64,000 nt of DNA from NCBI GenBank assembly GCA_009773395.1, contig WRPI01000001.1:186001-250000 (forward strand). The letters are read 5' to 3'. This DNA is from Hyphomonadaceae bacterium (lineage in GTDB: Bacteria > Pseudomonadota > Alphaproteobacteria > Caulobacterales > Aquidulcibacteraceae). Position numbers and translations under genes: made by a program. Each line of letters opens with the position of its first letter. Position 1 is the stretch's first letter. Under the pieces are notes generated by a model that was given only the letters and a program-made list of their open reading frames with translations, had not been told where the DNA came from and did not search any database. Of this stretch, positions 1 through 64,000 are shown one piece after another.

Positions 1-1
1 T

Positions 2-1192
2 AGGCGGCCAATGCCGATTGCAATTGCCGATTTTGCAGGTCCAAATGGTGCCAATATTGCCCAAGTTGTGCGCGAAGACCTTGAAAGATCTGGCCTATTC
101 ACAGTGCAAAACCCACAAAGTTTCGCGGGGCGCATTCCCGATGTCAATGTAACCCCGCGCTTCACCGATTGGCGCGCAATAAGCACTGAAGCCCTTGTTA
201 TTGGTCGTGGCTCGCAAACCGAAGAACGGTTAAGGGTTGAGTTTCGGCTTTGGGACATTTATGGTCAAAGCCAATTATTGGGGCTTGAATTTTCTTCATC
301 CGATGTGAATTGGCGCCGCATTGCCCACAAAGTTGCTGATGCCATATACGGACGGCTTACTGGCAAGACCGGCATGTTTGATAGCCGCGTAATTTTTGTA
401 TCCGAAACTGGACCGCGCACCAATCGCATAAAGCGCTTGGCAGTCATGGATCAAGACGGCGCGAACCCGAGCTTTCTAACCGATGGCGATGAGCAAATTT
501 TGAACCCAAGATTTAGCACGTCGGGCCAGCAAGTTGTCTATACTTCATTGGGCCAAAGAGGTTTGAAACTTTGGGTGCTGGATATTCCAACTGGTCGCCG
601 TGAAGCCGTAACTGGCCTTGGCAATATGGTTTTTGCCCCGCGTTTTTCGCGCGATGGGCAATCGCTGATTTTTAGTTCGGATCGTGACGGCAACACCGAT
701 ATTATGACCAAAAACCTCAGAACTGGCCAAGTGCGCAGATTAACTGATAACCCTGCGATTGACACTTCGCCCGATTTTTCACCTGACAGCAGTAGAGTTG
801 TTTTCACATCGGATAGATCTGGCAATCCGCAAATTTACAAAATGAATGCGCAGGGCACTGGTGTTGCGCGGATTTCATTTGGATCTGGCCGTTATTCAAC
901 GCCTGTATGGTCACCCGATGGTACTATGGTCGCATTCACCAAACAAGCGGGCGGGCAATTCCATATTGGGGTTATGAATTCAGATGGTTCAAATGAACGG
1001 ATATTGGCGAGCTCATATTTGGTCGAAGGCCCCAGCTTTGCACCAAATGGACGGGTTATTGTTTTCCAACGCGAAGAAGGCCCAGGGGCTTCTCCAAGCA
1101 TTTGGACAGTTGATGTGTCGGGGGCAAATTTACGTAAAGTATCAATTGGTGTATCAGGTTCAGATCCTGCATGGTCGCCAATGTTGGAATAG
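2..1192 (+). CDS. tolB: Tol-Pal system protein TolB (5' end outside window)
   Basis: Periplasmic beta-propeller protein of the Tol-Pal system, which links the inner membrane TolQRA motor to the outer membrane lipoprotein Pal during cell constriction. The reading frame is open to the left edge of the window (codons before the first in-frame ATG at 11 have no stop), so the signal peptide and the first part of the N-terminal domain are missing; about 396 residues remain. Visible are the N-terminal domain (MPIAIADF start region) and repeated propeller motifs of the type WSPDG/FSPDS with SDRDG/SDRSG loops over residues 160-390. It is followed after 36 nt by pal and then cpoB, the standard tol-pal order. 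Identification is secure; only the true start is unknown. Confidence 0.97.
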
Positions 1193-1228
1193 CTTATAGA
1201 TAGAAATGTGAAGTTGAAAGGAAATCAA

Positions 1229-1822
1229 ATGACTTATTCAAAATTGAATTATGTTGGGCTATCGGCCTTCATATTGCTGGCGGCTTGCGCAAGCAAACCA
1301 CCCACTACCAATACTGCCAATACTGGTGCTGGTTCACGCTCAACTGAAGCGGCAGCGCTTCCACCTGCTTCTGCTACGAACCAAGGCGCTGGCCAAGGCG
1401 GAAATCAAGGCGCGAATTCGGGGCTTTATGGCAATAATTATGGCGCTGGGCAAAATGCTGCCAATCCATATGCGGGGCAAGTTCTGGCCACTTTGGGCGA
1501 TAGAGTATTTTTTGCGACGGATGCCTACAACCTTTCAGAAGAAGCGCGGGCAACTTTAAGCCGCCAAGCAGCGTGGCTTAATGGCAATCCCAACTCAAGG
1601 CTTTTGGTGGCTGGGAATTGCGATGAGCGCGGGACACGCGAATATAATTTGGCGCTTGGCGCAAGGCGTGCCAATTCGGTCAAAGATTTTCTAGTCAGCC
1701 TTGGCGTAAATGCGAACCGCATTGAAACTGTTTCATATGGCAAGGAGCGCCCGATTGATGACCGGCCAAATGAAAGTGGTTGGGCAATCAATCGTAACTC
1801 GCACTCTATGCCAATCAATTAG
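1229..1822 (+). CDS. pal: Peptidoglycan-associated lipoprotein Pal
   Basis: Outer-membrane lipoprotein that binds peptidoglycan diaminopimelate and interacts with TolB. I choose the ATG at 1229 rather than the upstream in-frame GTG at 1208 because an AAAGGAAA ribosome site lies a few bases before it and because it puts the lipobox (LAAC, lipidated Cys at residue 20) at a normal distance. The mature protein has a low-complexity Gly/Asn/Ala/Thr linker (about residues 25-85) and a C-terminal OmpA-like domain with the motif CDERGTREYNLALGARRA, containing the Asp and Arg expected to bind DAP. The residue before CDERGT is Asn where many Pal proteins have His. 197 aa. It lies between tolB and cpoB. 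Confidence 0.96.
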   Translation: MTYSKLNYVGLSAFILLAACASKPPTTNTANTGAGSRSTEAAALPPASATNQGAGQGGNQGANSGLYGNNYGAGQNAANPYAGQVLATLGDRVFFATDAYNLSEEARATLSRQAAWLNGNPNSRLLVAGNCDERGTREYNLALGARRANSVKDFLVSLGVNANRIETVSYGKERPIDDRPNESGWAINRNSHSMPIN

Positions 1823-1833
1823 AAAGCCGCATA

Positions 1834-2691
1834 ATGGTAAATCCTAAGGCGGCTTCGACGTGGCTTGTTTTAACTGCATTAATGGCACAGCCAGTGGTCG
1901 CACAAACTCGGCCACCTGTCACTGTGCCTGCACCAACAATTGTCGAGACACCAGCTTCGCGAGCATTGATTCGGGTCGATGAATTAGAAGTCGAATTTCG
2001 AGCACTTACTAATCGTCTGGAATTGATAGAGGCAGAATTAGCCACGCAAAAGGAAGCCAATGCGAGATTAGCGCGCCTGTTTGATGAAAGTCAGGCGCGT
2101 TTAGCCGCCGCTTCAAGCCCAAGCGAGGCGCCCGCAGACGCAACGGCAAATCCACCAACTCCGACGGTGACAACCGAAACCTCTCCTACGCCAACCGATG
2201 CCCAGCCAGCCAATCCAACACCCACGCCGCCAGTCACAGCCGAACAAACGCAGCCGCCAGCCGCAACGCAAGCGGTGACCACACCGCCGCCTGCCGAACC
2301 GCCAAAGCCTGCGCCAGTGTTATTGGCCGAAGCGCGTCTGCATATTCAACGCGGTGAGTTTCAAAATGCCGAGCTCAAGCTGAATGAAATTGTCGAAAAT
2401 CAAGCCGATTCGCCAGAATCACCAGAAGCGCTTTGGCTTTTGGGCGAAACCCGCTTTGTTCAACAAGCCTATGCTCCAGCAGCCCAAGCCTATGTTGCAT
2501 ATTTGGGGAAAGCGCCAAATGGCCCACGAATGCCAAATGCCTATATAGGCCTAGCAAGCGCATTTCGTGAATTGGGCGATAATCGGCAACGATGCCTTGC
2601 ATTGGCCGAATATACGAGGCGCGCCGTCAACCCGACCAGCGTGCAACGTGCCAGAGCTGACGCCGAAATCGCTAGGGCGACCTGCCCGTAA
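1834..2691 (+). CDS. cpoB: Tol-Pal system coordinator CpoB/YbgF
   Basis: Periplasmic TPR protein that coordinates outer membrane constriction with peptidoglycan synthesis. It has an N-terminal signal peptide ending near VVAQ (residue about 24), a short coiled-coil region (residues 45-95), a long Pro/Thr/Ala-rich linker (about 95-165), and C-terminal TPR repeats (about 170-285; LAEARLHIQRGEF, ALWLLGETRFVQ). This three-part architecture and its position 11 nt after pal identify the family. 285 aa. It ends 3 nt before tilS, so the four genes are probably co-transcribed. Confidence 0.93.
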   Translation: MVNPKAASTWLVLTALMAQPVVAQTRPPVTVPAPTIVETPASRALIRVDELEVEFRALTNRLELIEAELATQKEANARLARLFDESQARLAAASSPSEAPADATANPPTPTVTTETSPTPTDAQPANPTPTPPVTAEQTQPPAATQAVTTPPPAEPPKPAPVLLAEARLHIQRGEFQNAELKLNEIVENQADSPESPEALWLLGETRFVQQAYAPAAQAYVAYLGKAPNGPRMPNAYIGLASAFRELGDNRQRCLALAEYTRRAVNPTSVQRARADAEIARATCP

Positions 2692-2694
2692 AAT

Positions 2695-3789
2695 ATGGCC
2701 GCGCCTAACCCCAGCGCCGCGCCACTTGGATTGCAATCCAAGTTTTTCAATAAAATGGATTGGCTCCTCGAAAAATTTGGCTCGAAATTCATAATTGGGC
2801 TTTCAGGTGGTGGCGACTCCCTAGCACTTACAAAATTATGCGCGGAATATCAAATTAAGAACCAAAGCGCCCAATTTCAGGCAGTCATTATCGACCATGC
2901 CATTGCAATCGGTTCGGACGATGTAGCTGCACAAGCGGCGAAGCAAGCGCAGGCAATGGGCATTGATGCTCGAATTTTGCGGGTAAGCGTTAGAATAACA
3001 ACCTCAATTCAAGAAGAAGCACGAAAACGCCGATACGAATTATTGAACCAAGCTGCCCTTGAATTTGGGGCGAAAACAATTCTCCTCGCGCATAATTTTG
3101 AAGATCAAATCGAGACTTTGTTGTTCCGAATGCTTCGTAAAACGGGGCTTGATGGTTTGGCTGGAATGCGTGATGTCCAAGCTAGTTATGACCAGAAGCG
3201 AGGCGAGACCTTTATTCTCGCGCGGCCATTATTAGATGTGAGTCGTGATAGTTTGCGCAAATATTTGGCCGAAAACGGAATAGAATATTATGATGACCCA
3301 GCAAATGAAAACCAAGATTTTTCACGGGTAAAAATTCGCAAAACTTGGCCCAAAATTCGTGCCATCGGTTTTAGTGAATCAAAATTGTTGAAAATCCGTG
3401 ATTTGGCGCTACAACTTCGAGAAATGAGTGAGAAACAAACCCGCGAGTTTTTGTCCACCAATCTCATAATTGATGCTGCGCTTTCAAAAATTTCGCTTAA
3501 TCTCTCCGAAGAAAATGTGCACATAAGACAACGGGCTTTGAGCGCAATAATACAGGCACTAAGCGGCAAGCAATATTTGGAATATCAAAAAATTGAAAGC
3601 CTTGCGGCGCGAATTTCGGAAGCAAATTTCAAAAGCGCCACTTTGGCTAATGTCCAGATAAAGTTGAAAAATGCCGCTTTGGTTTTTTCACCCGCGCCAA
3701 AACGCAAAAATCAGGCGCAACCAAGCTGTGCAGAATATGGTCGATTGCGAAATGCGATATTTGCTTTATTGAACGATTTTGACATTTAG
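2695..3789 (+). CDS. tilS: tRNA(Ile)-lysidine synthase TilS
   Basis: N-type ATP pyrophosphatase that attaches lysine to C34 of the CAU-anticodon tRNA-Ile, changing its decoding from AUG to AUA. The PP-loop signature SGGGDS is at about residues 40-45, followed by the usual HNFEDQIET motif and a degenerate C-terminal region. 364 aa, within the range for short alphaproteobacterial TilS. It starts 3 nt after cpoB and precedes ftsH, the common order downstream of tol-pal in alphaproteobacteria. The C-terminal substrate-binding domain looks shorter than in E. coli. Confidence 0.93.
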   Translation: MAAPNPSAAPLGLQSKFFNKMDWLLEKFGSKFIIGLSGGGDSLALTKLCAEYQIKNQSAQFQAVIIDHAIAIGSDDVAAQAAKQAQAMGIDARILRVSVRITTSIQEEARKRRYELLNQAALEFGAKTILLAHNFEDQIETLLFRMLRKTGLDGLAGMRDVQASYDQKRGETFILARPLLDVSRDSLRKYLAENGIEYYDDPANENQDFSRVKIRKTWPKIRAIGFSESKLLKIRDLALQLREMSEKQTREFLSTNLIIDAALSKISLNLSEENVHIRQRALSAIIQALSGKQYLEYQKIESLAARISEANFKSATLANVQIKLKNAALVFSPAPKRKNQAQPSCAEYGRLRNAIFALLNDFDI

Positions 3790-3796
3790 CGATGTC

Positions 3797-3962
3797 CTAG
3801 AGCGGTGGATGTTCAAGTTGAATCGAATTTGTTGCAGCAATTTTGTGCCAGTTTTGGTGACAAATATGCGGTGAATACTGGAGTATTCGCCAAATATTTG
3901 TTGCCGAAAATGGTGCAAAAGGGCGCGGCAAAGCGATGCAACTTGGACGTCCGACGCTCTAG
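3797..3962. repeat. Dispersed inverted-repeat element A, copy 1
   Basis: A 166 bp intergenic element bounded by inverted ends: it opens with CTAGAGCG and closes with CGCTCTAG, and the complementarity continues inward for about 28 bp with a few mismatches. At its centre is the palindrome AATACTGGAGTATT. The same sequence, in the opposite orientation, occurs at 15341-15500; long blocks such as AATTTTGTG, AATACTGGAGTATT and GACGCGGCAAA/GGCGCGGCAAA match between the copies. It fills more than half of the 307 bp gap between tilS and ftsH. The rest of the gap (3963-4096) should hold the ftsH promoter, but I see no convincing -35/-10 pair there. Confidence 0.85.
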
Positions 3963-4096
3963 ATGTCTTAATTGTTGTTAAAGTGCTGCTTTTGTGCTTT
4001 TTGCAGGTCTTTATTCAACGATTTTTTGACCTATCTATAAGAAGATTACACCGTGTTCTCGGATAGCATGTTTTTTATCCGCCAATCGAGATTGAA

Positions 4097-6004
4097 ATGA
4101 AATTACGTGACCTTGCTATTTGGGGCTTTTTGGCTCTTTCTTTAATCGCTGTTTTTTCGCTGACGCAAAGACCAGTAACTCCGGGCGCAACCAGTGAAAT
4201 ACCTTATTCGCAATTATTGGCTGAAATTGATGGCGGACAGATTAAAGAAGTCATTACGTCAGGTGATATAATCGAAGGACAAAAAAAGGACGGCAGCAAA
4301 TTTATATCCGTCATTCCTGATCAAGCAATTGATATTATCCCACGTCTTGAACGGGCCCATGTGTCTATTCGCGCCAAAGCCCAAGCACGGCGCCCTAGTT
4401 TCTTGATGTCACTAATTGGTAATTTGCTGCCATTGGTCCTAATGATTGGCGTGTGGTTCTTGCTTATGCGGCAAATGTCTGGCGGTAAAGGCGGCGGCGC
4501 AATGGGTTTTGGCAAATCCAAGGCCAAACTTTTGACCGAAGCCAAAGCACGAGTAACTTTTGAAGATGTTGCTGGCATTGATGAAGCGCGTGAAGAATTA
4601 CAGGAAATTGTCGATTTTCTAAAAGATCCAAGCAAGTTTCAACGCCTTGGCGGCAAAATCCCTAAAGGTGCTTTGCTTATCGGTGCGCCCGGCACTGGTA
4701 AAACCCTTATTGCGCGTGCAGTTGCAGGCGAAGCAAATGTGCCGTTTTTCACAATTTCAGGTTCGGACTTTGTTGAAATGTTCGTCGGTGTTGGTGCATC
4801 GCGCGTGCGCGATATGTTCGAACAAGCCAAGAAAAATGCGCCATGCATTATTTTCATTGATGAAATCGACGCAGTTGGTCGCCATCGCGGTGCTGGCCTT
4901 GGTGGCGGCAATGACGAGCGTGAGCAAACCCTAAACCAGCTTTTAGTCGAAATGGACGGCTTTGAAGCCAATGAAGGCATTATTATTATTGCTGCAACCA
5001 ATCGCCCCGATGTTCTTGACCCTGCGCTTTTGCGCCCAGGCCGTTTTGACCGCCAAGTAGTTGTGAGTTTGCCCGATATCAATGGACGCGAGAAAATTCT
5101 TAAAGTTCATATGAAAAAAGTGCCTTTGTCGTCGGACGTTGATCCCAAAACCATTGCTCGTGGCACGCCAGGGTTTTCGGGCGCTGATTTGATGAATTTG
5201 GTCAATGAAGCTTCTTTACTTGCCGCAAGGCGCGGCATGCGTTTGGTTACGATGCGCGAATTTGAAGACGCCAAAGACAAAGTCATGATGGGCGTAGAGC
5301 GCAAAACTATGGCTATGAGCGATGATGAAAAGAAATTAACTGCCTATCATGAAGGTGGGCATGCTCTGGTTGCTTTAACCGTGCCGCATACTGACCCAGT
5401 TCATAAAGCAACCATAATTCCGCGTGGTCGCGCTTTGGGCATGGTGATGCAATTGCCTGAACGCGACAGATTATCATGGTCTTACCAACAAATGATGAGC
5501 CGCTTGGCTGTCGTTATGGGCGGGAGAGTTGCCGAGGAACTTATATTTGGCAAGGAAGCCATAACTTCGGGCGCTTCTTCGGATCTTGATCAAGCATCAA
5601 AACTGGCGCGTTCAATGGTCACAAGATGGGGATTTTCCGATAAATTGGGCAAAGTTGCTTATGGCGAAAACCAAGAAGAAGTGTTTTTGGGTCATTCGGT
5701 GGCGCGCACTCAAAATGTGTCAGAAGCAACTGCGCAAATTATTGACGATGAAGTTCGCAGATTGACTGATTGGGGCTATGCCGAGGCGACTCGCATTTTA
5801 ACCGAACGCCGCGATGATTTAGAAATTATTGGCAAAGGGCTGTTGGAATTTGAAACTCTAACCGGCGATGAAATATTGGCACTTCTGAAAGGTGTTCGCC
5901 CAATTAGGGACGATGACGATACCAAAACTGATGTCGGCGAGACTTCCTCGGTGCCAACCATCGGTAAAGCTGGCACGGGCAACGCCGAGCCAAGCCCCGC
6001 TTAA
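4097..6004 (+). CDS. ftsH: ATP-dependent zinc metalloprotease FtsH
   Basis: Inner-membrane AAA+ protease that degrades membrane and regulatory proteins. Two transmembrane helices (about residues 5-24 and 102-125) flank a small periplasmic domain. The AAA module has Walker A GAPGTGKT (196-203), Walker B FIDEID and the second region of homology ending in RPGRFDRQ. The protease domain has the zinc motif HEGGH (418-422) and the downstream DLDQA motif supplying the third ligand. 635 aa, normal length. It follows tilS after a 307 bp gap largely made of repeat A, so it probably has its own promoter, and is followed by folP. Confidence 0.98.
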
Positions 6005-6044
6005 TTCGCTATCAGGGTGCAGTGATTTGGGTTAGACAACTCTT

Positions 6045-6890
6045 ATGGTCACCGATTATAGCATATTGCATAAACGCCGCGCTGTGCCCTTAGTTATGGG
6101 TATAGTAAACGTCACGCCTGATAGCTTTTCTGATGGCGGTAAATTTATTAGCGCGGACCAAGCAATTGAGCACGGATTGGCGCTTTTTGCGCAGGGTGCG
6201 GATATTATTGATATTGGCGGCGAAAGCACGCGCCCGGGTGCCGAAGACATATCTTTAGGTGATGAAATTGCGCGAGTGTTGCCAGTTATCGAAGGCATTC
6301 GCAAAAAATCAGAAGCGTTAATTTCAATTGACACTCGCAAGCCCGAAGTTGCAAAATTGGCGATTGAAGCGGGCGCAAATATTTGGAATGATGTTTCGGC
6401 CTTGACTTTCGCACCCAATTCCATCGAAGTTGTGGCAAGTTTGGATGTGCCGATTGTCTTAATGCATTCCCAAGGCACACCAAAAAACATGCAGGATAAC
6501 CCAAGCTATGAAGACGTTACAACGCAGGTGCTTAGGTTTCTTTCCATGCGAATTGCGGCTGCAATTATCGGCGGCGTTAAACGACATAATATAATTATTG
6601 ACCCCGGAATTGGTTTTGGCAAAACCCTTGAAAATAATCTAGATTTATTGGCGGATTTGAGCAGGTTTCGCGATCTTGGCTGTCCAGTTTTGCTTGGAGC
6701 CAGCCGCAAAAGCTTTATTGGGAAAATTGATGGTTCCGCAAATGAGCCATTGGCGCGAATTGGCGGTTCTTTGGCTGCTGCGCTTTATGGCGCACAAAAT
6801 GGAGCAGCGATTTTGCGCGTGCATGATGTTGTGGAGACAGTGCAAGCACTTAAAGTCAATTCTGCGATTATCGCCCGCAGCGAGTTTTGA
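6045..6890 (+). CDS. folP: Dihydropteroate synthase FolP
   Basis: Condenses p-aminobenzoate with 6-hydroxymethyl-dihydropterin pyrophosphate in folate synthesis; the sulfonamide target. Both family signatures are present: MGIVNVTPDSFSDGG near the N terminus and GGESTRPGA at about residues 63-71; the pterin-site motif DPGIGFGKT and the C-terminal GASRKSFIG loop are also clear. 281 aa, normal length. It lies 40 nt after ftsH, as in many alphaproteobacteria, but glmM, which often follows, is absent and trhO follows instead. Confidence 0.96.
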   Translation: MVTDYSILHKRRAVPLVMGIVNVTPDSFSDGGKFISADQAIEHGLALFAQGADIIDIGGESTRPGAEDISLGDEIARVLPVIEGIRKKSEALISIDTRKPEVAKLAIEAGANIWNDVSALTFAPNSIEVVASLDVPIVLMHSQGTPKNMQDNPSYEDVTTQVLRFLSMRIAAAIIGGVKRHNIIIDPGIGFGKTLENNLDLLADLSRFRDLGCPVLLGASRKSFIGKIDGSANEPLARIGGSLAAALYGAQNGAAILRVHDVVETVQALKVNSAIIARSEF

Positions 6891-6929
6891 TGGATTGCGA
6901 AGCGGGGGGTTTTTCATTAAAGCACGCTT

Positions 6930-7883
6930 ATGATTTATACCTCGCCCAACCCCGATAATTTGCCTATAAAAGTTTGCGCACTTTACAAATTCAAGACCTT
7001 GAATGAGTTGGCCGCCAAACGCGAAGAGATAGCGGCTGCCTTCACTCAATATGGCATAAAAGGCACATTGCTGATTTCCGAAGAGGGCATTAATGGCACT
7101 ATTTCGGGGCAAGAACAAAATCTTGAAAATGCGATTGCGGCAATTGCAAATGTAACTGGCATAAATGAAATACCGCGCAAATATTCATGGGCGCAAAAAC
7201 ATCCGTTCCATCGCAGTAAAGTCCGCATCAAAAAAGAAATTGTGACAATTGGTTCAAATGATGTGAACCCAAACAAAATTGTTGGCACTTATGTTGCGCC
7301 CAAGGATTGGAACGCAATTATCGGCGACCCCGAAATGCTGGTGCTTGATACACGCAATGATTATGAAGTCGAAATCGGAAGTTTCAAAAACGCCATTGAC
7401 CCGAAAACAGAATCATTTCGCGAATTTCCAAAATTCGTCCGTGAAAATTATGACCCAAAGACCCACAAAAAAGTCGCGATGTTCTGCACTGGCGGCATAA
7501 GATGCGAAAAAGCTTCGGCGTTTATGTTGATGGAAGGGTTTGAAAGCGTTTATCATCTCGAGGGCGGCATTTTGAATTATTTAGACAAGATCCCCGCCGA
7601 AGAAAGCCTATGGGAAGGTGATTGTTTTGTTTTTGACGATCGTGTCGCGGTGGGGCATAGTGTGGCGCTTACAGATTATGTTCTGTGCCATGGTTGCCGC
7701 GCACCTTTAAACGCCGAACAACAAGCAAGCCCTTTATATGTTAAAGGCGTTTCTTGCCCCAAATGTGCCGACAGCCAAAGCGAACAAAACCGCAATCGGG
7801 CGAGTGAGCGTCAAAAACAAATGGAACTTGCGAAGACCCGTGGCATTGTTCACTTAGGTCAAAAACAAGCGAAGAAAGCTTAA
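6930..7883 (+). CDS. trhO: Oxygen-dependent tRNA uridine(34) hydroxylase TrhO (YceA, rhodanese fold)
   Basis: Member of the TrhO/YceA family, which hydroxylates U34 of certain tRNAs on the way to 5-methoxyuridine/cmo5U. An N-terminal acylphosphatase-like domain (KGTLLISEEGINGTISG at about 45-61) is followed by a rhodanese domain whose active-site loop is FCTGGIRCEKA, with the catalytic Cys first. The C-terminal part has paired cysteines (CHGCRAPL and CPKC) that could bind a metal; these are seen in this family. 317 aa. It is followed 6 nt later by thiD. No strong ribosome site is visible before the ATG at 6930. Confidence 0.9.
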   Translation: MIYTSPNPDNLPIKVCALYKFKTLNELAAKREEIAAAFTQYGIKGTLLISEEGINGTISGQEQNLENAIAAIANVTGINEIPRKYSWAQKHPFHRSKVRIKKEIVTIGSNDVNPNKIVGTYVAPKDWNAIIGDPEMLVLDTRNDYEVEIGSFKNAIDPKTESFREFPKFVRENYDPKTHKKVAMFCTGGIRCEKASAFMLMEGFESVYHLEGGILNYLDKIPAEESLWEGDCFVFDDRVAVGHSVALTDYVLCHGCRAPLNAEQQASPLYVKGVSCPKCADSQSEQNRNRASERQKQMELAKTRGIVHLGQKQAKKA

Positions 7884-7889
7884 ATCTAA

Positions 7890-8687
7890 ATGAAGCAAGG
7901 CCGGGTTTTAGTTATTGCGGGTTCTGATTCTGGTGGTGGTGCGGGTATTCAGGCCGACATTAAAGCCATTACAATGACTGGCGGTTTTGCCATGACCGCA
8001 GTTACCGCAATTACGGCGCAAAATACTATGGGTGTATTTGACGTGCACCCTATCCCACTACAGACCATAATAAAGCAAATCGAATGCGTGACTTTTGACA
8101 TTGGGGTCGATGTTGTAAAAACTGGCATGTTGGGCAGCGTTGAAGTGGTTGAAGCAGTGGCCGAGACTTTAACCAGCGCGTGCCCAAATATCCCATACAT
8201 TATTGACCCGGTAATGATTGCCAAAGGTGGACATCCATTGCTCGAAAAAGCTGCGATTAAAGCAGTGCGGGACTTGCTGGTTCCAAAGGCTTTTCTATTG
8301 ACCCCAAATACACCCGAAGCCGAGGCTCTGACCGAAATCAGAATTGAAAATCTTGATGGTCAAAGACGCGCCGCAGAAGCACTCCTGAAACGTGGCGCAA
8401 ATGCTGTGCTTATCAAAGGCGGGCATCTTGATGGCGATGTCATAACCGACCTATTGGCGACCGTAGATGGCGAAGAATTTTTCCATTCAAAACGCATAGA
8501 AAGCACATCAACCCACGGCACAGGCTGCACCTTGGCAAGTGCGATTGCTTCCTATTTGGCGCAAGGCGATGAACTGGCGGTTGCCGTGACAAAAGCCAGA
8601 GAATATGTCTTGAAAGCCATTGAAACCGCAAAAAATTATGGCAAGGGCCATGGGCCGCTTAATCACGGCTGGGTATTGGGAGCATGA
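7890..8687 (+). CDS. thiD: Bifunctional hydroxymethylpyrimidine kinase/phosphomethylpyrimidine kinase ThiD
   Basis: Ribokinase-fold kinase that phosphorylates HMP and HMP-P to HMP-PP in thiamine biosynthesis. Motifs: AGSDSGGGAGIQADIK at the N terminus, the KGGH nucleotide-site segment, and the catalytic anion-hole region STHGTGCTLASAIA near residues 208-221. 265 aa, normal length. It starts 6 nt after trhO and overlaps the next gene by 4 nt, indicating one operon. No thiamine (TPP) riboswitch is seen upstream. Confidence 0.95.
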   Translation: MKQGRVLVIAGSDSGGGAGIQADIKAITMTGGFAMTAVTAITAQNTMGVFDVHPIPLQTIIKQIECVTFDIGVDVVKTGMLGSVEVVEAVAETLTSACPNIPYIIDPVMIAKGGHPLLEKAAIKAVRDLLVPKAFLLTPNTPEAEALTEIRIENLDGQRRAAEALLKRGANAVLIKGGHLDGDVITDLLATVDGEEFFHSKRIESTSTHGTGCTLASAIASYLAQGDELAVAVTKAREYVLKAIETAKNYGKGHGPLNHGWVLGA

Positions 8688-9253
8688 GCGACCTGAATTC
8701 TCGCCTAAAAAACATTATCCGCCAAAGCCCAAAAATTATGGAAGTGCTGCATGTGTGCCGCGAAATTGCCTTGCCCGATTGGCGACTGGTTAGCGGGGCG
8801 GTTTATGGCACTATTTTCAATAGCCTTACTAATCGCCCGCTTGAATACGGCATAAAAGATTATGATATTTGCTATTTTGATGAAGATTTAAGCTGGGACG
8901 CAGAAGATATTTGGATAAAGCGCATTGATGCTGCGCTGCCCGAAGATTTGCGTTCTGCTGCCGAAGTTCGCAATCAAGCACGGGTGCATTTGTGGTTTGA
9001 AGCCAAATTTGGTAGACCATATGCACAATTAAATAGCACTGATGAAAGCCTTGATTCATATTTATGTTTTGCCCATGCCGTGGCAATAAGACTGGAAATG
9101 AACAACAATATTTCTATTTGCGCACCTTTTGGGCTTGAAGATGTGTTTGAAATGAAACTTCGTCCGAATCCGAATAATAAAGCGCCAGACAGGTTTATGG
9201 AAAAATCGCTTTCCATTCAAAGTCGCTGGCCCGAAGTTAAAATTATTGTTTGA
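8684..9253 (+). CDS. Nucleotidyltransferase-like family protein (YbgA-unrelated, PF06042 type)
   Basis: 189 aa protein resembling the family of putative nucleotidyltransferases found across Proteobacteria (DUF925 group). Visible hallmarks are SGAVYGTIFNSLTNRP and, shortly after, IKDYDICYFD, where the two acidic residues would form part of the nucleotidyltransferase metal site, then RNQARVHLWFEAKFGRPY, typical of the family. The substrate is unknown. Its ATG overlaps the thiD stop (ATGA), so translation is probably coupled, but nothing in the sequence ties it to thiamine metabolism. Confidence 0.8.
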   Translation: MSDLNSRLKNIIRQSPKIMEVLHVCREIALPDWRLVSGAVYGTIFNSLTNRPLEYGIKDYDICYFDEDLSWDAEDIWIKRIDAALPEDLRSAAEVRNQARVHLWFEAKFGRPYAQLNSTDESLDSYLCFAHAVAIRLEMNNNISICAPFGLEDVFEMKLRPNPNNKAPDRFMEKSLSIQSRWPEVKIIV

Positions 9254-9299
9254 AGATTTTGTCAGCTTCGGTTCAGAATCTATAATATAGGTTGAATCC

Positions 9300-9851
9300 A
9301 TGAAAAAAATTGCATTATTACTCCTCACATTCACGTTCGCGAGTTGCGCCACCATTGCAAGGCATGAGGCATCTGCCGATGTCTTGGCGCTTGTAAATGC
9401 TTTGCGGGATCGTAATTTGTATGAGATCGAAGCCCGCATTGATAAGAATAGCCTTAAATACCAAGCTCTGAATATTGCACGCGAAATTTTAATTGAAGAA
9501 GCGTCTCAAAGGATTGGTCACGGCCTTGGTGGGCAAATTGCTGCGGTGGCGGCAGTTGATTTGCTCAATCCGGTTATTGAGAGCCTTGCGGAGCGAGTGG
9601 TAGAGCCTGACGCAATTGCTTTTTTTGCGCGGCAAGCAGGGTTGCAACAACAAACCGCCATGCCCTCAAGAATGGAAACGACCATTGCAATTCGCCCAAT
9701 TGACAATAACCGCGTTTGCATCCCCAACCCGCAAAACAACCGTTGCGTTCTATATTTCAACAAATTTCCAGATCGCTGGAAATTGGTTGCAATAGACGAA
9801 GCTGAACTTCGCGCAAAAATACGCGCTCTAAGCCGCCCGAACATCCGCTAG
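9300..9851 (+). CDS. Small lipoprotein-like protein resembling DUF2939 family
   Basis: 183 aa. The N terminus is a lipoprotein signal (FTFASC, Cys about residue 16). The following segment with an [15 protein letters not shown] pattern and the C-terminal [18 protein letters not shown] look like DUF2939 proteins, which have a short membrane anchor and a small alpha/beta domain. This assignment is from pattern memory and is tentative; function is unknown. The gene runs convergently into the chemoreceptor gene and their 3' ends overlap by 24 nt. Confidence 0.7.
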
Positions 9852-11981
9852 GAAACGATTGGTTTCTTCTTCCAATTTTGCCGCTTGCATTGAAAGTTCA
9901 TGGCTTGCGGCTAAGACTTGCGATGCCGCAACGCCGGTTTCAGATGCAGTTTCGGTTACACGAATAACGTCCTCGGTAACTGATTGTGCGGCTGAAGAAA
10001 CCTCATTGATGGAACGTGCGATTTCGCCTGTTACCGCAGCTTGGTTTTCGACGGCGTTGGAAATATCACCCGAAATATTGCTGATACGGCCAATAACTGC
10101 TTCAATGCGGTTCATCGCATTTTTGGCGCCTTCAACAACAGTTTGAATATTGCCTATATGGCTTCCGATTTCGTCAGTTGCTCCTGCAGTTTGGTTTGCC
10201 AAATTCTTCACTTCGCTGGCAACAATTGCAAAGCCAGCACCAGCAGCGCCAGCCCTTGCGGCTTCAATTGTTGCATTCAGTGCAAGCAAATTGGTCTGTT
10301 CGGCAATGCCGCGAATAAGTTCAACTACTTCAGAAATTGAATTTGCAGCACCGACCAATTCGCCAACCGCTTGTTGGGCTTCACCACTAATCCGCACTGC
10401 TTCGTTGGCAACAGTAGCCGATTCAGACGATGCACCTTGAATTTGCTCAATCGCGCCTGAAAGTTCTGAAGCGGAAGCCGAGGCCGAACTTGCATTTACC
10501 GATGATTCTTCTGCCGCGGCGGCAACCGAATTCGCCATATGGTTGGTGCGTTCAGCTGCCGATGTCATTGCTTGCGCTGTGGCATTTAGTTCAGCGGAAG
10601 CAGCACTTACAGCGCGCAACATATCGCCCGCAACACGTTCAAATTTGCTAGTTGCTTCTTCAATTACTTGGCCGCGTTTAATTTGAATTGCGGATTCTTC
10701 TTTAGTGATGGATTCAAGTCGAATGCGTTCAATTGCGCTTTCGCGGAAAGTCTCGACTGCGCTGGCCATTGTGCCAAGCTCATCGCCGCGCCCAAGGCCA
10801 GGGACTTGGCTTGCAGTATCACCCCCGGCCAAAATACGCATTGAATTTGTAAGAGCGCCAATCGGTTTTGTTAGAGAACGCGCAAACCACAAGCCGATTG
10901 CACTCGCGGCTGCGGCGATTATCAACATCACCACACCAAGTGTGAGAGCAAGTTTGTTAATCGGTGCGTTAACTTCGGCGGAAGTAATATCGGAAAGGGC
11001 TACAAATTTTGCCCCCATCGCTTCAACTGGAACATAGGCTGTATATGCGGCTTGATTAAGCGCGTTGCGGTTATGGCTAACTCCGCTTTGACCATTAAAG
11101 CCAGCACGAGATTCTGGATTTTCAACTTTGCGCTTTAGCATTGTGCTTTCTTTTGAAAGTGGTGAATTATTGCGCGCCAATCCATCTTGACCGATGAGCG
11201 TATTTTCGCCTGTGCGGCCATTTGCCGGAGCTTGCGCCATGGCTGCGTCAATTTTTGCAATTGAAAGCTGAACCGCAAACACACCGATAATTCTGCCATC
11301 TGCACCCTTTATTGGTGCAGCAACAAAACCCGCAGGAATATTATTTGATGGTGCATATGGAGCAAAATCTTGCAAAATAGGTGCTGAATCTGGGCTGCCT
11401 GCCAAAACCCGCCTGACCAAATTCCCTAGGCCTGAATCTTTCCAACGACCATTTGCCAATTGAGTAGCAAAATCTTCTTCTTTAAATACTGTATAAACAT
11501 TAAGACCCTGCGCATTAAACAGGAAAATATCGTAAAAATCATTGGTTTTTAGGATTGACCGAAACCAGGGATGCAAAGCGGCATGAACTGCATCATAATT
11601 GGTGGCAGTCGCCGCAACAGTCATTTTTTCTTTTTGACCAAGCGGATTTGGGTTATTTTCAATATATGTTTGGTGTAGAGTTGCATCCGCGCCTTCACCC
11701 AATTCACCATAAGCGGTTTCAAACCTTGCCAGCGCATTTGCAATATGGGGACTTGCGGCCAGTTCGATGACTTGTTTTTCAGTATCGGCGAAAAAAGCCT
11801 TTGCGGCTGCACTTTTCGATGTCGCAGTTGCCAAAAGCTGAATTTCAGTTTCGTGACGCGCTGATGAAGACGCCACCCAATAGGCCGCGCCAGCCGTCAA
11901 AATAGCAGCCAAAGATGCGATCGCGACAATTGTCATAGGTAGTTTTTTATTAATCGCCAGATTGTCAAAATTGAAGTTCAT
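9828..11981 (-). CDS. Methyl-accepting chemotaxis protein
   Basis: 717 aa membrane chemoreceptor. TM1 is at about residues 14-37, a large periplasmic sensor (about 38-340; Cache-like in length and in its [15 protein letters not shown] segment), TM2 about 345-367, then a HAMP domain and a signalling domain with the conserved hairpin-tip sequence [17 protein letters not shown]. The C terminus ends FLADVRAA with no CheR/CheB-tethering pentapeptide. No che genes lie nearby, so it is an orphan receptor presumably feeding a cluster elsewhere. The ligand is unknown. Confidence 0.95.
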
Positions 11982-12109
11982 TGTATTTTCCCAATTCCAC
12001 CATGCACAAAACGTGCAAAAATGCCTCAGGGAAATAATGGCTATTTATGGTTAATAATTGATTAGAAACGGCAAATGGTTCGCAGCAAACTAGGCTATCT
12101 GACGTGCTG

Positions 12110-12967
12110 CTATAGGCTGTCAAAAAACCGCTTTATCGCATCCATGCTTTCAATTTCATTCAATAATGGTGCATGTCCAACATCTGGTACTTCTTGAATT
12201 TGTAGATCTGGTTTTATCTCGAGCATTTTGGCGACAATTGACGGGCTTAAAATGTCGGAAATCCCACCACGAATAACTAAAGTTGGAATATTTTTGAGCA
12301 TTGGGAATTGCGGCCATAAATTCGCAGGTTGGGCATTTTGGTCAGGCTTAATGCTCTCGCCAATTCTCTGATCATAATCAAAAACCACACCATCGTCAGT
12401 TTGAATGCAGGATTTATGCGCGAAATCGAGCCAAAAAGCGTCATCATCGGCAAATTTTGGAAATGCGTAAAGTGCAATAGATTTGATATTTTGCGCTGCT
12501 TCTTCCCAAGTTCGGGCTGGTTTGCTTTTGCCGACATAGCTACGAATTCGCGTAACACCCGCTTCATCAAGCTCTGGCCCGACGTCATTTAGGATGATGC
12601 CTTCCATTTTGCCCGCCGCAAAGGTTGCCATAATCATTGAAATTAGGCCGCCCATTGATGTGCCAATAAAAACTGCTTTGTCGATTTCGAGCTTCTGCAA
12701 TATGTTAAGCACATCGCCTACATAAGTTACGGGGTTATAATTTGCAGGATTGGGGTCGCGATCCGACTTACCACGGCCTCTAACATCAATTGCATAGACT
12801 TTACGGCCAAAGCCACGCAAAAAATCGAAAACTCCAGCAAAATCCTTGTGGTTGCGGGTAAGGCCGTGCATACAAAAAATCGGCGCGGCATTAATTTCAC
12901 TGTGTGGTTCAAGTTCCAGCACAAAAGTTTTTACGCCATCATTGGCCGCTATATAATGCTCTTTCAT
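12110..12967 (-). CDS. Alpha/beta hydrolase
   Basis: 285 aa alpha/beta-hydrolase-fold protein. The nucleophile elbow is GTSMGG, the oxyanion-hole region is CMHGLTRNHKDF, the acidic residue is probably in GGISDILS and the catalytic His in VGHAPLL. I choose the ATG at 12967 rather than one 27 nt upstream: it overlaps the epmA stop as ATGA and has GGAG six bases before it, so translation is coupled to epmA. The substrate cannot be told from sequence; such genes are variously called peroxidases, esterases or lactonases. Confidence 0.88.
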   Translation of the reverse strand: MKEHYIAANDGVKTFVLELEPHSEINAAPIFCMHGLTRNHKDFAGVFDFLRGFGRKVYAIDVRGRGKSDRDPNPANYNPVTYVGDVLNILQKLEIDKAVFIGTSMGGLISMIMATFAAGKMEGIILNDVGPELDEAGVTRIRSYVGKSKPARTWEEAAQNIKSIALYAFPKFADDDAFWLDFAHKSCIQTDDGVVFDYDQRIGESIKPDQNAQPANLWPQFPMLKNIPTLVIRGGISDILSPSIVAKMLEIKPDLQIQEVPDVGHAPLLNEIESMDAIKRFFDSL

Positions 12968-14004
12968 ATTTGCTCCACTGGAAAAGGTGTCCATAAGACA
13001 TCATTTATAGATCTTGCGCCTGATATTAGCATCACTAATCTATCAAAACCAAGTGCTACCCCTGAAGTTCCTGGCATTTGCGCCAAGGCGCTCAAAAGCT
13101 CCTCATCCAAAGGATAATTATATCCATAAATCCGCTTCATTTCGTGCATAGCCGCCTCAAACCGCGCCCTTTGTTCGATTGCATCGGTTAACTCGCCAAA
13201 GCCATTGGCAATTTCTACGCCGCAAATATAGAGCTCAAACCTTTCCACGACACGCGGGTCATGACTGCATTTTCGCGCCAAAGCCGCTTCTGGCAGTGGA
13301 TATTCGCACAATATTGTTGGCGCATCGAAACCAAGATTTGGTTCGATTTTTGCGACCAAAATCTTGGTAAAAATATCGGACCAATTGTCATCAACCGCGA
13401 AATTGATATTGGCTCGAATGGCGGCATCAGCCAGTTTGGCGCGCTGGCCATTTCCGCCACTATCGAGTGTTGATAACAAATCAATGTTAGCATACTTCCT
13501 GAACGCTTGCGCCAAAGTTATGCTAATTGGAGCGGTATTTATGGAAACCGATTTTCCTTTCCAGCTAAAGTAGTCCACGCCAACAGCACGCCCAGCAGCA
13601 ACGCAAATCTCAAGCGTATCTTCAATTATTTTGTTCCAATCTTCCCCGGCGCGATACCATTCGAGCATGGTAAATTCGGGCGAGTGAAGTGGGCCAATTT
13701 CGCCATTGCGAAAAACTCGCGCAAATTCATAGATGCGCTCCATGCCGCCTGCGATTAGCTTTTTATGCGAAAACTCTGGGCTGGTCGCCAAATATAATTG
13801 ATGGTTTCTTTGAGAGGGTGATTGCCACTGTGTTTCAAAGCCGCGCAAATGAGTTTCATTCCCAGGTGATATTTGCAATTGCGAGGTTTCAACTTCGGTG
13901 AATTTTTGGCCCGCAAACCATTTTTCGATGGCCGCCTTCGCGCTGCCACGGGCGTTCAAAAACGGCAATTTATCTTGTATTTTGTCCCGATCCCACCAAT
14001 CCAT
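12964..14004 (-). CDS. epmA: EF-P lysine ligase EpmA (GenX/PoxA, LysRS paralogue)
   Basis: 346 aa class II aminoacyl-tRNA-synthetase catalytic domain without an anticodon-binding domain, typical of EpmA, which ligates (R)-beta-lysine to EF-P. Motif 2 is ARVFRNGEIGPLHSPEF with EWYRA following; motif 3 is GVALGFDRL. The target gene efp is divergent from it across a 75 bp gap, which strongly supports the call. EpmB, the lysine 2,3-aminomutase that makes beta-lysine, is not in this window. It overlaps the downstream hydrolase by 4 nt. Confidence 0.95.
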   Translation of the reverse strand: MDWWDRDKIQDKLPFLNARGSAKAAIEKWFAGQKFTEVETSQLQISPGNETHLRGFETQWQSPSQRNHQLYLATSPEFSHKKLIAGGMERIYEFARVFRNGEIGPLHSPEFTMLEWYRAGEDWNKIIEDTLEICVAAGRAVGVDYFSWKGKSVSINTAPISITLAQAFRKYANIDLLSTLDSGGNGQRAKLADAAIRANINFAVDDNWSDIFTKILVAKIEPNLGFDAPTILCEYPLPEAALARKCSHDPRVVERFELYICGVEIANGFGELTDAIEQRARFEAAMHEMKRIYGYNYPLDEELLSALAQMPGTSGVALGFDRLVMLISGARSINDVLWTPFPVEQI

Positions 14005-14079
14005 TCTGTTTTCTCACTAAATCAATTGAATTATTGGCAACTATGCCGTAAAGCGCAGCTATTAGAATAGAGAGTTTTT

Positions 14080-14655
14080 ATGGTAAAAGTAATCGCGTCG
14101 AGCATTCGTAAAGGTAATGTCATTGAACATAGTGATGGCAAATTATATGTGGTTTTGACAATTCAAAACATTCACCCAGGCAAAGGCACACCTGTAAGCC
14201 AAGTTGATATGCGCAGAATTACTGATGGCATTAAAATTACTGAGCGATTCAAAACCACTGAACAAGTCGAAAAAGCGTTTGTTGAAGATACCAAGCATAA
14301 TTATCTTTATGACGATGGCGAAAACTACGTGTTTATGAATCCCGACAATTATGAGCAAGTGATGGTTCCTCGCTCGGTAATGGGCGATGACGCGCGTTAT
14401 TTGCAAGAAAACATGGAAGTGTTTTTGACAATTTTCAACGAAATCCCATTGGCGGCTACATTGCCAACTCGGGTGATTTTGGAAATTACTGACACCGAAC
14501 CAACCACCAAAGGCCAGACCGCATCATCTTCATACAAGCCCGCCATGCTTGAAAACGGCGTGCGGACAATGGTTCCACCATACATTCCCACTGGCACCAA
14601 GATTGTAGTTTTGACCGAAGATGGCAGCTATGTGGAGCGCGCGAAAGAGCAATAG
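14080..14655 (+). CDS. efp: Translation elongation factor P
   Basis: 191 aa EF-P, which enters the ribosomal E site and relieves stalling at polyproline. The modification loop is HPGKGTP, so the modified lysine would be Lys35 (equivalent to E. coli Lys34), consistent with the EpmA ligase encoded divergently next door. The three beta-barrel domains are of normal length and the C terminus has the [18 protein letters not shown] pattern. Polyproline-rich proteins in this same window (cpoB, the TonB-C protein) are plausible clients; that is inference. Confidence 0.97.
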
Positions 14656-14701
14656 GACGAATTTACTTGATTTCTACCCTCATCTGTGTTACATCTACCC
14701 T

Positions 14702-14944
14702 ATGAGCCTGAATATCAAAAACCAAGAAGTCTGTGATCTTGCGTCGAGCGTTGCAGCCTTAACCAAAACCAACAAAACCGAAGCCATCAAAATTGCTCTG
14801 CAGGAGCGTTTGAGAGTGATTGGTGGCGAAAGCCGCTTGGAAAAAATTCACGATATTTTGATTGGGTGCAAAATGTCCTCGACGGATATAGCCGCCAGCA
14901 AGAAATTTGAAAGTGAAATGTTCGATTACCTAGAGCATGAATAA
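14702..14944 (+). CDS. Type II toxin-antitoxin antitoxin, PSK/Rv0623-like (VapB)
   Basis: 80 aa protein starting MSLNIKNQEVCDLA, resembling the Rv0623/PSK-type transcription factor antitoxins (PF07704) in the segment TKTNKTEAIKIALQERL. The ATG at 14702 is chosen because it gives the family N terminus; an upstream in-frame extension would run back into efp. It overlaps the toxin start by one base (TAATG), the usual antitoxin-first arrangement. The N-terminal part is expected to bind DNA and autoregulate; the C-terminal part to neutralise the toxin. Confidence 0.85.
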   Translation: MSLNIKNQEVCDLASSVAALTKTNKTEAIKIALQERLRVIGGESRLEKIHDILIGCKMSSTDIAASKKFESEMFDYLEHE

Positions 14945-15336
14945 TGATTGTTGATAGTTCCGCCCTTATATCAATGATTAGACGTGAAGTTGACGCGCAA
15001 TTTTTTGCTCAAGCGCTGGGCGCTGAGTTTAATTTGAAAATGTCAGCAGCGACATTTCTCGAAGTTAATATTGTTCTAGGTATCAAAAATCCGTCAAGCA
15101 TAATTGCGCTCGAACAACTAATAGCCCAACTACCAATTGAAATTGTTCCATTCACCGAAGAACAAGCGCAAATCGCACGCACCGCATACCGCAATTTTGG
15201 CAAAGGGTCGGGGCACAAGGCTCAGTTTAATTTTGGTGATTGCTTTTCCTACGCATTGGCGAAGGCGGAACGTGAACCCCTTTTGTGTAAAGGCAATGAT
15301 TTTTGTCATGCCGACCTAAAAGTGATTTGCCCTTAA
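14944..15336 (+). CDS. vapC: PIN-domain ribonuclease toxin VapC
   Basis: 130 aa PIN-domain protein. The acidic metal-site residues are visible as Asp4 (MIVDSSAL), Glu40 (ATFLEVNIVL) and Asp99 (FNFGDCFSYALA); the late segment LLCKGNDFCHADLKV is typical of VapC. It is translationally coupled to the antitoxin by a one-base TAATG overlap. By family it would be an endoribonuclease cutting tRNA or rRNA; the target is unknown. Repeat A copy 2 begins 4 nt after its stop codon. Confidence 0.92.
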   Translation: MIVDSSALISMIRREVDAQFFAQALGAEFNLKMSAATFLEVNIVLGIKNPSSIIALEQLIAQLPIEIVPFTEEQAQIARTAYRNFGKGSGHKAQFNFGDCFSYALAKAEREPLLCKGNDFCHADLKVICP

Positions 15337-15340
15337 ATTA

Positions 15341-15500
15341 GCGCAGTGAACGCTCAAATTGCACAGTTTTGCCGCGTCCTTTTGTGTGATTTTTGGCACC
15401 AAATACTTGGCAAATACTCCAGTATTAGCCGCGTATTTGCCACCAAATCTCCCACAAAATTACTGCAGCAAATTCTGTGCAATTTGAGCGTTCACCACGC
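15341..15500. repeat. Dispersed inverted-repeat element A, copy 2
   Basis: 160 bp element in opposite orientation to copy 1 (3797-3962). Its ends are 26 bp inverted repeats (15341-15366 and 15475-15500) that differ only at two adjacent positions, and its centre is AATACTCCAGTATT. It fills the space between vapC and the convergent GNAT gene, and the GNAT stop codon (15492-15494) lies inside its right arm. No open frame in it looks like a gene. Confidence 0.88.
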
Positions 15501-16178
15501 TGGCTTCAAAACCGTCAAATGGACAGTTGCGCGCGCTTGATAACCAAGGCTCTGATATAAATTAATTGCCACATCATTGCCTTGATAAGTATGCAAAAAT
15601 GGCTTTTCGCCACGTGCGATTATGCGGTTGGTGATTATTTGGCTTAGCGCTTTTGCATGGCCGCGCCCGCGATAATCGGGGTGCGTACAAACCCCGCTTA
15701 GTTCTGCAAAGCCCGCCAATTTCATTCGCTCACCCGCCATTGCAACCAGTTTGCCATTTGCCTTAAAGCCGATGAATTGCCCCAATTGGTGAGTATGGGT
15801 TGAAAACGGGCCTGGGCGAGTAAGTTCGGCCAATGCGAGCATTTCGGGCGCGTCATAATCGTTAAGTTCAATCATGTCCAATTCAAGAGGTGCATCCGTG
15901 GCCTCATAAGCAATCATTTGAACGCACGGCACGCAAAGCAATATTTCAAAACCAATTGGGTTAACGGGTATGAATTCATCAAAAACCCAAAGGCCAGTTT
16001 CGCCAATTTCGAGGTCTCGTAAAGCTGCGAACCCATCTTCAGAATAATCTATAGCCGCAGTTAGTGGGCCATATTGGGGTGCAAATCTGCGGGCAACATT
16101 ATTGCCAAATGACAAGTGATTCTGTGCGCCAGATAGTGCATTCCATACCGGGCGATTAAGTAGCGCTTCACCCCGCAT
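15492..16178 (-). CDS. GNAT family N-acetyltransferase (FR47-like)
   Basis: 228 aa. The C-terminal half is a GNAT domain: GVCTHPDYRGRGHAKAL is the acetyl-CoA-binding motif A with its R-G-R-G-H pyrophosphate loop, and NDVAINLYQSLGYQ is motif B. The N-terminal half is specific to the FR47-like group and may form a second, degenerate GNAT lobe. The substrate is unknown. The start overlaps the end of the Kef-type antiporter gene by 11 nt, so it is the last gene of that operon. Its final codons and stop lie in repeat A copy 2. Confidence 0.88.
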   Translation of the reverse strand: MRGEALLNRPVWNALSGAQNHLSFGNNVARRFAPQYGPLTAAIDYSEDGFAALRDLEIGETGLWVFDEFIPVNPIGFEILLCVPCVQMIAYEATDAPLELDMIELNDYDAPEMLALAELTRPGPFSTHTHQLGQFIGFKANGKLVAMAGERMKLAGFAELSGVCTHPDYRGRGHAKALSQIITNRIIARGEKPFLHTYQGNDVAINLYQSLGYQARATVHLTVLKPAW

Positions 16179-17976
16179 GGTTTTTCCTCAAATCTCGCAA
16201 GCGTTCCGATGGTGTGGTTGCGCTAGATGCTTCCAAAAGCTCCTCCCGCATTTGCGCGCGCTTTTCGTGAACTGAAACAATGATGTTGCCCATTGCTACG
16301 CCCGCTTCAACCAAAATTGCTTCCCCGAGATGCAAGCTAGCTTCCAAAGTTTCGGGCACGGCTTCGGTGACGCCAAGTTCATAAAGTTGCTGCGCATGAA
16401 TGCCGTCTTTTGCGCGCACGACAATAGGAATATCTGGCCGTACTTTGTGGATCGCATGAACCATAGCAGTTACTTGATTTTCACCTGAGGCAGTTATGAC
16501 AACCGCTTTGGCGCGGCCTATGGCGCAAGCATTAAGAAAATCTGGACGCGAAATATCGCCAAAATAGACGCGCTTATTATTGCCTCTTCCCACACCAACC
16601 CTGTCGAGATTATTGTCAATGGCGATATATGGCACTTTATGGGTTTCCAACATTTCCACCACAATATTACCCACCCGGCCAAAACCCGCAACAATTACGT
16701 GATCACTTTCGGTTAGAAAGTCTTCACTCACTTTGTCTATTTGCGATGAAATTTTTCCTTTGCGCTTTTGCGACAATTCCAAAATCTCGGCGATAATCGG
16801 TATGAGGCACATTGAAAGCCCTGCCACGGTTAGTGCAAAATCTGAAGACCGCGGCCCAACAACCTCCAAATTGCGGGCAAGACTGATGACGACAAACGCA
16901 AATTCGCCACTGGATCCTAATAAAAGCCCTGAATAAATTGCAGCCTTCTTATCAAGCTTGAACATCGGCCCGATGACGCCAATCAATATTGCCTTCACCG
17001 CTATCAAGGCTGCCACCGCGCCCATTATCGGCAGTGGCCTTTCGGCAATTAAACTGAGATCGACACTCATGCCAACTGACACCAAAAACACGCCCAGCAA
17101 AAGACCTTTGAACGGTTGAATTGTTGCTTCGACTTCGCGGCGATATTCGGTTTCTGCAAGCAAAATGCCGGCCAAAAACGCGCCCAAAGTCATGGAAAGG
17201 CCAGCTGCATGGGTTGCAAGGCCAGTTAAAATAATTACCAAAAGACTGGCCGCCATGAAAATTTCGGGGCCATTAATCGCCGCGGCCTGTTTGAACAAGG
17301 GCCGTATAACGAGCCGACCAATCAAAATAACCGCCACCACCGCAACTATCGAAATCACTAAGGCCTTAATTAATGTGAATATACCGAGCCCCATTCTGTC
17401 AGGTGCAAGAAATGAAACTGCAAAAATTATGGGAATTATCGCGATATCTTGAAACAATAATATTCCAAATGTCGCGCGGCCTTCGGGTGCCAACAACCGC
17501 TTTTTATCGGCCAATATCTGCATCACAATTGCGGTTGAAGACATTGAAAGCGCAAGCCCGATTATCACCGATGCCGTTGCCGTAATTTCAAAAAAATTCC
17601 AACAAATAATAGCAATTACTAATGAAGAAACAAAAACCTGCAAGCCGCCGAGTAAAAACACCACGCGCCGCATTTTGACCAATCGTTCAAACGAAAGTTC
17701 AAGGCCAATTGCGAACAACAAAAACATCACGCCTAAATCGGCCATTGTATGAATTGTTGCTTTGTCTTTGATCGTGACAAGCTGCAAAAATTCATATTCT
17801 TTTGCCAGTGCTCCAAGCGCAAATGGCCCCAAAATAATGCCTGACAAAATATATCCAAGCACTGGCGATATGCGTAAGCGATAAAATAGCGGCACGACAA
17901 TTGCCGCAGTAGTTAAAATGATGAGGATTTCGCGAAGGCTTAAACTATTGCCAAGTGATTCTATTTCGGGTGGCAT
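16168..17976 (-). CDS. Kef-type monovalent cation:proton antiporter (CPA2 family)
   Basis: 602 aa. The N-terminal 390 residues hold about 12 hydrophobic helices of the Na+/H+ exchanger fold. The C-terminal part is a TrkA-N/RCK domain beginning VIVAGFGRVGNIV, a Rossmann dinucleotide motif, with IDNN after the second strand. KefB/KefC-type potassium efflux is likely. I use the ATG at 17976, preceded by AGGA at a good distance, rather than a TTG at 18009; it then starts 16 nt after the stop of the upstream Rieske gene. No separate KefF/KefG-like quinone reductase gene is nearby. Confidence 0.92.
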   Translation of the reverse strand: MPPEIESLGNSLSLREILIILTTAAIVVPLFYRLRISPVLGYILSGIILGPFALGALAKEYEFLQLVTIKDKATIHTMADLGVMFLLFAIGLELSFERLVKMRRVVFLLGGLQVFVSSLVIAIICWNFFEITATASVIIGLALSMSSTAIVMQILADKKRLLAPEGRATFGILLFQDIAIIPIIFAVSFLAPDRMGLGIFTLIKALVISIVAVVAVILIGRLVIRPLFKQAAAINGPEIFMAASLLVIILTGLATHAAGLSMTLGAFLAGILLAETEYRREVEATIQPFKGLLLGVFLVSVGMSVDLSLIAERPLPIMGAVAALIAVKAILIGVIGPMFKLDKKAAIYSGLLLGSSGEFAFVVISLARNLEVVGPRSSDFALTVAGLSMCLIPIIAEILELSQKRKGKISSQIDKVSEDFLTESDHVIVAGFGRVGNIVVEMLETHKVPYIAIDNNLDRVGVGRGNNKRVYFGDISRPDFLNACAIGRAKAVVITASGENQVTAMVHAIHKVRPDIPIVVRAKDGIHAQQLYELGVTEAVPETLEASLHLGEAILVEAGVAMGNIIVSVHEKRAQMREELLEASSATTPSERLRDLRKNHAG

Positions 17977-17992
17977 TGCCTTTGTTCCTAAA

Positions 17993-18376
17993 TTAATCGA
18001 CTTCGCCAATTACTATGTTATCGCCTACTTGCCTAAATGGAAATGCGCTCAGTGGCAAGCCGCGACCTGGGCCACCCCAACAGCGACCATCTGTCACACC
18101 AAAAACCGCACCATGACCCGAGCAAATTATATCACCTGCTTCGGTAAAAAGGAAGTTTCCATCAATATTTTCGAGCGGCCAGCCAGCGTGCGGACAGCGA
18201 TTAACCCAAGCATAAACCTTTGATTCTTCTTTGCAAATTATCACTCGCACCAATTCATCGCATTGCTCGCCACGCCAGAACTCAACGCCAATAGCGCCGC
18301 CTTCGGGTATTTCATCAATATGCAATTTCTTAAACCTAGGTTTAATCAAACTGGGTGTATCTTGCGCTTCATTCAT
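17993..18376 (-). CDS. Rieske (2Fe-2S) domain protein
   Basis: 127 aa single-domain Rieske ferredoxin, probably cytosolic since no signal peptide or TM is seen. Cluster ligands are Cys61-x-His63 (NRCPHAG) and Cys85-x2-His88 (IICSGHGAVF). The segment GVTDGRCWGGPGRGLPL after the second pair is typical of stand-alone Rieske proteins. It is the first gene of an operon with the Kef-type antiporter and a GNAT protein, and diverges from a fatty-acid-hydroxylase-family gene. Partner and role are unknown. Confidence 0.9.
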   Translation of the reverse strand: MNEAQDTPSLIKPRFKKLHIDEIPEGGAIGVEFWRGEQCDELVRVIICKEESKVYAWVNRCPHAGWPLENIDGNFLFTEAGDIICSGHGAVFGVTDGRCWGGPGRGLPLSAFPFRQVGDNIVIGEVD

Positions 18377-18412
18377 TTCAGGCGCGGCAATTGCGTCAAA
18401 AGGATTTTTATC

Positions 18413-19246
18413 ATGAGTATCGATAATATTATTCCTTCAATTCAAAACTTGCCAATTTATACAGCGAGTGTCTGGCTATTAATTTGCCTTGGTGTTTTTT
18501 CAATACTGCAAGAATTCTTTCCATTTGATAAATCGCAGCCAAGAGTTCGTAAAGACGCGTGGGTAGATGTGGTTTATTGGTTGGCATCGCCCCTAGTTTA
18601 TGCCAGCATAACTGCTGGCCTGATTTATGTTGGCTTTATGGCTATTTTTGGTGGAAACGAGGAAGCTGCAGTGGCCTATGCCAAAAGTGGTGCTTCATGG
18701 GCGATTGCCATGCCGATTTGGTTGCAAGCAATTTTGGTTCTGCTCATTCAAGATTTTAGTCTGTATTGGACGCACCGTCTGTTTCATAAAGGCAAATTGT
18801 GGAATTATCATGCAATTCACCATGGCGCACAAAATATGGATTGGCTCCATTCCGTGCGCTTTCACCCGCTGAATGTTGTATTCCACAGTGTTTTTGCCAA
18901 TGCCTTGGTGCTTTGGATGGGCTTTTCACCTTTGGCAGTAGTCGCTTTGATGCCGTTTAATACTTTATATTCGGCGATGGTTCATGCCAATCTTAATTGG
19001 ACTTTCGGGCCATATTTGCGTTATGTTTTTGCCAGCCCAGTGTTTCACCGTTGGCATCACACGGGCCCTGATGAAGGCGGGAATTTGAACTTTGCGGCAA
19101 CTTTCCCAATTTTGGACGTGGTTTTTGGCACTTTTTACATGCCAGAAGATAAAGTTCCTGGGCCAACGGGAATATATGAAGATTATGTTCCAAAGGGCAT
19201 AATCGGCCAAATGGTGTTTCCATTTATGCCGAACAAGTCTAGCTAA
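18413..19246 (+). CDS. Fatty acid hydroxylase/sterol desaturase family membrane protein
   Basis: 277 aa integral membrane di-iron enzyme. Histidine motifs HRLFH, HAIHHG, HSVRFHP and HRWHHTG, spread over residues 120-220, are those of the sterol desaturase/fatty acid hydroxylase superfamily, and several TM helices precede and separate them. The ATG at 18413 follows AAAGGA and gives the natural N terminus; an open extension upstream overlaps the divergent Rieske gene and is rejected. The substrate is unknown; carotenoid, sterol or lipid hydroxylation are all possible. Its 3' end overlaps rph convergently by 4 nt. Confidence 0.9.
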
Positions 19247-19965
19247 ATCCCTAATGCCGTTCTTTGCATGGCGAACAAACTGTCGCAGCCCGATTTGGCG
19301 AGCATCAATAGTTCGTGAAACTCGGCTTCGGTAAATGGGCGTTCTTCGCCGGTTGCTTGCACTTCTACCAAGCCCAAGCCTTGGGCGATTATGAAATTGG
19401 CATCGGCATCGGCATTGGAATCTTCAAGATAGTCCAAATCCAAAACGGCTTTGTTTTTGTAAATACCGCATGAAATTGCCGCAACTTGGGTATTGATTGG
19501 AATGGCTTTCAACAGACCTTCATCGACCAAATAATTGCACGCGGAATAAAGCGCGACATAGGCCCCAGTAAGCGCTGCGGTGCGGGTGCCGCCATCGGCC
19601 TGAATAACATCACAATCAAGCGTTATTTGCCGCTCACCAAGCGCCGCCAAATCAACGACCGAGCGTAAACCGCGCCCAATCAACCTCTGGATTTCTTGGG
19701 TGCGACCCGTTTGTTTGCCGCTCGCGGCTTCGCGGCGGCCACGAGTGTGAGTTGCGCGTGGTAACATGCCATATTCGGCCGTAACCCAACCTTTTTTTTG
19801 CCCCTTTAGCCAGGCTGGAACTTTCTCATCGACGCTGGCTGTCACCAAAACATGGGTGTTGCCAAATTTAGCAAGGCAAGATCCTTCGGCATAAGCAGAC
19901 ACTTTTGGAGTAAGCGATATATCACGCAATTGGTCAAAAGCACGATTTGATGGGCGAAGGGTCAT
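19243..19965 (-). CDS. rph: Ribonuclease PH
   Basis: 240 aa phosphorolytic 3'-5' exoribonuclease trimming tRNA precursors. Family features: [16 protein letters not shown] start, [17 protein letters not shown], and [19 protein letters not shown]. It is the last gene of ffh-rpsP-rimM-rph, 1 nt after rimM. The usual trmD-rplS tail of this operon is missing here and rph takes its place. Confidence 0.97.
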
Positions 19966-19966
19966 T

Positions 19967-20503
19967 TCACTTTTCTTTCTTTTCGGCAGTTGTTTCTAAA
20001 AGCCCGTCAGGCACATCGACGACTAAGCGCTTATTCACCAAATCCACGACTGGCACATTGGATTTGGTAAATGGAAGCAACCACGGTTTTTTAACATTTG
20101 GCGTATTTGAAATTTCCAAAATATCCTGTGCGCCGACAATAATATTGGTCACAATGCCCAAGTCTTCACCCAAAATTGATTGCACTTTAAGACCAATTAG
20201 ATCGACATGATAGAAATCATCTTCGTCAGTTTTTGGCAATTTTTCGCGCGGCACATAGAGTTTTGTGTTGCGAAGTGCCATCGCTTCTTCGCGGGTCAAT
20301 TCACTTCTTGCTACAAAAGCAAAGCCGTCTTTAATTGCGCGCCAAGATTTTATTTCAAACAAAAGCGCGCCCTTCGCATCAAAGAAAGGCGCGTATTTGA
20401 AAATATCAGCAGGGTTAGAAGTAAATGACTTTAGGCGGATTTCGCCCTTTACCCCAAATGCCCCTTGGACAGCGCCCACAAATATGAGGTTGTCCGAAGC
20501 CAT
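19967..20503 (-). CDS. rimM: Ribosome maturation factor RimM
   Basis: 178 aa. 30S maturation factor that binds S19. It has the N-terminal beta-barrel ([20 protein letters not shown]) and the C-terminal PRC-barrel ([41 protein letters not shown]). It begins 3 nt after rpsP and ends 1 nt before rph. Confidence 0.96.
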
Positions 20504-20506
20504 AGA

Positions 20507-21004
20507 TTATTCAGGTGCCGCTTCTTCAGCAGGTGCTTCTTCAGCAGGTGCTTCTTCAGCGGCAACTTCGGCCACTTCTTCAACCACTTCAGGTTCTGGC
20601 GCAGCAGCGGCAGCAGCAGCAGCTTCTGCGGCATCGGCTTTTGCTTGTTCAGCAGCTTCAGCGGCATCTAATGCAGCTTGGTTCTTTTCTGCTTCACGTT
20701 CTTGCGCTTTTTGGCCTGGTTTACCCTTGTTTGGGTTATTGCCGTGCGCCCAAGTGCCAAGACCATTTGCTGCCAAGAAACGAGCAACGCGGTCAGTTGG
20801 TTGCGCGCCTTTTTTAATCCATTCGGCTGCTTTTTCCAAATCGATCACAAAGCGTTGGCCCGAATCACTTGGCAAAAGCGGGCTGTATGAACCCAATTTT
20901 TCGATAAAACGACCATCGCGTGGTGAGCGTGCATCAGCAACTACAACGCGGTAAACAGGGCGTTTCTTTGAACCACCACGAGCTAAACGTATTTTCAATG
21001 ACAT
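20507..21004 (-). CDS. rpsP: 30S ribosomal protein bS16 with acidic Ala/Glu-rich tail
   Basis: 165 aa. The first 80 or so residues are a normal bS16 ([33 protein letters not shown]). The remaining 80 residues are a Gln/Lys helix followed by an Ala/Glu/Pro-rich acidic tail; long S16 tails are known in alphaproteobacteria, so this is a lineage feature rather than a fusion. It lies between ffh and rimM. Confidence 0.97.
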
Positions 21005-21037
21005 TATTTTTTCCTTTTCAATATCAACTAAACTAAA

Positions 21038-22567
21038 CTATTTTTTTCCAAATCCGAACGGCAATCCACTACCTAAACCGGGCAAACCAGAGCCACCAAG
21101 GCCGGGCAAACCGCTTGGGGTGGGCGAACCCCCTATTGCTTTTTGCCCTAAGGCTTGAAGCTGGCTTTCATTTATTTTTGGGCCACCCATCATGCCGCCC
21201 ATGCCGCCCATGCCGCCCATATTTCCGCCCATGGCATTCATTTTGCCCATAAGGCCTTTCATGCCGCCTTTACCCATGGATTTGACCATATCGGCCATGC
21301 CGCGGTGCATTTTTATAACTTTATTAACTTCACTGACATCAACGCCCGAACCTTTGGCTATGCGGCGGCGGCGCGAGGCATTGAGCACATCAGGCTTGGC
21401 GCGCTCGCCTTTAGTCATGGATGAAATAATTCCAATTTGCCGTGAAATCATTTTCTCATTGATGGCGCCAGAATCCATGGCTTTTTTGGCTTGCTGTGCG
21501 CCCGGCAACATACCCATAATACCGCCCAAACCGCCCATATTTTGGATTTGCCGTAGCTGGGTCGCTAAATCATCAAGGTCGAATTTACCTTTGGCCATTT
21601 TGGCGGCCATTTTTTCGGCGGCAGCAACATCGGCGCTTTCAACTGCGCGTTCGACCAAGGCAACGACATCGCCTTGCCCCAAAATACGCCCAGCAACCCT
21701 TGTCGCGTCAAACGCATCAAGGCCGTCAATTTTTTCGCCGACACCAAGAAATTTAATCGGCAAGCCTGTAACAGCGCGCATTGAAAGCGCTGCGCCACCA
21801 CGCCCATCGCCATCAGCACGGGTTAAAACGATACCAGTCAGCGCTAGTTTTTCATGAAAGCGTTTGGCAGTTTCAACCGCGTCTTGGCCCGTTAAACTAT
21901 CGGCAACCAGCAAAATTTCCGATGGCTTGGCAATGTTGGCAACTTGCGCTGCTTCCATCATCATTTCATCGTCAATTGTAATCCGGCCCGCAGTATCGAG
22001 GATTAGAACATCAAAGCCGCCAAGCCTTGCCGCAGTCATTGCGCGTTTGGTAATATCAAGTGGGTTTTGGCCCGCGATAATCGGCAGGCTTTCCACTTCG
22101 GCTTGCTTCGCCAAAATCGCCAATTGTTCTTGCGCAGCAGGACGACGCACATCGAGCGATGCCAACATCACTTTTTTGCGGTCTTTGCTGCGCAAACGTA
22201 GCGCCAATTTACCCGAAGTTGTGGTCTTACCTGAACCCTGCAAACCAGCCATCATTATAATCGACGGCGGCGCGCTTATGTTTAATTCTGCAGCAGGTTC
22301 ATTGCCGCCCAAGACATCTATCAAAGCATCATGGACAATTTTAACAACTTGCTGGCCGGGTTTAACTGCGCGAATTACTTTTTCGCCTACTGCTTCGATT
22401 TTAACTTTATTGATGAAATCTTTCACCACTGGCAAGGCAACATCGGCCTCAAGCAAAGCAATCCGAACCTGACGCAATGCGACCTCAACGTCCGATGCCG
22501 ACAAAGCACCGCGCCCAGTTAAGCCGTCAAAAACGGTAGTTAATTTTTCGCTTAAAGCCTCAAACAA
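21038..22567 (-). CDS. ffh: Signal recognition particle protein Ffh
   Basis: 509 aa SRP GTPase that delivers nascent membrane proteins to FtsY. The N domain, G domain (GLQGSGKTTTSGKLA, DTAGR, TRADGDGRGG) and Met/Gly-rich M domain with GGMGGMGGMMGG repeats are all present. I place the start at a TTG (22567) because AGGTGA lies 7 nt upstream and it aligns with the family start (LFEALSEKL for MFDSLSxRL); an open extension to 22594 exists but has no better ribosome site. First gene of ffh-rpsP-rimM-rph. Confidence 0.96.
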   Translation of the reverse strand: MFEALSEKLTTVFDGLTGRGALSASDVEVALRQVRIALLEADVALPVVKDFINKVKIEAVGEKVIRAVKPGQQVVKIVHDALIDVLGGNEPAAELNISAPPSIIMMAGLQGSGKTTTSGKLALRLRSKDRKKVMLASLDVRRPAAQEQLAILAKQAEVESLPIIAGQNPLDITKRAMTAARLGGFDVLILDTAGRITIDDEMMMEAAQVANIAKPSEILLVADSLTGQDAVETAKRFHEKLALTGIVLTRADGDGRGGAALSMRAVTGLPIKFLGVGEKIDGLDAFDATRVAGRILGQGDVVALVERAVESADVAAAEKMAAKMAKGKFDLDDLATQLRQIQNMGGLGGIMGMLPGAQQAKKAMDSGAINEKMISRQIGIISSMTKGERAKPDVLNASRRRRIAKGSGVDVSEVNKVIKMHRGMADMVKSMGKGGMKGLMGKMNAMGGNMGGMGGMGGMMGGPKINESQLQALGQKAIGGSPTPSGLPGLGGSGLPGLGSGLPFGFGKK

Positions 22568-22604
22568 TCCAAATTCACCTAAAAATTGATACAACGCAAA
22601 ATAC

Positions 22605-22631
22605 CCCGCTGGGCGTAAACGCTGAGCAGGG
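22605..22631 (-). other. Hairpin in ffh 5' leader
   Basis: An imperfect stem (CCCGCTGGGCG and CGCTGAGCAGGG around TAAA, read on the plus strand) lies about 40 nt before the ffh start. It has no clean U-tract toward ffh. It could be a leader structure; I do not recognise a known RNA family. The rest of the 179 nt gap up to the WD40 gene shows nothing else. Confidence 0.35.
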
Positions 22632-22746
22632 TGACCACATTACCCCATTTGAACTTTATTTGTTCAAGACCGTGTAACAATGGCTATTTTGGCAATGTGC
22701 CGAATTATTGGGGTGTTTAGACGATATTACTGCGAGAGTCAAAGGG

Positions 22747-23739
22747 TCATCCAAACTTGGCTATACCCCATCCGCCATCTTCGCTCACCCAAGCGACAGA
22801 TTTTGCATTTCGTGGCATGGCAATGCTTGTAATGCGCTGTAATTGCAAATTTTTGTCATCTTGGTCGCCAGCTTGAACAGCTTCGGAAACAGCATGAAAT
22901 TCATTATCGCCGAAATCAAAAACATCGACACTGCCGTCCATATAGCCTATTGCGGCAAGGTTTTTTTGGGCCGTCACAACATTGATAATTGAATTGCGTC
23001 CACGAAAAGTCTCGGCACTGCACCCCATTGGTCCGTTTTCGCCATTAAATGGCCAAACCACCATAACTGGTGCACCCGAAGTTGCCATTCGCGCCCCGCC
23101 ATCAAGCCATGCCAAAGATACGGGTTTTTGCGGATAGCCTGCCATGCGAAAACCTTTGCCGTCTTGCAAGCGCCAACCGACCAAACAAGGCTCACCGGTT
23201 GCGGCAATTAAAAACCGCAAATCGGGGCTAAAACTAACTGCGAAAACGCCACCTGATGCTGGGAAATCTATGGGCGCTTCATTGGCTTTGAGGTCATATA
23301 ATGTGAGGCCCTTGCCATGACCAACCGCCAAATTTTCGCCCATAACATCAAATGCCAAACAAATTGGCGCCGATGGTGGGATAAAATCAAATAAAATTTC
23401 GCCAGTTTTTGCGGATAACACTAGGGTTTTGCGGCTGGTGTTTATGCCAATAAGTTCGCGCTTTTGGTTGATTGCCATTTTATCAGCAAAACCATCAAGC
23501 TGGGCCAGAGCTTGTATTTCCCCTTTGGCATTTTGCCGCCCTAGAAATCCGAAATCACCCAGCACCAATAAATTGCCAGTTGAGGGGCAAATTGCGGCAT
23601 CAATTGCGCCATATTGGGTTGGGGGAAATTGATTGTCGCCCCAGACAACAGATCCATCGCCAAAAACCAATATTGGCGTATCCGAAGAATAAAGTGCCGC
23701 CACCCCAACTGCCGCCATTTTGCCTGAAGTTATTGTCAT
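22747..23739 (-). CDS. WD40-repeat beta-propeller protein
   Basis: 330 aa protein with no signal peptide. Repeated blades such as FAVSFSPDLRFLIAATGEPCLVGW and VSLAWLDGGARMATSGAPVMVVW indicate a seven-bladed WD40-type propeller. Similar alphaproteobacterial proteins occur beside COG0523 GTPases and zinc-uptake genes; no such gene is adjacent here, so a zinc link is only a possibility. Its ATG overlaps the stop of the upstream GT-C-like gene by 4 nt, so the two are translationally coupled. Confidence 0.8.
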   Translation of the reverse strand: MTITSGKMAAVGVAALYSSDTPILVFGDGSVVWGDNQFPPTQYGAIDAAICPSTGNLLVLGDFGFLGRQNAKGEIQALAQLDGFADKMAINQKRELIGINTSRKTLVLSAKTGEILFDFIPPSAPICLAFDVMGENLAVGHGKGLTLYDLKANEAPIDFPASGGVFAVSFSPDLRFLIAATGEPCLVGWRLQDGKGFRMAGYPQKPVSLAWLDGGARMATSGAPVMVVWPFNGENGPMGCSAETFRGRNSIINVVTAQKNLAAIGYMDGSVDVFDFGDNEFHAVSEAVQAGDQDDKNLQLQRITSIAMPRNAKSVAWVSEDGGWGIAKFG

Positions 23740-25526
23740 TTCACCACTTCAAATGCGTGAATATTGGAGCCAGAAGGAGTTGGAATTGGACGCAAATATG
23801 CTGGTGCATTGTCATTTTTCAATTGCGCCATAAGTCCGTTTGGCGCTTCACGGCTTATAATCCCAACTTCGGCAGACATTGTGCAAATTGCCAAATAATC
23901 GACATCGCTTTGCGCCAGCAACGCCTGCGCTTCATCGGGTGACGCCATAAAAATCCGATAGGCAACAAGATTGCCTTGGTTGCGATGATAGGGTGCAGCC
24001 AAAACGTCATGGTGCGTGGCAATAAGAGTTTGCGCGCCAAAATCTATTGGCGCCGCCACAAGGCCCTTGGGGAGTTTTGCTAGTTCAGCATAGGCTTTTA
24101 GGCCGCGACAAGTCCCGCCGCCGCCAACCGCATATTGGGTTTTCTTGGGGTAGGCTTTTTTATATGCTGTAGCGGCGATTGCTGGCATTAATGGGTTTAA
24201 TACTAGCCCCAAAAGAATTGCTTTTTTGAGGCCCTGTTTTTTATAAATCCCAGTTACCAATGCCGAAGCTGAAAATGCCGCAATTGTTGATGCTTGCCCC
24301 GCGACCCGCGCCTGCCAAAACACTGCCATTAAAGTTACGCTGACCAAGACTACGGCGAGCAAGGACCAATTATCAACATCTCGGTTGTGTATATCGTCTG
24401 GGTTGTTGTTTGCGTCGATTGTGACAATTATTAACTTCATAATTGCTGCCGCGCTCATTATTACCGCAAACATGCCAAGTGACAATTGAACCGACGGGTC
24501 GGTTTTGGTTAATGGGTGGGTTTCAACAATGGCATTTACCCAAAGCCGCATCAATAATGGATCTATCTGCCAATAAAGCTGACGCAGCAATATTGGGAAT
24601 TGTGCAGCCACCGCAATAACCAGCACCGCAATAATTGGCAGAGCAAGAAAACGAATTTGCATTGCCTTTTGTGAAAGAAAAATTGCTCCCAAACTAAGCC
24701 CCAAACAGCCCATTAAGATTGGCAAGACTTGCGCAATTGAAAGCGCATCATTGACGGCGGTCAAATATTCCTGCGGCGGAACATTGATAACGAAGCCGAT
24801 TATCGTGCCGATTGCAAAAGCAATTGAAAAATATAGCGCTTGAGCCTTTACAGCTTCACCGCGAATTGCCCAAATAATGGCCACCCATGAAATCATAATT
24901 GCCAAAATCGGGACTATTTCAAAACCGATGGTCAGGCTTGCTGCAGTCATTAGACCTGCCAATATCGCGCCCTTTTTGCCGTGGGAAAACAAGCCCCAAA
25001 AGCTAGAAACCAAAAATATCAATTGTAAACCGTGGTGATCCACGCGGCCAGCAACAAAATAGCTCATGGCACCTGCTGTTGAAAGCGCCGCAAAAACCCC
25101 GACAAAAAAAGCTATTTTGCTGTTCTCCATGGTGTGCGCTGCTTTGCCGCTAGCCAAGACGAAAGCTACGCCCAAAGCCAAGGGTGTAAAGAAAGCCGCG
25201 GCTTTTTCGCCCATTTCCAAACCCAAAAGTGGCCTTAGAATTAAATTGACAAATGCCAGTGGCAAGTCACCGAGCCGTGACCAATGTACATCACCGCCAT
25301 TGGGTGGGAAAAGGCGGTGATTGATGATATCATAAAACCCTTGTCCTTCGAGCCATGCCCTTACTTGCAAAACCCGCATCGCGTCATCATTATCTGGCAA
25401 GCGCCAATTCATCGCATTTTGCCAAGCGGGGAACGCGATTTGCACCAGAGTGCCAATAATCATCGCGGCCAATATTAAACGGCGCAAAATTGTGGTGGTT
25501 TTACTGTCGATTTTCGGTAAGTTCAT
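23736..25526 (-). CDS. Polytopic membrane protein, GT-C glycosyltransferase/STT3-like
   Basis: 596 aa. TM1 is at about residues 14-36; the first periplasmic loop carries an acidic motif DNDDAMRVLQ at residues 45-54, then HWSRLGDLP; a later loop has GRVDHHGLQL. An acidic first loop plus a His-rich second loop is the pattern of GT-C enzymes (STT3/PglB, ArnT, PMT families). About 12 TM helices follow, and the last 130 or so residues form a soluble, presumably periplasmic domain. It is probably a lipid-linked-sugar-dependent transferase, but this is by analogy. Coupled to the downstream WD40 gene. Confidence 0.68.
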   Translation of the reverse strand: MNLPKIDSKTTTILRRLILAAMIIGTLVQIAFPAWQNAMNWRLPDNDDAMRVLQVRAWLEGQGFYDIINHRLFPPNGGDVHWSRLGDLPLAFVNLILRPLLGLEMGEKAAAFFTPLALGVAFVLASGKAAHTMENSKIAFFVGVFAALSTAGAMSYFVAGRVDHHGLQLIFLVSSFWGLFSHGKKGAILAGLMTAASLTIGFEIVPILAIMISWVAIIWAIRGEAVKAQALYFSIAFAIGTIIGFVINVPPQEYLTAVNDALSIAQVLPILMGCLGLSLGAIFLSQKAMQIRFLALPIIAVLVIAVAAQFPILLRQLYWQIDPLLMRLWVNAIVETHPLTKTDPSVQLSLGMFAVIMSAAAIMKLIIVTIDANNNPDDIHNRDVDNWSLLAVVLVSVTLMAVFWQARVAGQASTIAAFSASALVTGIYKKQGLKKAILLGLVLNPLMPAIAATAYKKAYPKKTQYAVGGGGTCRGLKAYAELAKLPKGLVAAPIDFGAQTLIATHHDVLAAPYHRNQGNLVAYRIFMASPDEAQALLAQSDVDYLAICTMSAEVGIISREAPNGLMAQLKNDNAPAYLRPIPTPSGSNIHAFEVVK

Positions 25527-25548
25527 TGTGTCTTTTTCGGTTCATTAT

Positions 25549-28500
25549 TTATAAATTGAACAGGTTTGGGTCACCGCCTTTGGCGGCGATATTGGTGCTA
25601 ATAACATATTCGGTGGCAAAGGCAGCAAGATAATGTGGGCCACCCGCTTTGGGCCCAGTGCCTGAAAGCCCCAAGCCGCCAAATGGTTGCACACCAACCA
25701 CCGCACCTATCATGCTGCGGTTAACATAATAATTACCGGCGGGCACTGCGAGGCGCACTTTTTCAACAAAGCTATCGAGCCGCGAATGGCAGCCAAGAGT
25801 TAGGCCGTAATTTTTCTTGGCCAATTTCGCCCCGATTTTTTTAATATCACCGGGGTCATAGCGAATAATATGCAAAATTGGCCCAAAAACTTCGGCTTGA
25901 AGCTCATCAATATCTGCAAGCTCGATTAAGCATGGGCCAAAAAAAGTGCCGTCGTTCGCCTGAGCATCAACATTCAACTGAAAAATAATTTTACTGTGAT
26001 TTGCTTCTTTGTGGTTTTCCAAAATTTGCCAAGCTTCTTTATCTATCACTGGCCCAATGTCGACGGAGGCCGAATTGGGTGGCCCAATTTTGAGCTCGCG
26101 CATCGCGCCACATAGGGCGTCAATAATTTCATCAGTGGTTTCATTGGGTAAATATAAGACCCGAAGCGCCGAGCATCTTTGCCCAGCAGAGCCAAATGCA
26201 GAAATTATTACATCATCGACCACCTGTTCTTTTAGCGCCGAAGTATCAACAAACATTGCATTTAGCCCGCCAGTTTCGGCAATCAGTCTAGCAATTGCGC
26301 CTTCTTTGTTTGCCAAAGCGCGATTGATAATTTGCGCTACTTCGGTGGAACCAGTGAAAGCAATGCCCGCGACATTCGGTTGCGCCACCATTTGCGCGCC
26401 CGTAGCGCCGTCCCCTAAAATTAATTGCAGCGCATTTGGCGCAAGGCCAGCTTCTAGAAAAAGCTTAACTGCTTTATACGCAATCAACGGAGTTTGTTCG
26501 GCAGGCTTTGCCAAAACCACATTGCCCGCAGCCAATGCCGCTGCCAATTGCCCGACGAAAATTGCAAGCGGAAAATTCCAAGGTGAAATGCAAACAAAAA
26601 CACCGCGCCCCATTTGCCCGATTTCGTTAATCTCACCAGCTGGACCAGGGAGCGGCATTGTGCCCGCAAATTCGCGCCTTGCGCCCTCTGCATAATAGCG
26701 CAGAAAATCCACTGCTTCGCGCACTTCGGCGATGCCGTCCTCCCAAGTTTTGCCAGCTTCAAAGGCCAGAGTTGCAATTAGGCTGAGCGCATTTTCCTCC
26801 AATTTATTTGCCATTTTATCAAGAATATCAGCGCGCGCATTGCCGCCCTTATTATCCCATTCTTTTTGACAGTTTTGGGCGATTACCATTGCATTTGGTA
26901 TAATTTCCAAATCGCAAATACTTGATTCGCCGATGGATTTTGCATTATTGGCAGGGTTCGTGATGGGCTGTGTTTTTGCGCCAACAAAATCCACACCGTC
27001 AATAATTGAATGGGCAACGTGGGTTTGCGCTTCGAAAGCAACCATTGTTTGTTCAAACTCGGTAACGGTTTGGGTAATGCTTAAGTCAAACCCAGTTGAA
27101 TTATCACGCTCTGGGCCAAATAGCTTTATCGGCATAGCGACTTTGGGGTGGCGTTTTGGGCCGTTCTTCACTGTTTCAAACGGGTCCGCTACCACTTGTT
27201 CTACCGGGATTTTTTCATCTAAAAATGCGTGAACGAAACTGGTATTTGCGCCATTTTCAAGAAGCCTGCGCACCAAATATGGCAACAAGTCCTCATGCGC
27301 ACCCACTGGCGCATAAATTCTTAACCTCAAATCAGTATGGATTTTTTTCGCGATTTGATAAAGCGTGTCACCCATTCCATGCAGTCTTTGAAACTCGTAT
27401 TCATTGGTATTGGCGGCTTTCGCCAAATTGATAATTGTCGCCAAACTGTGCGCATTATGAGTTGCAAATTGCGGATAAATAAATCCTGAATGCGCAAAAA
27501 TTTCATGGGCGGCGTGTATATATGAAACATCGGTTGCGGCTTTGGTTGTGAAAACTGGAAAGTCTGGCCGACCATTTGCTTGCGCGCGCTTTATTTCGGC
27601 ATCCCAATATGCGCCTTTGACTAGGCGCACCATAATTTGTCTTTTATCTTCGCGCGCTAATTCTCCGAGAAAATCAATCACTGAGACAACGCGTTTTTGA
27701 TAGGCTTGAACTGCAAGGCCCAATCCATTCCAGTTTTTCAGGCTCGGTTCGGAACTTAATTTTTGCAATATTTGTAAACTTATGCCCAGTCGATCCGCTT
27801 CTTCGGCGTCAATGCAAAAGCCGATATCATATTTAGCGGCTGCTTTTGCCAATTCGAGCAGGCGCGGATACAGACCCGAAAAAACCTTTTCACTATGCCG
27901 AACATCGTATCTTGCATGAAGCGCAGACAGTTTTACCGAAATGCCGGACGCCAAAATCGGGCCAAGGCCGTCCCCACCATCTATTTTGCCAATTGCGTGA
28001 ATTGCATCAAAATAGCTTTCAAAATAGCGATTGGCGTCTTTGTCGGTTCTGGCACCTTCACCGAGCATATCAAATGAATATGCGGTTGCCTCATTTGCGG
28101 CGATAGTTTTTTTGCCGCGCTTCATGGCCTCTTGCATGTTACGCCCTAATACAAACTGCTCGCCCATGATTCGCATGGATTGATTGACTGCGGCACGAAT
28201 TACGGGCTCGCCCGCTTTGCGGGTTAGTTTGTGCATAAAGGAGGTGAAATCGCTGGATTTCTCAATGTCAATATCAACGATTTTGCCAGTTAGCATCAGC
28301 CCCAAAACCGAAGCATTTATGAGGATTGATTCGGAGCTACCGAAATGCCCGCCCCAATCACCTGACGCGATTTTTTCACCAATCAATTTGTCCGAAGTTT
28401 CAACATCGGGAATGCGCAATAAGCCTTCGGCAAGACACATCAATGCCAAACCTTCTTTTGTTGTGAGGCCAAATTCTTCCAAAAAAGTTTCGAGAACGCC

Positions 28501-28671
28501 AACCGGCCGCCCCAATTTTCTTGCTTGTTCGACAATTTCTTTCGCATCGGCAAACGAAGTATCGCGCAAAGCGGCGTCTATGTTTTGACTGTTCAGTAAA
28601 GTTTCGATCAAAACTTCTTCGTCTTGATATTTGTTATTATCTAACCCTTTCAAGATGTCTGACACCGTCAT
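25549..28671 (-). CDS. putA: Bifunctional proline dehydrogenase/L-glutamate gamma-semialdehyde dehydrogenase PutA
   Basis: 1040 aa two-step proline catabolism enzyme: FAD-dependent oxidation of proline to P5C, then NAD-dependent oxidation to glutamate. The ProDH barrel spans about residues 150-470 (LVKGAYWDAEIKRAQ; GDTLYQIAK) and the ALDH domain about 510-1030 with ISPWNFPLAIF, the FTGSTEVAQ coenzyme motif and catalytic Cys in AGQRCSALRV. It is the short form lacking the ribbon-helix-helix DNA-binding domain. I take MTVSDILKGL at 28671 as start; an open extension to 28758 looks non-coding. It ends 22 nt before the GT-C-like gene start. Confidence 0.96.
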   Translation of the reverse strand: MTVSDILKGLDNNKYQDEEVLIETLLNSQNIDAALRDTSFADAKEIVEQARKLGRPVGVLETFLEEFGLTTKEGLALMCLAEGLLRIPDVETSDKLIGEKIASGDWGGHFGSSESILINASVLGLMLTGKIVDIDIEKSSDFTSFMHKLTRKAGEPVIRAAVNQSMRIMGEQFVLGRNMQEAMKRGKKTIAANEATAYSFDMLGEGARTDKDANRYFESYFDAIHAIGKIDGGDGLGPILASGISVKLSALHARYDVRHSEKVFSGLYPRLLELAKAAAKYDIGFCIDAEEADRLGISLQILQKLSSEPSLKNWNGLGLAVQAYQKRVVSVIDFLGELAREDKRQIMVRLVKGAYWDAEIKRAQANGRPDFPVFTTKAATDVSYIHAAHEIFAHSGFIYPQFATHNAHSLATIINLAKAANTNEYEFQRLHGMGDTLYQIAKKIHTDLRLRIYAPVGAHEDLLPYLVRRLLENGANTSFVHAFLDEKIPVEQVVADPFETVKNGPKRHPKVAMPIKLFGPERDNSTGFDLSITQTVTEFEQTMVAFEAQTHVAHSIIDGVDFVGAKTQPITNPANNAKSIGESSICDLEIIPNAMVIAQNCQKEWDNKGGNARADILDKMANKLEENALSLIATLAFEAGKTWEDGIAEVREAVDFLRYYAEGARREFAGTMPLPGPAGEINEIGQMGRGVFVCISPWNFPLAIFVGQLAAALAAGNVVLAKPAEQTPLIAYKAVKLFLEAGLAPNALQLILGDGATGAQMVAQPNVAGIAFTGSTEVAQIINRALANKEGAIARLIAETGGLNAMFVDTSALKEQVVDDVIISAFGSAGQRCSALRVLYLPNETTDEIIDALCGAMRELKIGPPNSASVDIGPVIDKEAWQILENHKEANHSKIIFQLNVDAQANDGTFFGPCLIELADIDELQAEVFGPILHIIRYDPGDIKKIGAKLAKKNYGLTLGCHSRLDSFVEKVRLAVPAGNYYVNRSMIGAVVGVQPFGGLGLSGTGPKAGGPHYLAAFATEYVISTNIAAKGGDPNLFNL

Positions 28672-28833
28672 AATATTTTTGCTTTCAAACGATATTCCGA
28701 ATCTTTGGTTCTGTTGACAAACTATTTTGATTACAAGGTAAGTTTCGGCTAGGGTCAAGTGCGGTTTGTAACTTTTGGCTTTTCGCGTCTAAAAATACAA
28801 GCTATTTGTGCAAATATATCGGAGAGTAAATCC

Positions 28834-29925
28834 TTGCGAATTATGATTGTTACAGACGCGTGGGAGCCGCAAGTAAACGGCGTGGTGCGCACAATTAGCC
28901 GTACTGTCGCCGAGCTTCGCTCAATGGGCCATAAAGTCGAAATGGTGACGCCTGCTGATGGTTATTACACCGTGCCATTGCCAACTTATTCAGAAATCAA
29001 ACTGGCAATTGGTGCGCGTGCCGACATTGAATATCGCATTGAAACATTTGCGCCTGACGCTGTGCATATCGCAACTGAGGGATCTTTGGGATTAACTGCA
29101 CGCGGAATCTGCATTGAAAACAAGTTCCCGTTTTCGACTTCTTATCATACCCAATATCCCGAATATATTTCGGCGAGATTTCCAATCCCAGAAGCTTGGG
29201 GTTATGCTTATGTGCGCTGGTTTCATGAAATATCGGGGCGCGTCATGGTCGCCACCGAAAGCATGAGGCAGACACTTGAGGAAAGAGGCTTCAAAAATCT
29301 TGCGATTTGGTCACGCGGTGTTGATACTATTGAGTTTAATCCTGATTTACGCGCCGAAAATCGTGGGCCATTTGAAAGATTGCCGTCCCCAATTCTTGCA
29401 TATGTTGGCAGGGTTTCAGTTGAGAAAAATGTCGAAGCCTTTCTGAAGTTGAAAACCAAAGGCACAAAAGTTGTTATTGGTGACGGGCCCGCAAGAATTG
29501 AATTGGAAAACAAATATAAAACGGCAAAATTTCTTGGTGCAAAATTTGGCAAAGAATTGGCAACTTGTTATGCCAATGCCGATGTTTTTGTATTTCCAAG
29601 CATGACTGACACATTTGGGCTTGTAATTTTGGAGGCGATGGCAACTGGCACACCGGTTGCGGCTTTTAACGCACCAGGGCCAAAGGACATCATTCCAGGG
29701 TCAAATGCAGGTGTTATTGGCGATGATTTGGCCGATAATATCGAGAAATGCCTTGAGCTTGATCGGCAAATTGTTCGTGAATATGCATTGAAATTTTCAT
29801 GGCGTTCATGTGCCGAACAGTTCCTACATAATCTTGACCCATTGCCAGCCATGGGGCGAACCAAAATCTGGCGCCGAGTGCGAAATGCTTTGTCCTTAAA
29901 GCGCAAGCGGCGAATTTTGGATTAA
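28834..29925 (+). CDS. Glycosyltransferase family 4, GDP-mannose-dependent mannosyltransferase-like
   Basis: 363 aa GT-B glycosyltransferase. The N terminus RIMIVTDAWEPQVNGVVRT is the signature of the MgtA/PimB-like group, many of which glycosylate lipids such as diacylglycerol. The C-terminal nucleotide-sugar site is FPSMTDTFGLVILEA, with the EX7E first Glu replaced by Asp. The start is a TTG at 28834 with GGAGAG nine bases upstream; the longer open frame from 28759 lacks a ribosome site. It diverges from putA and is followed by repeat B and a terminator. Confidence 0.88.
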   Translation: MRIMIVTDAWEPQVNGVVRTISRTVAELRSMGHKVEMVTPADGYYTVPLPTYSEIKLAIGARADIEYRIETFAPDAVHIATEGSLGLTARGICIENKFPFSTSYHTQYPEYISARFPIPEAWGYAYVRWFHEISGRVMVATESMRQTLEERGFKNLAIWSRGVDTIEFNPDLRAENRGPFERLPSPILAYVGRVSVEKNVEAFLKLKTKGTKVVIGDGPARIELENKYKTAKFLGAKFGKELATCYANADVFVFPSMTDTFGLVILEAMATGTPVAAFNAPGPKDIIPGSNAGVIGDDLADNIEKCLELDRQIVREYALKFSWRSCAEQFLHNLDPLPAMGRTKIWRRVRNALSLKRKRRILD

Positions 29926-29930
29926 AATTG

Positions 29931-30042
29931 CTAGAGCGCAATCCATTCAAGTGGAATCGCTTGACTGGATAAATTGCGCGACCAAGAAAGGAATCTAGCG
30001 CGGTTTTCAAGTTCCACTTGAAAAGCCACCGCGCTAGAGCGC
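29931..30042. repeat. Modular double-hairpin repeat B, copy 1
   Basis: 112 bp element bounded by CTAGAGCG and GCTAGAGCGC. Read on the minus strand it is hairpin 1 (30036-29995; stem CTAGCGCGG and TTTTCAAGT arms), a linker ATTCCTTTCTTGGTCGCGCA, then hairpin 2 (29979-29936; GCGCAA and TCCA-TCAAG arms). The linker and outer GCGCTCTAG are shared with copies at 48358-48460 and 63260-63352, while the hairpin sequences differ. Confidence 0.8.
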
Positions 30043-30062
30043 CCTATGTCCAAACAAAAAAA

Positions 30063-30087
30063 GCCCGCTGCAACAGCGGGCTTTTTC
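30063..30087. terminator. Bidirectional Rho-independent terminator
   Basis: Perfect 8-bp stem GCCCGCTG/CAGCGGGC with a 3-nt loop, flanked by A-run on the left and T-run on the right, so it can end both the glycosyltransferase transcript from the left and the pstS transcript from the right. Confidence 0.93.
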
Positions 30088-30104
30088 ATTTCCGGGGGAG
30101 GAAC

Positions 30105-31154
30105 CTAACTTCTTGGCGCGCTCATTGGTGAAAGGGCTTCAACCACACCAGCTTGACGAGCACGTTCTGCGGCTGGCAATGGCACCATTCCACGGCCGCG
30201 AAGATAGCCACGAGCACCTGCTGCGCCTTCTGACATGAACTCGGTTGCGAATTCTTTAATGCCAGGAACTACGCCAATATTTTGCTTCTTAATGTAGAAA
30301 TATAATGAACGCGAAATTGGATAGCTGCTGTCCGAAATTGAAGCAAATGTCGGCTGGCGGCCATTGATAGTTGCGGCTTGAACCCGATCCATATTTTCTT
30401 CAAAGAATGAGAAACCAAATATACCAAGTTGATTTGGATTGCGTGCCAAAGTTTGAACAATCAAATTGTCATTTTCGCCAGCATCTTTCCAAGCGCCATC
30501 TTCGCGGATTGAAGTCGCTAAGCGCTTAAATTGGGCTTCGTTGTTTGAGCGAAGATTATCCATTTGCGCAAAACTGCGAGCACCGACTTCCATCACCAAT
30601 TCGGCAAAAGCATCGCGTGTTCCCGAAGTTGGCGGTGGGCCCATTACGTCGATAGGCAGATTTGGAAGGCTTGGGTCAATTTGGTTCCAAGTTCTGAATG
30701 GGTTTGGAATCATACGTCCGCGCTGAGGGATTTGTTTAGCCAAAGCCATATAAAGCTGCATACGCGTCAAGTTGAAATCTGGGCCATTTTTCGAGTTTGA
30801 AACCACAATGCCGTCGTAACCGATTTTAACTTCAACAATTTCGCGGACGCCATTGCGTGCACAAGATTGGTATTCAGACAATTTCATTTTGCGTGATGCA
30901 TTGGTAATGTCTGGATGGCTTACGCCAACACCGCGACAGAAAACCGACATACCGCCGCCAGTGCCCGTTGATTCAACTTTTGGCGTTGGAAATTGGCCGC
31001 GTGAACCAAATTGCTCAGCAACTGCCGAAGAAAATGGAAATACGGTTGATGAGCCAACAATTGAGATTTTGTCACGACCAGCGGCAGCAGCCACAAGCCC
31101 CAACATACTGACAACAACAAAGCCAATTGTCGCTAATTTGAATGATTTTTTCAT
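30105..31154 (-). CDS. pstS: Phosphate ABC transporter substrate-binding protein PstS
   Basis: 349 aa periplasmic phosphate-binding protein. A signal peptide (about residues 1-24) precedes ISIVGSSTVFPFSSAVAEQF and ESTGTGGGMSVFCRG, which supply phosphate-binding loop residues, and later PPPTSGTRDAFAELV. No pstC, pstA or pstB follows, so the transport partners lie elsewhere. It lies 81 nt after the phosphate-selective-type porin and is probably in the same transcript. Confidence 0.93.
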   Translation of the reverse strand: MKKSFKLATIGFVVVSMLGLVAAAAGRDKISIVGSSTVFPFSSAVAEQFGSRGQFPTPKVESTGTGGGMSVFCRGVGVSHPDITNASRKMKLSEYQSCARNGVREIVEVKIGYDGIVVSNSKNGPDFNLTRMQLYMALAKQIPQRGRMIPNPFRTWNQIDPSLPNLPIDVMGPPPTSGTRDAFAELVMEVGARSFAQMDNLRSNNEAQFKRLATSIREDGAWKDAGENDNLIVQTLARNPNQLGIFGFSFFEENMDRVQAATINGRQPTFASISDSSYPISRSLYFYIKKQNIGVVPGIKEFATEFMSEGAAGARGYLRGRGMVPLPAAERARQAGVVEALSPMSAPRS

Positions 31155-31187
31155 TTAATCGTTCCTTTTGATTAAGCAATTCTGCGA

Positions 31188-31210
31188 CAATGGGCTTTAA
31201 CGGCCCATTG
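31188..31210 (-). other. Hairpin between porin and pstS
   Basis: Perfect 8-bp inverted repeat CAATGGGC/GCCCATTG with a short loop, extended outward by GCGAC/GTCGC-type pairs. There is no following T-run, so it looks more like an mRNA stability or processing element between co-transcribed genes than a terminator; that is inference. Confidence 0.55.
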
Positions 31211-31235
31211 CGACAGTTTTGTGAACTACGCTTCT

Positions 31236-32513
31236 TTAGAAGCTAAATTGGGTGCGAATGGTAAAGGTTTGCGCGTCGCCATTACCAGTAATCTGGGTAG
31301 CGGCCGCCGAATCAATACCTTGGGTGTCTTTGAAATCAGTATAGCCGTAAGTTGCACGGAAAATAACAAAATCAGTTGGCTGCCACAACACGCCTATTGA
31401 ATAAGCGTCGGCTGAACCGCCAGCAGTGCGCCAAGCCGATGTTGTCGCCGCCGCTTTACCCAATGTGCCGTCTGACAAATCCAAGGTGTCATAACGACCG
31501 ACAATTGCCCAAGCGCCATAACCACCTTCTTGAAGTGGTGAATTTGGTTTCACACCTGAAATAGTGCCAGAATTTGCACTATAGCCACGAGTTTCGCCAG
31601 TTAGGAAATATGAAAGCTCAATATAGCCACCGCTGAAAGTCAAATCTTCAACCAAAGTTTTAGCTTCAAGAATTTGATATTCCGCAACTGCAGTGAATGA
31701 GCCTTTTGAGAACAAGCCTTCAATGCCATAAGTTGTGTCTTTTTGACCAATTGAGCCTGTGCTCAAGAAAGACGAACCATAATTGGTTTGCACTGGACGT
31801 GATGAATATGAAAACGCGCCACTTTGATTGCGATCGCGATATCTTACGCTTGCACCAACATGCGCAATATTGCCGCGAGCCGCTGAAAATGCGTATGAGC
31901 CGCGCAATTCACCAATTCTTGCTTCGGTGGTGTTATTGGATTCGTTATTATTGATGCTGTCGCCATAAAAGCCGCCAGTGATTTGCCAGTTGTCCGAATA
32001 TTTGCGAACATTGACACCCATGTGACGCGAAGCACGACCGAAAGTGTTGGTTACAAGCGCGCGCTCGTTAGTTAAATGAACGGTTGAAGATGTGAAACCA
32101 TCAAGAGTGGTGTTAACATAATTATTACCAATCCAGACCGACATGCCATTTGGTGCATATTCAAGGTATATGTCTTCCCAAGTAGCTTGTGAGCCCAAGA
32201 AAGTTGCTTCCGCGCGGAATTTGAAAACTTCGTTGAATTTGCCATCAACACCCAAACGTGCGCGGCGTGTGCCGAAGCCTGATGAGCTTGCATCACGAGT
32301 AGTGCCGCCGAAATCTGCATCAATTGAATATGCATCAGCCATAAGGCGGCCACGCAATTTGAACTGGAATTGACCGTCATCGGTAGTCCAGCGCGGCGAA
32401 CCAGTTGACCAATCAACTGCTGTATTTACTGTGTTTTGCGCTTGCGCAGAACTTGCTGCACAACTTAGCGCGAGGACGGATGCGGCCAAAGCGGCTTTAA
32501 ATTTGAATTTCAT
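31236..32513 (-). CDS. Porin, OprP/OprO phosphate-selective family
   Basis: 425 aa outer membrane beta-barrel. Signal peptide MKFKFKAALAAS... ends near SSAQA (residue about 25). The mature start DWSTGSPRWTTDDGQFQFKLRGRL and following alternating beta strands fit the phosphate-selective porin O/P family, and the protein ends in Phe (TIRTQFSF) as required for BAM insertion. The ATG at 32513 follows GGGGA. Located just before pstS and after a putative Pho box, which supports a phosphate role, though members of this family also pass other anions. Confidence 0.9.
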   Translation of the reverse strand: MKFKFKAALAASVLALSCAASSAQAQNTVNTAVDWSTGSPRWTTDDGQFQFKLRGRLMADAYSIDADFGGTTRDASSSGFGTRRARLGVDGKFNEVFKFRAEATFLGSQATWEDIYLEYAPNGMSVWIGNNYVNTTLDGFTSSTVHLTNERALVTNTFGRASRHMGVNVRKYSDNWQITGGFYGDSINNNESNNTTEARIGELRGSYAFSAARGNIAHVGASVRYRDRNQSGAFSYSSRPVQTNYGSSFLSTGSIGQKDTTYGIEGLFSKGSFTAVAEYQILEAKTLVEDLTFSGGYIELSYFLTGETRGYSANSGTISGVKPNSPLQEGGYGAWAIVGRYDTLDLSDGTLGKAAATTSAWRTAGGSADAYSIGVLWQPTDFVIFRATYGYTDFKDTQGIDSAAATQITGNGDAQTFTIRTQFSF

Positions 32514-32599
32514 ATTTTTCCCCATTATAGATTGCGCAGCATACTGATTATCAGTGAGTTGGTGCGTTCAATCCTTAACAGGTCGTATAGAAGCCGATT

Positions 32600-32628
32600 G
32601 TGACAATTATTGTGATTTAATATGACAC
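32600..32628 (-). promoter_or_regulatory. Putative Pho box upstream of porin-pstS
   Basis: On the minus strand GTGTCAT (32628-32622) and TTGTCAC (32606-32600) are spaced 22 bp apart, two 11-bp PhoB turns, with a poorly conserved unit between. The known PhoB consensus is tandem CTGTCAT units every 11 bp. It lies about 87-115 bp before the porin ATG. Supported mainly by context. Confidence 0.45.
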
Positions 32629-32730
32629 AAATAAAAAAATCCTGTGTCAGTTTTGTGATAGTTTCCTTCGTAAAAACCCAAAGACCACGTTAAAATGATA
32701 ACAGGATCTAAACCGTCACAAAACTCAAGC

Positions 32731-32886
32731 GCTATGGGACCTATGCGAAAGTGATAAATATGGTGTCATCCCCGAATTTTCGTAGAAAATGTCGGGGATC
32801 TCAATGTAATAAATACGAGATCCCCGACAAAATCTACGATTTTTCGGGGATGACAATGTTAGTTATAGCTTTCGCAGAGACCTAGC
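32731..32886. repeat. Long nested palindrome (repeat D)
   Basis: Two 38-bp arms (32765-32802 and 32817-32854), beginning GTCATCCCCGAA and ending CGGGGATGAC, are complementary at about 32 positions and surround a 14-nt loop; each arm contains its own small hairpin. A less perfect outer pair (CTATGCGAAAG and CTTTCGCAGAG) extends it. It fills much of the 398 bp gap between phnE and the porin gene; the remainder holds the porin promoter region. It may fold into a terminator for neither neighbour and looks like a mobile palindromic repeat. Confidence 0.85.
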
Positions 32887-32911
32887 TTTGGGGAATATAA
32901 AAAGTGTGAAA

Positions 32912-33718
32912 TTACACCAATCTTGATCGCATCACTTGTGACAAAAGGTCAATTAAACTGACGGCGATTGCAATTACGATAACAATTGCCGAAGTTTCTT
33001 CATATTTGAAAGCATTGATACTTTCGAACAAATTCTGTCCGATGCCGCCTGCCCCGATTAAACCCAAAACTGTTGCCGAGCGCGCATTTGATTCGAAGCG
33101 ATAGAGGGCAAAGCTGGTCCATAGTGGTGCAACTTGGGGCAAGACACCCCATTTAATCTCGTGAAGTTTCGCGGCGCCAGTTGCCCGCACGCCTTCAACT
33201 GGGCGGCTGTCGGTTGCCTCTACTGCCTCCGAAAATAACTTCCCCAAAACCCCTGCTGTGTTGAATGCAAGCGCCAACACCCCTGCCAATGGGCCCAAAC
33301 CAACTGCGACCAAAAATATTGTCCCCATTACCAATGAGTCAATTGAGCGCAAAATATCCATAACCCGGCGCATGGGTAAAACTAACCAAGCCGGTGACAC
33401 GTTTGATGCGCAAGCAAAACCCAAAGGAATTGCCAAAATCACCGCAAAAAAAGTGCCCCATAGTGCAATTTGCACGGTTAACCACATAGCTTTGGCATAG
33501 GCTTGCCAATCATCAAAATTGGGGCGCAAAAACTCAGCTGAAAACGTCTGCATATTTTCCGAGTTTTGGAACAATAATGGCAGTTTGTATAATTCGACCG
33601 GGACAAAACTTATGGTCAATAATAGTGCAACACCGCCCCACACCATGAGATCAAATAGCTTGTCGGATACGGAGCGTGTGGGTGGCGTAAGATCGATAGT
33701 GGTTGCGGCCTCGGTCAT
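32912..33718 (-). CDS. phnE: Phosphonate ABC transporter permease PhnE
   Basis: 268 aa inner membrane permease with about six TM helices. The cytoplasmic coupling region EAVEATDSRPVEGVRATGAAKLHEIKWGVLPQ contains the EAA loop, and GLIGAGGIGQNLFESI is typical of PhnE. It is coupled to the PhnC-PhnD fusion gene by a TAATG one-base overlap. Together they would make a complete importer for phosphonate or phosphite. No C-P lyase, phosphonatase or phosphite dehydrogenase gene is in the window. Confidence 0.93.
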   Translation of the reverse strand: MTEAATTIDLTPPTRSVSDKLFDLMVWGGVALLLTISFVPVELYKLPLLFQNSENMQTFSAEFLRPNFDDWQAYAKAMWLTVQIALWGTFFAVILAIPLGFACASNVSPAWLVLPMRRVMDILRSIDSLVMGTIFLVAVGLGPLAGVLALAFNTAGVLGKLFSEAVEATDSRPVEGVRATGAAKLHEIKWGVLPQVAPLWTSFALYRFESNARSATVLGLIGAGGIGQNLFESINAFKYEETSAIVIVIAIAVSLIDLLSQVMRSRLV

Positions 33719-35634
33719 TATTTATTACCCTTATTGCTTGGGTTAGTCAGTTTCAAAGCTGATTGCGCGCTACTTGCGCTCTCTGGGTCGGTTGGAGTGC
33801 TGGGCAAAAGCGGCGGTGCGTGTAGGGTTTGCGCTTCAGCCTTCAATGCCTCAATTGCATGACTAGCAGCGGCGATTCTCGCGACGTCGCCAGAATTTCT
33901 TGCATTTATCAAGGCTTCGGTTGCTTCCATTTCACGGACAATCATCAAATGCGAATTATTGGCGGGCTGGAACATGCCAAACGAAAGCCCGCGCAAAATA
34001 TCACGTTCACGTGTTTGTTGGGCGGCATCACCTTGGCGGCCATAATTCAAAAAGAACTTGCGGATTTTTTCTTTTTTATCGGCCGATAAATCTTTGCGCC
34101 AAATAATTGGATCTTCGGGTATTGTTGGTGATGTCCAAATAATCCTTACTTTCGCAATTTGCGCTGGATCATCTTTGCCCAACACTTGAAGGCTGGTGGT
34201 ATTATTGGTGGCAACCGGCAAAAGACCAGCAGCGACCGCGCGGAAATTGGCTTCGTGTGAAGCCGATCTAACCGTCCTAAAACACTCGTTGGGGCGGATA
34301 TTGCGCGGTGCAAACAAATAAACCATTGGTACAAGCGTGCCAGAAGTTGAGGCAGAATCGCCCATGCCAAAATCCATAATTTTGCCGCATCTTAAAACAT
34401 CATCGAGCGTAACCGTGGAATCAGATTTGGCGATGAGGATTGATTGATACCCGTCCACCCCTGATGGATCTGAGGAGCGTAAAAAGACTTCGGCCTTCCC
34501 TGACCTTACAGCTTCAAGCCCAGATTTATTGGAAAACCAACCGACTTGGGTCTGCCCATAGGCCATCGCTTGCACCAACCCAGCATAATTGCTTTGAAAA
34601 TATGGCCGAATCGAAAGCCCAGTTTGTTTGCGCATATCTTCAATGAAAGCAGTCCATCTATCTTGCGCATTTTGAGAATTTTCAGTTGAGAGAATTGAGA
34701 AATTGATGTCAGCAGTTTTGACTTGCATTTGGCTATAAAGTGAATACGAGGCCGCCAAAACCAAGCCCGCAGCCAAGCCCCATTGCGCGATTGTCACAAA
34801 TATATTTCCGCCTTGCTTTTTGGCCAATGGCGGCGGCGTTTCTTCCAGTGGTGCCGCGCCGCCGGTTTCTTCATCATATTCGGCACCGTAAATTTCAATA
34901 AGCCTGTCACGGTTGAGGCCCTCTTTGGGCCCATCATAAACAATTTTGCCGGCTTTTAGGGCAACAATCCTGTCACAAAATTTGGTGGCAAAATCGATTT
35001 GATGCAGACATACAACAACGGTTACGCCATCATTTTTGTTCAAATCATCAAGCAATTCCATGACTTTGCGCGCCGACACTGGGTCAAGCGATGCCACGGG
35101 TTCATCAAGGAAAATTGCTGCCGCGCCTTGCACCAATGCCCGCGCAATTGCGCCGCGTTGTTGTTGCCCGCCTGACAATAGGTTGGAGCGTTGCGCCGCA
35201 TATTCGGCAACCCCAACCCGCGCCAAAGCTTTCATGCCTACGTCTTGATCCGCCTTGGGCCAGCTTCCCAAAAAACCTTTTAGGAATGGCAAGCGCCCCA
35301 AAGCACCAAGCATTATGTTTTCAAATAGGCTTAAGCGACCAACCAGATTAAATTGTTGAAAAACAAAGCCAACTTTGGAACGCGCTTCACGAACCGTGTC
35401 CGCCAATTCGCCATTTTTTTGGACCGGTATTCCCATCAGGGAAACTTCGCCGCCATCCTTATCGCTTAGCACCAAGCCAGTCGCAATTCGCAAAAGGGTT
35501 GACTTGCCCGAGCCCGACGGCCCAATAAGCCCAACCATTTCGCCTTTTTTTACTTGCAGCGAAACATTGTCCAATGCGCGGCGTCTGCCATAAGTGCGCA
35601 CCAAATTCTTAGCGTTCAAAACCACTTCAGCCAT
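33718..35634 (-). CDS. PhnC-PhnD fusion: ABC ATPase joined to phosphonate-binding domain
   Basis: 638 aa. Residues 1-255 are a complete PhnC-type ATPase: Walker A GPSGSGKST (38-46), Q-loop Gln93, signature LSGGQ (153-157), Walker B AAIFLDEP (172-179), H-loop His211. A Pro/Glu linker leads to one hydrophobic helix (about 278-300, IAQWGLAAGLVLAASYSLY). Residues 305-600 are a PhnD-type substrate-binding domain (SILSTENSQNAQDRW, YAGLVQAMAYGQTQVGWF, GDSASTSGTLVPMVYLF). The helix would act as a signal anchor with ATPase inside and binding domain outside. Normally these are two proteins. The frame is open throughout with no slippery sequence or internal start, so I take it as a true fusion. A Pho-box-like site lies 88-105 bp upstream. 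Confidence 0.93.
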   Translation of the reverse strand: MAEVVLNAKNLVRTYGRRRALDNVSLQVKKGEMVGLIGPSGSGKSTLLRIATGLVLSDKDGGEVSLMGIPVQKNGELADTVREARSKVGFVFQQFNLVGRLSLFENIMLGALGRLPFLKGFLGSWPKADQDVGMKALARVGVAEYAAQRSNLLSGGQQQRGAIARALVQGAAAIFLDEPVASLDPVSARKVMELLDDLNKNDGVTVVVCLHQIDFATKFCDRIVALKAGKIVYDGPKEGLNRDRLIEIYGAEYDEETGGAAPLEETPPPLAKKQGGNIFVTIAQWGLAAGLVLAASYSLYSQMQVKTADINFSILSTENSQNAQDRWTAFIEDMRKQTGLSIRPYFQSNYAGLVQAMAYGQTQVGWFSNKSGLEAVRSGKAEVFLRSSDPSGVDGYQSILIAKSDSTVTLDDVLRCGKIMDFGMGDSASTSGTLVPMVYLFAPRNIRPNECFRTVRSASHEANFRAVAAGLLPVATNNTTSLQVLGKDDPAQIAKVRIIWTSPTIPEDPIIWRKDLSADKKEKIRKFFLNYGRQGDAAQQTRERDILRGLSFGMFQPANNSHLMIVREMEATEALINARNSGDVARIAAASHAIEALKAEAQTLHAPPLLPSTPTDPESASSAQSALKLTNPSNKGNK

Positions 35635-35721
35635 AAATTCCCCATACCTAAAATTTTGTATGCCCGTTTTTGAATTTATGGAATCGGGCCGCCTATCTTT
35701 AACCGCTTTTTACAAAGAGTC

Positions 35722-35739
35722 ACGACATGGATATGACAA
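35722..35739 (-). promoter_or_regulatory. Putative Pho box upstream of phnC-phnD
   Basis: On the minus strand TTGTCAT and ATGTCGT are exactly 11 bp apart (starts at 35739 and 35728), matching the known PhoB unit CTGTCAT at six and five of seven positions. It lies 88-105 bp before the fusion gene, in the divergent gap with rlmN. It could drive either gene, but a phosphate-starvation role fits only the transporter. Confidence 0.55.
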
Positions 35740-35788
35740 ATAATTAGCACCCTTACCAAAACCACATTTTAATGGTATTGGGTGCGCC

Positions 35789-36943
35789 ATGAATACCACA
35801 TTGCTTGATAAGACCCCCCAAACGCAAATAACGTCAAAGCCAACTTTGATTGGCCTATCTATGGACGAGCTAAAACCTTGCTTGGCGCAAATTGGTGTGC
35901 CTGATAACATGCTCCGCATGCGGAGTAAGCAATTATTCCATTGGATGTATCATTATGGCATTCAGGATTTTGACCTAATCACCGACATGGCCAAAGAATT
36001 ACGGCAAAAACTAAAGGAAAACTTCACGCTTGATCGAGCCGAAGTTATTGAACGTTTGGTATCTAAAGACGGCACGCGCAAATGGCTTATACGCACCGCA
36101 CCCGGGATTGAAATTGAAATCGTTTATATTCCTGATGTTGCACGTTCTGGCGCTTTATGCGTTTCATCCCAAGTTGGTTGCACGCTTAATTGTTCCTTTT
36201 GCCACACAGGAACCCAAAAACTGGTGCGCAATTTGACCAGCCAAGAAATTGTAATGCAATTGATGATTGCCCGTGATGATTTAAGTGAATGGCCGACGCC
36301 ATTTGAAGATAGGCAAATCACCAATATGGTTTTCATGGGCATGGGTGAGCCTTTATATAATTACGAAAACGTCGCCCGCGCAATTGAAGTAATTTCCGAT
36401 GGCGAAGGAATCGCGATTGGCCGCCGTCGCATTACAGTTTCAACTTCGGGCATCGTTCCCGAAATGGACGAATTGGGGCGCTTGGGGGTTATGCTTGCGG
36501 TATCGCTTCATGCCACCAATGATACACTTCGTGATGTTTTGGTGCCGATTAATAAGAAATATAATCTTGAAATGCTGTTTGACGCTATTCGCGCATATCC
36601 CGATTTATCCAATTCCAAACGGGTTACATTTGAATATGTGATGCTTAAAGGCGTTAATGACAGCATAAAAGAAGCCGAGATATTGATAAAGCTTTTGCGC
36701 GGCATTCCGTCCAAAGTGAATCTTATACCGTTTAACCCTTGGCCTGGGTCAAATTTTGTTTCAAGCAATCATGCAACTATTAAGGGATTTTCCGACCGGT
36801 TGTTTAATGCGGGAATATCGGCACCAATTCGTAGGCCAAGGGGCCGCGATATTTTGGCAGCTTGCGGGCAATTGCGCAGTGAGAGCGTGAAGAAGCGGGC
36901 GAGTGCGATAAGGGCGGAGCGCGAGGAAAGTCTAAATCCTTAA
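35789..36943 (+). CDS. rlmN: Dual-specificity RNA methyltransferase RlmN
   Basis: 384 aa radical-SAM enzyme methylating C2 of A2503 in 23S rRNA and A37 of some tRNAs. The 4Fe-4S motif is in [14 protein letters not shown] (C-x3-C-x2-C) and the methylated Cys is in the C-terminal ILAACGQL. Other family segments: [13 protein letters not shown] and [13 protein letters not shown]. It overlaps the unknown convergent gene by 4 nt. Confidence 0.97.
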
Positions 36944-37851
36944 CGGTCACAGAATCGTGGTCTTTTGTATGCCTTTAGCCTTGAAATATTTGTGGGGCGT
37001 AAAAGACTCTCATCGGAAACAATTATGACTGAGCCTGTATCGATTGCCCTATTGTCGACAAAACCCGAGAACAAACGAATTGGCAATTTGAAAGCAAATT
37101 CGTCATTAAAATTACGGTGCAAATCGCCACTATCAAAAATTAAGCAAATTGTCCGATTTTTGCCAATCTTACCAATAATTTTCTGATGATGAGAAAAATC
37201 TATAACTTTGAATTTCTCGACCCTAGGTTTAGTAGAGAAATCTTTTAGGATAAACCGGTCATTGTTTCTTTTGGTATTTCCAAAAAGAAATCCGTCACGG
37301 TATTTTGTGATTGGGGCAATCGCGCCATATTCAATTATCTGCCCAAGGTATACAATCTTATCATTTTGATATTTGTACCAAAAATTATCCAAGTCCGCTA
37401 AATAAACTGAATTGTCATTGTCAACAATGATTTGGGCAATGAAGCCATTTTTTATATGTGGTTTGAACCTGACATATTTTTTTCGCGCCGCGCTATTGCT
37501 ATCTAGAAAATAAAGCCCTTGCCCATCGGTAACGATTACTTCGTCTCCCGCAACCGCAATATCGAGAATTTCATTATATCCGACCGACCAATTTTTGATC
37601 AATGATTTCCCATCATAGCTTATTTTCGAGATAAAATTATAGTTGCTCGGCTTAGTATATGTTTGGGAAACAAATATCGATTTTGCCTTTTCGGAATAGG
37701 CTATTTCTATTGAAACTTCTTTGAAGCCCATTTGCCAAATTGGTTCCGGGGTTCGATTGAGAAAAATTATAAAAGCAAGATAAATGACGAAGCCAAGGAA
37801 AATCAGAAGGTTTCCAATTGGTCTATTTCTTGGTGGCCTAATGTCATCCAT
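36940..37851 (-). CDS. Unknown single-pass membrane protein, propeller-like
   Basis: 303 aa. I do not recognise it. A cytoplasmic basic N terminus (PPRNRP) precedes one TM helix (about residues 12-31) and a Tyr/Asp/Asn-rich, beta-rich domain with repeating strands such as [20 protein letters not shown] and [16 protein letters not shown], which suggest a small beta-propeller. It looks more AT-rich than its neighbours and may have been acquired. It is convergent with rlmN and followed upstream by a terminator belonging to the acidic-protein gene. Confidence 0.8.
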
Positions 37852-37893
37852 TAGGAATATTTGCTAAGAAAGGTTTAAGTGTCAATACTATAA

Positions 37894-37925
37894 AATAAGC
37901 CCGCCAATATTTCAGCGGGCTTATT
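37894..37925 (-). terminator. Rho-independent terminator
   Basis: 11-bp stem AATAAGCCCGC/GCGGGCTTATT with a 10-nt loop. On the minus strand it ends in a T-rich tail, so it probably ends the acidic-protein transcript, about 95 nt after that gene's stop. Confidence 0.85.
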
Positions 37926-38020
37926 CCCTTCACAGCAATGTCATTTTAGGGGGGATGAGACACCGTGAAACTGGTAAGCGAAATTGATATTCAAACTAAT
38001 TCAAGCGAGTGGTTCGCGCT

Positions 38021-38272
38021 TTAAGCAGCCTCAGCTTCATCGTCTGCTTCATCTTCAGATTCGTCAGCTTCATCTTCTTCGTCAGATTCAGCTTCATCTG
38101 TAGATTCTTCAGTTTCATCTTCTGAGTCATCTTCTGAGTCATCGGCTTCGCCTTCTTCGTCGGATTCAGCTTCGGTTTCGTCTAAATCCTCTTCGGCGGC
38201 CAATACATAACCATCCGCGTCAGATTCAATTTCATTGACTTCGATTTCTTCAATCACTTCTTCTTGGGACAT
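38021..38272 (-). CDS. Hyperacidic, probably disordered small protein
   Basis: 83 aa; by my count 47 residues are Asp or Glu (30 E, 17 D) and there is no Lys, Arg or His. The body is made of Ser-Asp/Glu blocks separated by Glu-Ala. It is very likely a real gene: GAGGAGG lies 6-7 bases before the ATG, and a terminator follows. It has no recognisable domain. It sits alone between the unknown gene and pnp. Possible roles are nucleic acid mimicry, a cation buffer or a chaperone for basic proteins; all are guesses. Confidence 0.75.
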   Translation of the reverse strand: MSQEEVIEEIEVNEIESDADGYVLAAEEDLDETEAESDEEGEADDSEDDSEDETEESTDEAESDEEDEADESEDEADDEAEAA

Positions 38273-38387
38273 TTAGGCCTCCTCATACACCACCATTGGC
38301 AGCTTGAGATTTCATGATTTTGGTGACATTTGAATGATGCAAATATCAATTTTTTGTGATGATTTGATCTGTTGCATGTCACAAAAA

Positions 38388-38411
38388 AGCCCCCGATTTT
38401 CATCGGGGGCT
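38388..38411 (-). terminator. pnp Rho-independent terminator
   Basis: Perfect 10-bp stem AGCCCCCGAT/ATCGGGGGCT with loop TTTC; on the minus strand it is followed by six Ts. It lies 22 nt beyond the pnp stop and ends the long translation operon. Confidence 0.94.
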
Positions 38412-38432
38412 AATTCCTAAATATAGTTTGGC

Positions 38433-40583
38433 TTATTCGCTTTCGGCGGCTTTTTCAGCTTTTTCTTTGGCGTCTAAATCTTCACCAGTTTCTTGATCCA
38501 CTGCTTTCATTGAAAGGCGGATTTTGCCGCGATCATCAAAGCCCATAAGTTTGACTTTGACTGTTTGGCCTTCGGCAACAACATCAGAAACATTGGCAAC
38601 TTTGCGCGGTGCAAGTTGGGAAATATGCACGAGGCCATCTTTTGAACCAAAGAAGTTCACAAATGCGCCAAAGTCCATAACTTTAACAACTTTGCCTTCG
38701 TAGATTTGACCAACTTCGGCTTCGTCGGTAATGCCTTTAATCCATTTGATTGCAGCGTCGATTTTTTCTTGCTCGGCTGAAGCGATATTAACGCTGCCAT
38801 CGTCTTCAATTGACACTTTCGCGCCAGTTTTTTCAACGATTTCACGAATAACTTTACCGCCCGAACCAATGACTTCGCGGATTTTATCAACCGGAATTTT
38901 GATTTGCACAATTTTCGGTGCAAATTCATTCACGCCAGCACGATTTTCGCTCATGGCTTTGGCCATTTCACCCAAAATGTGATTGCGGGCGCCATGCGCA
39001 CGTTCGAGAGCGATTTTCATAATTGCTTCAGTAATGCCGGCAACTTTAATATCCATTTGCAAAGAAGTGATACCTTTTTCGGTACCCGCAACTTTGAAAT
39101 CCATATCGCCAAGGTGATCTTCATCGCCCAAAATGTCGGTTAACACTTCGAATGAGCCATCTTTTTCAAGGATAAGACCCATAGCAACACCAGCAACTGG
39201 CGATGACACAGGAACCCCCGCATCCATAAGTGCCAAAGATGTGCCGCATACAGTTGCCATTGATGACGAGCCGTTGGATTCAGTGATTTCAGAAACTACC
39301 CGCAAAGTATATGGGAATTGCTCTTTGCTTGGCAAAACTGCCTGCATTGCGCGCCATGCCAATTTGCCATGACCAATTTCACGGCGACCCGCCCCACCCA
39401 TACGACCAACTTCGCCAACCGAATATGGAGGGAAATTGTAATGAAGCATGAAAGTTTCTTTATCAGTGCCAACCAAACCATCGATAAATTGCTCATCATC
39501 AGATGTGCCAAGAGTTGCCACAACAAGCGCTTGAGTTTCTCCACGTGTAAATAAAGACGAACCATGCGCGCGTGGAAGAACGCCAACTTCGGAAATAATT
39601 TGCCGAACTTTATCAACCGGGCGGCCATCAATACGGCGGCCTTCTTTCACGATTGCGGTGCGAACAATGTCTTGCTCTAATTCTTTAACCGCATCTTTGA
39701 AAATACCAATGTCCATGCCACTTGCATTAGATTCAGACACAACCAAAGCAACTTCAGCTTCGGACTTTGCAGCATTTAATGCTGCGTGCCGTGCGGATTT
39801 GTCGATAATTTTATATGCATCATCAATTTTTGCGCCAATGAGTTTTTTGATTTCAGCTTTTTGCGCGCTTTTGTCATCTGGTTCGAAGTCCCACATGTCT
39901 TTTGCAGCTTTTTCCGCCAAATCGATAATTGCTTCAATAACCGGCTGAATTGCTTTATGCGCAAACGAAACGCCGCCCAAAACAATTTCTTCGGACAATT
40001 CATAGATTTCAGATTCAACCATCATTACCGCGTCTTGTGTGCCGGCAACCACCAAATCCATATCGGATTCTTTAAGCTGTTCTACAGTTGGATTAAGCAC
40101 ATATTCGCCATTTATATAGCCAACACGCGCGCCACCAATTGGCCCCATGAAAGGAACGCCTGATAAAGCAAGAGCGGCAGATGCGCCAATCATTGCCAAA
40201 ATATCGGGGTCATTTTCTTGGTCGTGCGATAAAGTTGTAACCACTACTTGGGTTTCGTTTTTGAAGCCTTTTACAAATAATGGGCGAATTGGGCGATCGA
40301 TAAGGCGCGAAACCAAAGTTTCTTTTTCAGTTGGACGGCCTTCTCGCTTGAAATAGCCACCCGGAATACGGCCAGCAGCATAAAATTTCTCTTGATAATT
40401 TACGGTAAGCGGGAAAAAATCAATCCCCGGCTTTGCGCTTCTTGCGGCAACTGCGGTTGCCAATACTTGGGTATCCCCATAAGTTGCCAATACAGCGCCA
40501 TCAGCTTGGCGGGCCATACGGCCAGTTTCCAAAGTAAGTGTGCGTCCACCCCAATTGATAGACACGGTTTCAATATTAAACAT
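38433..40583 (-). CDS. pnp: Polyribonucleotide nucleotidyltransferase (PNPase)
   Basis: 716 aa phosphorolytic exoribonuclease of the RNA degradosome. Two RNase-PH-like cores ([38 protein letters not shown]), a KH domain ([15 protein letters not shown]) and a C-terminal S1 domain ([20 protein letters not shown]) are present. The start [13 protein letters not shown] at 40583 has AAGGA upstream; an open N-terminal extension to 40676 is rejected. It follows rpsO after a repeat-filled gap. Confidence 0.97.
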
Positions 40584-40728
40584 TCTTTTTCCTTCAAAGC
40601 AAAATACGCCTTCGTAAATTGCCTCATTTCGCCCAAAACCTATCGGGCCTTTCATTTGGCATAATGCCAATTCCAACCACCACCCTATGTGAAGATTAGA
40701 TAATTTTTCCGCCCTTTTGAGCGAAAAG

Positions 40729-40902
40729 CCCTCCCCTATTTATAGGGGAGGTGGATTTTGAGCTTAGCTCAAAAGACGGTGGGGTAGTTTTGTCGCATCA
40801 AACATGAACCAAACACGCTACCCCCCGCCTTCACTTCCGCCGCCGCGCTCTGCGCTATGGCGGACAGGTCGCTTGGCACCCCCCTATAAATAGGGGGGAG
40901 GC
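40729..40902. repeat. Palindromic repeat E between rpsO and pnp
   Basis: The palindrome CCTCCCCTATTTATAGGGGAGG (two halves of 11) at 40730-40751 recurs inverted near 40878-40902 as CCCCCCTATAAATAGGGGGG, and GGTGGGGTAG near 40777 pairs with CTACCCCCC near 40818. The whole can form a large cruciform or RNA stem. It occupies most of the 327 bp gap between rpsO and pnp; no gene is seen there. Similar repeats are common in Proteobacteria. Confidence 0.75.
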
Positions 40903-40910
40903 GTTACACC

Positions 40911-41180
40911 TTAACGGCGCAAGCCATGTTTTTCCAACATTGCTTGATAACGCGCAACATTGCGTGATTTTACATAGTCAAGCAAACGACGACGCAATGC
41001 AACCATAGCCAAAAGGCCACGACGCGAGTGATTGTCTTTTTTGTGTGCTTTGAAATGCTCGGTAAGGGTCAAAATACGTGCAGTTAGAATTGCCACTTGC
41101 ACTTCTGGTGAACCTGTATCGCCTTCAAACAAGGCGTGTTCTTTTATTAGCGCTTCTTTGCGCTCTTTAGTAATCGACAT
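40911..41180 (-). CDS. rpsO: 30S ribosomal protein uS15
   Basis: 89 aa, full length. [33 protein letters not shown] and [15 protein letters not shown] are characteristic. It lies 24 nt after truB and before repeat E and pnp, the conserved order. Confidence 0.98.
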
Positions 41181-41204
41181 CGACTATCCTTTTCTTGCCG
41201 TCAT

Positions 41205-42161
41205 TTAAGACGGTTTAAGGTTAAAAACGCGAACTGGCTGAAATTTGCCAGCGCGTACGTCCCCAATGGCAACAGCAAGGCCTTCAAAAGTTGCAAGCAC
41301 AGCAGCAGACATATCTTGCCCAGCAATTGTGCGAGGTTTCCTTTTTGATTTCAGCGCTTCCATAATTGTCGGAAACACCATAATCTGGCGACCTTGCCGT
41401 AGATTAAACATATCTTCCGCACTTATGGCCAGTTCCGGGATGTCGTCCAGGGCGGTCTCAGTGGGAAGCAAATGCAATAACGCGGTGCCTTCAATACACA
41501 GTTTTTCTAATTTTTCTAGTGTAATTGCTGCAGCTTCCTTGAAAGGGCCAACTTGCGTGCGCCGCAGCGCCGAAATATGGCCCTCGGCACCAAGTTTTTG
41601 CGCCAAATCGCGGGCTAAAGCGCGAACATAAAAACCTTTGCCGCAAGTCGCTTCGATAGTTGCGGAATTGGCGGTGACGCCAACCAAGCGCGCCGAATGC
41701 AAAACGACTTTGCGAGCATTTAGTTCAAATTCATCTCCACCACGTGCCAAATCATAAGCCCGTTCGCCATTTACTTTTATCGCCGAAAATTTGGGCGGGA
41801 CTTGTTCGATTTCACCAATAAAGCCAATTAATGCATTTTTGATTGCTTGTTCATTTGGGCGAATATCGGAGCTTGCAATAACAATGCCTTCTTTGTCTTG
41901 GCTATCGGTTGATGTTCCCCATTCAATCGTGAAAATATAGGATTTTGTGGCCTCCATCAGCCAAGCAACAGTGCGCGTGGCTTCGCCCAATGCAATTGGT
42001 AAAATGCCAGTTGCTAGTGGATCCAATGTTCCTGCATGGCCTGCCTTTTTTGCCCCAAATGCGCGGCGCACGCGGTTGACTGCGGCAGTCGAAGTAAGTT
42101 CCAAATCCTTATCCAAAACCAACCAGCCATCAATTTCGAGGCCCTTATTTCTGCGACCCAT
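41205..42161 (-). CDS. truB: tRNA pseudouridine(55) synthase TruB
   Basis: 318 aa. Makes Psi55 in the T loop of tRNAs. The catalytic Asp is in HAGTLDPLATGILPI; GKGFYVRALARDLAQKLG is also typical. The C-terminal PUA-like extension is present. It begins 5 nt after rbfA. Confidence 0.97.
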   Translation of the reverse strand: MGRRNKGLEIDGWLVLDKDLELTSTAAVNRVRRAFGAKKAGHAGTLDPLATGILPIALGEATRTVAWLMEATKSYIFTIEWGTSTDSQDKEGIVIASSDIRPNEQAIKNALIGFIGEIEQVPPKFSAIKVNGERAYDLARGGDEFELNARKVVLHSARLVGVTANSATIEATCGKGFYVRALARDLAQKLGAEGHISALRRTQVGPFKEAAAITLEKLEKLCIEGTALLHLLPTETALDDIPELAISAEDMFNLRQGRQIMVFPTIMEALKSKRKPRTIAGQDMSAAVLATFEGLAVAIGDVRAGKFQPVRVFNLKPS

Positions 42162-42166
42162 TGGCC

Positions 42167-42601
42167 TTAAACCTCATCGTCATTTATTTTTGTTGGTTTG
42201 CGGTCAAGATCCTGCAGAACGTGGGGCTTTGCCAATAATTCGTCAATATGTGACGCGAAATCATACGAACTATCGGCAATGAATTTTAGTTTTGGTGTGA
42301 ATTTGCTGTCTATTGCTTTTGCCATGCGACCACGAATAAAAGCCGAAGCGTGATTAAGCGCGGCAGCAATCAAGGTGGCATCGCTATCACCTAAAAGCGA
42401 AACGAATACATTCGCATGGCGCAAATCAGGCGACATACGTACTTCGCCGACAGTTATTGACGCACCCAAGATTTGCGGATCATGGATTTCATCGCGAGCC
42501 AAAATCTCGACAATTAAATGGCGGATATTTTCGCCAGCGCGCAATTGCCGTTGGGTTGGGCCAGTTGGCGGCGCGGCGCGGCGCGGTTCTTTCTTTTTCA
42601 T
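42167..42601 (-). CDS. rbfA: 30S ribosome-binding factor RbfA
   Basis: 144 aa KH-fold factor for late 30S maturation. TQRQLRAGENIRHLIVEIL and ITVGEVRMSPDLRHANVFVS are family features. The start is ambiguous between ATG 42601 (with GGAA six bases before) and an in-frame GTG at 42613; I prefer the ATG. A repeat (C) separates it from infB. Confidence 0.93.
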   Translation of the reverse strand: MKKKEPRRAAPPTGPTQRQLRAGENIRHLIVEILARDEIHDPQILGASITVGEVRMSPDLRHANVFVSLLGDSDATLIAAALNHASAFIRGRMAKAIDSKFTPKLKFIADSSYDFASHIDELLAKPHVLQDLDRKPTKINDDEV

Positions 42602-42617
42602 TTCAGGTTCCACTTAT

Positions 42618-42725
42618 CCGCTAAAGCATTTCCCGAAAAGTGTGAAGCGGTTTTCGGATGAGAAATGCGAAAAACAAGAAATCTAGAGCCCCATTCTGAT
42701 CCAATCAGAATGGGAATAGCTCTAG
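42618..42725 (-). repeat. Alphaproteobacterial dispersed palindromic repeat C
   Basis: 108 bp: a first hairpin with arms GCATTTC/GAAATGC and inner CCGAAAA/TTTTCGG around TGTGAAGCGG, a spacer AAAAACAAGAAAT, and a second hairpin CTAGAGC..CATTCTGAT/ATCAGAATG..GCTCTAG. The CGAAAAGTGTGAAGCGG core with a downstream CTAGAG hairpin is a repeat type I recognise from many alphaproteobacterial genomes, notably Rhizobiales. Here it fills the space between infB and rbfA within the operon. Confidence 0.85.
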
Positions 42726-42727
42726 AA

Positions 42728-45346
42728 TTACAAACTGCGTTTGATAATCTCGACTTCAAAGCATTCGATTTGATCGCCTTCACGAATATCTTGATAATCC
42801 GTGAAGCCCATGCCGCATTCTTGGCCGGGGTTAACTTCGGAAACTTCGTCTTTAAAGCGTTTGAGGGTTGAAAGTTTGCCTTCGTGAATAACCACATCAT
42901 CACGCAACAAACGAACACCGCAACCGCGTTTAATATTGCCTTCTGTAACTTTACAACCAGCAATTTTGCCAACTTTGGTGATATTGAAGACTTGAAGCAC
43001 TTGGGCGTAACCAATGAAAGTTTCTTTGTGCTCTGGCTCTAATAGACCCGACAAAATGTCTTTCACATCATCAATTAAATTATAAATGATGGAATAATAG
43101 CGGATTTCAACGCCTTCAGCTTCGGCCAAATCGCGCACAGGTTTGCCGGCGCGAACATTAAACGCCAAAATCACCGCACCTGCCGATTTCGCCAGCGAAA
43201 CATCGGATTCAGTTATACCACCAACGCCTTGGTGAATTACCCGACCCAAAACTTCCTCGGTTGCAAGTTTGGAAACTGAAGCTGAAATTGCTTCGGCGGA
43301 ACCTTGCACGTCGGACTTAACAATGAATGGGAATTCCTTGATTTTTTGATCTTTGATCCGCGCCAACATGGTTTCAAGCCCAGTGCGCGCACTTTGCCGA
43401 ACCACAGCTTTGTCGCGCCGCATTCTTACGCGGTAGTCAGTAACTTCACGCGCGCGCGCTTCATTTTCAACTACGACCAATTGATCCCCTGGTTCAGGCG
43501 CGCCATCAAGGCCAAGCACTTCAACCGGTTGGCTCGGGCCAGCTTCTTCCAAAGCCTGCCCGCGTTCATCACTCATAACCCGAACCCGTCCCCATTGGCT
43601 TCCCGCAACAATAATATCGCCGCGTTTCATAGTGCCACGTTGCACCAAAACCGTTGCAATTGGGCCACGCCCTTTATCAAGTTTGGCTTCAATAACAATG
43701 CCTTCAGCGCTGCGATTTGGGTTTGCGCCCAATTCGAGAACCTCGGCTTGCAACATTATGGTTTCGAGTAGTTTATCCAGCCCAGTTTTCTTCAAAGCCG
43801 AAACTTGAACCGCCAAAACATCACCGCCAAATTCCTCGGTAACCACTTCATATTGAAGCAATTCGGACAAAACTTTTGATGCATCCGCCGAAGGCTTATC
43901 AATCTTATTAACTGCGACAATCATTGGCACATTTGCGGCTTTCGCGTGATTTATGGCTTCGATTGTTTGCGGCATGACGCCATCATCCGCAGCGACAACC
44001 AATACCACAATGTCGGTCACTTTAGCGCCGCGCGAACGCATTGCCGAGAATGCTGCGTGACCCGGGGTATCAAGGAATGTCACTTTTTCGCCTGATGGCA
44101 AGCGCACTTGATAAGCGCCAATGTGCTGGGTAATGCCGCCAGCTTCGCCCGAAACCACATCGGCTTGGCGGATTGCATCCAAGAGCGAGGTTTTGCCATG
44201 ATCTACATGGCCCATAATTGTGACCACTGGTGGCCTTGGTTGTTGATTTGTATCAGTATCAACCACGCCTTCAAGGCCGATTTCAACGTCGGATTCTGCA
44301 ACCCGTTTTGCGACATGCCCAAAATCCGTGGCGATTAATTCAGCGGTGTCGGCATCCAAAACATCATTGCCTTTAAGCATTTGACCTTGTTTCATCAAAT
44401 ATTTGACGACATCGGTCAATCTTTCAGCCATGCGATTTGCCAAATCGGCAACTGTGATGGCTTCTGGAATCGTCACTTCGCGGCTTTGCCTCAAAGGTTC
44501 TTGCTTGCCCATGCGCCGTTCGCGTTCTTTTTCGCGGGCGCGGCGCACTGATGCCAAGGAGCGTTGGCGATCCCCGCCATCTTCAAGTGCCGCAGTAATC
44601 GTTAGACGCCCCGAGCGGCGTTGCGGTGCGTTTTTAGTGCGGGCAACTGGCACAATTTTAAGAACTTGCTGTTTCTGCTTTTTAACGCGGCCACCAAGTT
44701 CGGATAGAAGGTCTTCGCCTTCTTCGGTGGTTTCACTAATTTCTTCTGCTTCGCCTTCGTCCTCAATTTCGGCATCAGCAGTGGGGCGAACATCAAGGCC
44801 TTTGGGTTCATAAGCTGGCTTCGCTGTTTTCGCGGTTGAAGCCTCGTCATTATCTGAGGATTCTTCGCGTTCGCGCTCAAGCCTTTCTTGCTCCAATTTT
44901 TGCAAGCGTTCTTGTTCTTGGCGACGTTGAGCGTCAAGTTCTTCGCGCGCGGCCCGCGCTTCTCTTTCACGGCGTTCGCGTTCTTGACGTTGCGTTTCGG
45001 CTTCCTGCGCACGCTCTAAAGCGCCTTGCCGGGCACGCATTTCGGATTGCGACAGGCCGTGCATTGCCTGACTTGTGTCTGGCACGGCTTCACGAGCAAC
45101 TGGAGCAGCAGCCGTATTAACCCGCAACGTTGTAGTTGGAACAAATGATGGTTTTGGCGACGCATTGTCTGTGCCAGCGGATTTCGGCGCATCGAGGCCG
45201 CGCTTTTTCTTTACTTCAACGACAACAGTCTTCGAGCGACCATGTGAGAAGCTTTGACGCACTACGCCTGAGCCTAAATTGCGATTTAAGCTTAAAGGTT
45301 TGCGTTGTTGTGGCTCGCCACTATCGTTTTCATTATTATCAGTCAT
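42728..45346 (-). CDS. infB: Translation initiation factor IF-2
   Basis: 872 aa GTPase placing initiator tRNA on the 30S subunit. N-terminal IF2-associated segment ([20 protein letters not shown]), a long charged Arg/Glu coiled region (about residues 95-180), G-domain motifs [16 protein letters not shown] and NKIDKP, then domains II-IV. Normal length for alphaproteobacteria. It follows the rnpM-like gene after 70 nt. Confidence 0.98.
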
Positions 45347-45416
45347 TTTTTCCCATTCGCCATCAAGGCTAACTTATATATTCAACATCTGCCAGCCTTT
45401 TACGGTGGCGCTTCCT

Positions 45417-46037
45417 TTATAGTTCCCAAGCCGTTGGAGCAAGGCTTTTGAACCCTTTTAACTTATTTAATTCTTGACCCAAAGCATCGGCAAAGCTGCC
45501 TTTTGGGACTAATGCATGGATAACATTATCACGACCGAGCACACTTCCCAAATCTTGGTTGGAAAAACAGCCGATAATTTGCACGTTTTTCCATTTTTTT
45601 GACAATGCGATAACTTTGTGCCGCCCGTCATCCGCGCCATCGCTGGCTTCAATCAAAAATGCCGCTGGCTTTTTGCGTAATGCTTCGGCGACATTATCAA
45701 AGCCCAGAACCAATTGCCCAGATCTTTTTGCCAATCCAATCATGCTTAGGCATTTTTGCTGCAATTGGGAAATTGTCAGTGGCAATAAATTATCGGCAAT
45801 TTTGGTTGCGCGTTTGAGAGAGCGTGCAAAGGCATTGGTTTTGATAGCCACTTGAAGGGCATCAATATTAGCGCCAATCCATACACCGCGCCCCGGCGCA
45901 CGCGCCGAGACATCGGGATATATTTGACCAGTTTCATCAGCGACAAACCGAATTAGTTCATCATTTGACTTAATCTCTCGAGTTACTGCACAGCGGCGTT
46001 CGCGCCTTGTGCCTTCGGCGCGCTCATTCTTGTCCAT
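45417..46037 (-). CDS. YlxR (RnpM)/L7Ae-like RNA-binding fusion protein
   Basis: 206 aa. The N-terminal domain is YlxR/DUF448 type (RRCAVTREIKSNDELIRFV, PGRGVWIG) and the C-terminal domain is L7Ae/L30e-like (MIGLAKRSGQLVLGFDNV, AAFLIEASDGADD). This two-domain form between nusA and infB is standard in alphaproteobacteria; YlxR has been linked to RNase P regulation in Gram-positives. The start at 46037 overlaps nusA by 14 nt; a longer upstream frame is part of nusA. Confidence 0.92.
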   Translation of the reverse strand: MDKNERAEGTRRERRCAVTREIKSNDELIRFVADETGQIYPDVSARAPGRGVWIGANIDALQVAIKTNAFARSLKRATKIADNLLPLTISQLQQKCLSMIGLAKRSGQLVLGFDNVAEALRKKPAAFLIEASDGADDGRHKVIALSKKWKNVQIIGCFSNQDLGSVLGRDNVIHALVPKGSFADALGQELNKLKGFKSLAPTAWEL

Positions 46038-47625
46038 CGGCTTCGATTTCCGCCTCCGCTTCTTCTTGAGGCGCTTCAACCCAACCCATTGCAACCCGAG
46101 CCGACATAATAAGGCCATCGGCATCGGCAGTGCTTAATTTGAATTTTTCCAATATGCCCGGCTCACGAACCCGCTCACCATTTTTAATATCAAACCAACC
46201 TTGCAAATCGTCGGAAACTAACCCAGCCAAATCTTCAAGGTTTTTGACATCATTTTCACCCAAAGCGATTGCCATTTGCGGTGTGATGCCAGCAGTATCA
46301 AGCAATTCCTGCTCGATGCCCAATTCTTCAAGGCGCGCCAATAATGCGGTTTCTTCACGCTCTAAGTGATCTTTCGCGCGGTTTTGCAATTCTTGGGCGA
46401 CTTCTTCATCAAAACCTTCGATTGACATAATGTCGTCAAGGTCAGTATTGGCCAAATCTTCAATTGTTTCAAAACCCTCTGAAACCAACAAACGCGCCAT
46501 CATGTCATCGACTTCTAATGCTGATGTGAATAGTTCGGTAAGCTCGGCAGTTTCTTTTTCGCGGCGCTCTTTTTCTTGATCTTCGGTCATAATATCAATT
46601 GACCAACCTGTAAGCTGTGAGGCAAGGCGAACATTTTGGCCACGGCGACCAATTGCTAATGACAATTGATCTTCAGGAACCACAACCTCAACCCGATTTT
46701 CATCTTCGTCCAACACAACTTTTGTGACTTCGGCTGGTTGCAGTGCATTGACGATGAAAGTAGCGGGATCCGATGACCATGGGATAATGTCAATTTTTTC
46801 GCCGCCCAATTCGCCAACAACTGCTTGCACGCGGGATCCACGCATACCAACACATGCCCCAACTGGGTCAATTGATGTGTCGGTTGTGAATACCGCGATT
46901 TTCGCGCGTGACGCTGGGTCGCGGGCAACTGACTTAATTTCAATTACACCGTCGTAAATTTCCGGCACTTCTTGGGCAAATAATTTCGCCATGAATCCAG
47001 GATGTGCGCGTGAAAGGAAAATCTGCGGGCCTTTTTGCTCGGCGCGCACTTCGTAAATATAGGCGCGAACTCTGTCACCCATGTTCAAAGTTTCACGCGG
47101 TAGAGTTTGGTCACGGCGGATAACGCCTTCACCGCGTCCAATATCAATAAAGACATTTCCATATTCAACCCGCTTAACAATGCCATTAACAATATCGCCA
47201 ACGCGGTCTTGATATTCTTCAAATTGTTTTTGACGTTCGGCTTCGCGCACTTTTTGCGTGATTATTTGTTTGCCGGTCAAAGACATAACGCGGCCAAAAT
47301 CAAACAATGGCAAAAATTCTTCAAAAACATGGCCAACTTCGACGCTGCTATCAATTTTTTTGGCCGCGGCAAGCGAGATTTGCTGCGCTTCGTTCAAAAC
47401 ATCATCCTCGCTTGGGACGACGGTTTGACGGCGCTTAATGGTAAGCTCACCGCTTTTGACGTCAATATTCGCGACAATATCAAGCGCAGCGCCATAACGC
47501 GAAAGTGCAGCTTTCTGAATTGCGCCTTCAATTGCGCTTACAACAACATCTTCTTCAATGTTTTTTTCAGCCGCAACTGAACGTGCAATTTGTAATAATT
47601 CTAGGCGATTGGCGCTTATTGCCAT
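46024..47625 (-). CDS. nusA: Transcription termination/antitermination factor NusA
   Basis: 533 aa. N-terminal RNAP-binding domain (NRLELLQIARSVAAEKN), S1 domain (GIVKRVEYGNVFIDIGRGEG), KH1 and KH2 (GACVGMRGSRVQAVVGEL; LAIGRRGQNVRLASQLTGW) and two acidic C-terminal repeats with helix-hairpin-helix character. The ATG at 47625 has GGAG upstream and begins one base after the rimP stop. Confidence 0.97.
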   Translation of the reverse strand: MAISANRLELLQIARSVAAEKNIEEDVVVSAIEGAIQKAALSRYGAALDIVANIDVKSGELTIKRRQTVVPSEDDVLNEAQQISLAAAKKIDSSVEVGHVFEEFLPLFDFGRVMSLTGKQIITQKVREAERQKQFEEYQDRVGDIVNGIVKRVEYGNVFIDIGRGEGVIRRDQTLPRETLNMGDRVRAYIYEVRAEQKGPQIFLSRAHPGFMAKLFAQEVPEIYDGVIEIKSVARDPASRAKIAVFTTDTSIDPVGACVGMRGSRVQAVVGELGGEKIDIIPWSSDPATFIVNALQPAEVTKVVLDEDENRVEVVVPEDQLSLAIGRRGQNVRLASQLTGWSIDIMTEDQEKERREKETAELTELFTSALEVDDMMARLLVSEGFETIEDLANTDLDDIMSIEGFDEEVAQELQNRAKDHLEREETALLARLEELGIEQELLDTAGITPQMAIALGENDVKNLEDLAGLVSDDLQGWFDIKNGERVREPGILEKFKLSTADADGLIMSARVAMGWVEAPQEEAEAEIEADGQE

Positions 47626-47626
47626 T

Positions 47627-48232
47627 TTATTCTCCATTTTCCAAACTATTATCTGGGTTATCGTCTGTGGCATTTAATTCCAATTCACCACTTTCAATAC
47701 CAGCTTCAATTTCCTCTAATTCATCATTTTTTGGCCTTCGCGCCAAAGATGCCCGTATCAATTCATCGGTCAAAACCAATTTGGCGTTATGAATCCATGC
47801 AAATGGAATAAGGGCTGTTTCGTCTTCGCCTTCCAAATCCACTTGAATATTATCGTCTTCAACTCCAACCAAATCACCAGTAAATCGCTTTTTGCCATCG
47901 ACCATTCTGTCGAGTTCAATTTTCGCTTTATAGCCGGCCCACCGTTCAAAATCTTTCAGCCTTGTTAGCGGCCTATCAATACCTGGTGATGACACTTCCA
48001 GATAATATTCGGCGGCAATTGGGTCATTGGCTTCAAGAATCGGCGATATCGCGCGGCTTAGAAGCGCGCAATCGCCTGAATTCATCGATCCATCTTCACG
48101 CTCGGCCATTATTTGCAATGTCTGACGCTTTGACCCCATCAATCTTATGCGCACGATTTCATAGCCTAAATCATGCGCGGCGGGGGCCAGCATTTCAAAA
48201 AGATTATTCTCAAATGGTGTAATCGTAAGCAA
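47627..48232 (-). CDS. rimP: Ribosome maturation factor RimP
   Basis: 201 aa. 30S maturation factor. [38 protein letters not shown] and [15 protein letters not shown] are clear. No ATG lies at the natural N terminus; I choose TTG at 48232 with GGAA before it, though a TTG at 48244 is also possible. A terminator-like hairpin sits immediately upstream. First gene of the rimP-to-pnp operon. Confidence 0.9.
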
Positions 48233-48244
48233 GCAATTTTCCAA

Positions 48245-48300
48245 AATAAAAGCGGCCCCCTTGGTGGAGAGCCGCCCAAACCATTTTCATGGTGGGTAAC
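48245..48300 (-). promoter_or_regulatory. rimP leader with terminator-like hairpin
   Basis: On the minus strand a small hairpin ACCATGAAAATGGT is followed by GCGGC...GCCGC with an 14-nt loop and then TTTTATTTT running straight into the rimP start. Such a hairpin and U-tract before an operon suggests attenuation. Rfam holds a rimP leader family, but I cannot test membership. Confidence 0.6.
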
Positions 48301-48357
48301 AATGTTGAAACCCCTATAATGCAACTGGCCCAACTAGTCACGCGCTTTGCGCAGATG

Positions 48358-48460
48358 GCTAGCGCTGCGTTTTGATGGAATCAAAACACAGCGCTAGCTT
48401 CCCTTCTTGGTCGCACTTTTGGCGCGCAAAACCGCACACACTTTTGCGCAAAGCGCTCTA
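48358..48460. repeat. Modular double-hairpin repeat B, copy 2
   Basis: Hairpin 1 (48358-48398) has arms GCTAGCGCTG and GTTTTGAT and their complements, with one mismatch. Then comes the linker TTCCCTTCTTGGTCGCAC, then hairpin 2 with GCGCAAAA/TTTTGCGC arms (48424-48450), then GCGCTCTA. The stop codon of the Fe-ADH gene (48458-48460) lies in the last bases. Confidence 0.82.
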
Positions 48461-49597
48461 AAGTGCTTTCAAAAAAATCTCGCGATAGTCATTTTCGTCA
48501 AATATAATGCAATTAGTGATGTGCGCGAAATCCAGCAATGCATATTCCACAACTTCATTACAATGCTCTGCTTTAAGCCCAATTACGGCAAGATTTGGCG
48601 GAATATTTAGTTTCTTATTGAGCGCGAAAACGGCCTCGCTAATCTGCTTGCCTGCGGCAATACCCATTGCCCTTTTAATGCGCCATAATTTGGCATTTAT
48701 GGCCTCATCAGCCTTAACTTCAATCACTTCGAGAACCCAAGGCAAAAATATTGCGTTCAAAGCGCCATGATGCAAATTAAGGCTCTTGATACGGCTGCTG
48801 GAATGGGCGAGCGCGTGACACGCACCGAGACCCTTCACAAATGCCAACGCGCCTTCGGTCGATGCCATCAACATGTGCCATCTTGCGTCGGCATTTGTAG
48901 GTTCAAAAACCGCACGATACAGCCAATCTTGGGCATAAATACGCTCTATCCCATCAAGGCCAATTGCCTCGGCGGGAGGGTTAATGGCTGGCGACAGCAC
49001 TGCTTCCAAACAATGAGTAAAGGCGTCCATGCCAGTTGCGGCAGTTAAATGTGGGGGCAAGCCAACAGTCAGGAGCGGATCACAAATTGCGATTGGCGGA
49101 ATTAAATTGGGCGAAATGAAAATTTCCTTTGTGCCGCTTTCCATAATTATCATTGCGGCAACACTAACTTCAGATCCGGTTCCCGCAGTTGTTGGAATCG
49201 CAATGATTGGCGAGACTTTGCCAATATGTTTGCCGCCGCGCTGGGCCACGCCAAAACGCGCCAATTCACCTTCATGGGTAGCCAATAATGCTGCGGCCTT
49301 GGCTATATCAATCGAGGAACCACCGCCCAAAGCAATAAAACCATCGCAATTATTGGCTTGATATATTTTGACCAATTCGAGTGTTTGCGCTTCAGTTGGA
49401 TTTGCCATTACACAATCGAAAACCACAATATTTGAACTTGCCGCTGACAAGACCTGTTCAAGCACGCCTGCGTTCTTTATGCCTTTATCGGTGACCAAAA
49501 GTGGCGAGTTTATGCCAAGCGATTTGAGTGCACGTGGCAATTGGGATATAGCGCCATTGTCAAAAATGCATTGATTCAAATAATTGATATTGGCCAT
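48458..49597 (-). CDS. Iron-containing alcohol dehydrogenase family protein
   Basis: 379 aa group III Fe-ADH. NAD-binding motif ALGGGSSIDIAKA; metal ligands in MDAFTHCLEAV, CHALAHSSSR and LHHGALNAIFLPWV. Closest in feel to 4-hydroxybutyrate dehydrogenase or maleylacetate reductase relatives, but the substrate cannot be decided. It starts 15 nt after murU and is probably the last gene of the tsaE-amgK-murU operon. Its stop codon lies at the edge of repeat B copy 2. Confidence 0.92.
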   Translation of the reverse strand: MANINYLNQCIFDNGAISQLPRALKSLGINSPLLVTDKGIKNAGVLEQVLSAASSNIVVFDCVMANPTEAQTLELVKIYQANNCDGFIALGGGSSIDIAKAAALLATHEGELARFGVAQRGGKHIGKVSPIIAIPTTAGTGSEVSVAAMIIMESGTKEIFISPNLIPPIAICDPLLTVGLPPHLTAATGMDAFTHCLEAVLSPAINPPAEAIGLDGIERIYAQDWLYRAVFEPTNADARWHMLMASTEGALAFVKGLGACHALAHSSSRIKSLNLHHGALNAIFLPWVLEVIEVKADEAINAKLWRIKRAMGIAAGKQISEAVFALNKKLNIPPNLAVIGLKAEHCNEVVEYALLDFAHITNCIIFDENDYREIFLKAL

Positions 49598-49612
49598 GGA
49601 ACTTCCTAGAGT

Positions 49613-50359
49613 TTACGCTGGTATTACCGCTTCTTCATGGGATTTAACAAAAATTTCCGCTTCATCGCGAGATTTTGGATCACCGACGTGCAGCCATGCT
49701 CCGTCTAAACGCAAGCCGAAAAGTTTCTTATTCGGTATCCATTCTTCAAACCAAATTTTCGCCAATGAGCGCTTCATAATCGGACGTGAAGCAAATAGGC
49801 TCGCCTTTGTGATTTGAATTCCAGCATATGCAAATGGTGCGGAGGCTGCATCGCCGCGATGTGCCAAATGGCTTTCATTGTCCATGAAAAAGTCACCTGC
49901 ACCATCAAAACCCATTGCCTTATCCATATCTGCCAAAAGCAATAGGCCGTCCATTTTCTTTGGATCAAACGCCGCAATAAGCCTTTTGATTGCATTGTCT
50001 TCAAGCCAAATCGCATCGGCATTGCAGGTAAGAATCATTTCATCACCCAAAAGCGGTAAGGCATTAACCAGCCCGCCTTCGGTTTCAAGCGGTTCAGCAA
50101 AAACATCTTCGCGCGAGAAAATAATTTTCGGCTTTCTATCTTTACGGCCTTCAAGATGCGCGACTAATTTTTCGGCAAAATGGAAAGTGTTCACAACCGC
50201 GATTTCCACGCCTGCTTCGGCAAGCCTATCCAATAAATGATCAATCAAAGTGCGGCCCGCGACTTCGACCAAAGCTTTGGGCCTATCATTAGTAAGCGGG
50301 CGCATACGAGTGCCGAGGCCGGCAGCAAATACCATTGCAGTTGTGGGGCGATTTGTCAT
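49613..50359 (-). CDS. murU: N-acetylmuramate alpha-1-phosphate uridylyltransferase MurU
   Basis: 248 aa sugar nucleotidyltransferase. AAGLGTRMRPLTNDRPKALVEV is the pyrophosphorylase signature; LLGDEMILTCNADAIW carries the metal-site Asp. It is coupled to amgK by a 4-nt overlap, the AmgK-MurU route that recycles peptidoglycan MurNAc straight to UDP-MurNAc and bypasses the fosfomycin-sensitive MurA step. Confidence 0.93.
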   Translation of the reverse strand: MTNRPTTAMVFAAGLGTRMRPLTNDRPKALVEVAGRTLIDHLLDRLAEAGVEIAVVNTFHFAEKLVAHLEGRKDRKPKIIFSREDVFAEPLETEGGLVNALPLLGDEMILTCNADAIWLEDNAIKRLIAAFDPKKMDGLLLLADMDKAMGFDGAGDFFMDNESHLAHRGDAASAPFAYAGIQITKASLFASRPIMKRSLAKIWFEEWIPNKKLFGLRLDGAWLHVGDPKSRDEAEIFVKSHEEAVIPA

Positions 50360-51465
50360 GCGTTCCTTAATTCTTCCAATGGCGCGTATTTTTCAATCCA
50401 TAATTTTAATTCGGTTAATTTTGAATTGCCTAGAACCGATAATAAATGGCCAATTTCGCGTGGCATGAATTCGCGATATCTGGCCTTGCCGTCGCGTTTT
50501 ATGAGCCTTGAGAAAATCCCCAAAATGCGCATAGCATTAATCGCACCTTGCATTTCGAGCTGATGATAAAATGCGCCTGCATCCATTTTGGTTTCACTTA
50601 AATAGGCATTGATGCAAGATCTTGCGGCATCATAGGAAACATCGCGGCGTGCATCGTGTAGTAACATTGCAAAATCCCAAGCTCTAAAGCCATTGACCGC
50701 GTCTTGAAAATCGAGAAGTCCAATTTTCGCAAGGCCTTCGCGCTCAGGCAGCCAAATTACATTTTCAGCGTGATAATCGCGCAAAGTGAAAGCCCGTGGG
50801 TGGGTAAGAACTTCGGCGATAATATTGTCAGTTATTTCGTGCCACTCGTCCAAAATCGCTTTTGAATATTCTTGCTTTCCCAATAATTGCGGAACCCAAT
50901 CGACAAACAAATCAGCATTAACCCTTAAGGCCAATTTATCATAAGCCAGCAGGGGCCATGAACCATTTGGGGCAGGTATCGTTTTTGGCACTTCAATTTC
51001 GTGAAGGCGCGCCAATAATTTGCCCGCTTTTTCATAGAGAAGGATTTCTTTTTGGGTGTCGGGTTGGGCTTTCAAAACTTCGGCAAATAAATTATCGCCC
51101 AAATCTTCAATAACCGCGACGCCTTCTTCAATATCGCAAGCATAAATTTGCGGGGTTGTGAAACCATGTTCGCGCAGAAAATCACCAATTGCGACAAATG
51201 CTTCGACGCGGCTTGATGCCAAACGTGAAAGCGCGTTCCAACCAAGTTCTTCGCGCTCGGCTTCATTGGCATCAATTGGGCAAGGTGGGTTTTCTGCGCC
51301 AACTGGTGCTTTCATTAGGATTGCAGTTTTGCCATTAAGTTCCAAACGCTCATAGGCGCGGGTGGACGCGTCTTCGTTTAAGATGATGCGTTTGGCGCCT
51401 GCAAACCCACTTTTGGCTATGGTTTCTTCTACGGCTTTTTCAAATGAAATGGTGCTTGATAGCAA
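50356..51465 (-). CDS. amgK: N-acetylmuramate/N-acetylglucosamine kinase AmgK
   Basis: 369 aa phosphotransferase of the aminoglycoside-kinase fold. N-terminal LNEDASTRAYERLEL is typical; the catalytic loop is LRDYHAENVIWL and the metal Asp is in LLDFQDAV. It phosphorylates MurNAc at C1 for MurU. It overlaps tsaE by 26 nt and murU by 4 nt. Confidence 0.93.
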   Translation of the reverse strand: MLSSTISFEKAVEETIAKSGFAGAKRIILNEDASTRAYERLELNGKTAILMKAPVGAENPPCPIDANEAEREELGWNALSRLASSRVEAFVAIGDFLREHGFTTPQIYACDIEEGVAVIEDLGDNLFAEVLKAQPDTQKEILLYEKAGKLLARLHEIEVPKTIPAPNGSWPLLAYDKLALRVNADLFVDWVPQLLGKQEYSKAILDEWHEITDNIIAEVLTHPRAFTLRDYHAENVIWLPEREGLAKIGLLDFQDAVNGFRAWDFAMLLHDARRDVSYDAARSCINAYLSETKMDAGAFYHQLEMQGAINAMRILGIFSRLIKRDGKARYREFMPREIGHLLSVLGNSKLTELKLWIEKYAPLEELRNA

Positions 51466-51922
51466 TTAGGCGTTCCTTCCACGGATTTTGTGCGCCCTCA
51501 TAGCCAATTGCGCGCAAAACCGCCATACGGCCTGCTGCGTCTTGTTCTAAGTGGATTTCCAAGCGCTTTGCTGGCAAATATTCGCCAGCGTTTTCGGGCC
51601 ATTCGCAAAGCGTAACGCCAACACCTATTTCTTCCCATCCAAGCTCCCAAACTTCATCGGGTGATTTCAAGCGATAAAGGTCAAAATGGTAAATTTGAAA
51701 ATTTGGCGCATCATAAGTTTGTAGCAGTGTAAAGGTTGGGCTTGGCACTTCGGTTGGCGGTCCAAGCAGGTCTTGAATAAGGCCACGTGCAAAAGTGGTT
51801 TTGCCAGCACCTAGATCGCCGTAGAGCGCGATGAAGTCACCTGCCTGCGCCAGTTGCCCGACAATTTTGGCAAATCGAACCGTATCATTTTCGTTTTCAA
51901 GTTGCACGTGGGATATATTCAT
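51440..51922 (-). CDS. tsaE: tRNA threonylcarbamoyladenosine biosynthesis ATPase TsaE
   Basis: 160 aa. P-loop ATPase of the TsaB-TsaD-TsaE complex making t6A37. Walker A is GDLGAGKTTFARGL; VPSPTFTLLQTY and YHFDLYRL follow as in the family. First gene of tsaE-amgK-murU-Fe-ADH, divergent from the SIMPL lipoprotein gene. Confidence 0.96.
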   Translation of the reverse strand: MNISHVQLENENDTVRFAKIVGQLAQAGDFIALYGDLGAGKTTFARGLIQDLLGPPTEVPSPTFTLLQTYDAPNFQIYHFDLYRLKSPDEVWELGWEEIGVGVTLCEWPENAGEYLPAKRLEIHLEQDAAGRMAVLRAIGYEGAQNPWKERLIAIKHHFI

Positions 51923-51966
51923 TGTAGCTACTTACTATCAAATTTACGGCTTTTGAAGGAATGCCA

Positions 51967-52737
51967 ATGAAAAAAATGATAGCGATTTTACCACTGGCTG
52001 TCTTGCTTAGCTCATGTGACAAGCCCACCATTAATGGGCTTATGCCAATTCGCGGCACTATTGTTACAATTGCTGTAAATGGAACCGCTAAAATGACACC
52101 TGACATTGCTGAAGTTACAGGCGGCATTGAAGGCAAGGGTGTAACTGCCAAAGAAGCTTTAGACAAGCAAGCAACAAAAATGAGCGCTATTATCGCAAGT
52201 CTTCGCGCATTAGGGATTGCTGCCAATGACATTACGACCCAACAAGTGAATTTGAACCCTAACTATAGTTGGACACAAAAAGGTGGACAGAGAATCGTTG
52301 GCTATCAAGTAAATAATATTATCAAAGTAAAAATTCGTGATACCAATAAAGTTTCACAAGTGCTTGATGCAATGGTCGGTGACGGGTCAAACCGCATTGA
52401 CGGCGTCGAATTCAAAACCGAAAACAAGGACGCACCAGCACAATTAGCGCGTGCTGACGCTATGACCAAAGCAGCCGCACGGGCAGATGCTTATGCAACC
52501 GCAGCTGGTTTGAGGGTTCACAAAATTATTTCAATTCAAGAAAGCGGAACATCGCTCAGCAATCCAGGAGCGCCCACTGAATATCTGTGGCAGCAATTGC
52601 CTCCTCCTCCACCTATGTTCGAACGTAAAACTACCATGGCATACGATTCAAGCGCTGCAACAGCCGCACCTTCAATACCTGGCGGTGCAATTGAATCCGA
52701 GGTTCATTTACAAATTAGCTATGAGTTGCGCAAATAA
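51967..52737 (+). CDS. SIMPL (DUF541) domain lipoprotein
   Basis: 256 aa. Lipoprotein signal with lipobox LLSSC (Cys about residue 16). The mature part has the SIMPL pattern: VNGTAKMTPDIAEVTGGIE, ATKMSAIIASLRALGIAANDITTQ, YQVNNIIKVKIRDTNKV and a C-terminal strand EVHLQISYEL. Function of such periplasmic proteins is poorly known; stress resistance has been suggested for some. The ATG at 51967 is six bases after AAGGA. Confidence 0.9.
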   Translation: MKKMIAILPLAVLLSSCDKPTINGLMPIRGTIVTIAVNGTAKMTPDIAEVTGGIEGKGVTAKEALDKQATKMSAIIASLRALGIAANDITTQQVNLNPNYSWTQKGGQRIVGYQVNNIIKVKIRDTNKVSQVLDAMVGDGSNRIDGVEFKTENKDAPAQLARADAMTKAAARADAYATAAGLRVHKIISIQESGTSLSNPGAPTEYLWQQLPPPPPMFERKTTMAYDSSAATAAPSIPGGAIESEVHLQISYELRK

Positions 52738-52857
52738 TCACAATATTGCGGTTGCAATCACTTAAAGATTTCTTTATATGTTTATGTGATTTCACCGCTT
52801 GTGAGCTTGTCTAAAACTAAGCGGACAATTTTTTACACTCATTAAACGGAACAAAAA

Positions 52858-54249
52858 ATGACTGATTATATCGTGGCCGACATTGGCCTTGCCGAATATG
52901 GCCGCAAAGAAATTAATATTGCTGAAGGCGAAATGCCGGGCCTTATGGCCACTCGCGAAGAATACGGTGCAAAGCAGCCATTAAAAGGCGCACGGATTGC
53001 TGGCTCATTGCACATGACAATTCAAACCGCAGTTTTGATTGAAACATTGCAAGCATTGGGCGCTGATGTTCGTTGGGCTTCATGCAATATCTTCTCAACC
53101 CAAGACCATGCTGCGGCAGCAATTGCTGCCACTGGCACACCAGTTTTTGCAACTAAAGGTGAAACTTTGGAAGAATATTGGGACTATGCCCATAAGATTT
53201 TTGAATGGGCCGACGGTGGCTATCCAAATCTAATTTTGGACGATGGCGGCGATGCAACTTTGCTTTGTGTACTCGGGCCAAAAGCCGAAAAAGACGCCAG
53301 CATTTTGAATAACCCACAAAATGAAGAAGAAGAAGCACTTTACAAAGTTATGAAGCGTTATTTGAAAGAAAAACCAGGTTTCTATTCGGCAATTCGTGAC
53401 AGCATTACAGGCGTGTCCGAAGAAACCACAACTGGTGTGCATCGTTTGTATCAAATGGCGACCAAAGGTGAATTGCCGTTCCCTGCGATTAATGTGAACG
53501 ACAGTGTGACCAAATCGAAATTTGACAATCTTTATGGTTGCCGTGAAAGCTTGGTTGACGCAATTCGCCGCGCAACCGATGTAATGTTGGCCGGCAAAGT
53601 TGCGGTTGTGCTTGGTTATGGCGATGTTGGCAAAGGTTCTGCGGCTTCGCTTCGCAATGGCGGCGCCCGGGTTATTGTTACCGAAGTTGACCCAATTTGC
53701 GCTTTGCAAGCTGCGATGGAAGGTTATGAAGTCCGCACTATGGACGATGTTGCCAAAGTTGGCGATATTTTCGTAACTGCGACTGGCAATAAAGACGTGC
53801 TCCGTCTCGAGCATATGCGCGAAATGAAGCACAATGCAATTGTTTGTAATATCGGCCATTTCGATAGTGAAATCCAAATTGCGGCGTTAAAAAACTTCGT
53901 ATGGGACGAAATCAAACCCCAAGTTCACCACGTCGAATTCCCAGACGCCAAGAAAATTATCATTTTATCTGAAGGTCGTTTGGTGAACCTTGGTAATGCC
54001 ACTGGTCACCCTTCATTTGTGATGTCAGCGTCATTCACCAACCAGACTTTGGCGCAAATTGAACTTTGGACTAATAATAAAGCCTATGAGCATCAAGTTT
54101 ACACTTTGCCAAAACATTTGGACGAAAAAGTTGCGCTTCTGCATTTGGCTAAATTGGGTGCGAATTTGACAGTGCTTTCACAAGAACAAGCCGATTATAT
54201 CAATGTTCCAGTGAACGGTCCATTTAAGCCAGATCATTACAGATACTAA
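52858..54249 (+). CDS. ahcY: Adenosylhomocysteinase
   Basis: 463 aa. NAD-dependent hydrolysis of S-adenosylhomocysteine to adenosine and homocysteine. [15 protein letters not shown], the NAD site [13 protein letters not shown] and C-terminal KPDHYRY are signatures. It includes the internal insertion typical of bacterial enzymes. No SAH riboswitch consensus is visible in the 120 nt upstream. A terminator follows. Confidence 0.98.
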
Positions 54250-54276
54250 AACTCTTAAAATTTGTGTGAATTTAGA

Positions 54277-54302
54277 AGCGGCGCGAATGTGCCGCTTTTT
54301 CT
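54277..54302 (+). terminator. ahcY Rho-independent terminator
   Basis: Stem AGCGGC/GCCGCT with an 8-nt loop, followed by TTTTTC, 28 nt after the ahcY stop. Confidence 0.85.
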
Positions 54303-54381
54303 TTGGCCTATTAACCCGTTCGCTGCGGAAATATGATTAAATGTTTTGATAGATTTTGAAAATCAGATTTAGACTTAGAAT

Positions 54382-56715
54382 ATGCAGAATTTGAACCAAT
54401 ACTTACCGGCTGCACAGAGCTTTATTTCAAATAATGCGCTGCCAGTTGCTATGTTTATATTTTTGCTTGGTCTTATCTTTATTTTTGCCGCCTTAGGATT
54501 AAGTCGAAAGAATAAATCCTCGCCGAAAATCGAACTTCAAGAGGAAGCTGAAGTCAGTAATAATGTCGCGAATTTAATGGCGTTGAACAATTCAGGCGCA
54601 ATTTTTCTTTTGTGGCCCGAGGGTGATGATGCGCAAGACGAAATTGGCAATCCGAAATTTGTTGGCGACAAAAGAACTTTTGAAATCGCATGTAAAAAGC
54701 TTGAATTGGGCGGTGCAGCCAACCCGACTAATTTGCTTTTGTCACTTTGTGAAAAATCTGAAGATTTCAAAATCGGCCTCGAAATGCTTCGTGCTACTGG
54801 CGCGGCATTCGCTAAAATTGTGCGCGGTTTAGAAATTGTTGGAAGGCCGATTGGAATTCGCTTATGCATCATTATTCGCCCGATTTCCGCCGCTGCTTAT
54901 GATGGGCAAATGTTGGGTTTTCCGATTTGGAAATTGGATCATACGGGCAGTTTGATTTGGGGTAATGAAGCGTTTTTGAGAGCTGTCGAAATGCCAAATC
55001 TTGAAACTGCCATTGCTGAAAATGCCCGCCTAGATGCAAAAGCGCAAAGCGACGGCCATTTGGCAGTTAAAGGCCAAAGCCTTTCCGACACTAGGGCCAT
55101 TAGTTTCGGTGGCCAAAGACGCATTGTCAGGGTTAGTTTGGCACCTGCCAATGACGGTGCAATTGGCGCGGCGATTGATGTTAGTGATGAGGTTCAAGCC
55201 AAGGAAATTGCCAAACGCGAAGCACTTGCCCATGTTGAAACCCTCAATCACCTAAATGACGCGGTCGTTGTTTTCGATGCCAATCGGCGCTTACGCACTT
55301 ATAATAGTGCTTTTGCACAATTATGGGACATTGAAGAAACTTGGCTTGATGATGCTCCAAGTCATGAGCATTTTCTCGATAGGTTGCGCGAAAAATCAAA
55401 GCTACCGCACCAATCAGATTTTCAAGGCTTCAAAAATCGCGAAATCGCGCATTATCAAGAAGCAAGCAATATTCCCGACGAAACTTGGACCTTGCCTGAC
55501 GGTAGAATTATGCGGGTTATGCGGCAAAGGCAACCGACAGGTGGGCTATTGCTCTTGTTTGAGGATATATCGGATAAATCACTGCTTCAGGCACAATATA
55601 AAACCCAAATTGAAGTAAGTAGCGCGACACTTGATAAATTAACCGAAGGGGTGGCGGTTTTTTCGGGCGATGGAAAACTCACATTGGCCAATCGCGCATT
55701 TTTCGAAATATGGTCGCTTGATACTGGCTTCATGGATAGAAGTCCCGATTTTTCAGCGTTTAATGAACTGAGCATCGACCAATATAAAGACGAAGAATTT
55801 TGGCATGATTTGGGCGGGCGAATTTGCGACCCTTCGCCTGAAGCTCGCCAAGAAACTCAAGGGCAAATTAGGCTTAAAAATGACAATATAATAACTTGGC
55901 TAACCAGGCCTTTGCCAGATGGGGCGACTTTGGTGGCATTTGGCGATGTTACGGCTCATCACCGCATGGAAAGCGTGTTGCGCGAAAAAGCCGAAGCCCT
56001 AGGCGAAGCCGACAAATTAAAAACCACTTTTCTTGAAATTGTTAGCTATCAATTACGAACGCCTTTGAACACTATTTCGGGATATTCTGAACTTTTGGAT
56101 GCTGGTTTGGGTGGCGCGCTTACTGCAACGCAACATGACTATATTGGCGCTATTAAAACGGCGTCCGAACAGTTGGAAAAAATGGTCGGTGATCTCCTAG
56201 ATTTGGCGGTGATTGAGGCCGGCCAAGCGCCTTTGGTGTTGGGTGATGTAAATTTGCACGACGTTATGGAACAGGCAGTTGATACCGCAAAAACAAAGCT
56301 AACCGACAGCCAAGTAAATATACTGGTCGAATGTCATGATGATGTTGGCTTAATCCGCGCCGACGACAAGCGGATTAAACAAATTATGGCCAATTTATTG
56401 AATAATGCCTTACGCAATACTCGTGCCGGCCAGAGCATTAAATTGGCCGCCAAAAGGTTTGATGACACTATAAGACTTAGTGTCACAAGCCCTAAAAATG
56501 AAGACGGCGCAACAAATCAAAAAATTGATTTTGACGCTTTTTCCGAAGGCTCACGCGCTGGCGGAATGGGATTGGTTTTGGTCAATAAGTTTGTTGCGCT
56601 CCACGGGGGCTGGGTATCAATGGATTCGCGCGACATGCAATATGCGACAATTATTTGTCACTTGCCCGTTACCGCCAAACCAACAAATGCCGCACCAGAA
56701 TTGGAATTGGTTTGA
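54382..56715 (+). CDS. divL: DivL-type PAS histidine-kinase-like protein (Tyr in place of His)
   Basis: 777 aa. One N-terminal TM helix (about residues 20-40), PAS-like domains (about 175-290, 290-395, 410-525), a HisKA-like dimerisation domain and a C-terminal ATPase-like domain. The H box reads VSYQLRTPLN with Tyr556 where kinases have His, as in Caulobacter DivL (769 aa, Tyr550). The ATPase domain keeps an N-box-like NLLNNALR but has SPKNEDG instead of a DxGxG G1 box. Length, layout and proximity to tsaE and ahcY support DivL, which modulates CckA and so CtrA. Its own kinase activity is doubtful. Confidence 0.88.
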   Translation: MQNLNQYLPAAQSFISNNALPVAMFIFLLGLIFIFAALGLSRKNKSSPKIELQEEAEVSNNVANLMALNNSGAIFLLWPEGDDAQDEIGNPKFVGDKRTFEIACKKLELGGAANPTNLLLSLCEKSEDFKIGLEMLRATGAAFAKIVRGLEIVGRPIGIRLCIIIRPISAAAYDGQMLGFPIWKLDHTGSLIWGNEAFLRAVEMPNLETAIAENARLDAKAQSDGHLAVKGQSLSDTRAISFGGQRRIVRVSLAPANDGAIGAAIDVSDEVQAKEIAKREALAHVETLNHLNDAVVVFDANRRLRTYNSAFAQLWDIEETWLDDAPSHEHFLDRLREKSKLPHQSDFQGFKNREIAHYQEASNIPDETWTLPDGRIMRVMRQRQPTGGLLLLFEDISDKSLLQAQYKTQIEVSSATLDKLTEGVAVFSGDGKLTLANRAFFEIWSLDTGFMDRSPDFSAFNELSIDQYKDEEFWHDLGGRICDPSPEARQETQGQIRLKNDNIITWLTRPLPDGATLVAFGDVTAHHRMESVLREKAEALGEADKLKTTFLEIVSYQLRTPLNTISGYSELLDAGLGGALTATQHDYIGAIKTASEQLEKMVGDLLDLAVIEAGQAPLVLGDVNLHDVMEQAVDTAKTKLTDSQVNILVECHDDVGLIRADDKRIKQIMANLLNNALRNTRAGQSIKLAAKRFDDTIRLSVTSPKNEDGATNQKIDFDAFSEGSRAGGMGLVLVNKFVALHGGWVSMDSRDMQYATIICHLPVTAKPTNAAPELELV

Positions 56716-56789
56716 GATTAAACTTTAATTTCTTGTGGTTTTATTTGCCTGTGTTAAATTCTTGAGATGACACTTTTGAAAGCGATATT

Positions 56790-57983
56790 ATGTATTTGAG
56801 GCGACCAAAATTTGGATTATTTTCGATAACTCTGTTGCTTTGCTTTTGGCCAATCCTAGCAATCGCCCAGGGCATTCCGCACAAACCAACCATAAGCCAA
56901 CATCGCGCGCCACCACCACCTGCACCTACGCCGACAGTTCCGCCCATTTCGTCGCCGCGAATAATTGTGCCGCATATAGTAACGCCGCCAAATTTTTCAA
57001 ATCCGCAGCCAACGCAACCGCCCCGAGCGCCCGCAGCACCTGCATATCAAACCCAAAATCCGATTTGGCAACCTTTCACACGTCCCCATGCCAATACTAT
57101 TGAGCAGCCGCAATATGCCATTTCTTGCTATTGGCCCTATATCTCAGTAGCGTGGCCACAAGAATTTGTTGCAAGCAATGAAGCCATTAATAATTTTACA
57201 AAACGAGTTGAGGGTTTGCGCGAGCAGGGGCAGTTTAATAATTCAAATCAAACTGACCTTTCAACTTCATTTAGAGATATGGTTGAGAAGCTAAAATCTG
57301 ACCTATCGAGCACCCCCGACAGTCCAATTGATTTTGAGCAGATTGCGACCTTTGAAAGTGCATTTTTTTCTAGCCTAAATCAATGCGCGACTTCGCTTGA
57401 ATTGAGTGCAGATTTAGTCGCGACATTGGAAGCACCTTTGACCAATTATTATTCCAAAGCGCCGCAAATATATGAACCGATTTTCCAGACAATAGCCAGT
57501 GCAAGGTTTAATCGTGAAAATTTTGGCCAATATCAAAATCTCATAGGCGCGATTTCTTCAACCCCAAAATTAAATGCGGCAGTGGAAAACTCTGAAGCGA
57601 AAGTAAGCTTTCAGCGCGCAAAATCCAATCTAGAAATTGCCCGCGCTCAATATTTGGGCAATTATTTCACTAATGAAATCGACCGCCAACCAAAATGCAT
57701 TGTTGCAGATGGGCCGATGCAAATCTATCGGTCCTTCAATGTTGAAAGAGCCTATCCTGCACGTGCTATTGAACGCGAGAAAAGCGGTCGTGTTTCTTTG
57801 CTACTAAGAATTGACGAACACGGCGATGTAATATCAGCTCAATTTACCCAAATATCGGACGAAATTTTCAGAAGTGAGCAAATATTAAATATCGCGCGCC
57901 AGATGAAATTCTATCCCAAAATCACAAACTGTCTAACGGAAGCGTTCGACTACAATATGACAGTCTCCTTTTTCTTAGATTAG
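56790..57983 (+). CDS. Secreted Pro-rich protein with TonB C-terminal-like domain
   Basis: 397 aa. Signal peptide or anchor (about residues 9-27) ending in AIAQ, then a Pro-rich linker (about 30-105), a helical middle region of unknown type (about 110-295), and a C-terminal domain (about 305-397) with VERAYPARAIEREKSGRVSLLLRID and NIARQMKFYP, the pattern of TonB C-terminal domains. It is not a classical TonB since exbBD are absent and the middle is long. Function unknown. It follows divL after 74 nt. Confidence 0.78.
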   Translation: MYLRRPKFGLFSITLLLCFWPILAIAQGIPHKPTISQHRAPPPPAPTPTVPPISSPRIIVPHIVTPPNFSNPQPTQPPRAPAAPAYQTQNPIWQPFTRPHANTIEQPQYAISCYWPYISVAWPQEFVASNEAINNFTKRVEGLREQGQFNNSNQTDLSTSFRDMVEKLKSDLSSTPDSPIDFEQIATFESAFFSSLNQCATSLELSADLVATLEAPLTNYYSKAPQIYEPIFQTIASARFNRENFGQYQNLIGAISSTPKLNAAVENSEAKVSFQRAKSNLEIARAQYLGNYFTNEIDRQPKCIVADGPMQIYRSFNVERAYPARAIEREKSGRVSLLLRIDEHGDVISAQFTQISDEIFRSEQILNIARQMKFYPKITNCLTEAFDYNMTVSFFLD

Positions 57984-57995
57984 TGGTGAAACAAA

Positions 57996-58430
57996 ATGAT
58001 CCGCATTGAAACCGAATTATTCATTTCCGCCCCACCAGAAAAAGTTTGGGATGTGTTGTTAGATTTTGACAAATACCCCGAGTGGAATCCGTTCGTGTTT
58101 TTTGCGCAGGGCGAAAAGTCCAAGGGTGGGAAATTGCTCATCAAAGTTAATTCACCGGATGGCGCGGCCAAAGTTTTTAATTTTACGGTTTATTTGAATG
58201 CGTTTGAGCCAAACAAATTTTTGGCATGGGCGGGTAAGCCGCTTTTACCATGGTTATTTTCGGGCGTTCATTATTTTCGCCTAGAAAAAGCGGGTGACGG
58301 AACATTGTTCACGCATGGCGAGACTTTTTCTGGCCTGATTGCCAATATGTTGAAAAAGAAAATATTACGTGATTTTCCAAAAGGCTATGCCGCCATGAAT
58401 GTGGCTTTAGCCAAACGTTGCAGTGGTTAG
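57996..58430 (+). CDS. SRPBCC/START-like domain protein
   Basis: 144 aa small-molecule-binding helix-grip protein. [25 protein letters not shown] is the standard SRPBCC N terminus, with a later [20 protein letters not shown]. Ligand unknown. It begins 12 nt after the TonB-C gene and overlaps the ferredoxin gene convergently by 4 nt. Confidence 0.9.
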
Positions 58431-58747
58431 AACTGGCTCGCTGGAATTGTTACCACCAAACCATCAAGATCTTCATTGACCGTTATTTGGCACGACAAGC
58501 GTGAATTTGGCTTAACCCCTTCAGCAAAATCCAGCATGGATTCTTCCATAGTTCCCATCGGGTTGATTTTACCCATCCAATCATCATCGACAAAAACATG
58601 GCAAGTGGCGCAAGCACACGCTCCACCGCAATCGGCATCAATACCGGGGACATTATGTTTAGTAGCGGCTTCCATTACTGTGCCACCATTGGTCGCCTCA
58701 ACCACATGAACTGTGCCATTATTTTCAATAAAAGTTATTTGTACCAT
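58427..58747 (-). CDS. 2Fe-2S ferredoxin, adrenodoxin type
   Basis: 106 aa. Cluster ligands Cys40, Cys46, Cys49 ([13 protein letters not shown]) and Cys86 (RLSCQI). The start [11 protein letters not shown] is the family N terminus; an upstream extension is rejected. It follows a ferredoxin reductase gene by 54 nt. No cytochrome P450 or other acceptor is nearby; Fe-S assembly or a remote oxygenase are possible uses. Confidence 0.93.
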
Positions 58748-58801
58748 GGTCGTCCCGATTGATGCCCTGAAGTTGCGCCGCAAAATAGTCAAACTTAGGA
58801 A

Positions 58802-60034
58802 TTATTCAACCGCGTGCGCTGCAAGTTCTTTTATTGGAATATCGAGATTGGAAATTATTTGGGGAGTGATTTTGGCACTAGCCAAAACCAATTTTTTTCC
58901 AATAAGAAACTCACCTGGTGAATTGATGGCATCAACCGCCAAAACGCGATTTTCATCGTTCAAATGGAAAACAGCGAATTTATTGTCGGCGATATTACCG
59001 CGGACAATATGTTGAGTCGCTCCATTTGAGAGGCCAGCAATTTGCATCTTCACGTCATATTGATCGGACCAGAACCACGGCGTATCAAGTTTTGGTGGTT
59101 GGGCGCCCATAATATGCGCCGCCGCCAATTTGGCTTGTTCCAAGGCATTATGCACGCTTTCAAGACGCATTCGAATACCATAAAGGTCGAGCTCGCGGTT
59201 AGTGCAATCACCGCAAGCATAAATATTGGCATCATTTGTTCGGGCATATTCATCGACATCAATACCATTGGTGCAAATAATCCCAGCATCAATTGCGATT
59301 TCGCTATTGGGGATAATGCCAATGCCAACCAAAACCATATCAGCCGCAATTTCACGCCCGTCTTCAAGTAAAACGCGCTGGACTTTGTCTTTGCCGCCAA
59401 AGGCTTTTAGCGCACAATTGGTCATGATATTTACGCCATGCGACGCATGCAGATTTTCAAAATATTGGGAAATTATTGGAGTCGCGACCCGCGCCAAAAC
59501 TCTTGGTGCCAATTCAATGACAGTTACACTTAAGCCCTTCTTTCGCGCGATTGCCGCAACTTCAAGACCAATATAGCCAGCGCCAATTATCGCGATAGAT
59601 TTGGCTTTATCTAAATCAGCTTTCAACGCGTCAGATTGTGCGAGAGTTCGTAAATAATGGATGCCTTTAAGTTCGCTATTTTCGCAACTGATTTTGCGAA
59701 CTCTTGAACCTGTGGCAATAATCAAATTATCATAAGCTATTTTTTCGCCAGATTTAGTGACAACCATTTTCGCGGCGCGATCAATATTAGCCACACCTGC
59801 ATTGGGCCGCATATCAATGCCATCCCTTTCCCACTGGTCATCATCACGAAATTTAAGCCTTGCGATTTCGATTTCGCCCATCAAATAGGCTTTTGAAAGT
59901 GGCGGCCTTTGATACGGCGCGATGCCTTCATCGCCGAGCATAGTAATTTTGCCGTTAAAGCCGTATTGCCGCAGGCTGTTTGCCGCTTGGGTCGCCGCTT
60001 GGCCCGCGCCAATTATCACTATGCTTTTTGCCAT
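58802..60034 (-). CDS. FAD-dependent ferredoxin reductase
   Basis: 410 aa, like putidaredoxin or rhodocoxin reductase. FAD motif VIIGAGQAATQAANSLRQ, PYQRPPLSKAYL, NAD(P) motif AIIGAGYIGLEVAAIARKKG and second FAD site IYACGDCTN. Paired with the downstream 2Fe-2S ferredoxin, which is its likely partner. Divergent from the polyamine operon. Confidence 0.93.
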   Translation of the reverse strand: MAKSIVIIGAGQAATQAANSLRQYGFNGKITMLGDEGIAPYQRPPLSKAYLMGEIEIARLKFRDDDQWERDGIDMRPNAGVANIDRAAKMVVTKSGEKIAYDNLIIATGSRVRKISCENSELKGIHYLRTLAQSDALKADLDKAKSIAIIGAGYIGLEVAAIARKKGLSVTVIELAPRVLARVATPIISQYFENLHASHGVNIMTNCALKAFGGKDKVQRVLLEDGREIAADMVLVGIGIIPNSEIAIDAGIICTNGIDVDEYARTNDANIYACGDCTNRELDLYGIRMRLESVHNALEQAKLAAAHIMGAQPPKLDTPWFWSDQYDVKMQIAGLSNGATQHIVRGNIADNKFAVFHLNDENRVLAVDAINSPGEFLIGKKLVLASAKITPQIISNLDIPIKELAAHAVE

Positions 60035-60086
60035 TGCGATTTTTACCCTATTATTTCTAACTCACAAAAACATTAATTCCGCTAAT

Positions 60087-60201
60087 ATGCAAAAAATCTT
60101 GCATTTGTTTTGCTAAGCTTATAGATGCAAAACATGAGACCACAAAGGAAACATTTGTTTCCCGATGGAAGTCGATATTTAGGTTTCTTGATTTTCAAGA
60201 A
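60087..60201 (+). promoter_or_regulatory. Structured leader of the decarboxylase gene (possible speF-type element)
   Basis: Three short inverted repeats lie in the 199 bp gap before the decarboxylase: ATGCAA/TTGCAT (60087-60104), GGAAAC/GTTTCC (60147-60162) and TTCTTGA/TCAAGAA (60185-60201). A cis-acting RNA (speF, Rfam RF00518) is known before alphaproteobacterial ornithine decarboxylase genes. I cannot confirm the match. The rest of the gap shows no gene. Confidence 0.45.
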
Positions 60202-60233
60202 TTTTTGATTCGTTTCTTTCTGGGAGTTCCTAA

Positions 60234-61448
60234 TTGGATCACTTCAGTTCAGCTATTGAAATTGTGCGCACATTGATGCCTGATGTGCCAATTGCCGCTA
60301 ATCGCCCACATTTGGCCAAAAGAGCCGCGAATTGGTTCGTGAATAATTTCGGCGGCCAAGTGCTTTATGCGGTAAAAGCCAACCCTTCGCCCTGGGTTCT
60401 CGAAGCGCTTTGGAGTGGCGGCATAAGGCATTTTGACGTAGCCTCACTAAATGAAATAATCCAAGTCAGAAGCCAGTTTACTGATGCCATTTTGGCTTTC
60501 ATGCACCCGGTGAAAAACCGCAACGCTATACATAAAGCTTATTTTGAGCATGGCTGTCGTATTTTTTCGATTGATTCGGACGCTGAATTAAACAAAGTTT
60601 TGGCTGCGACCGACAATGCCAAAGACCTTACATTGATGATACGCTTGAGCGTTTCCAATAGTTCGGCTTCCTTGCCATTGGACAATAAATTCGGCGTCAG
60701 TGAGCGAGACGCGATAGAGCTTTTGCGCCGCGCAAGGTCTGTCACGCGCGAAGATCTGGGGATTTGTTTTCATGTTGGCTCGCAATGTATGGATCCTTCG
60801 GCCTATGTTGCGGCAATGGATCTTGCAAAAAATATTATACATAAAGCCAGTGTAGTTATTGATATTATTGATGTTGGTGGCGGTTTCCCAGTAAATTATC
60901 GCGGCATGACACCACCTGATATGTCGCTTTATATGGCCGCCATTGCCGAAAAATTTGAAACCATGCCAGTGCTTGAAAATTGTGAGCTTTGGTGCGAACC
61001 GGGGCGCGCATTAGTGGCAGAGGCGACTTCAATAATTACCAGAGTAGAATTGCGCAAAGGCAATGTGCTTTTCATCAATGATGGCGCGTATGGCAATTTG
61101 TTTGATGCGACCCATGTTAGGTGGCCGTTTGAGGTCAAACACTTGCGGATTGGAGATCCAAGTTCTTCAACATTTTCGACCTTCAAAATTTTTGGCCCAA
61201 CCTGTGATTCGATCGATGCATTGGAAACTGAATATTTCCTTCCCAGTGATATTATGGAAGGCGATTATATCGAATTCCAAATGCTTGGCGCATATGGCGT
61301 AACCATGGCTACCAAATTCAACGGTTTTGGCGAGACAATCGAAGTTATCGCTGATGATGCACCACATGTTTCCATGTATTCGGTGCAAGCACCAACCCAA
61401 CCAACTCACAAATCAAAACAAAGGGCAGAAAAATATGACCAACAATAG
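60234..61448 (+). CDS. Fold-III PLP amino acid decarboxylase (ornithine/lysine type)
   Basis: 404 aa alanine-racemase-fold decarboxylase like eukaryotic ornithine decarboxylase. PLP Lys48 in YAVKANP; GSQC and DVGGGFP motifs; ELWCEPGRALVAEA; the active-site Cys region is FGPTCDSIDAL. It probably makes putrescine from ornithine (or cadaverine from lysine). The start is TTG at 60234 after GGGAG. Its end overlaps the next gene by 14 nt. Confidence 0.93.
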   Translation: MDHFSSAIEIVRTLMPDVPIAANRPHLAKRAANWFVNNFGGQVLYAVKANPSPWVLEALWSGGIRHFDVASLNEIIQVRSQFTDAILAFMHPVKNRNAIHKAYFEHGCRIFSIDSDAELNKVLAATDNAKDLTLMIRLSVSNSSASLPLDNKFGVSERDAIELLRRARSVTREDLGICFHVGSQCMDPSAYVAAMDLAKNIIHKASVVIDIIDVGGGFPVNYRGMTPPDMSLYMAAIAEKFETMPVLENCELWCEPGRALVAEATSIITRVELRKGNVLFINDGAYGNLFDATHVRWPFEVKHLRIGDPSSSTFSTFKIFGPTCDSIDALETEYFLPSDIMEGDYIEFQMLGAYGVTMATKFNGFGETIEVIADDAPHVSMYSVQAPTQPTHKSKQRAEKYDQQ

Positions 61449-62475
61449 AAAAGCCGAATTGCTTGGCACAAAAGTTGAGCATATTGATATTGCATCTTTT
61501 GACGCGCGGCCAATTATTGATGCGATGGGCAAAATGTCTTTCACGTCGCGTGATACTGCCCGCGCAGCCCGCATTTTCAACATGGCTCTCGAAGACAAAG
61601 AGTGCTCGGTTTGGCTTACGCTTGCCGGCTCAACATCTGCGGGTGGCTGTATGCATGTTTACCGCGACATGGTGAAAGCGGGCATGGTGGATGCAATTGT
61701 CGCAACGGGCGCTTCAATTGTTGATATGGATTTTTTTGAAGCTTTGGGTTTTAGCCATTATCAAGCGCTCGAAGTGCCTGACGATGAAACTCTGCGCTCG
61801 CTTTATATTGACCGCATTTACGACACTTATATTGATGAAGAAGAACTACAAGCCTGTGATGGAACAATTTTCGAGATTGCCAATGCACTTGAACCAAAAG
61901 CATATTCATCGCGCGCTTTCATCAAAGAAATGGGGCGCTGGCTCGCGGCTGGCAACGCCAAAAAATCCGGCTCATTGATTCAAACTTGTTATGAAGAAGG
62001 CGTGCCAATTTTTTGCCCAGCATTTGTGGACAGCTCGGCAGGCTTCGGCCTTGTGAAGCACCAAGTGGAAAATGCAAAGGCTGGTAAGTCTTACATGGTT
62101 ATTGATGCGATAGCAGATTTTCGTGAATTGACTGACATTAAAATCGCTGCTGGTCGCACTGGTTTGTTTATGGTTGGTGGCGGTGTGCCCAAAAATTTCG
62201 CGCAAGATACTGTTGTCTGCGCCGAGATATTGGGGCTCGAAGCCGAGATGCACGCCTATGCAGTGCAAATTAGCGTTGCCGATGTTCGCGATGGCGCTTG
62301 TTCATCTTCCACCCTCAAAGAAGCTTGCTCTTGGGGCAAAGTGTCGGTTGCGCTGGAGCAAATGGTATTTGCCGAAGCCACCAGCGTTGTGCCTTTGATA
62401 ATGTCCGACGCATATCACCGCGGGGCATGGAAAAACCGCAAAAAACCACGTTGGGCGGATTTATTTAAGGATTAG
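61435..62475 (+). CDS. Deoxyhypusine-synthase-like homospermidine/spermidine-forming enzyme
   Basis: 346 aa member of the deoxyhypusine synthase family. The enzyme-imine Lys is conserved as Lys302 in CSWGKVS, and TGASIVDMDFFEALG and GGGVPKNFAQD are family segments. Bacteria lack eIF5A, and bacterial relatives are known that make homospermidine or related polyamines. ATG 61435 has AAGGG upstream. Paired with the decarboxylase, it fits putrescine-to-homospermidine. EF-P in this genome is instead served by EpmA. Confidence 0.92.
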   Translation: MTNNRKAELLGTKVEHIDIASFDARPIIDAMGKMSFTSRDTARAARIFNMALEDKECSVWLTLAGSTSAGGCMHVYRDMVKAGMVDAIVATGASIVDMDFFEALGFSHYQALEVPDDETLRSLYIDRIYDTYIDEEELQACDGTIFEIANALEPKAYSSRAFIKEMGRWLAAGNAKKSGSLIQTCYEEGVPIFCPAFVDSSAGFGLVKHQVENAKAGKSYMVIDAIADFRELTDIKIAAGRTGLFMVGGGVPKNFAQDTVVCAEILGLEAEMHAYAVQISVADVRDGACSSSTLKEACSWGKVSVALEQMVFAEATSVVPLIMSDAYHRGAWKNRKKPRWADLFKD

Positions 62476-62482
62476 AATTGAC

Positions 62483-63175
62483 TTAAGACGGCCTGAATTG
62501 AATAAAGCCGTCGCCATCATCGGCGGGCTCTTTCAAAATATCCGAATGCAGTTGCAGCTTCGTATGCTTCACTAAGGTTGAATTTGGTGAAGGCGCCACA
62601 ATGTTTTTCGCATTTATTTGATTGACTATGTCATTCAAATTTGCGCCTTGCCAATTCAAATAACCGCGCAAAATATAGAGATGCATTGTCCTGGAATTGG
62701 CGTGCGCCCATCTATCGTGCCAACCAAAGGCCTCGGGCCGCCAAATTGAGTTATGGCTAGCGTAAAAATTGCCAGGGATATTTTGCACCATGCATTCTGG
62801 TGTTGCAATGATGATATAGGCGCTGCGGTAAGTTAGAAATTCCAACAAATCCAAGCCATCGCTTTTTTTGAAATGCTCAATTACATCGCCTAAAATCACC
62901 ACATCGAAATTGGTTTCCTTGGTGTTATAGAGGCTATCTGGCACATCAATGATTACTTCGTCATATAGTTTTTCCAAATCCTCGCGGCACGCTTCTACGG
63001 CTTCAAGCGCTCTAACTAATGGCTTTGGTGACAAATTAGCAGCCCTGATAATTTTGCCATATTTTCCATCGCCTGACCCAATATCGAGGATTCGCGACGG
63101 TTTTATAATGCGCAGACATTCGATAATTGTCTCATCAAATGTATTATATGAAAAGTGAAGGTTTTCTTTGCTCAT
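62483..63175 (-). CDS. Class I SAM-dependent methyltransferase
   Basis: 230 aa. Motif I is ILDIGSGDGKYGK, and VVILGDVIEHF is the post-II motif of the UbiG/Coq3-like fold. Substrate unknown; the C terminus (after about residue 175) has no recognised feature. Convergent with the deoxyhypusine-synthase-like gene with a 7-nt gap. Confidence 0.85.
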   Translation of the reverse strand: MSKENLHFSYNTFDETIIECLRIIKPSRILDIGSGDGKYGKIIRAANLSPKPLVRALEAVEACREDLEKLYDEVIIDVPDSLYNTKETNFDVVILGDVIEHFKKSDGLDLLEFLTYRSAYIIIATPECMVQNIPGNFYASHNSIWRPEAFGWHDRWAHANSRTMHLYILRGYLNWQGANLNDIVNQINAKNIVAPSPNSTLVKHTKLQLHSDILKEPADDGDGFIQFRPS

Positions 63176-63259
63176 TTTGGCGATTTCCGTTCAAGTATTT
63201 TGCCAATTGTCATTGACCCATCAAAAATATAAAGTCAAATAACCGACATAGCACAGTTT

Positions 63260-63352
63260 GCGTTTAGTTATCACTAAACGCTCGCGCTAGTTTCTTTCCT
63301 GGTCGCGCATTTTTGCTTATTAAGTTGAATCAACTTAAACGCTATGCGCTCT
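63260..63352. repeat. Modular double-hairpin repeat B, copy 3
   Basis: Hairpin 1 GCGTTTAGT/ACTAAACGC (63260-63281), then GCGCTAG, linker TTTCTTTCCTGGTCGCGCA, then hairpin 2 TTAAGTTG/CAACTTAA (63320-63338) and GCGCTCT at the end. It lies in the 193 bp gap upstream of the GST gene and ends just before its AGGAGG ribosome site. Confidence 0.78.
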
Positions 63353-63368
63353 GGCAGGAGGCCGTAAA

Positions 63369-64000
63369 ATGACCAAACCAATTCTATTTCTTGGCAATCG
63401 AACTTATTCATCATGGTCCATGCGACCATGGTTTGCGCTTAAATATTCTGGCCTCGATTTTGATGAAATTGATGTCGAACTTGATGCAGACGGATATGGG
63501 CAGGCGCAAGTGCAGGCAGCTTTGGCAGCTTCACCTACTGGGCGCGTTCCTGCCCTGCATATGGGTGAGTTAAAACTATGGGATAGTTTGGCAATTTGCG
63601 AATGGGCCAATGAACAGGCACCAAGTGCAAATTTATGGCCGAAAGACGTGGGTGCTCGAGCACTGGCCCGCGCTGTAGTTTGTGAAATGCATTCAGGTTT
63701 TGGCGAAATCCGCAATAATTTGACCTGCAACATCAGGCGCAAAGTGCAGGAGCAAAATTGGAATGCCGCCACTTTAAGCGAAATGGAACGGCTAGATGAT
63801 ATTTGGTCGGGGCTTTTGGCGCAATTTGGTGGGCCGTATTTATTTGGCGAAAAACCAACAATTGCCGATGCGTTTTATATCCCAATGGCGACCCGTATGC
63901 GCACATATAGCGTCAGCCTATCAACCGAAGCGGCTTCGTATCGCGATTTTATTTTGGCTACCCCTGAATTTCTCGAATGGGAAGCGGCGGCAGCGAAGCA
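63369..64000 (+). CDS. Glutathione S-transferase (3' end outside window)
   Basis: The frame from ATG 63369 (AGGAGG upstream) stays open to the window edge, giving 210 residues. The N-terminal thioredoxin-like domain has NRTYSSWSMRPWFAL, with the likely catalytic Ser, and GRVPALHMGELKLWDSLAI, the cis-Pro and glutathione gamma-Glu site. The C-terminal helical domain includes FGEKPTIADAFYIPM. Only a short C terminus is missing. Substrate unknown. Confidence 0.92.
   Translation, partial: MTKPILFLGNRTYSSWSMRPWFALKYSGLDFDEIDVELDADGYGQAQVQAALAASPTGRVPALHMGELKLWDSLAICEWANEQAPSANLWPKDVGARALARAVVCEMHSGFGEIRNNLTCNIRRKVQEQNWNAATLSEMERLDDIWSGLLAQFGGPYLFGEKPTIADAFYIPMATRMRTYSVSLSTEAASYRDFILATPEFLEWEAAAAK

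Follow-up and report, generated by a model that had tools for sequence, protein, structure and literature searches.

A clade-conserved PhnC-PhnD fusion in one bacterial family that may carry the receptor of a phosphonate-type ABC importer across the membrane on its ATPase chain

ATPases joined to receptor-related domains are already known among ABC importers, the closest described cases being the cyanobacterial proteins NrtC and CmpC, in which an N-terminal ABC ATPase is followed in the same chain by a C-terminal domain related to binding proteins; the source papers describe this domain as cytosolic and regulatory (PMC6603209, PMC11349869). An earlier note on the DNA analysed here had stated that ATPase and receptor are separate in known ABC importers, which, given these proteins, is too strong. 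The trans-membrane version of such a fusion proposed below is still distinct, precisely because NrtC and CmpC are described there as cytosolic and regulatory. A second kind of covalent linkage is represented by OpuA and GlnPQ, whose receptor domains are joined to the permease. Among exporter-type proteins, MacB combines an N-terminal ATPase, a membrane helix and a periplasmic domain in one chain. No report of an ATPase-receptor fusion across the membrane was found in the open-access literature on PhnC-PhnD or ATPase-receptor fusions, PhnCDE structures and the phn genes of Hyphomonadaceae.

The locus described here lies in a 64,000-nucleotide stretch of Hyphomonadaceae DNA, hereafter the window, and consists of the following features:

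33718..35634, minus strand: phnC-phnD fusion gene of 638 codons (ORF, Pfam, NCBIfam)
34885..35634, minus strand: PhnC-like ATPase domain, residues 1-250 (Pfam ABC_tran, TIGR02315, structure matches)
34804..34884, minus strand: linker, residues 251-277, with an acidic start and predicted to be cytosolic (low confidence in the model; conserved motif)
34729..34803, minus strand: hydrophobic segment, residues 278-302, proposed membrane helix and uncleaved signal anchor (hydrophobicity, helix in the model)
33820..34713, minus strand: PhnD-like receptor domain, residues 308-605 (Pfam Phosphonate-bd; matches to 3n5l and 3p7i)
32912..33718, minus strand: phnE, a single permease gene (TIGR01097, 288.9 bits, above cut-off)

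The fusion frame (33718-35634, minus strand, 638 amino acids) contains zero internal stops in the reading frame of the window. Pfam ABC_tran aligns with residues 21-181, covering all 137 model positions, and Phosphonate-bd with residues 312-562 over model positions 1-241 of 242. Walker A (GPSGSGKST, 38-46), signature (LSGGQQQR, 153-160), Walker B (IFLDEP, 174-179) and H-loop (H211) were all found by eye in the PhnC-like domain, and the stop of the fusion overlaps the start of phnE as TAATG. The earlier note had claimed one polypeptide with a complete, motif-intact ATPase, one hydrophobic segment and a complete PhnD-like domain within 638 codons, coupled by TAATG to a single PhnE, and on each of these points its reading holds. 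Against NCBIfam profiles, the fusion scores 264.9 bits with TIGR02315 (PhnC; cut-off 266.1), which places it at the family level and below the equivalog level, 226.6 bits with TIGR03431 (PhnD), under the equivalog cut-off of 261.1, and 209 bits with TIGR01098 (phosphate/phosphite/phosphonate receptors), above the cut-off of 112. An AlphaFold2 model built from 10 sequences (mean pLDDT 72.6, pTM 0.43) reproduces the folds of both domains and places a helix at 280-302, where pLDDT falls below 50. Compared with solved structures by VIA-align, the ATPase domain of the model matches ABC ATPases with Z up to 29.9, and the receptor domain matches the PhnD structures 3n5l (Z 28.5, rmsd 4.5 over 294 residues) and 3p7i (Z 28.1, rmsd 4.2 over 291 residues). 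A structure search for a solved PhnCDE complex returned, for the window's PhnE, MetI only, and weakly.

Set against PhnCDE of the E. coli type, the locus offers PhnC-, PhnD- and PhnE-like profiles in gene order C-D-E, as found in an E. coli record, a PhnD receptor fold (compare 3n5l and 3p7i) with its pocket residues, Glu177 excepted, and PhnE in the operon. It departs from that system in uniting C and D in one chain, in the replacement of Glu177 by Thr and in PhnC and PhnD scores below the equivalog cut-offs; the receptor, a separate periplasmic protein in PhnCDE, is fused in all 15 genes described below. The fusion belongs with the PhnCDE importers by its parts, and not by its architecture. 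It shares with NrtC and CmpC an N-terminal ABC ATPase and a C-terminal receptor-like domain in one chain, but unlike them it has a hydrophobic segment, and neither a separate receptor nor a second ATPase gene lies beside it. The window does encode a PstS-like protein, which belongs to another family. As in OpuA and GlnPQ, a receptor is covalently tied to the transporter; in the window, however, it is tied to the ATPase, and PhnE is separate. MacB resembles the fusion in domain layout and is matched by the model in Foldseek, but has a different periplasmic domain, more membrane helices and no import receptor.

Several relatives carry phnC and phnD in one frame with a single stop codon between them, so that one wrong base could fuse two genes, and a sequencing or assembly artefact had therefore to be considered. 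When 60 genomes of the window's family were searched, the 15 that matched at 1e-60 all proved to have the fusion unbroken, one of them in a single 3.5-Mb contig. Because all of these genomes are fused, with no stop between the domains in any, a sequencing slip is refuted in practice, and we assign an artefact a virtually negligible probability. Fusions were called only from open reading frames cut at stop codons, and a public record (L064) and a member of the genus (G003) were counted as one fusion. Six selected pairs of fusion genes show more synonymous than amino-acid change per site, in the linker (uncorrected pN 0.01-0.26 versus pS 0.43-0.77) as well as in both domains, and the linker evolves faster than the ATPase domain, as expected of a spacer; its YGAE-DEE motif is invariant across 14 aligned fusions. 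The architecture as first read from the window is a real, clade-conserved chain of ATPase, segment and receptor.

The fusion occurs in 15 of the 60 family genomes, from 4 of 14 genera. A sample of 398 genomes of the order gave 141 matching genomes at 1e-60, and the PhnC-PhnD fusions among the loci opened are the family's 15 only; a sixteenth one-row match in the order (G560) turned out to have a TAG separating the domains. In the class, a PhnD domain was detected at 1e-40 in 33 of 385 genomes, and of the 30 loci opened, PhnC is a separate protein in 28 and part of a fusion in the window's own, and the remaining one, L036 from G400, is truncated by a contig that ends before any phnC. The phylum sample gave 46 matching genomes out of 398, of which three are fused, all from the window's family, and the loci opened from 10 others outside the order are all split. 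Among the matches listed from public genomes, which comprise at least 562 confirmed relatives, 80 loci were opened; a PhnD-like frame is present in 46 and is fused to PhnC in L064 alone. Of 25 matching plasmid records, three were opened and are all split, the others being judged from the listing alone, and none of 104 pattern matches in viral contigs encodes a relative. The survey of PhnC-PhnD architectures across genomes, which the earlier note had suggested as a check, thus found the fusion in 15 genomes of the family and none outside it among the loci opened from the order, class, phylum, public-genome and plasmid searches. Further candidates dissolved into two genes upon inspection: the one-row matches G560, G1047, G1009, G1111, G1043 and G1027, and the same-frame pairs of G969 and G088, each have one or two in-frame stops.

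The same-frame pairs with a single intervening stop make the loss of one stop codon a simple origin for the fusion. In a tree of 86 receptor domains, from which two PhnD-PhnE rows cut by the end of their locus (L023, L024) were left out, the PhnC-PhnD fusion needs one change (support 100/99) and PhnD-PhnE fusions need two. By this tree, the PhnC-PhnD fusion arose once, and the PhnD-PhnE fusion has two origins unless the root falls inside the PhnD-PhnE clade.

The hydrophobic segment is the feature on which the topology of the chain turns. In the window's fusion, hydrophobicity peaks at residues 278-296 with a mean Kyte-Doolittle value of 1.78, the next best place reaching 1.14. The most hydrophobic 19 residues of the chain sit in the linker in all 15 fusions (peak means of 1.17-2.16, compared with 0.90-1.14 elsewhere). 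In one genus the segment's hydrophobicity is no more than moderate (seven of the eight fusions there have 1.17-1.43), and a Gln-Trp pair lies within the segment in most. Net charge over 12 residues on each flank favours an N-in orientation in 13 of 15, the reverse being seen in L005 and L006. Since the ATPase must be cytosolic, one membrane pass would place the receptor outside, and judging from these sequences the fusion most likely passes the membrane once with its receptor domain on the far side.

Two cysteines of the receptor domain, encoded as follows, bear on the same question:

34387..34389, minus strand: codon of Cys416, first half of a proposed disulfide (cysteine co-occurrence)
34282..34284, minus strand: codon of Cys451, second half of the proposed disulfide (cysteine co-occurrence)

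In 151 homologues, which are related rather than independent rows (151 of 152, one of the two L081 rows being left out), their equivalents are both present in 85 and both absent in 64, with 2 exceptions. L023 and L024 were counted as split rows here, as in the pocket and cleavage-site counts that follow. The pair is kept in all 15 fusions, where its members are the sole cysteines of the aligned receptor domain. A disulfide is expected in the periplasm and not in the cytosol; because the all-or-none pair fits a disulfide, it argues for a periplasmic receptor domain.

The same observations weigh on a different reading, in which the receptor-like domain would stay in the cytosol, sense internal phosphorus compounds and gate the ATPase, much as in NrtC and CmpC. 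Known fusions of equal domain order are so described (PMC6603209, PMC11349869), and Foldseek aligns the model with CmpC and NrtC over 607 and 586 columns. That full-length match is nevertheless weak (TM about 0.31, rmsd 22.7 and 24.6), and MacB matches likewise; in the VIA-align comparison, NrtC and CmpC are absent among the best 50 entries listed, single ATPase domains filling the list. The transporters of the cyanobacterial regulators, moreover, also contain a distinct binding protein and another ATPase (NrtA/NrtD, CmpA/CmpD; PMC6603209, PMC11349869), whereas neither the window nor the 14 kb surrounding the fusion of another genome (G033) contains a second PhnC- or PhnD-like frame. Together with a segment kept in 15 of 15 fusions and an all-or-none cysteine pair, both hard to explain in the cytosol, this leaves a cytosolic regulator very unlikely in our estimation, and a receptor held outside by a membrane helix the preferred reading.

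Such a helix might still be lost to processing if the segment were an internal signal peptide at which signal peptidase cuts, so that the ATPase and PhnD would separate in a fixed ratio. The arguments for and against are rules of thumb. The segment does occupy the place of the signal peptide in separate PhnD proteins; an invariant Ala directly precedes the receptor domain, within a Val-x-Ala in seven fusions of one genus; and L007 and L008 carry Met-Ala-Ala-Cys inside the segment, flagged by a lipobox rule. Yet Lys or Glu occupies position -3 to the invariant Ala in eight of the 15 fusions, the window's included, and Val in the other 7, about 8-9 mostly polar or charged residues intervene between the hydrophobic core and this Ala, and Ala-x-Ala, by a crude rule, is found in 70 of 108 split rows versus 3 of 15 fusions, in which it sits inside the hydrophobic core. 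Under the loosest -3/-1 rule, a site turns up somewhere in all 15 fusions and in split rows alike, so that this rule does not discriminate. A processed polyprotein appears rather improbable on this evidence, and a chain that stays uncleaved is favoured. Nor does an internal start in the linker, yielding free PhnD alongside the fusion with the segment as its signal peptide, agree well with the gene family: the window's gene offers an in-frame TTG at codon 270 and a GTG at codon 280, but no start position is conserved, Shine-Dalgarno-like matches do not exceed 5 bases, and in 6 of 14 fusions the stretch from the start of the linker (about 248) to residue 281 lacks any in-frame ATG, GTG or TTG. 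Free PhnD from such a start is unlikely, and a dual product is an explanation to which we give scarcely any weight.

With regard to the cargo of the importer, we take the pocket of E. coli PhnD to comprise Tyr47, Tyr93, Ser127, Thr128, His157, Glu177 and Asp205, letters that fit the aligned structure sequence. All 15 fusions retain the equivalents of Tyr47, Tyr93, Ser127, Thr128, His157 and Asp205, and all have Thr in place of Glu177. The latter position is Thr in 26 and Val in 3 of 29 PhnD-PhnE fusions, and Glu in 66 of 107 split rows. Replacement of Glu177 would therefore weaken the fit of aminophosphonates, and the residues of the pocket point to phosphate, phosphite or an alkylphosphonate as the probable cargo, in preference to 2-aminoethylphosphonate. 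A parallel is offered by PhnD1 of a marine cyanobacterium, whose ligands include phosphite, phosphate and methylphosphonate and for which a role in phosphate uptake has been proposed (PMC10284923).

The surroundings of the fusion operon contain additional phosphate-related genes and a putative regulatory site:

31236..32525, minus strand: phosphate-selective porin O/P family gene, context (Pfam PF07396)
30105..31154, minus strand: PstS-like phosphate-binding protein gene, context (Pfam PF12849; TIGR02136, 140.3 bits, cut-off 206.6)
35722..35739, minus strand: Pho-box-like direct repeat TTGTCAT-ATCC-ATGTCGT upstream of the fusion (11 of 14 positions)

The porin and PstS neighbours were not seen in the 14 kb around the G033 fusion. 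Elsewhere in the window, an 83-codon open reading frame (38021-38272, minus strand) is composed mainly of acidic residues along with Ser and Ala. Taken by itself, the window's Pho-box-like site is no better than chance, and the window as a whole has no excess of such sites. Across the 15 fusion loci, a site of this kind recurs in 13, with 10-12 of 14 positions, on the same strand and 81-105 bases upstream; in 11 of these 13, at most 6 of 200 shuffles preserving base composition only reach the score, and the counts for the other two are 35 and 39 of 200. The two remaining loci (L016, L017) have no site better than shuffles. The same test on nine loci from relatives that are unfused or have the PhnD-PhnE fusion gave a fair site in L165 alone (14 of 200 shuffles). 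The recurrence of the site suggests that phosphate starvation probably raises transcription of the fusion operon.

Among the several ways in which PhnD seems to be tied down in this order, the PhnC fusion is the most unusual. In a sister family (f4), 35 genomes match and PhnD is fused to PhnE in all 29 that were opened; the same fusion is found in two genomes of another sister family (f3), G038 and G465, for a total of 31 opened genomes. These PhnD-PhnE proteins are closer in kind to OpuA and GlnPQ than the PhnC-PhnD fusion is. Examples include L165:5227-7296 on the minus strand (G043), L187-L210, L212-L216, L163 and L172; a lipobox stands at the start of some of these fusions and a signal peptide at that of others. 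The layout in G043 mirrors that of the window, with a glycosyltransferase, PstS-like protein, porin, PhnE-PhnD and PhnC. By a strict rule, which was written after the result of a looser one (24 of 26 versus 5 of 80) was known, a lipobox is present in 23 of 26 split PhnD rows from the order and in 0 of 80 from outside it; L023 and L024 were set apart in the strict count, and L075, which groups with f3 in the tree, was counted with the order. Rows with a lipobox include L018, L019, L021, L022, L145, L147 and L149-L159. PhnD thus seems, from these sequence features, to be membrane-tied through most of the order by different means, namely a lipobox, fusion to PhnE or fusion to PhnC.

The window's genome encodes a second phosphonate importer (G000:C4, 203-217 kb; L160, L166), about 9 kb before the C-P lyase gene phnJ, with a PhnD bearing a lipobox and a PhnN-like kinase (both recognized by eye), two PhnE, a PhnC and a further PhnD-like protein, which scores 58.7 bits with Pfam and matches nothing in NCBIfam at 1e-10. 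Another variation is seen in L081, where two adjacent PhnD genes (39% and 37% identity to the window's) lie between one phnC and one phnE.

We consider it likely that the locus encodes a working PhnCDE-type importer with ATPase and receptor in one chain and the receptor pinned across the membrane, because the segment and the cysteine pair are each kept in 15 of 15 fusions, the pocket is kept, a Pho-box-like site accompanies 13 of 15 and no second PhnC- or PhnD-like frame lies in the window. The ATPase domain would reside in the cytosol, paired with PhnE, and the linker would run into one uncleaved N-in/C-out helix descended from the signal peptide of a once-separate PhnD, beyond which the PhnD domain would fold in the periplasm with one disulfide and act as the receptor of the operon. 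Most simply, two fusion chains and two PhnE would form a transporter with two permanently tethered receptors. Tethering may work as in OpuA, through a high local concentration of receptor, but via the ATPase instead of the permease. With somewhat less assurance, we think that this would be the first ABC importer with an extracytoplasmic receptor carried on the ATPase chain by a helix of its own, and one of three ways of pinning PhnD within the order.

If this is true, the nucleotide-driven motor and the substrate-loading receptor would be mechanically joined on both sides of the membrane, and the usual split between a motor inside and a receptor outside, on separate chains, would be broken by the fusion. 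The protein would then be a natural single-chain construct with which to ask if receptor and ATPase communicate. The repeated tethering of PhnD in one order further raises the question of why a receptor should be tied down, which may be addressed by comparing close relatives.
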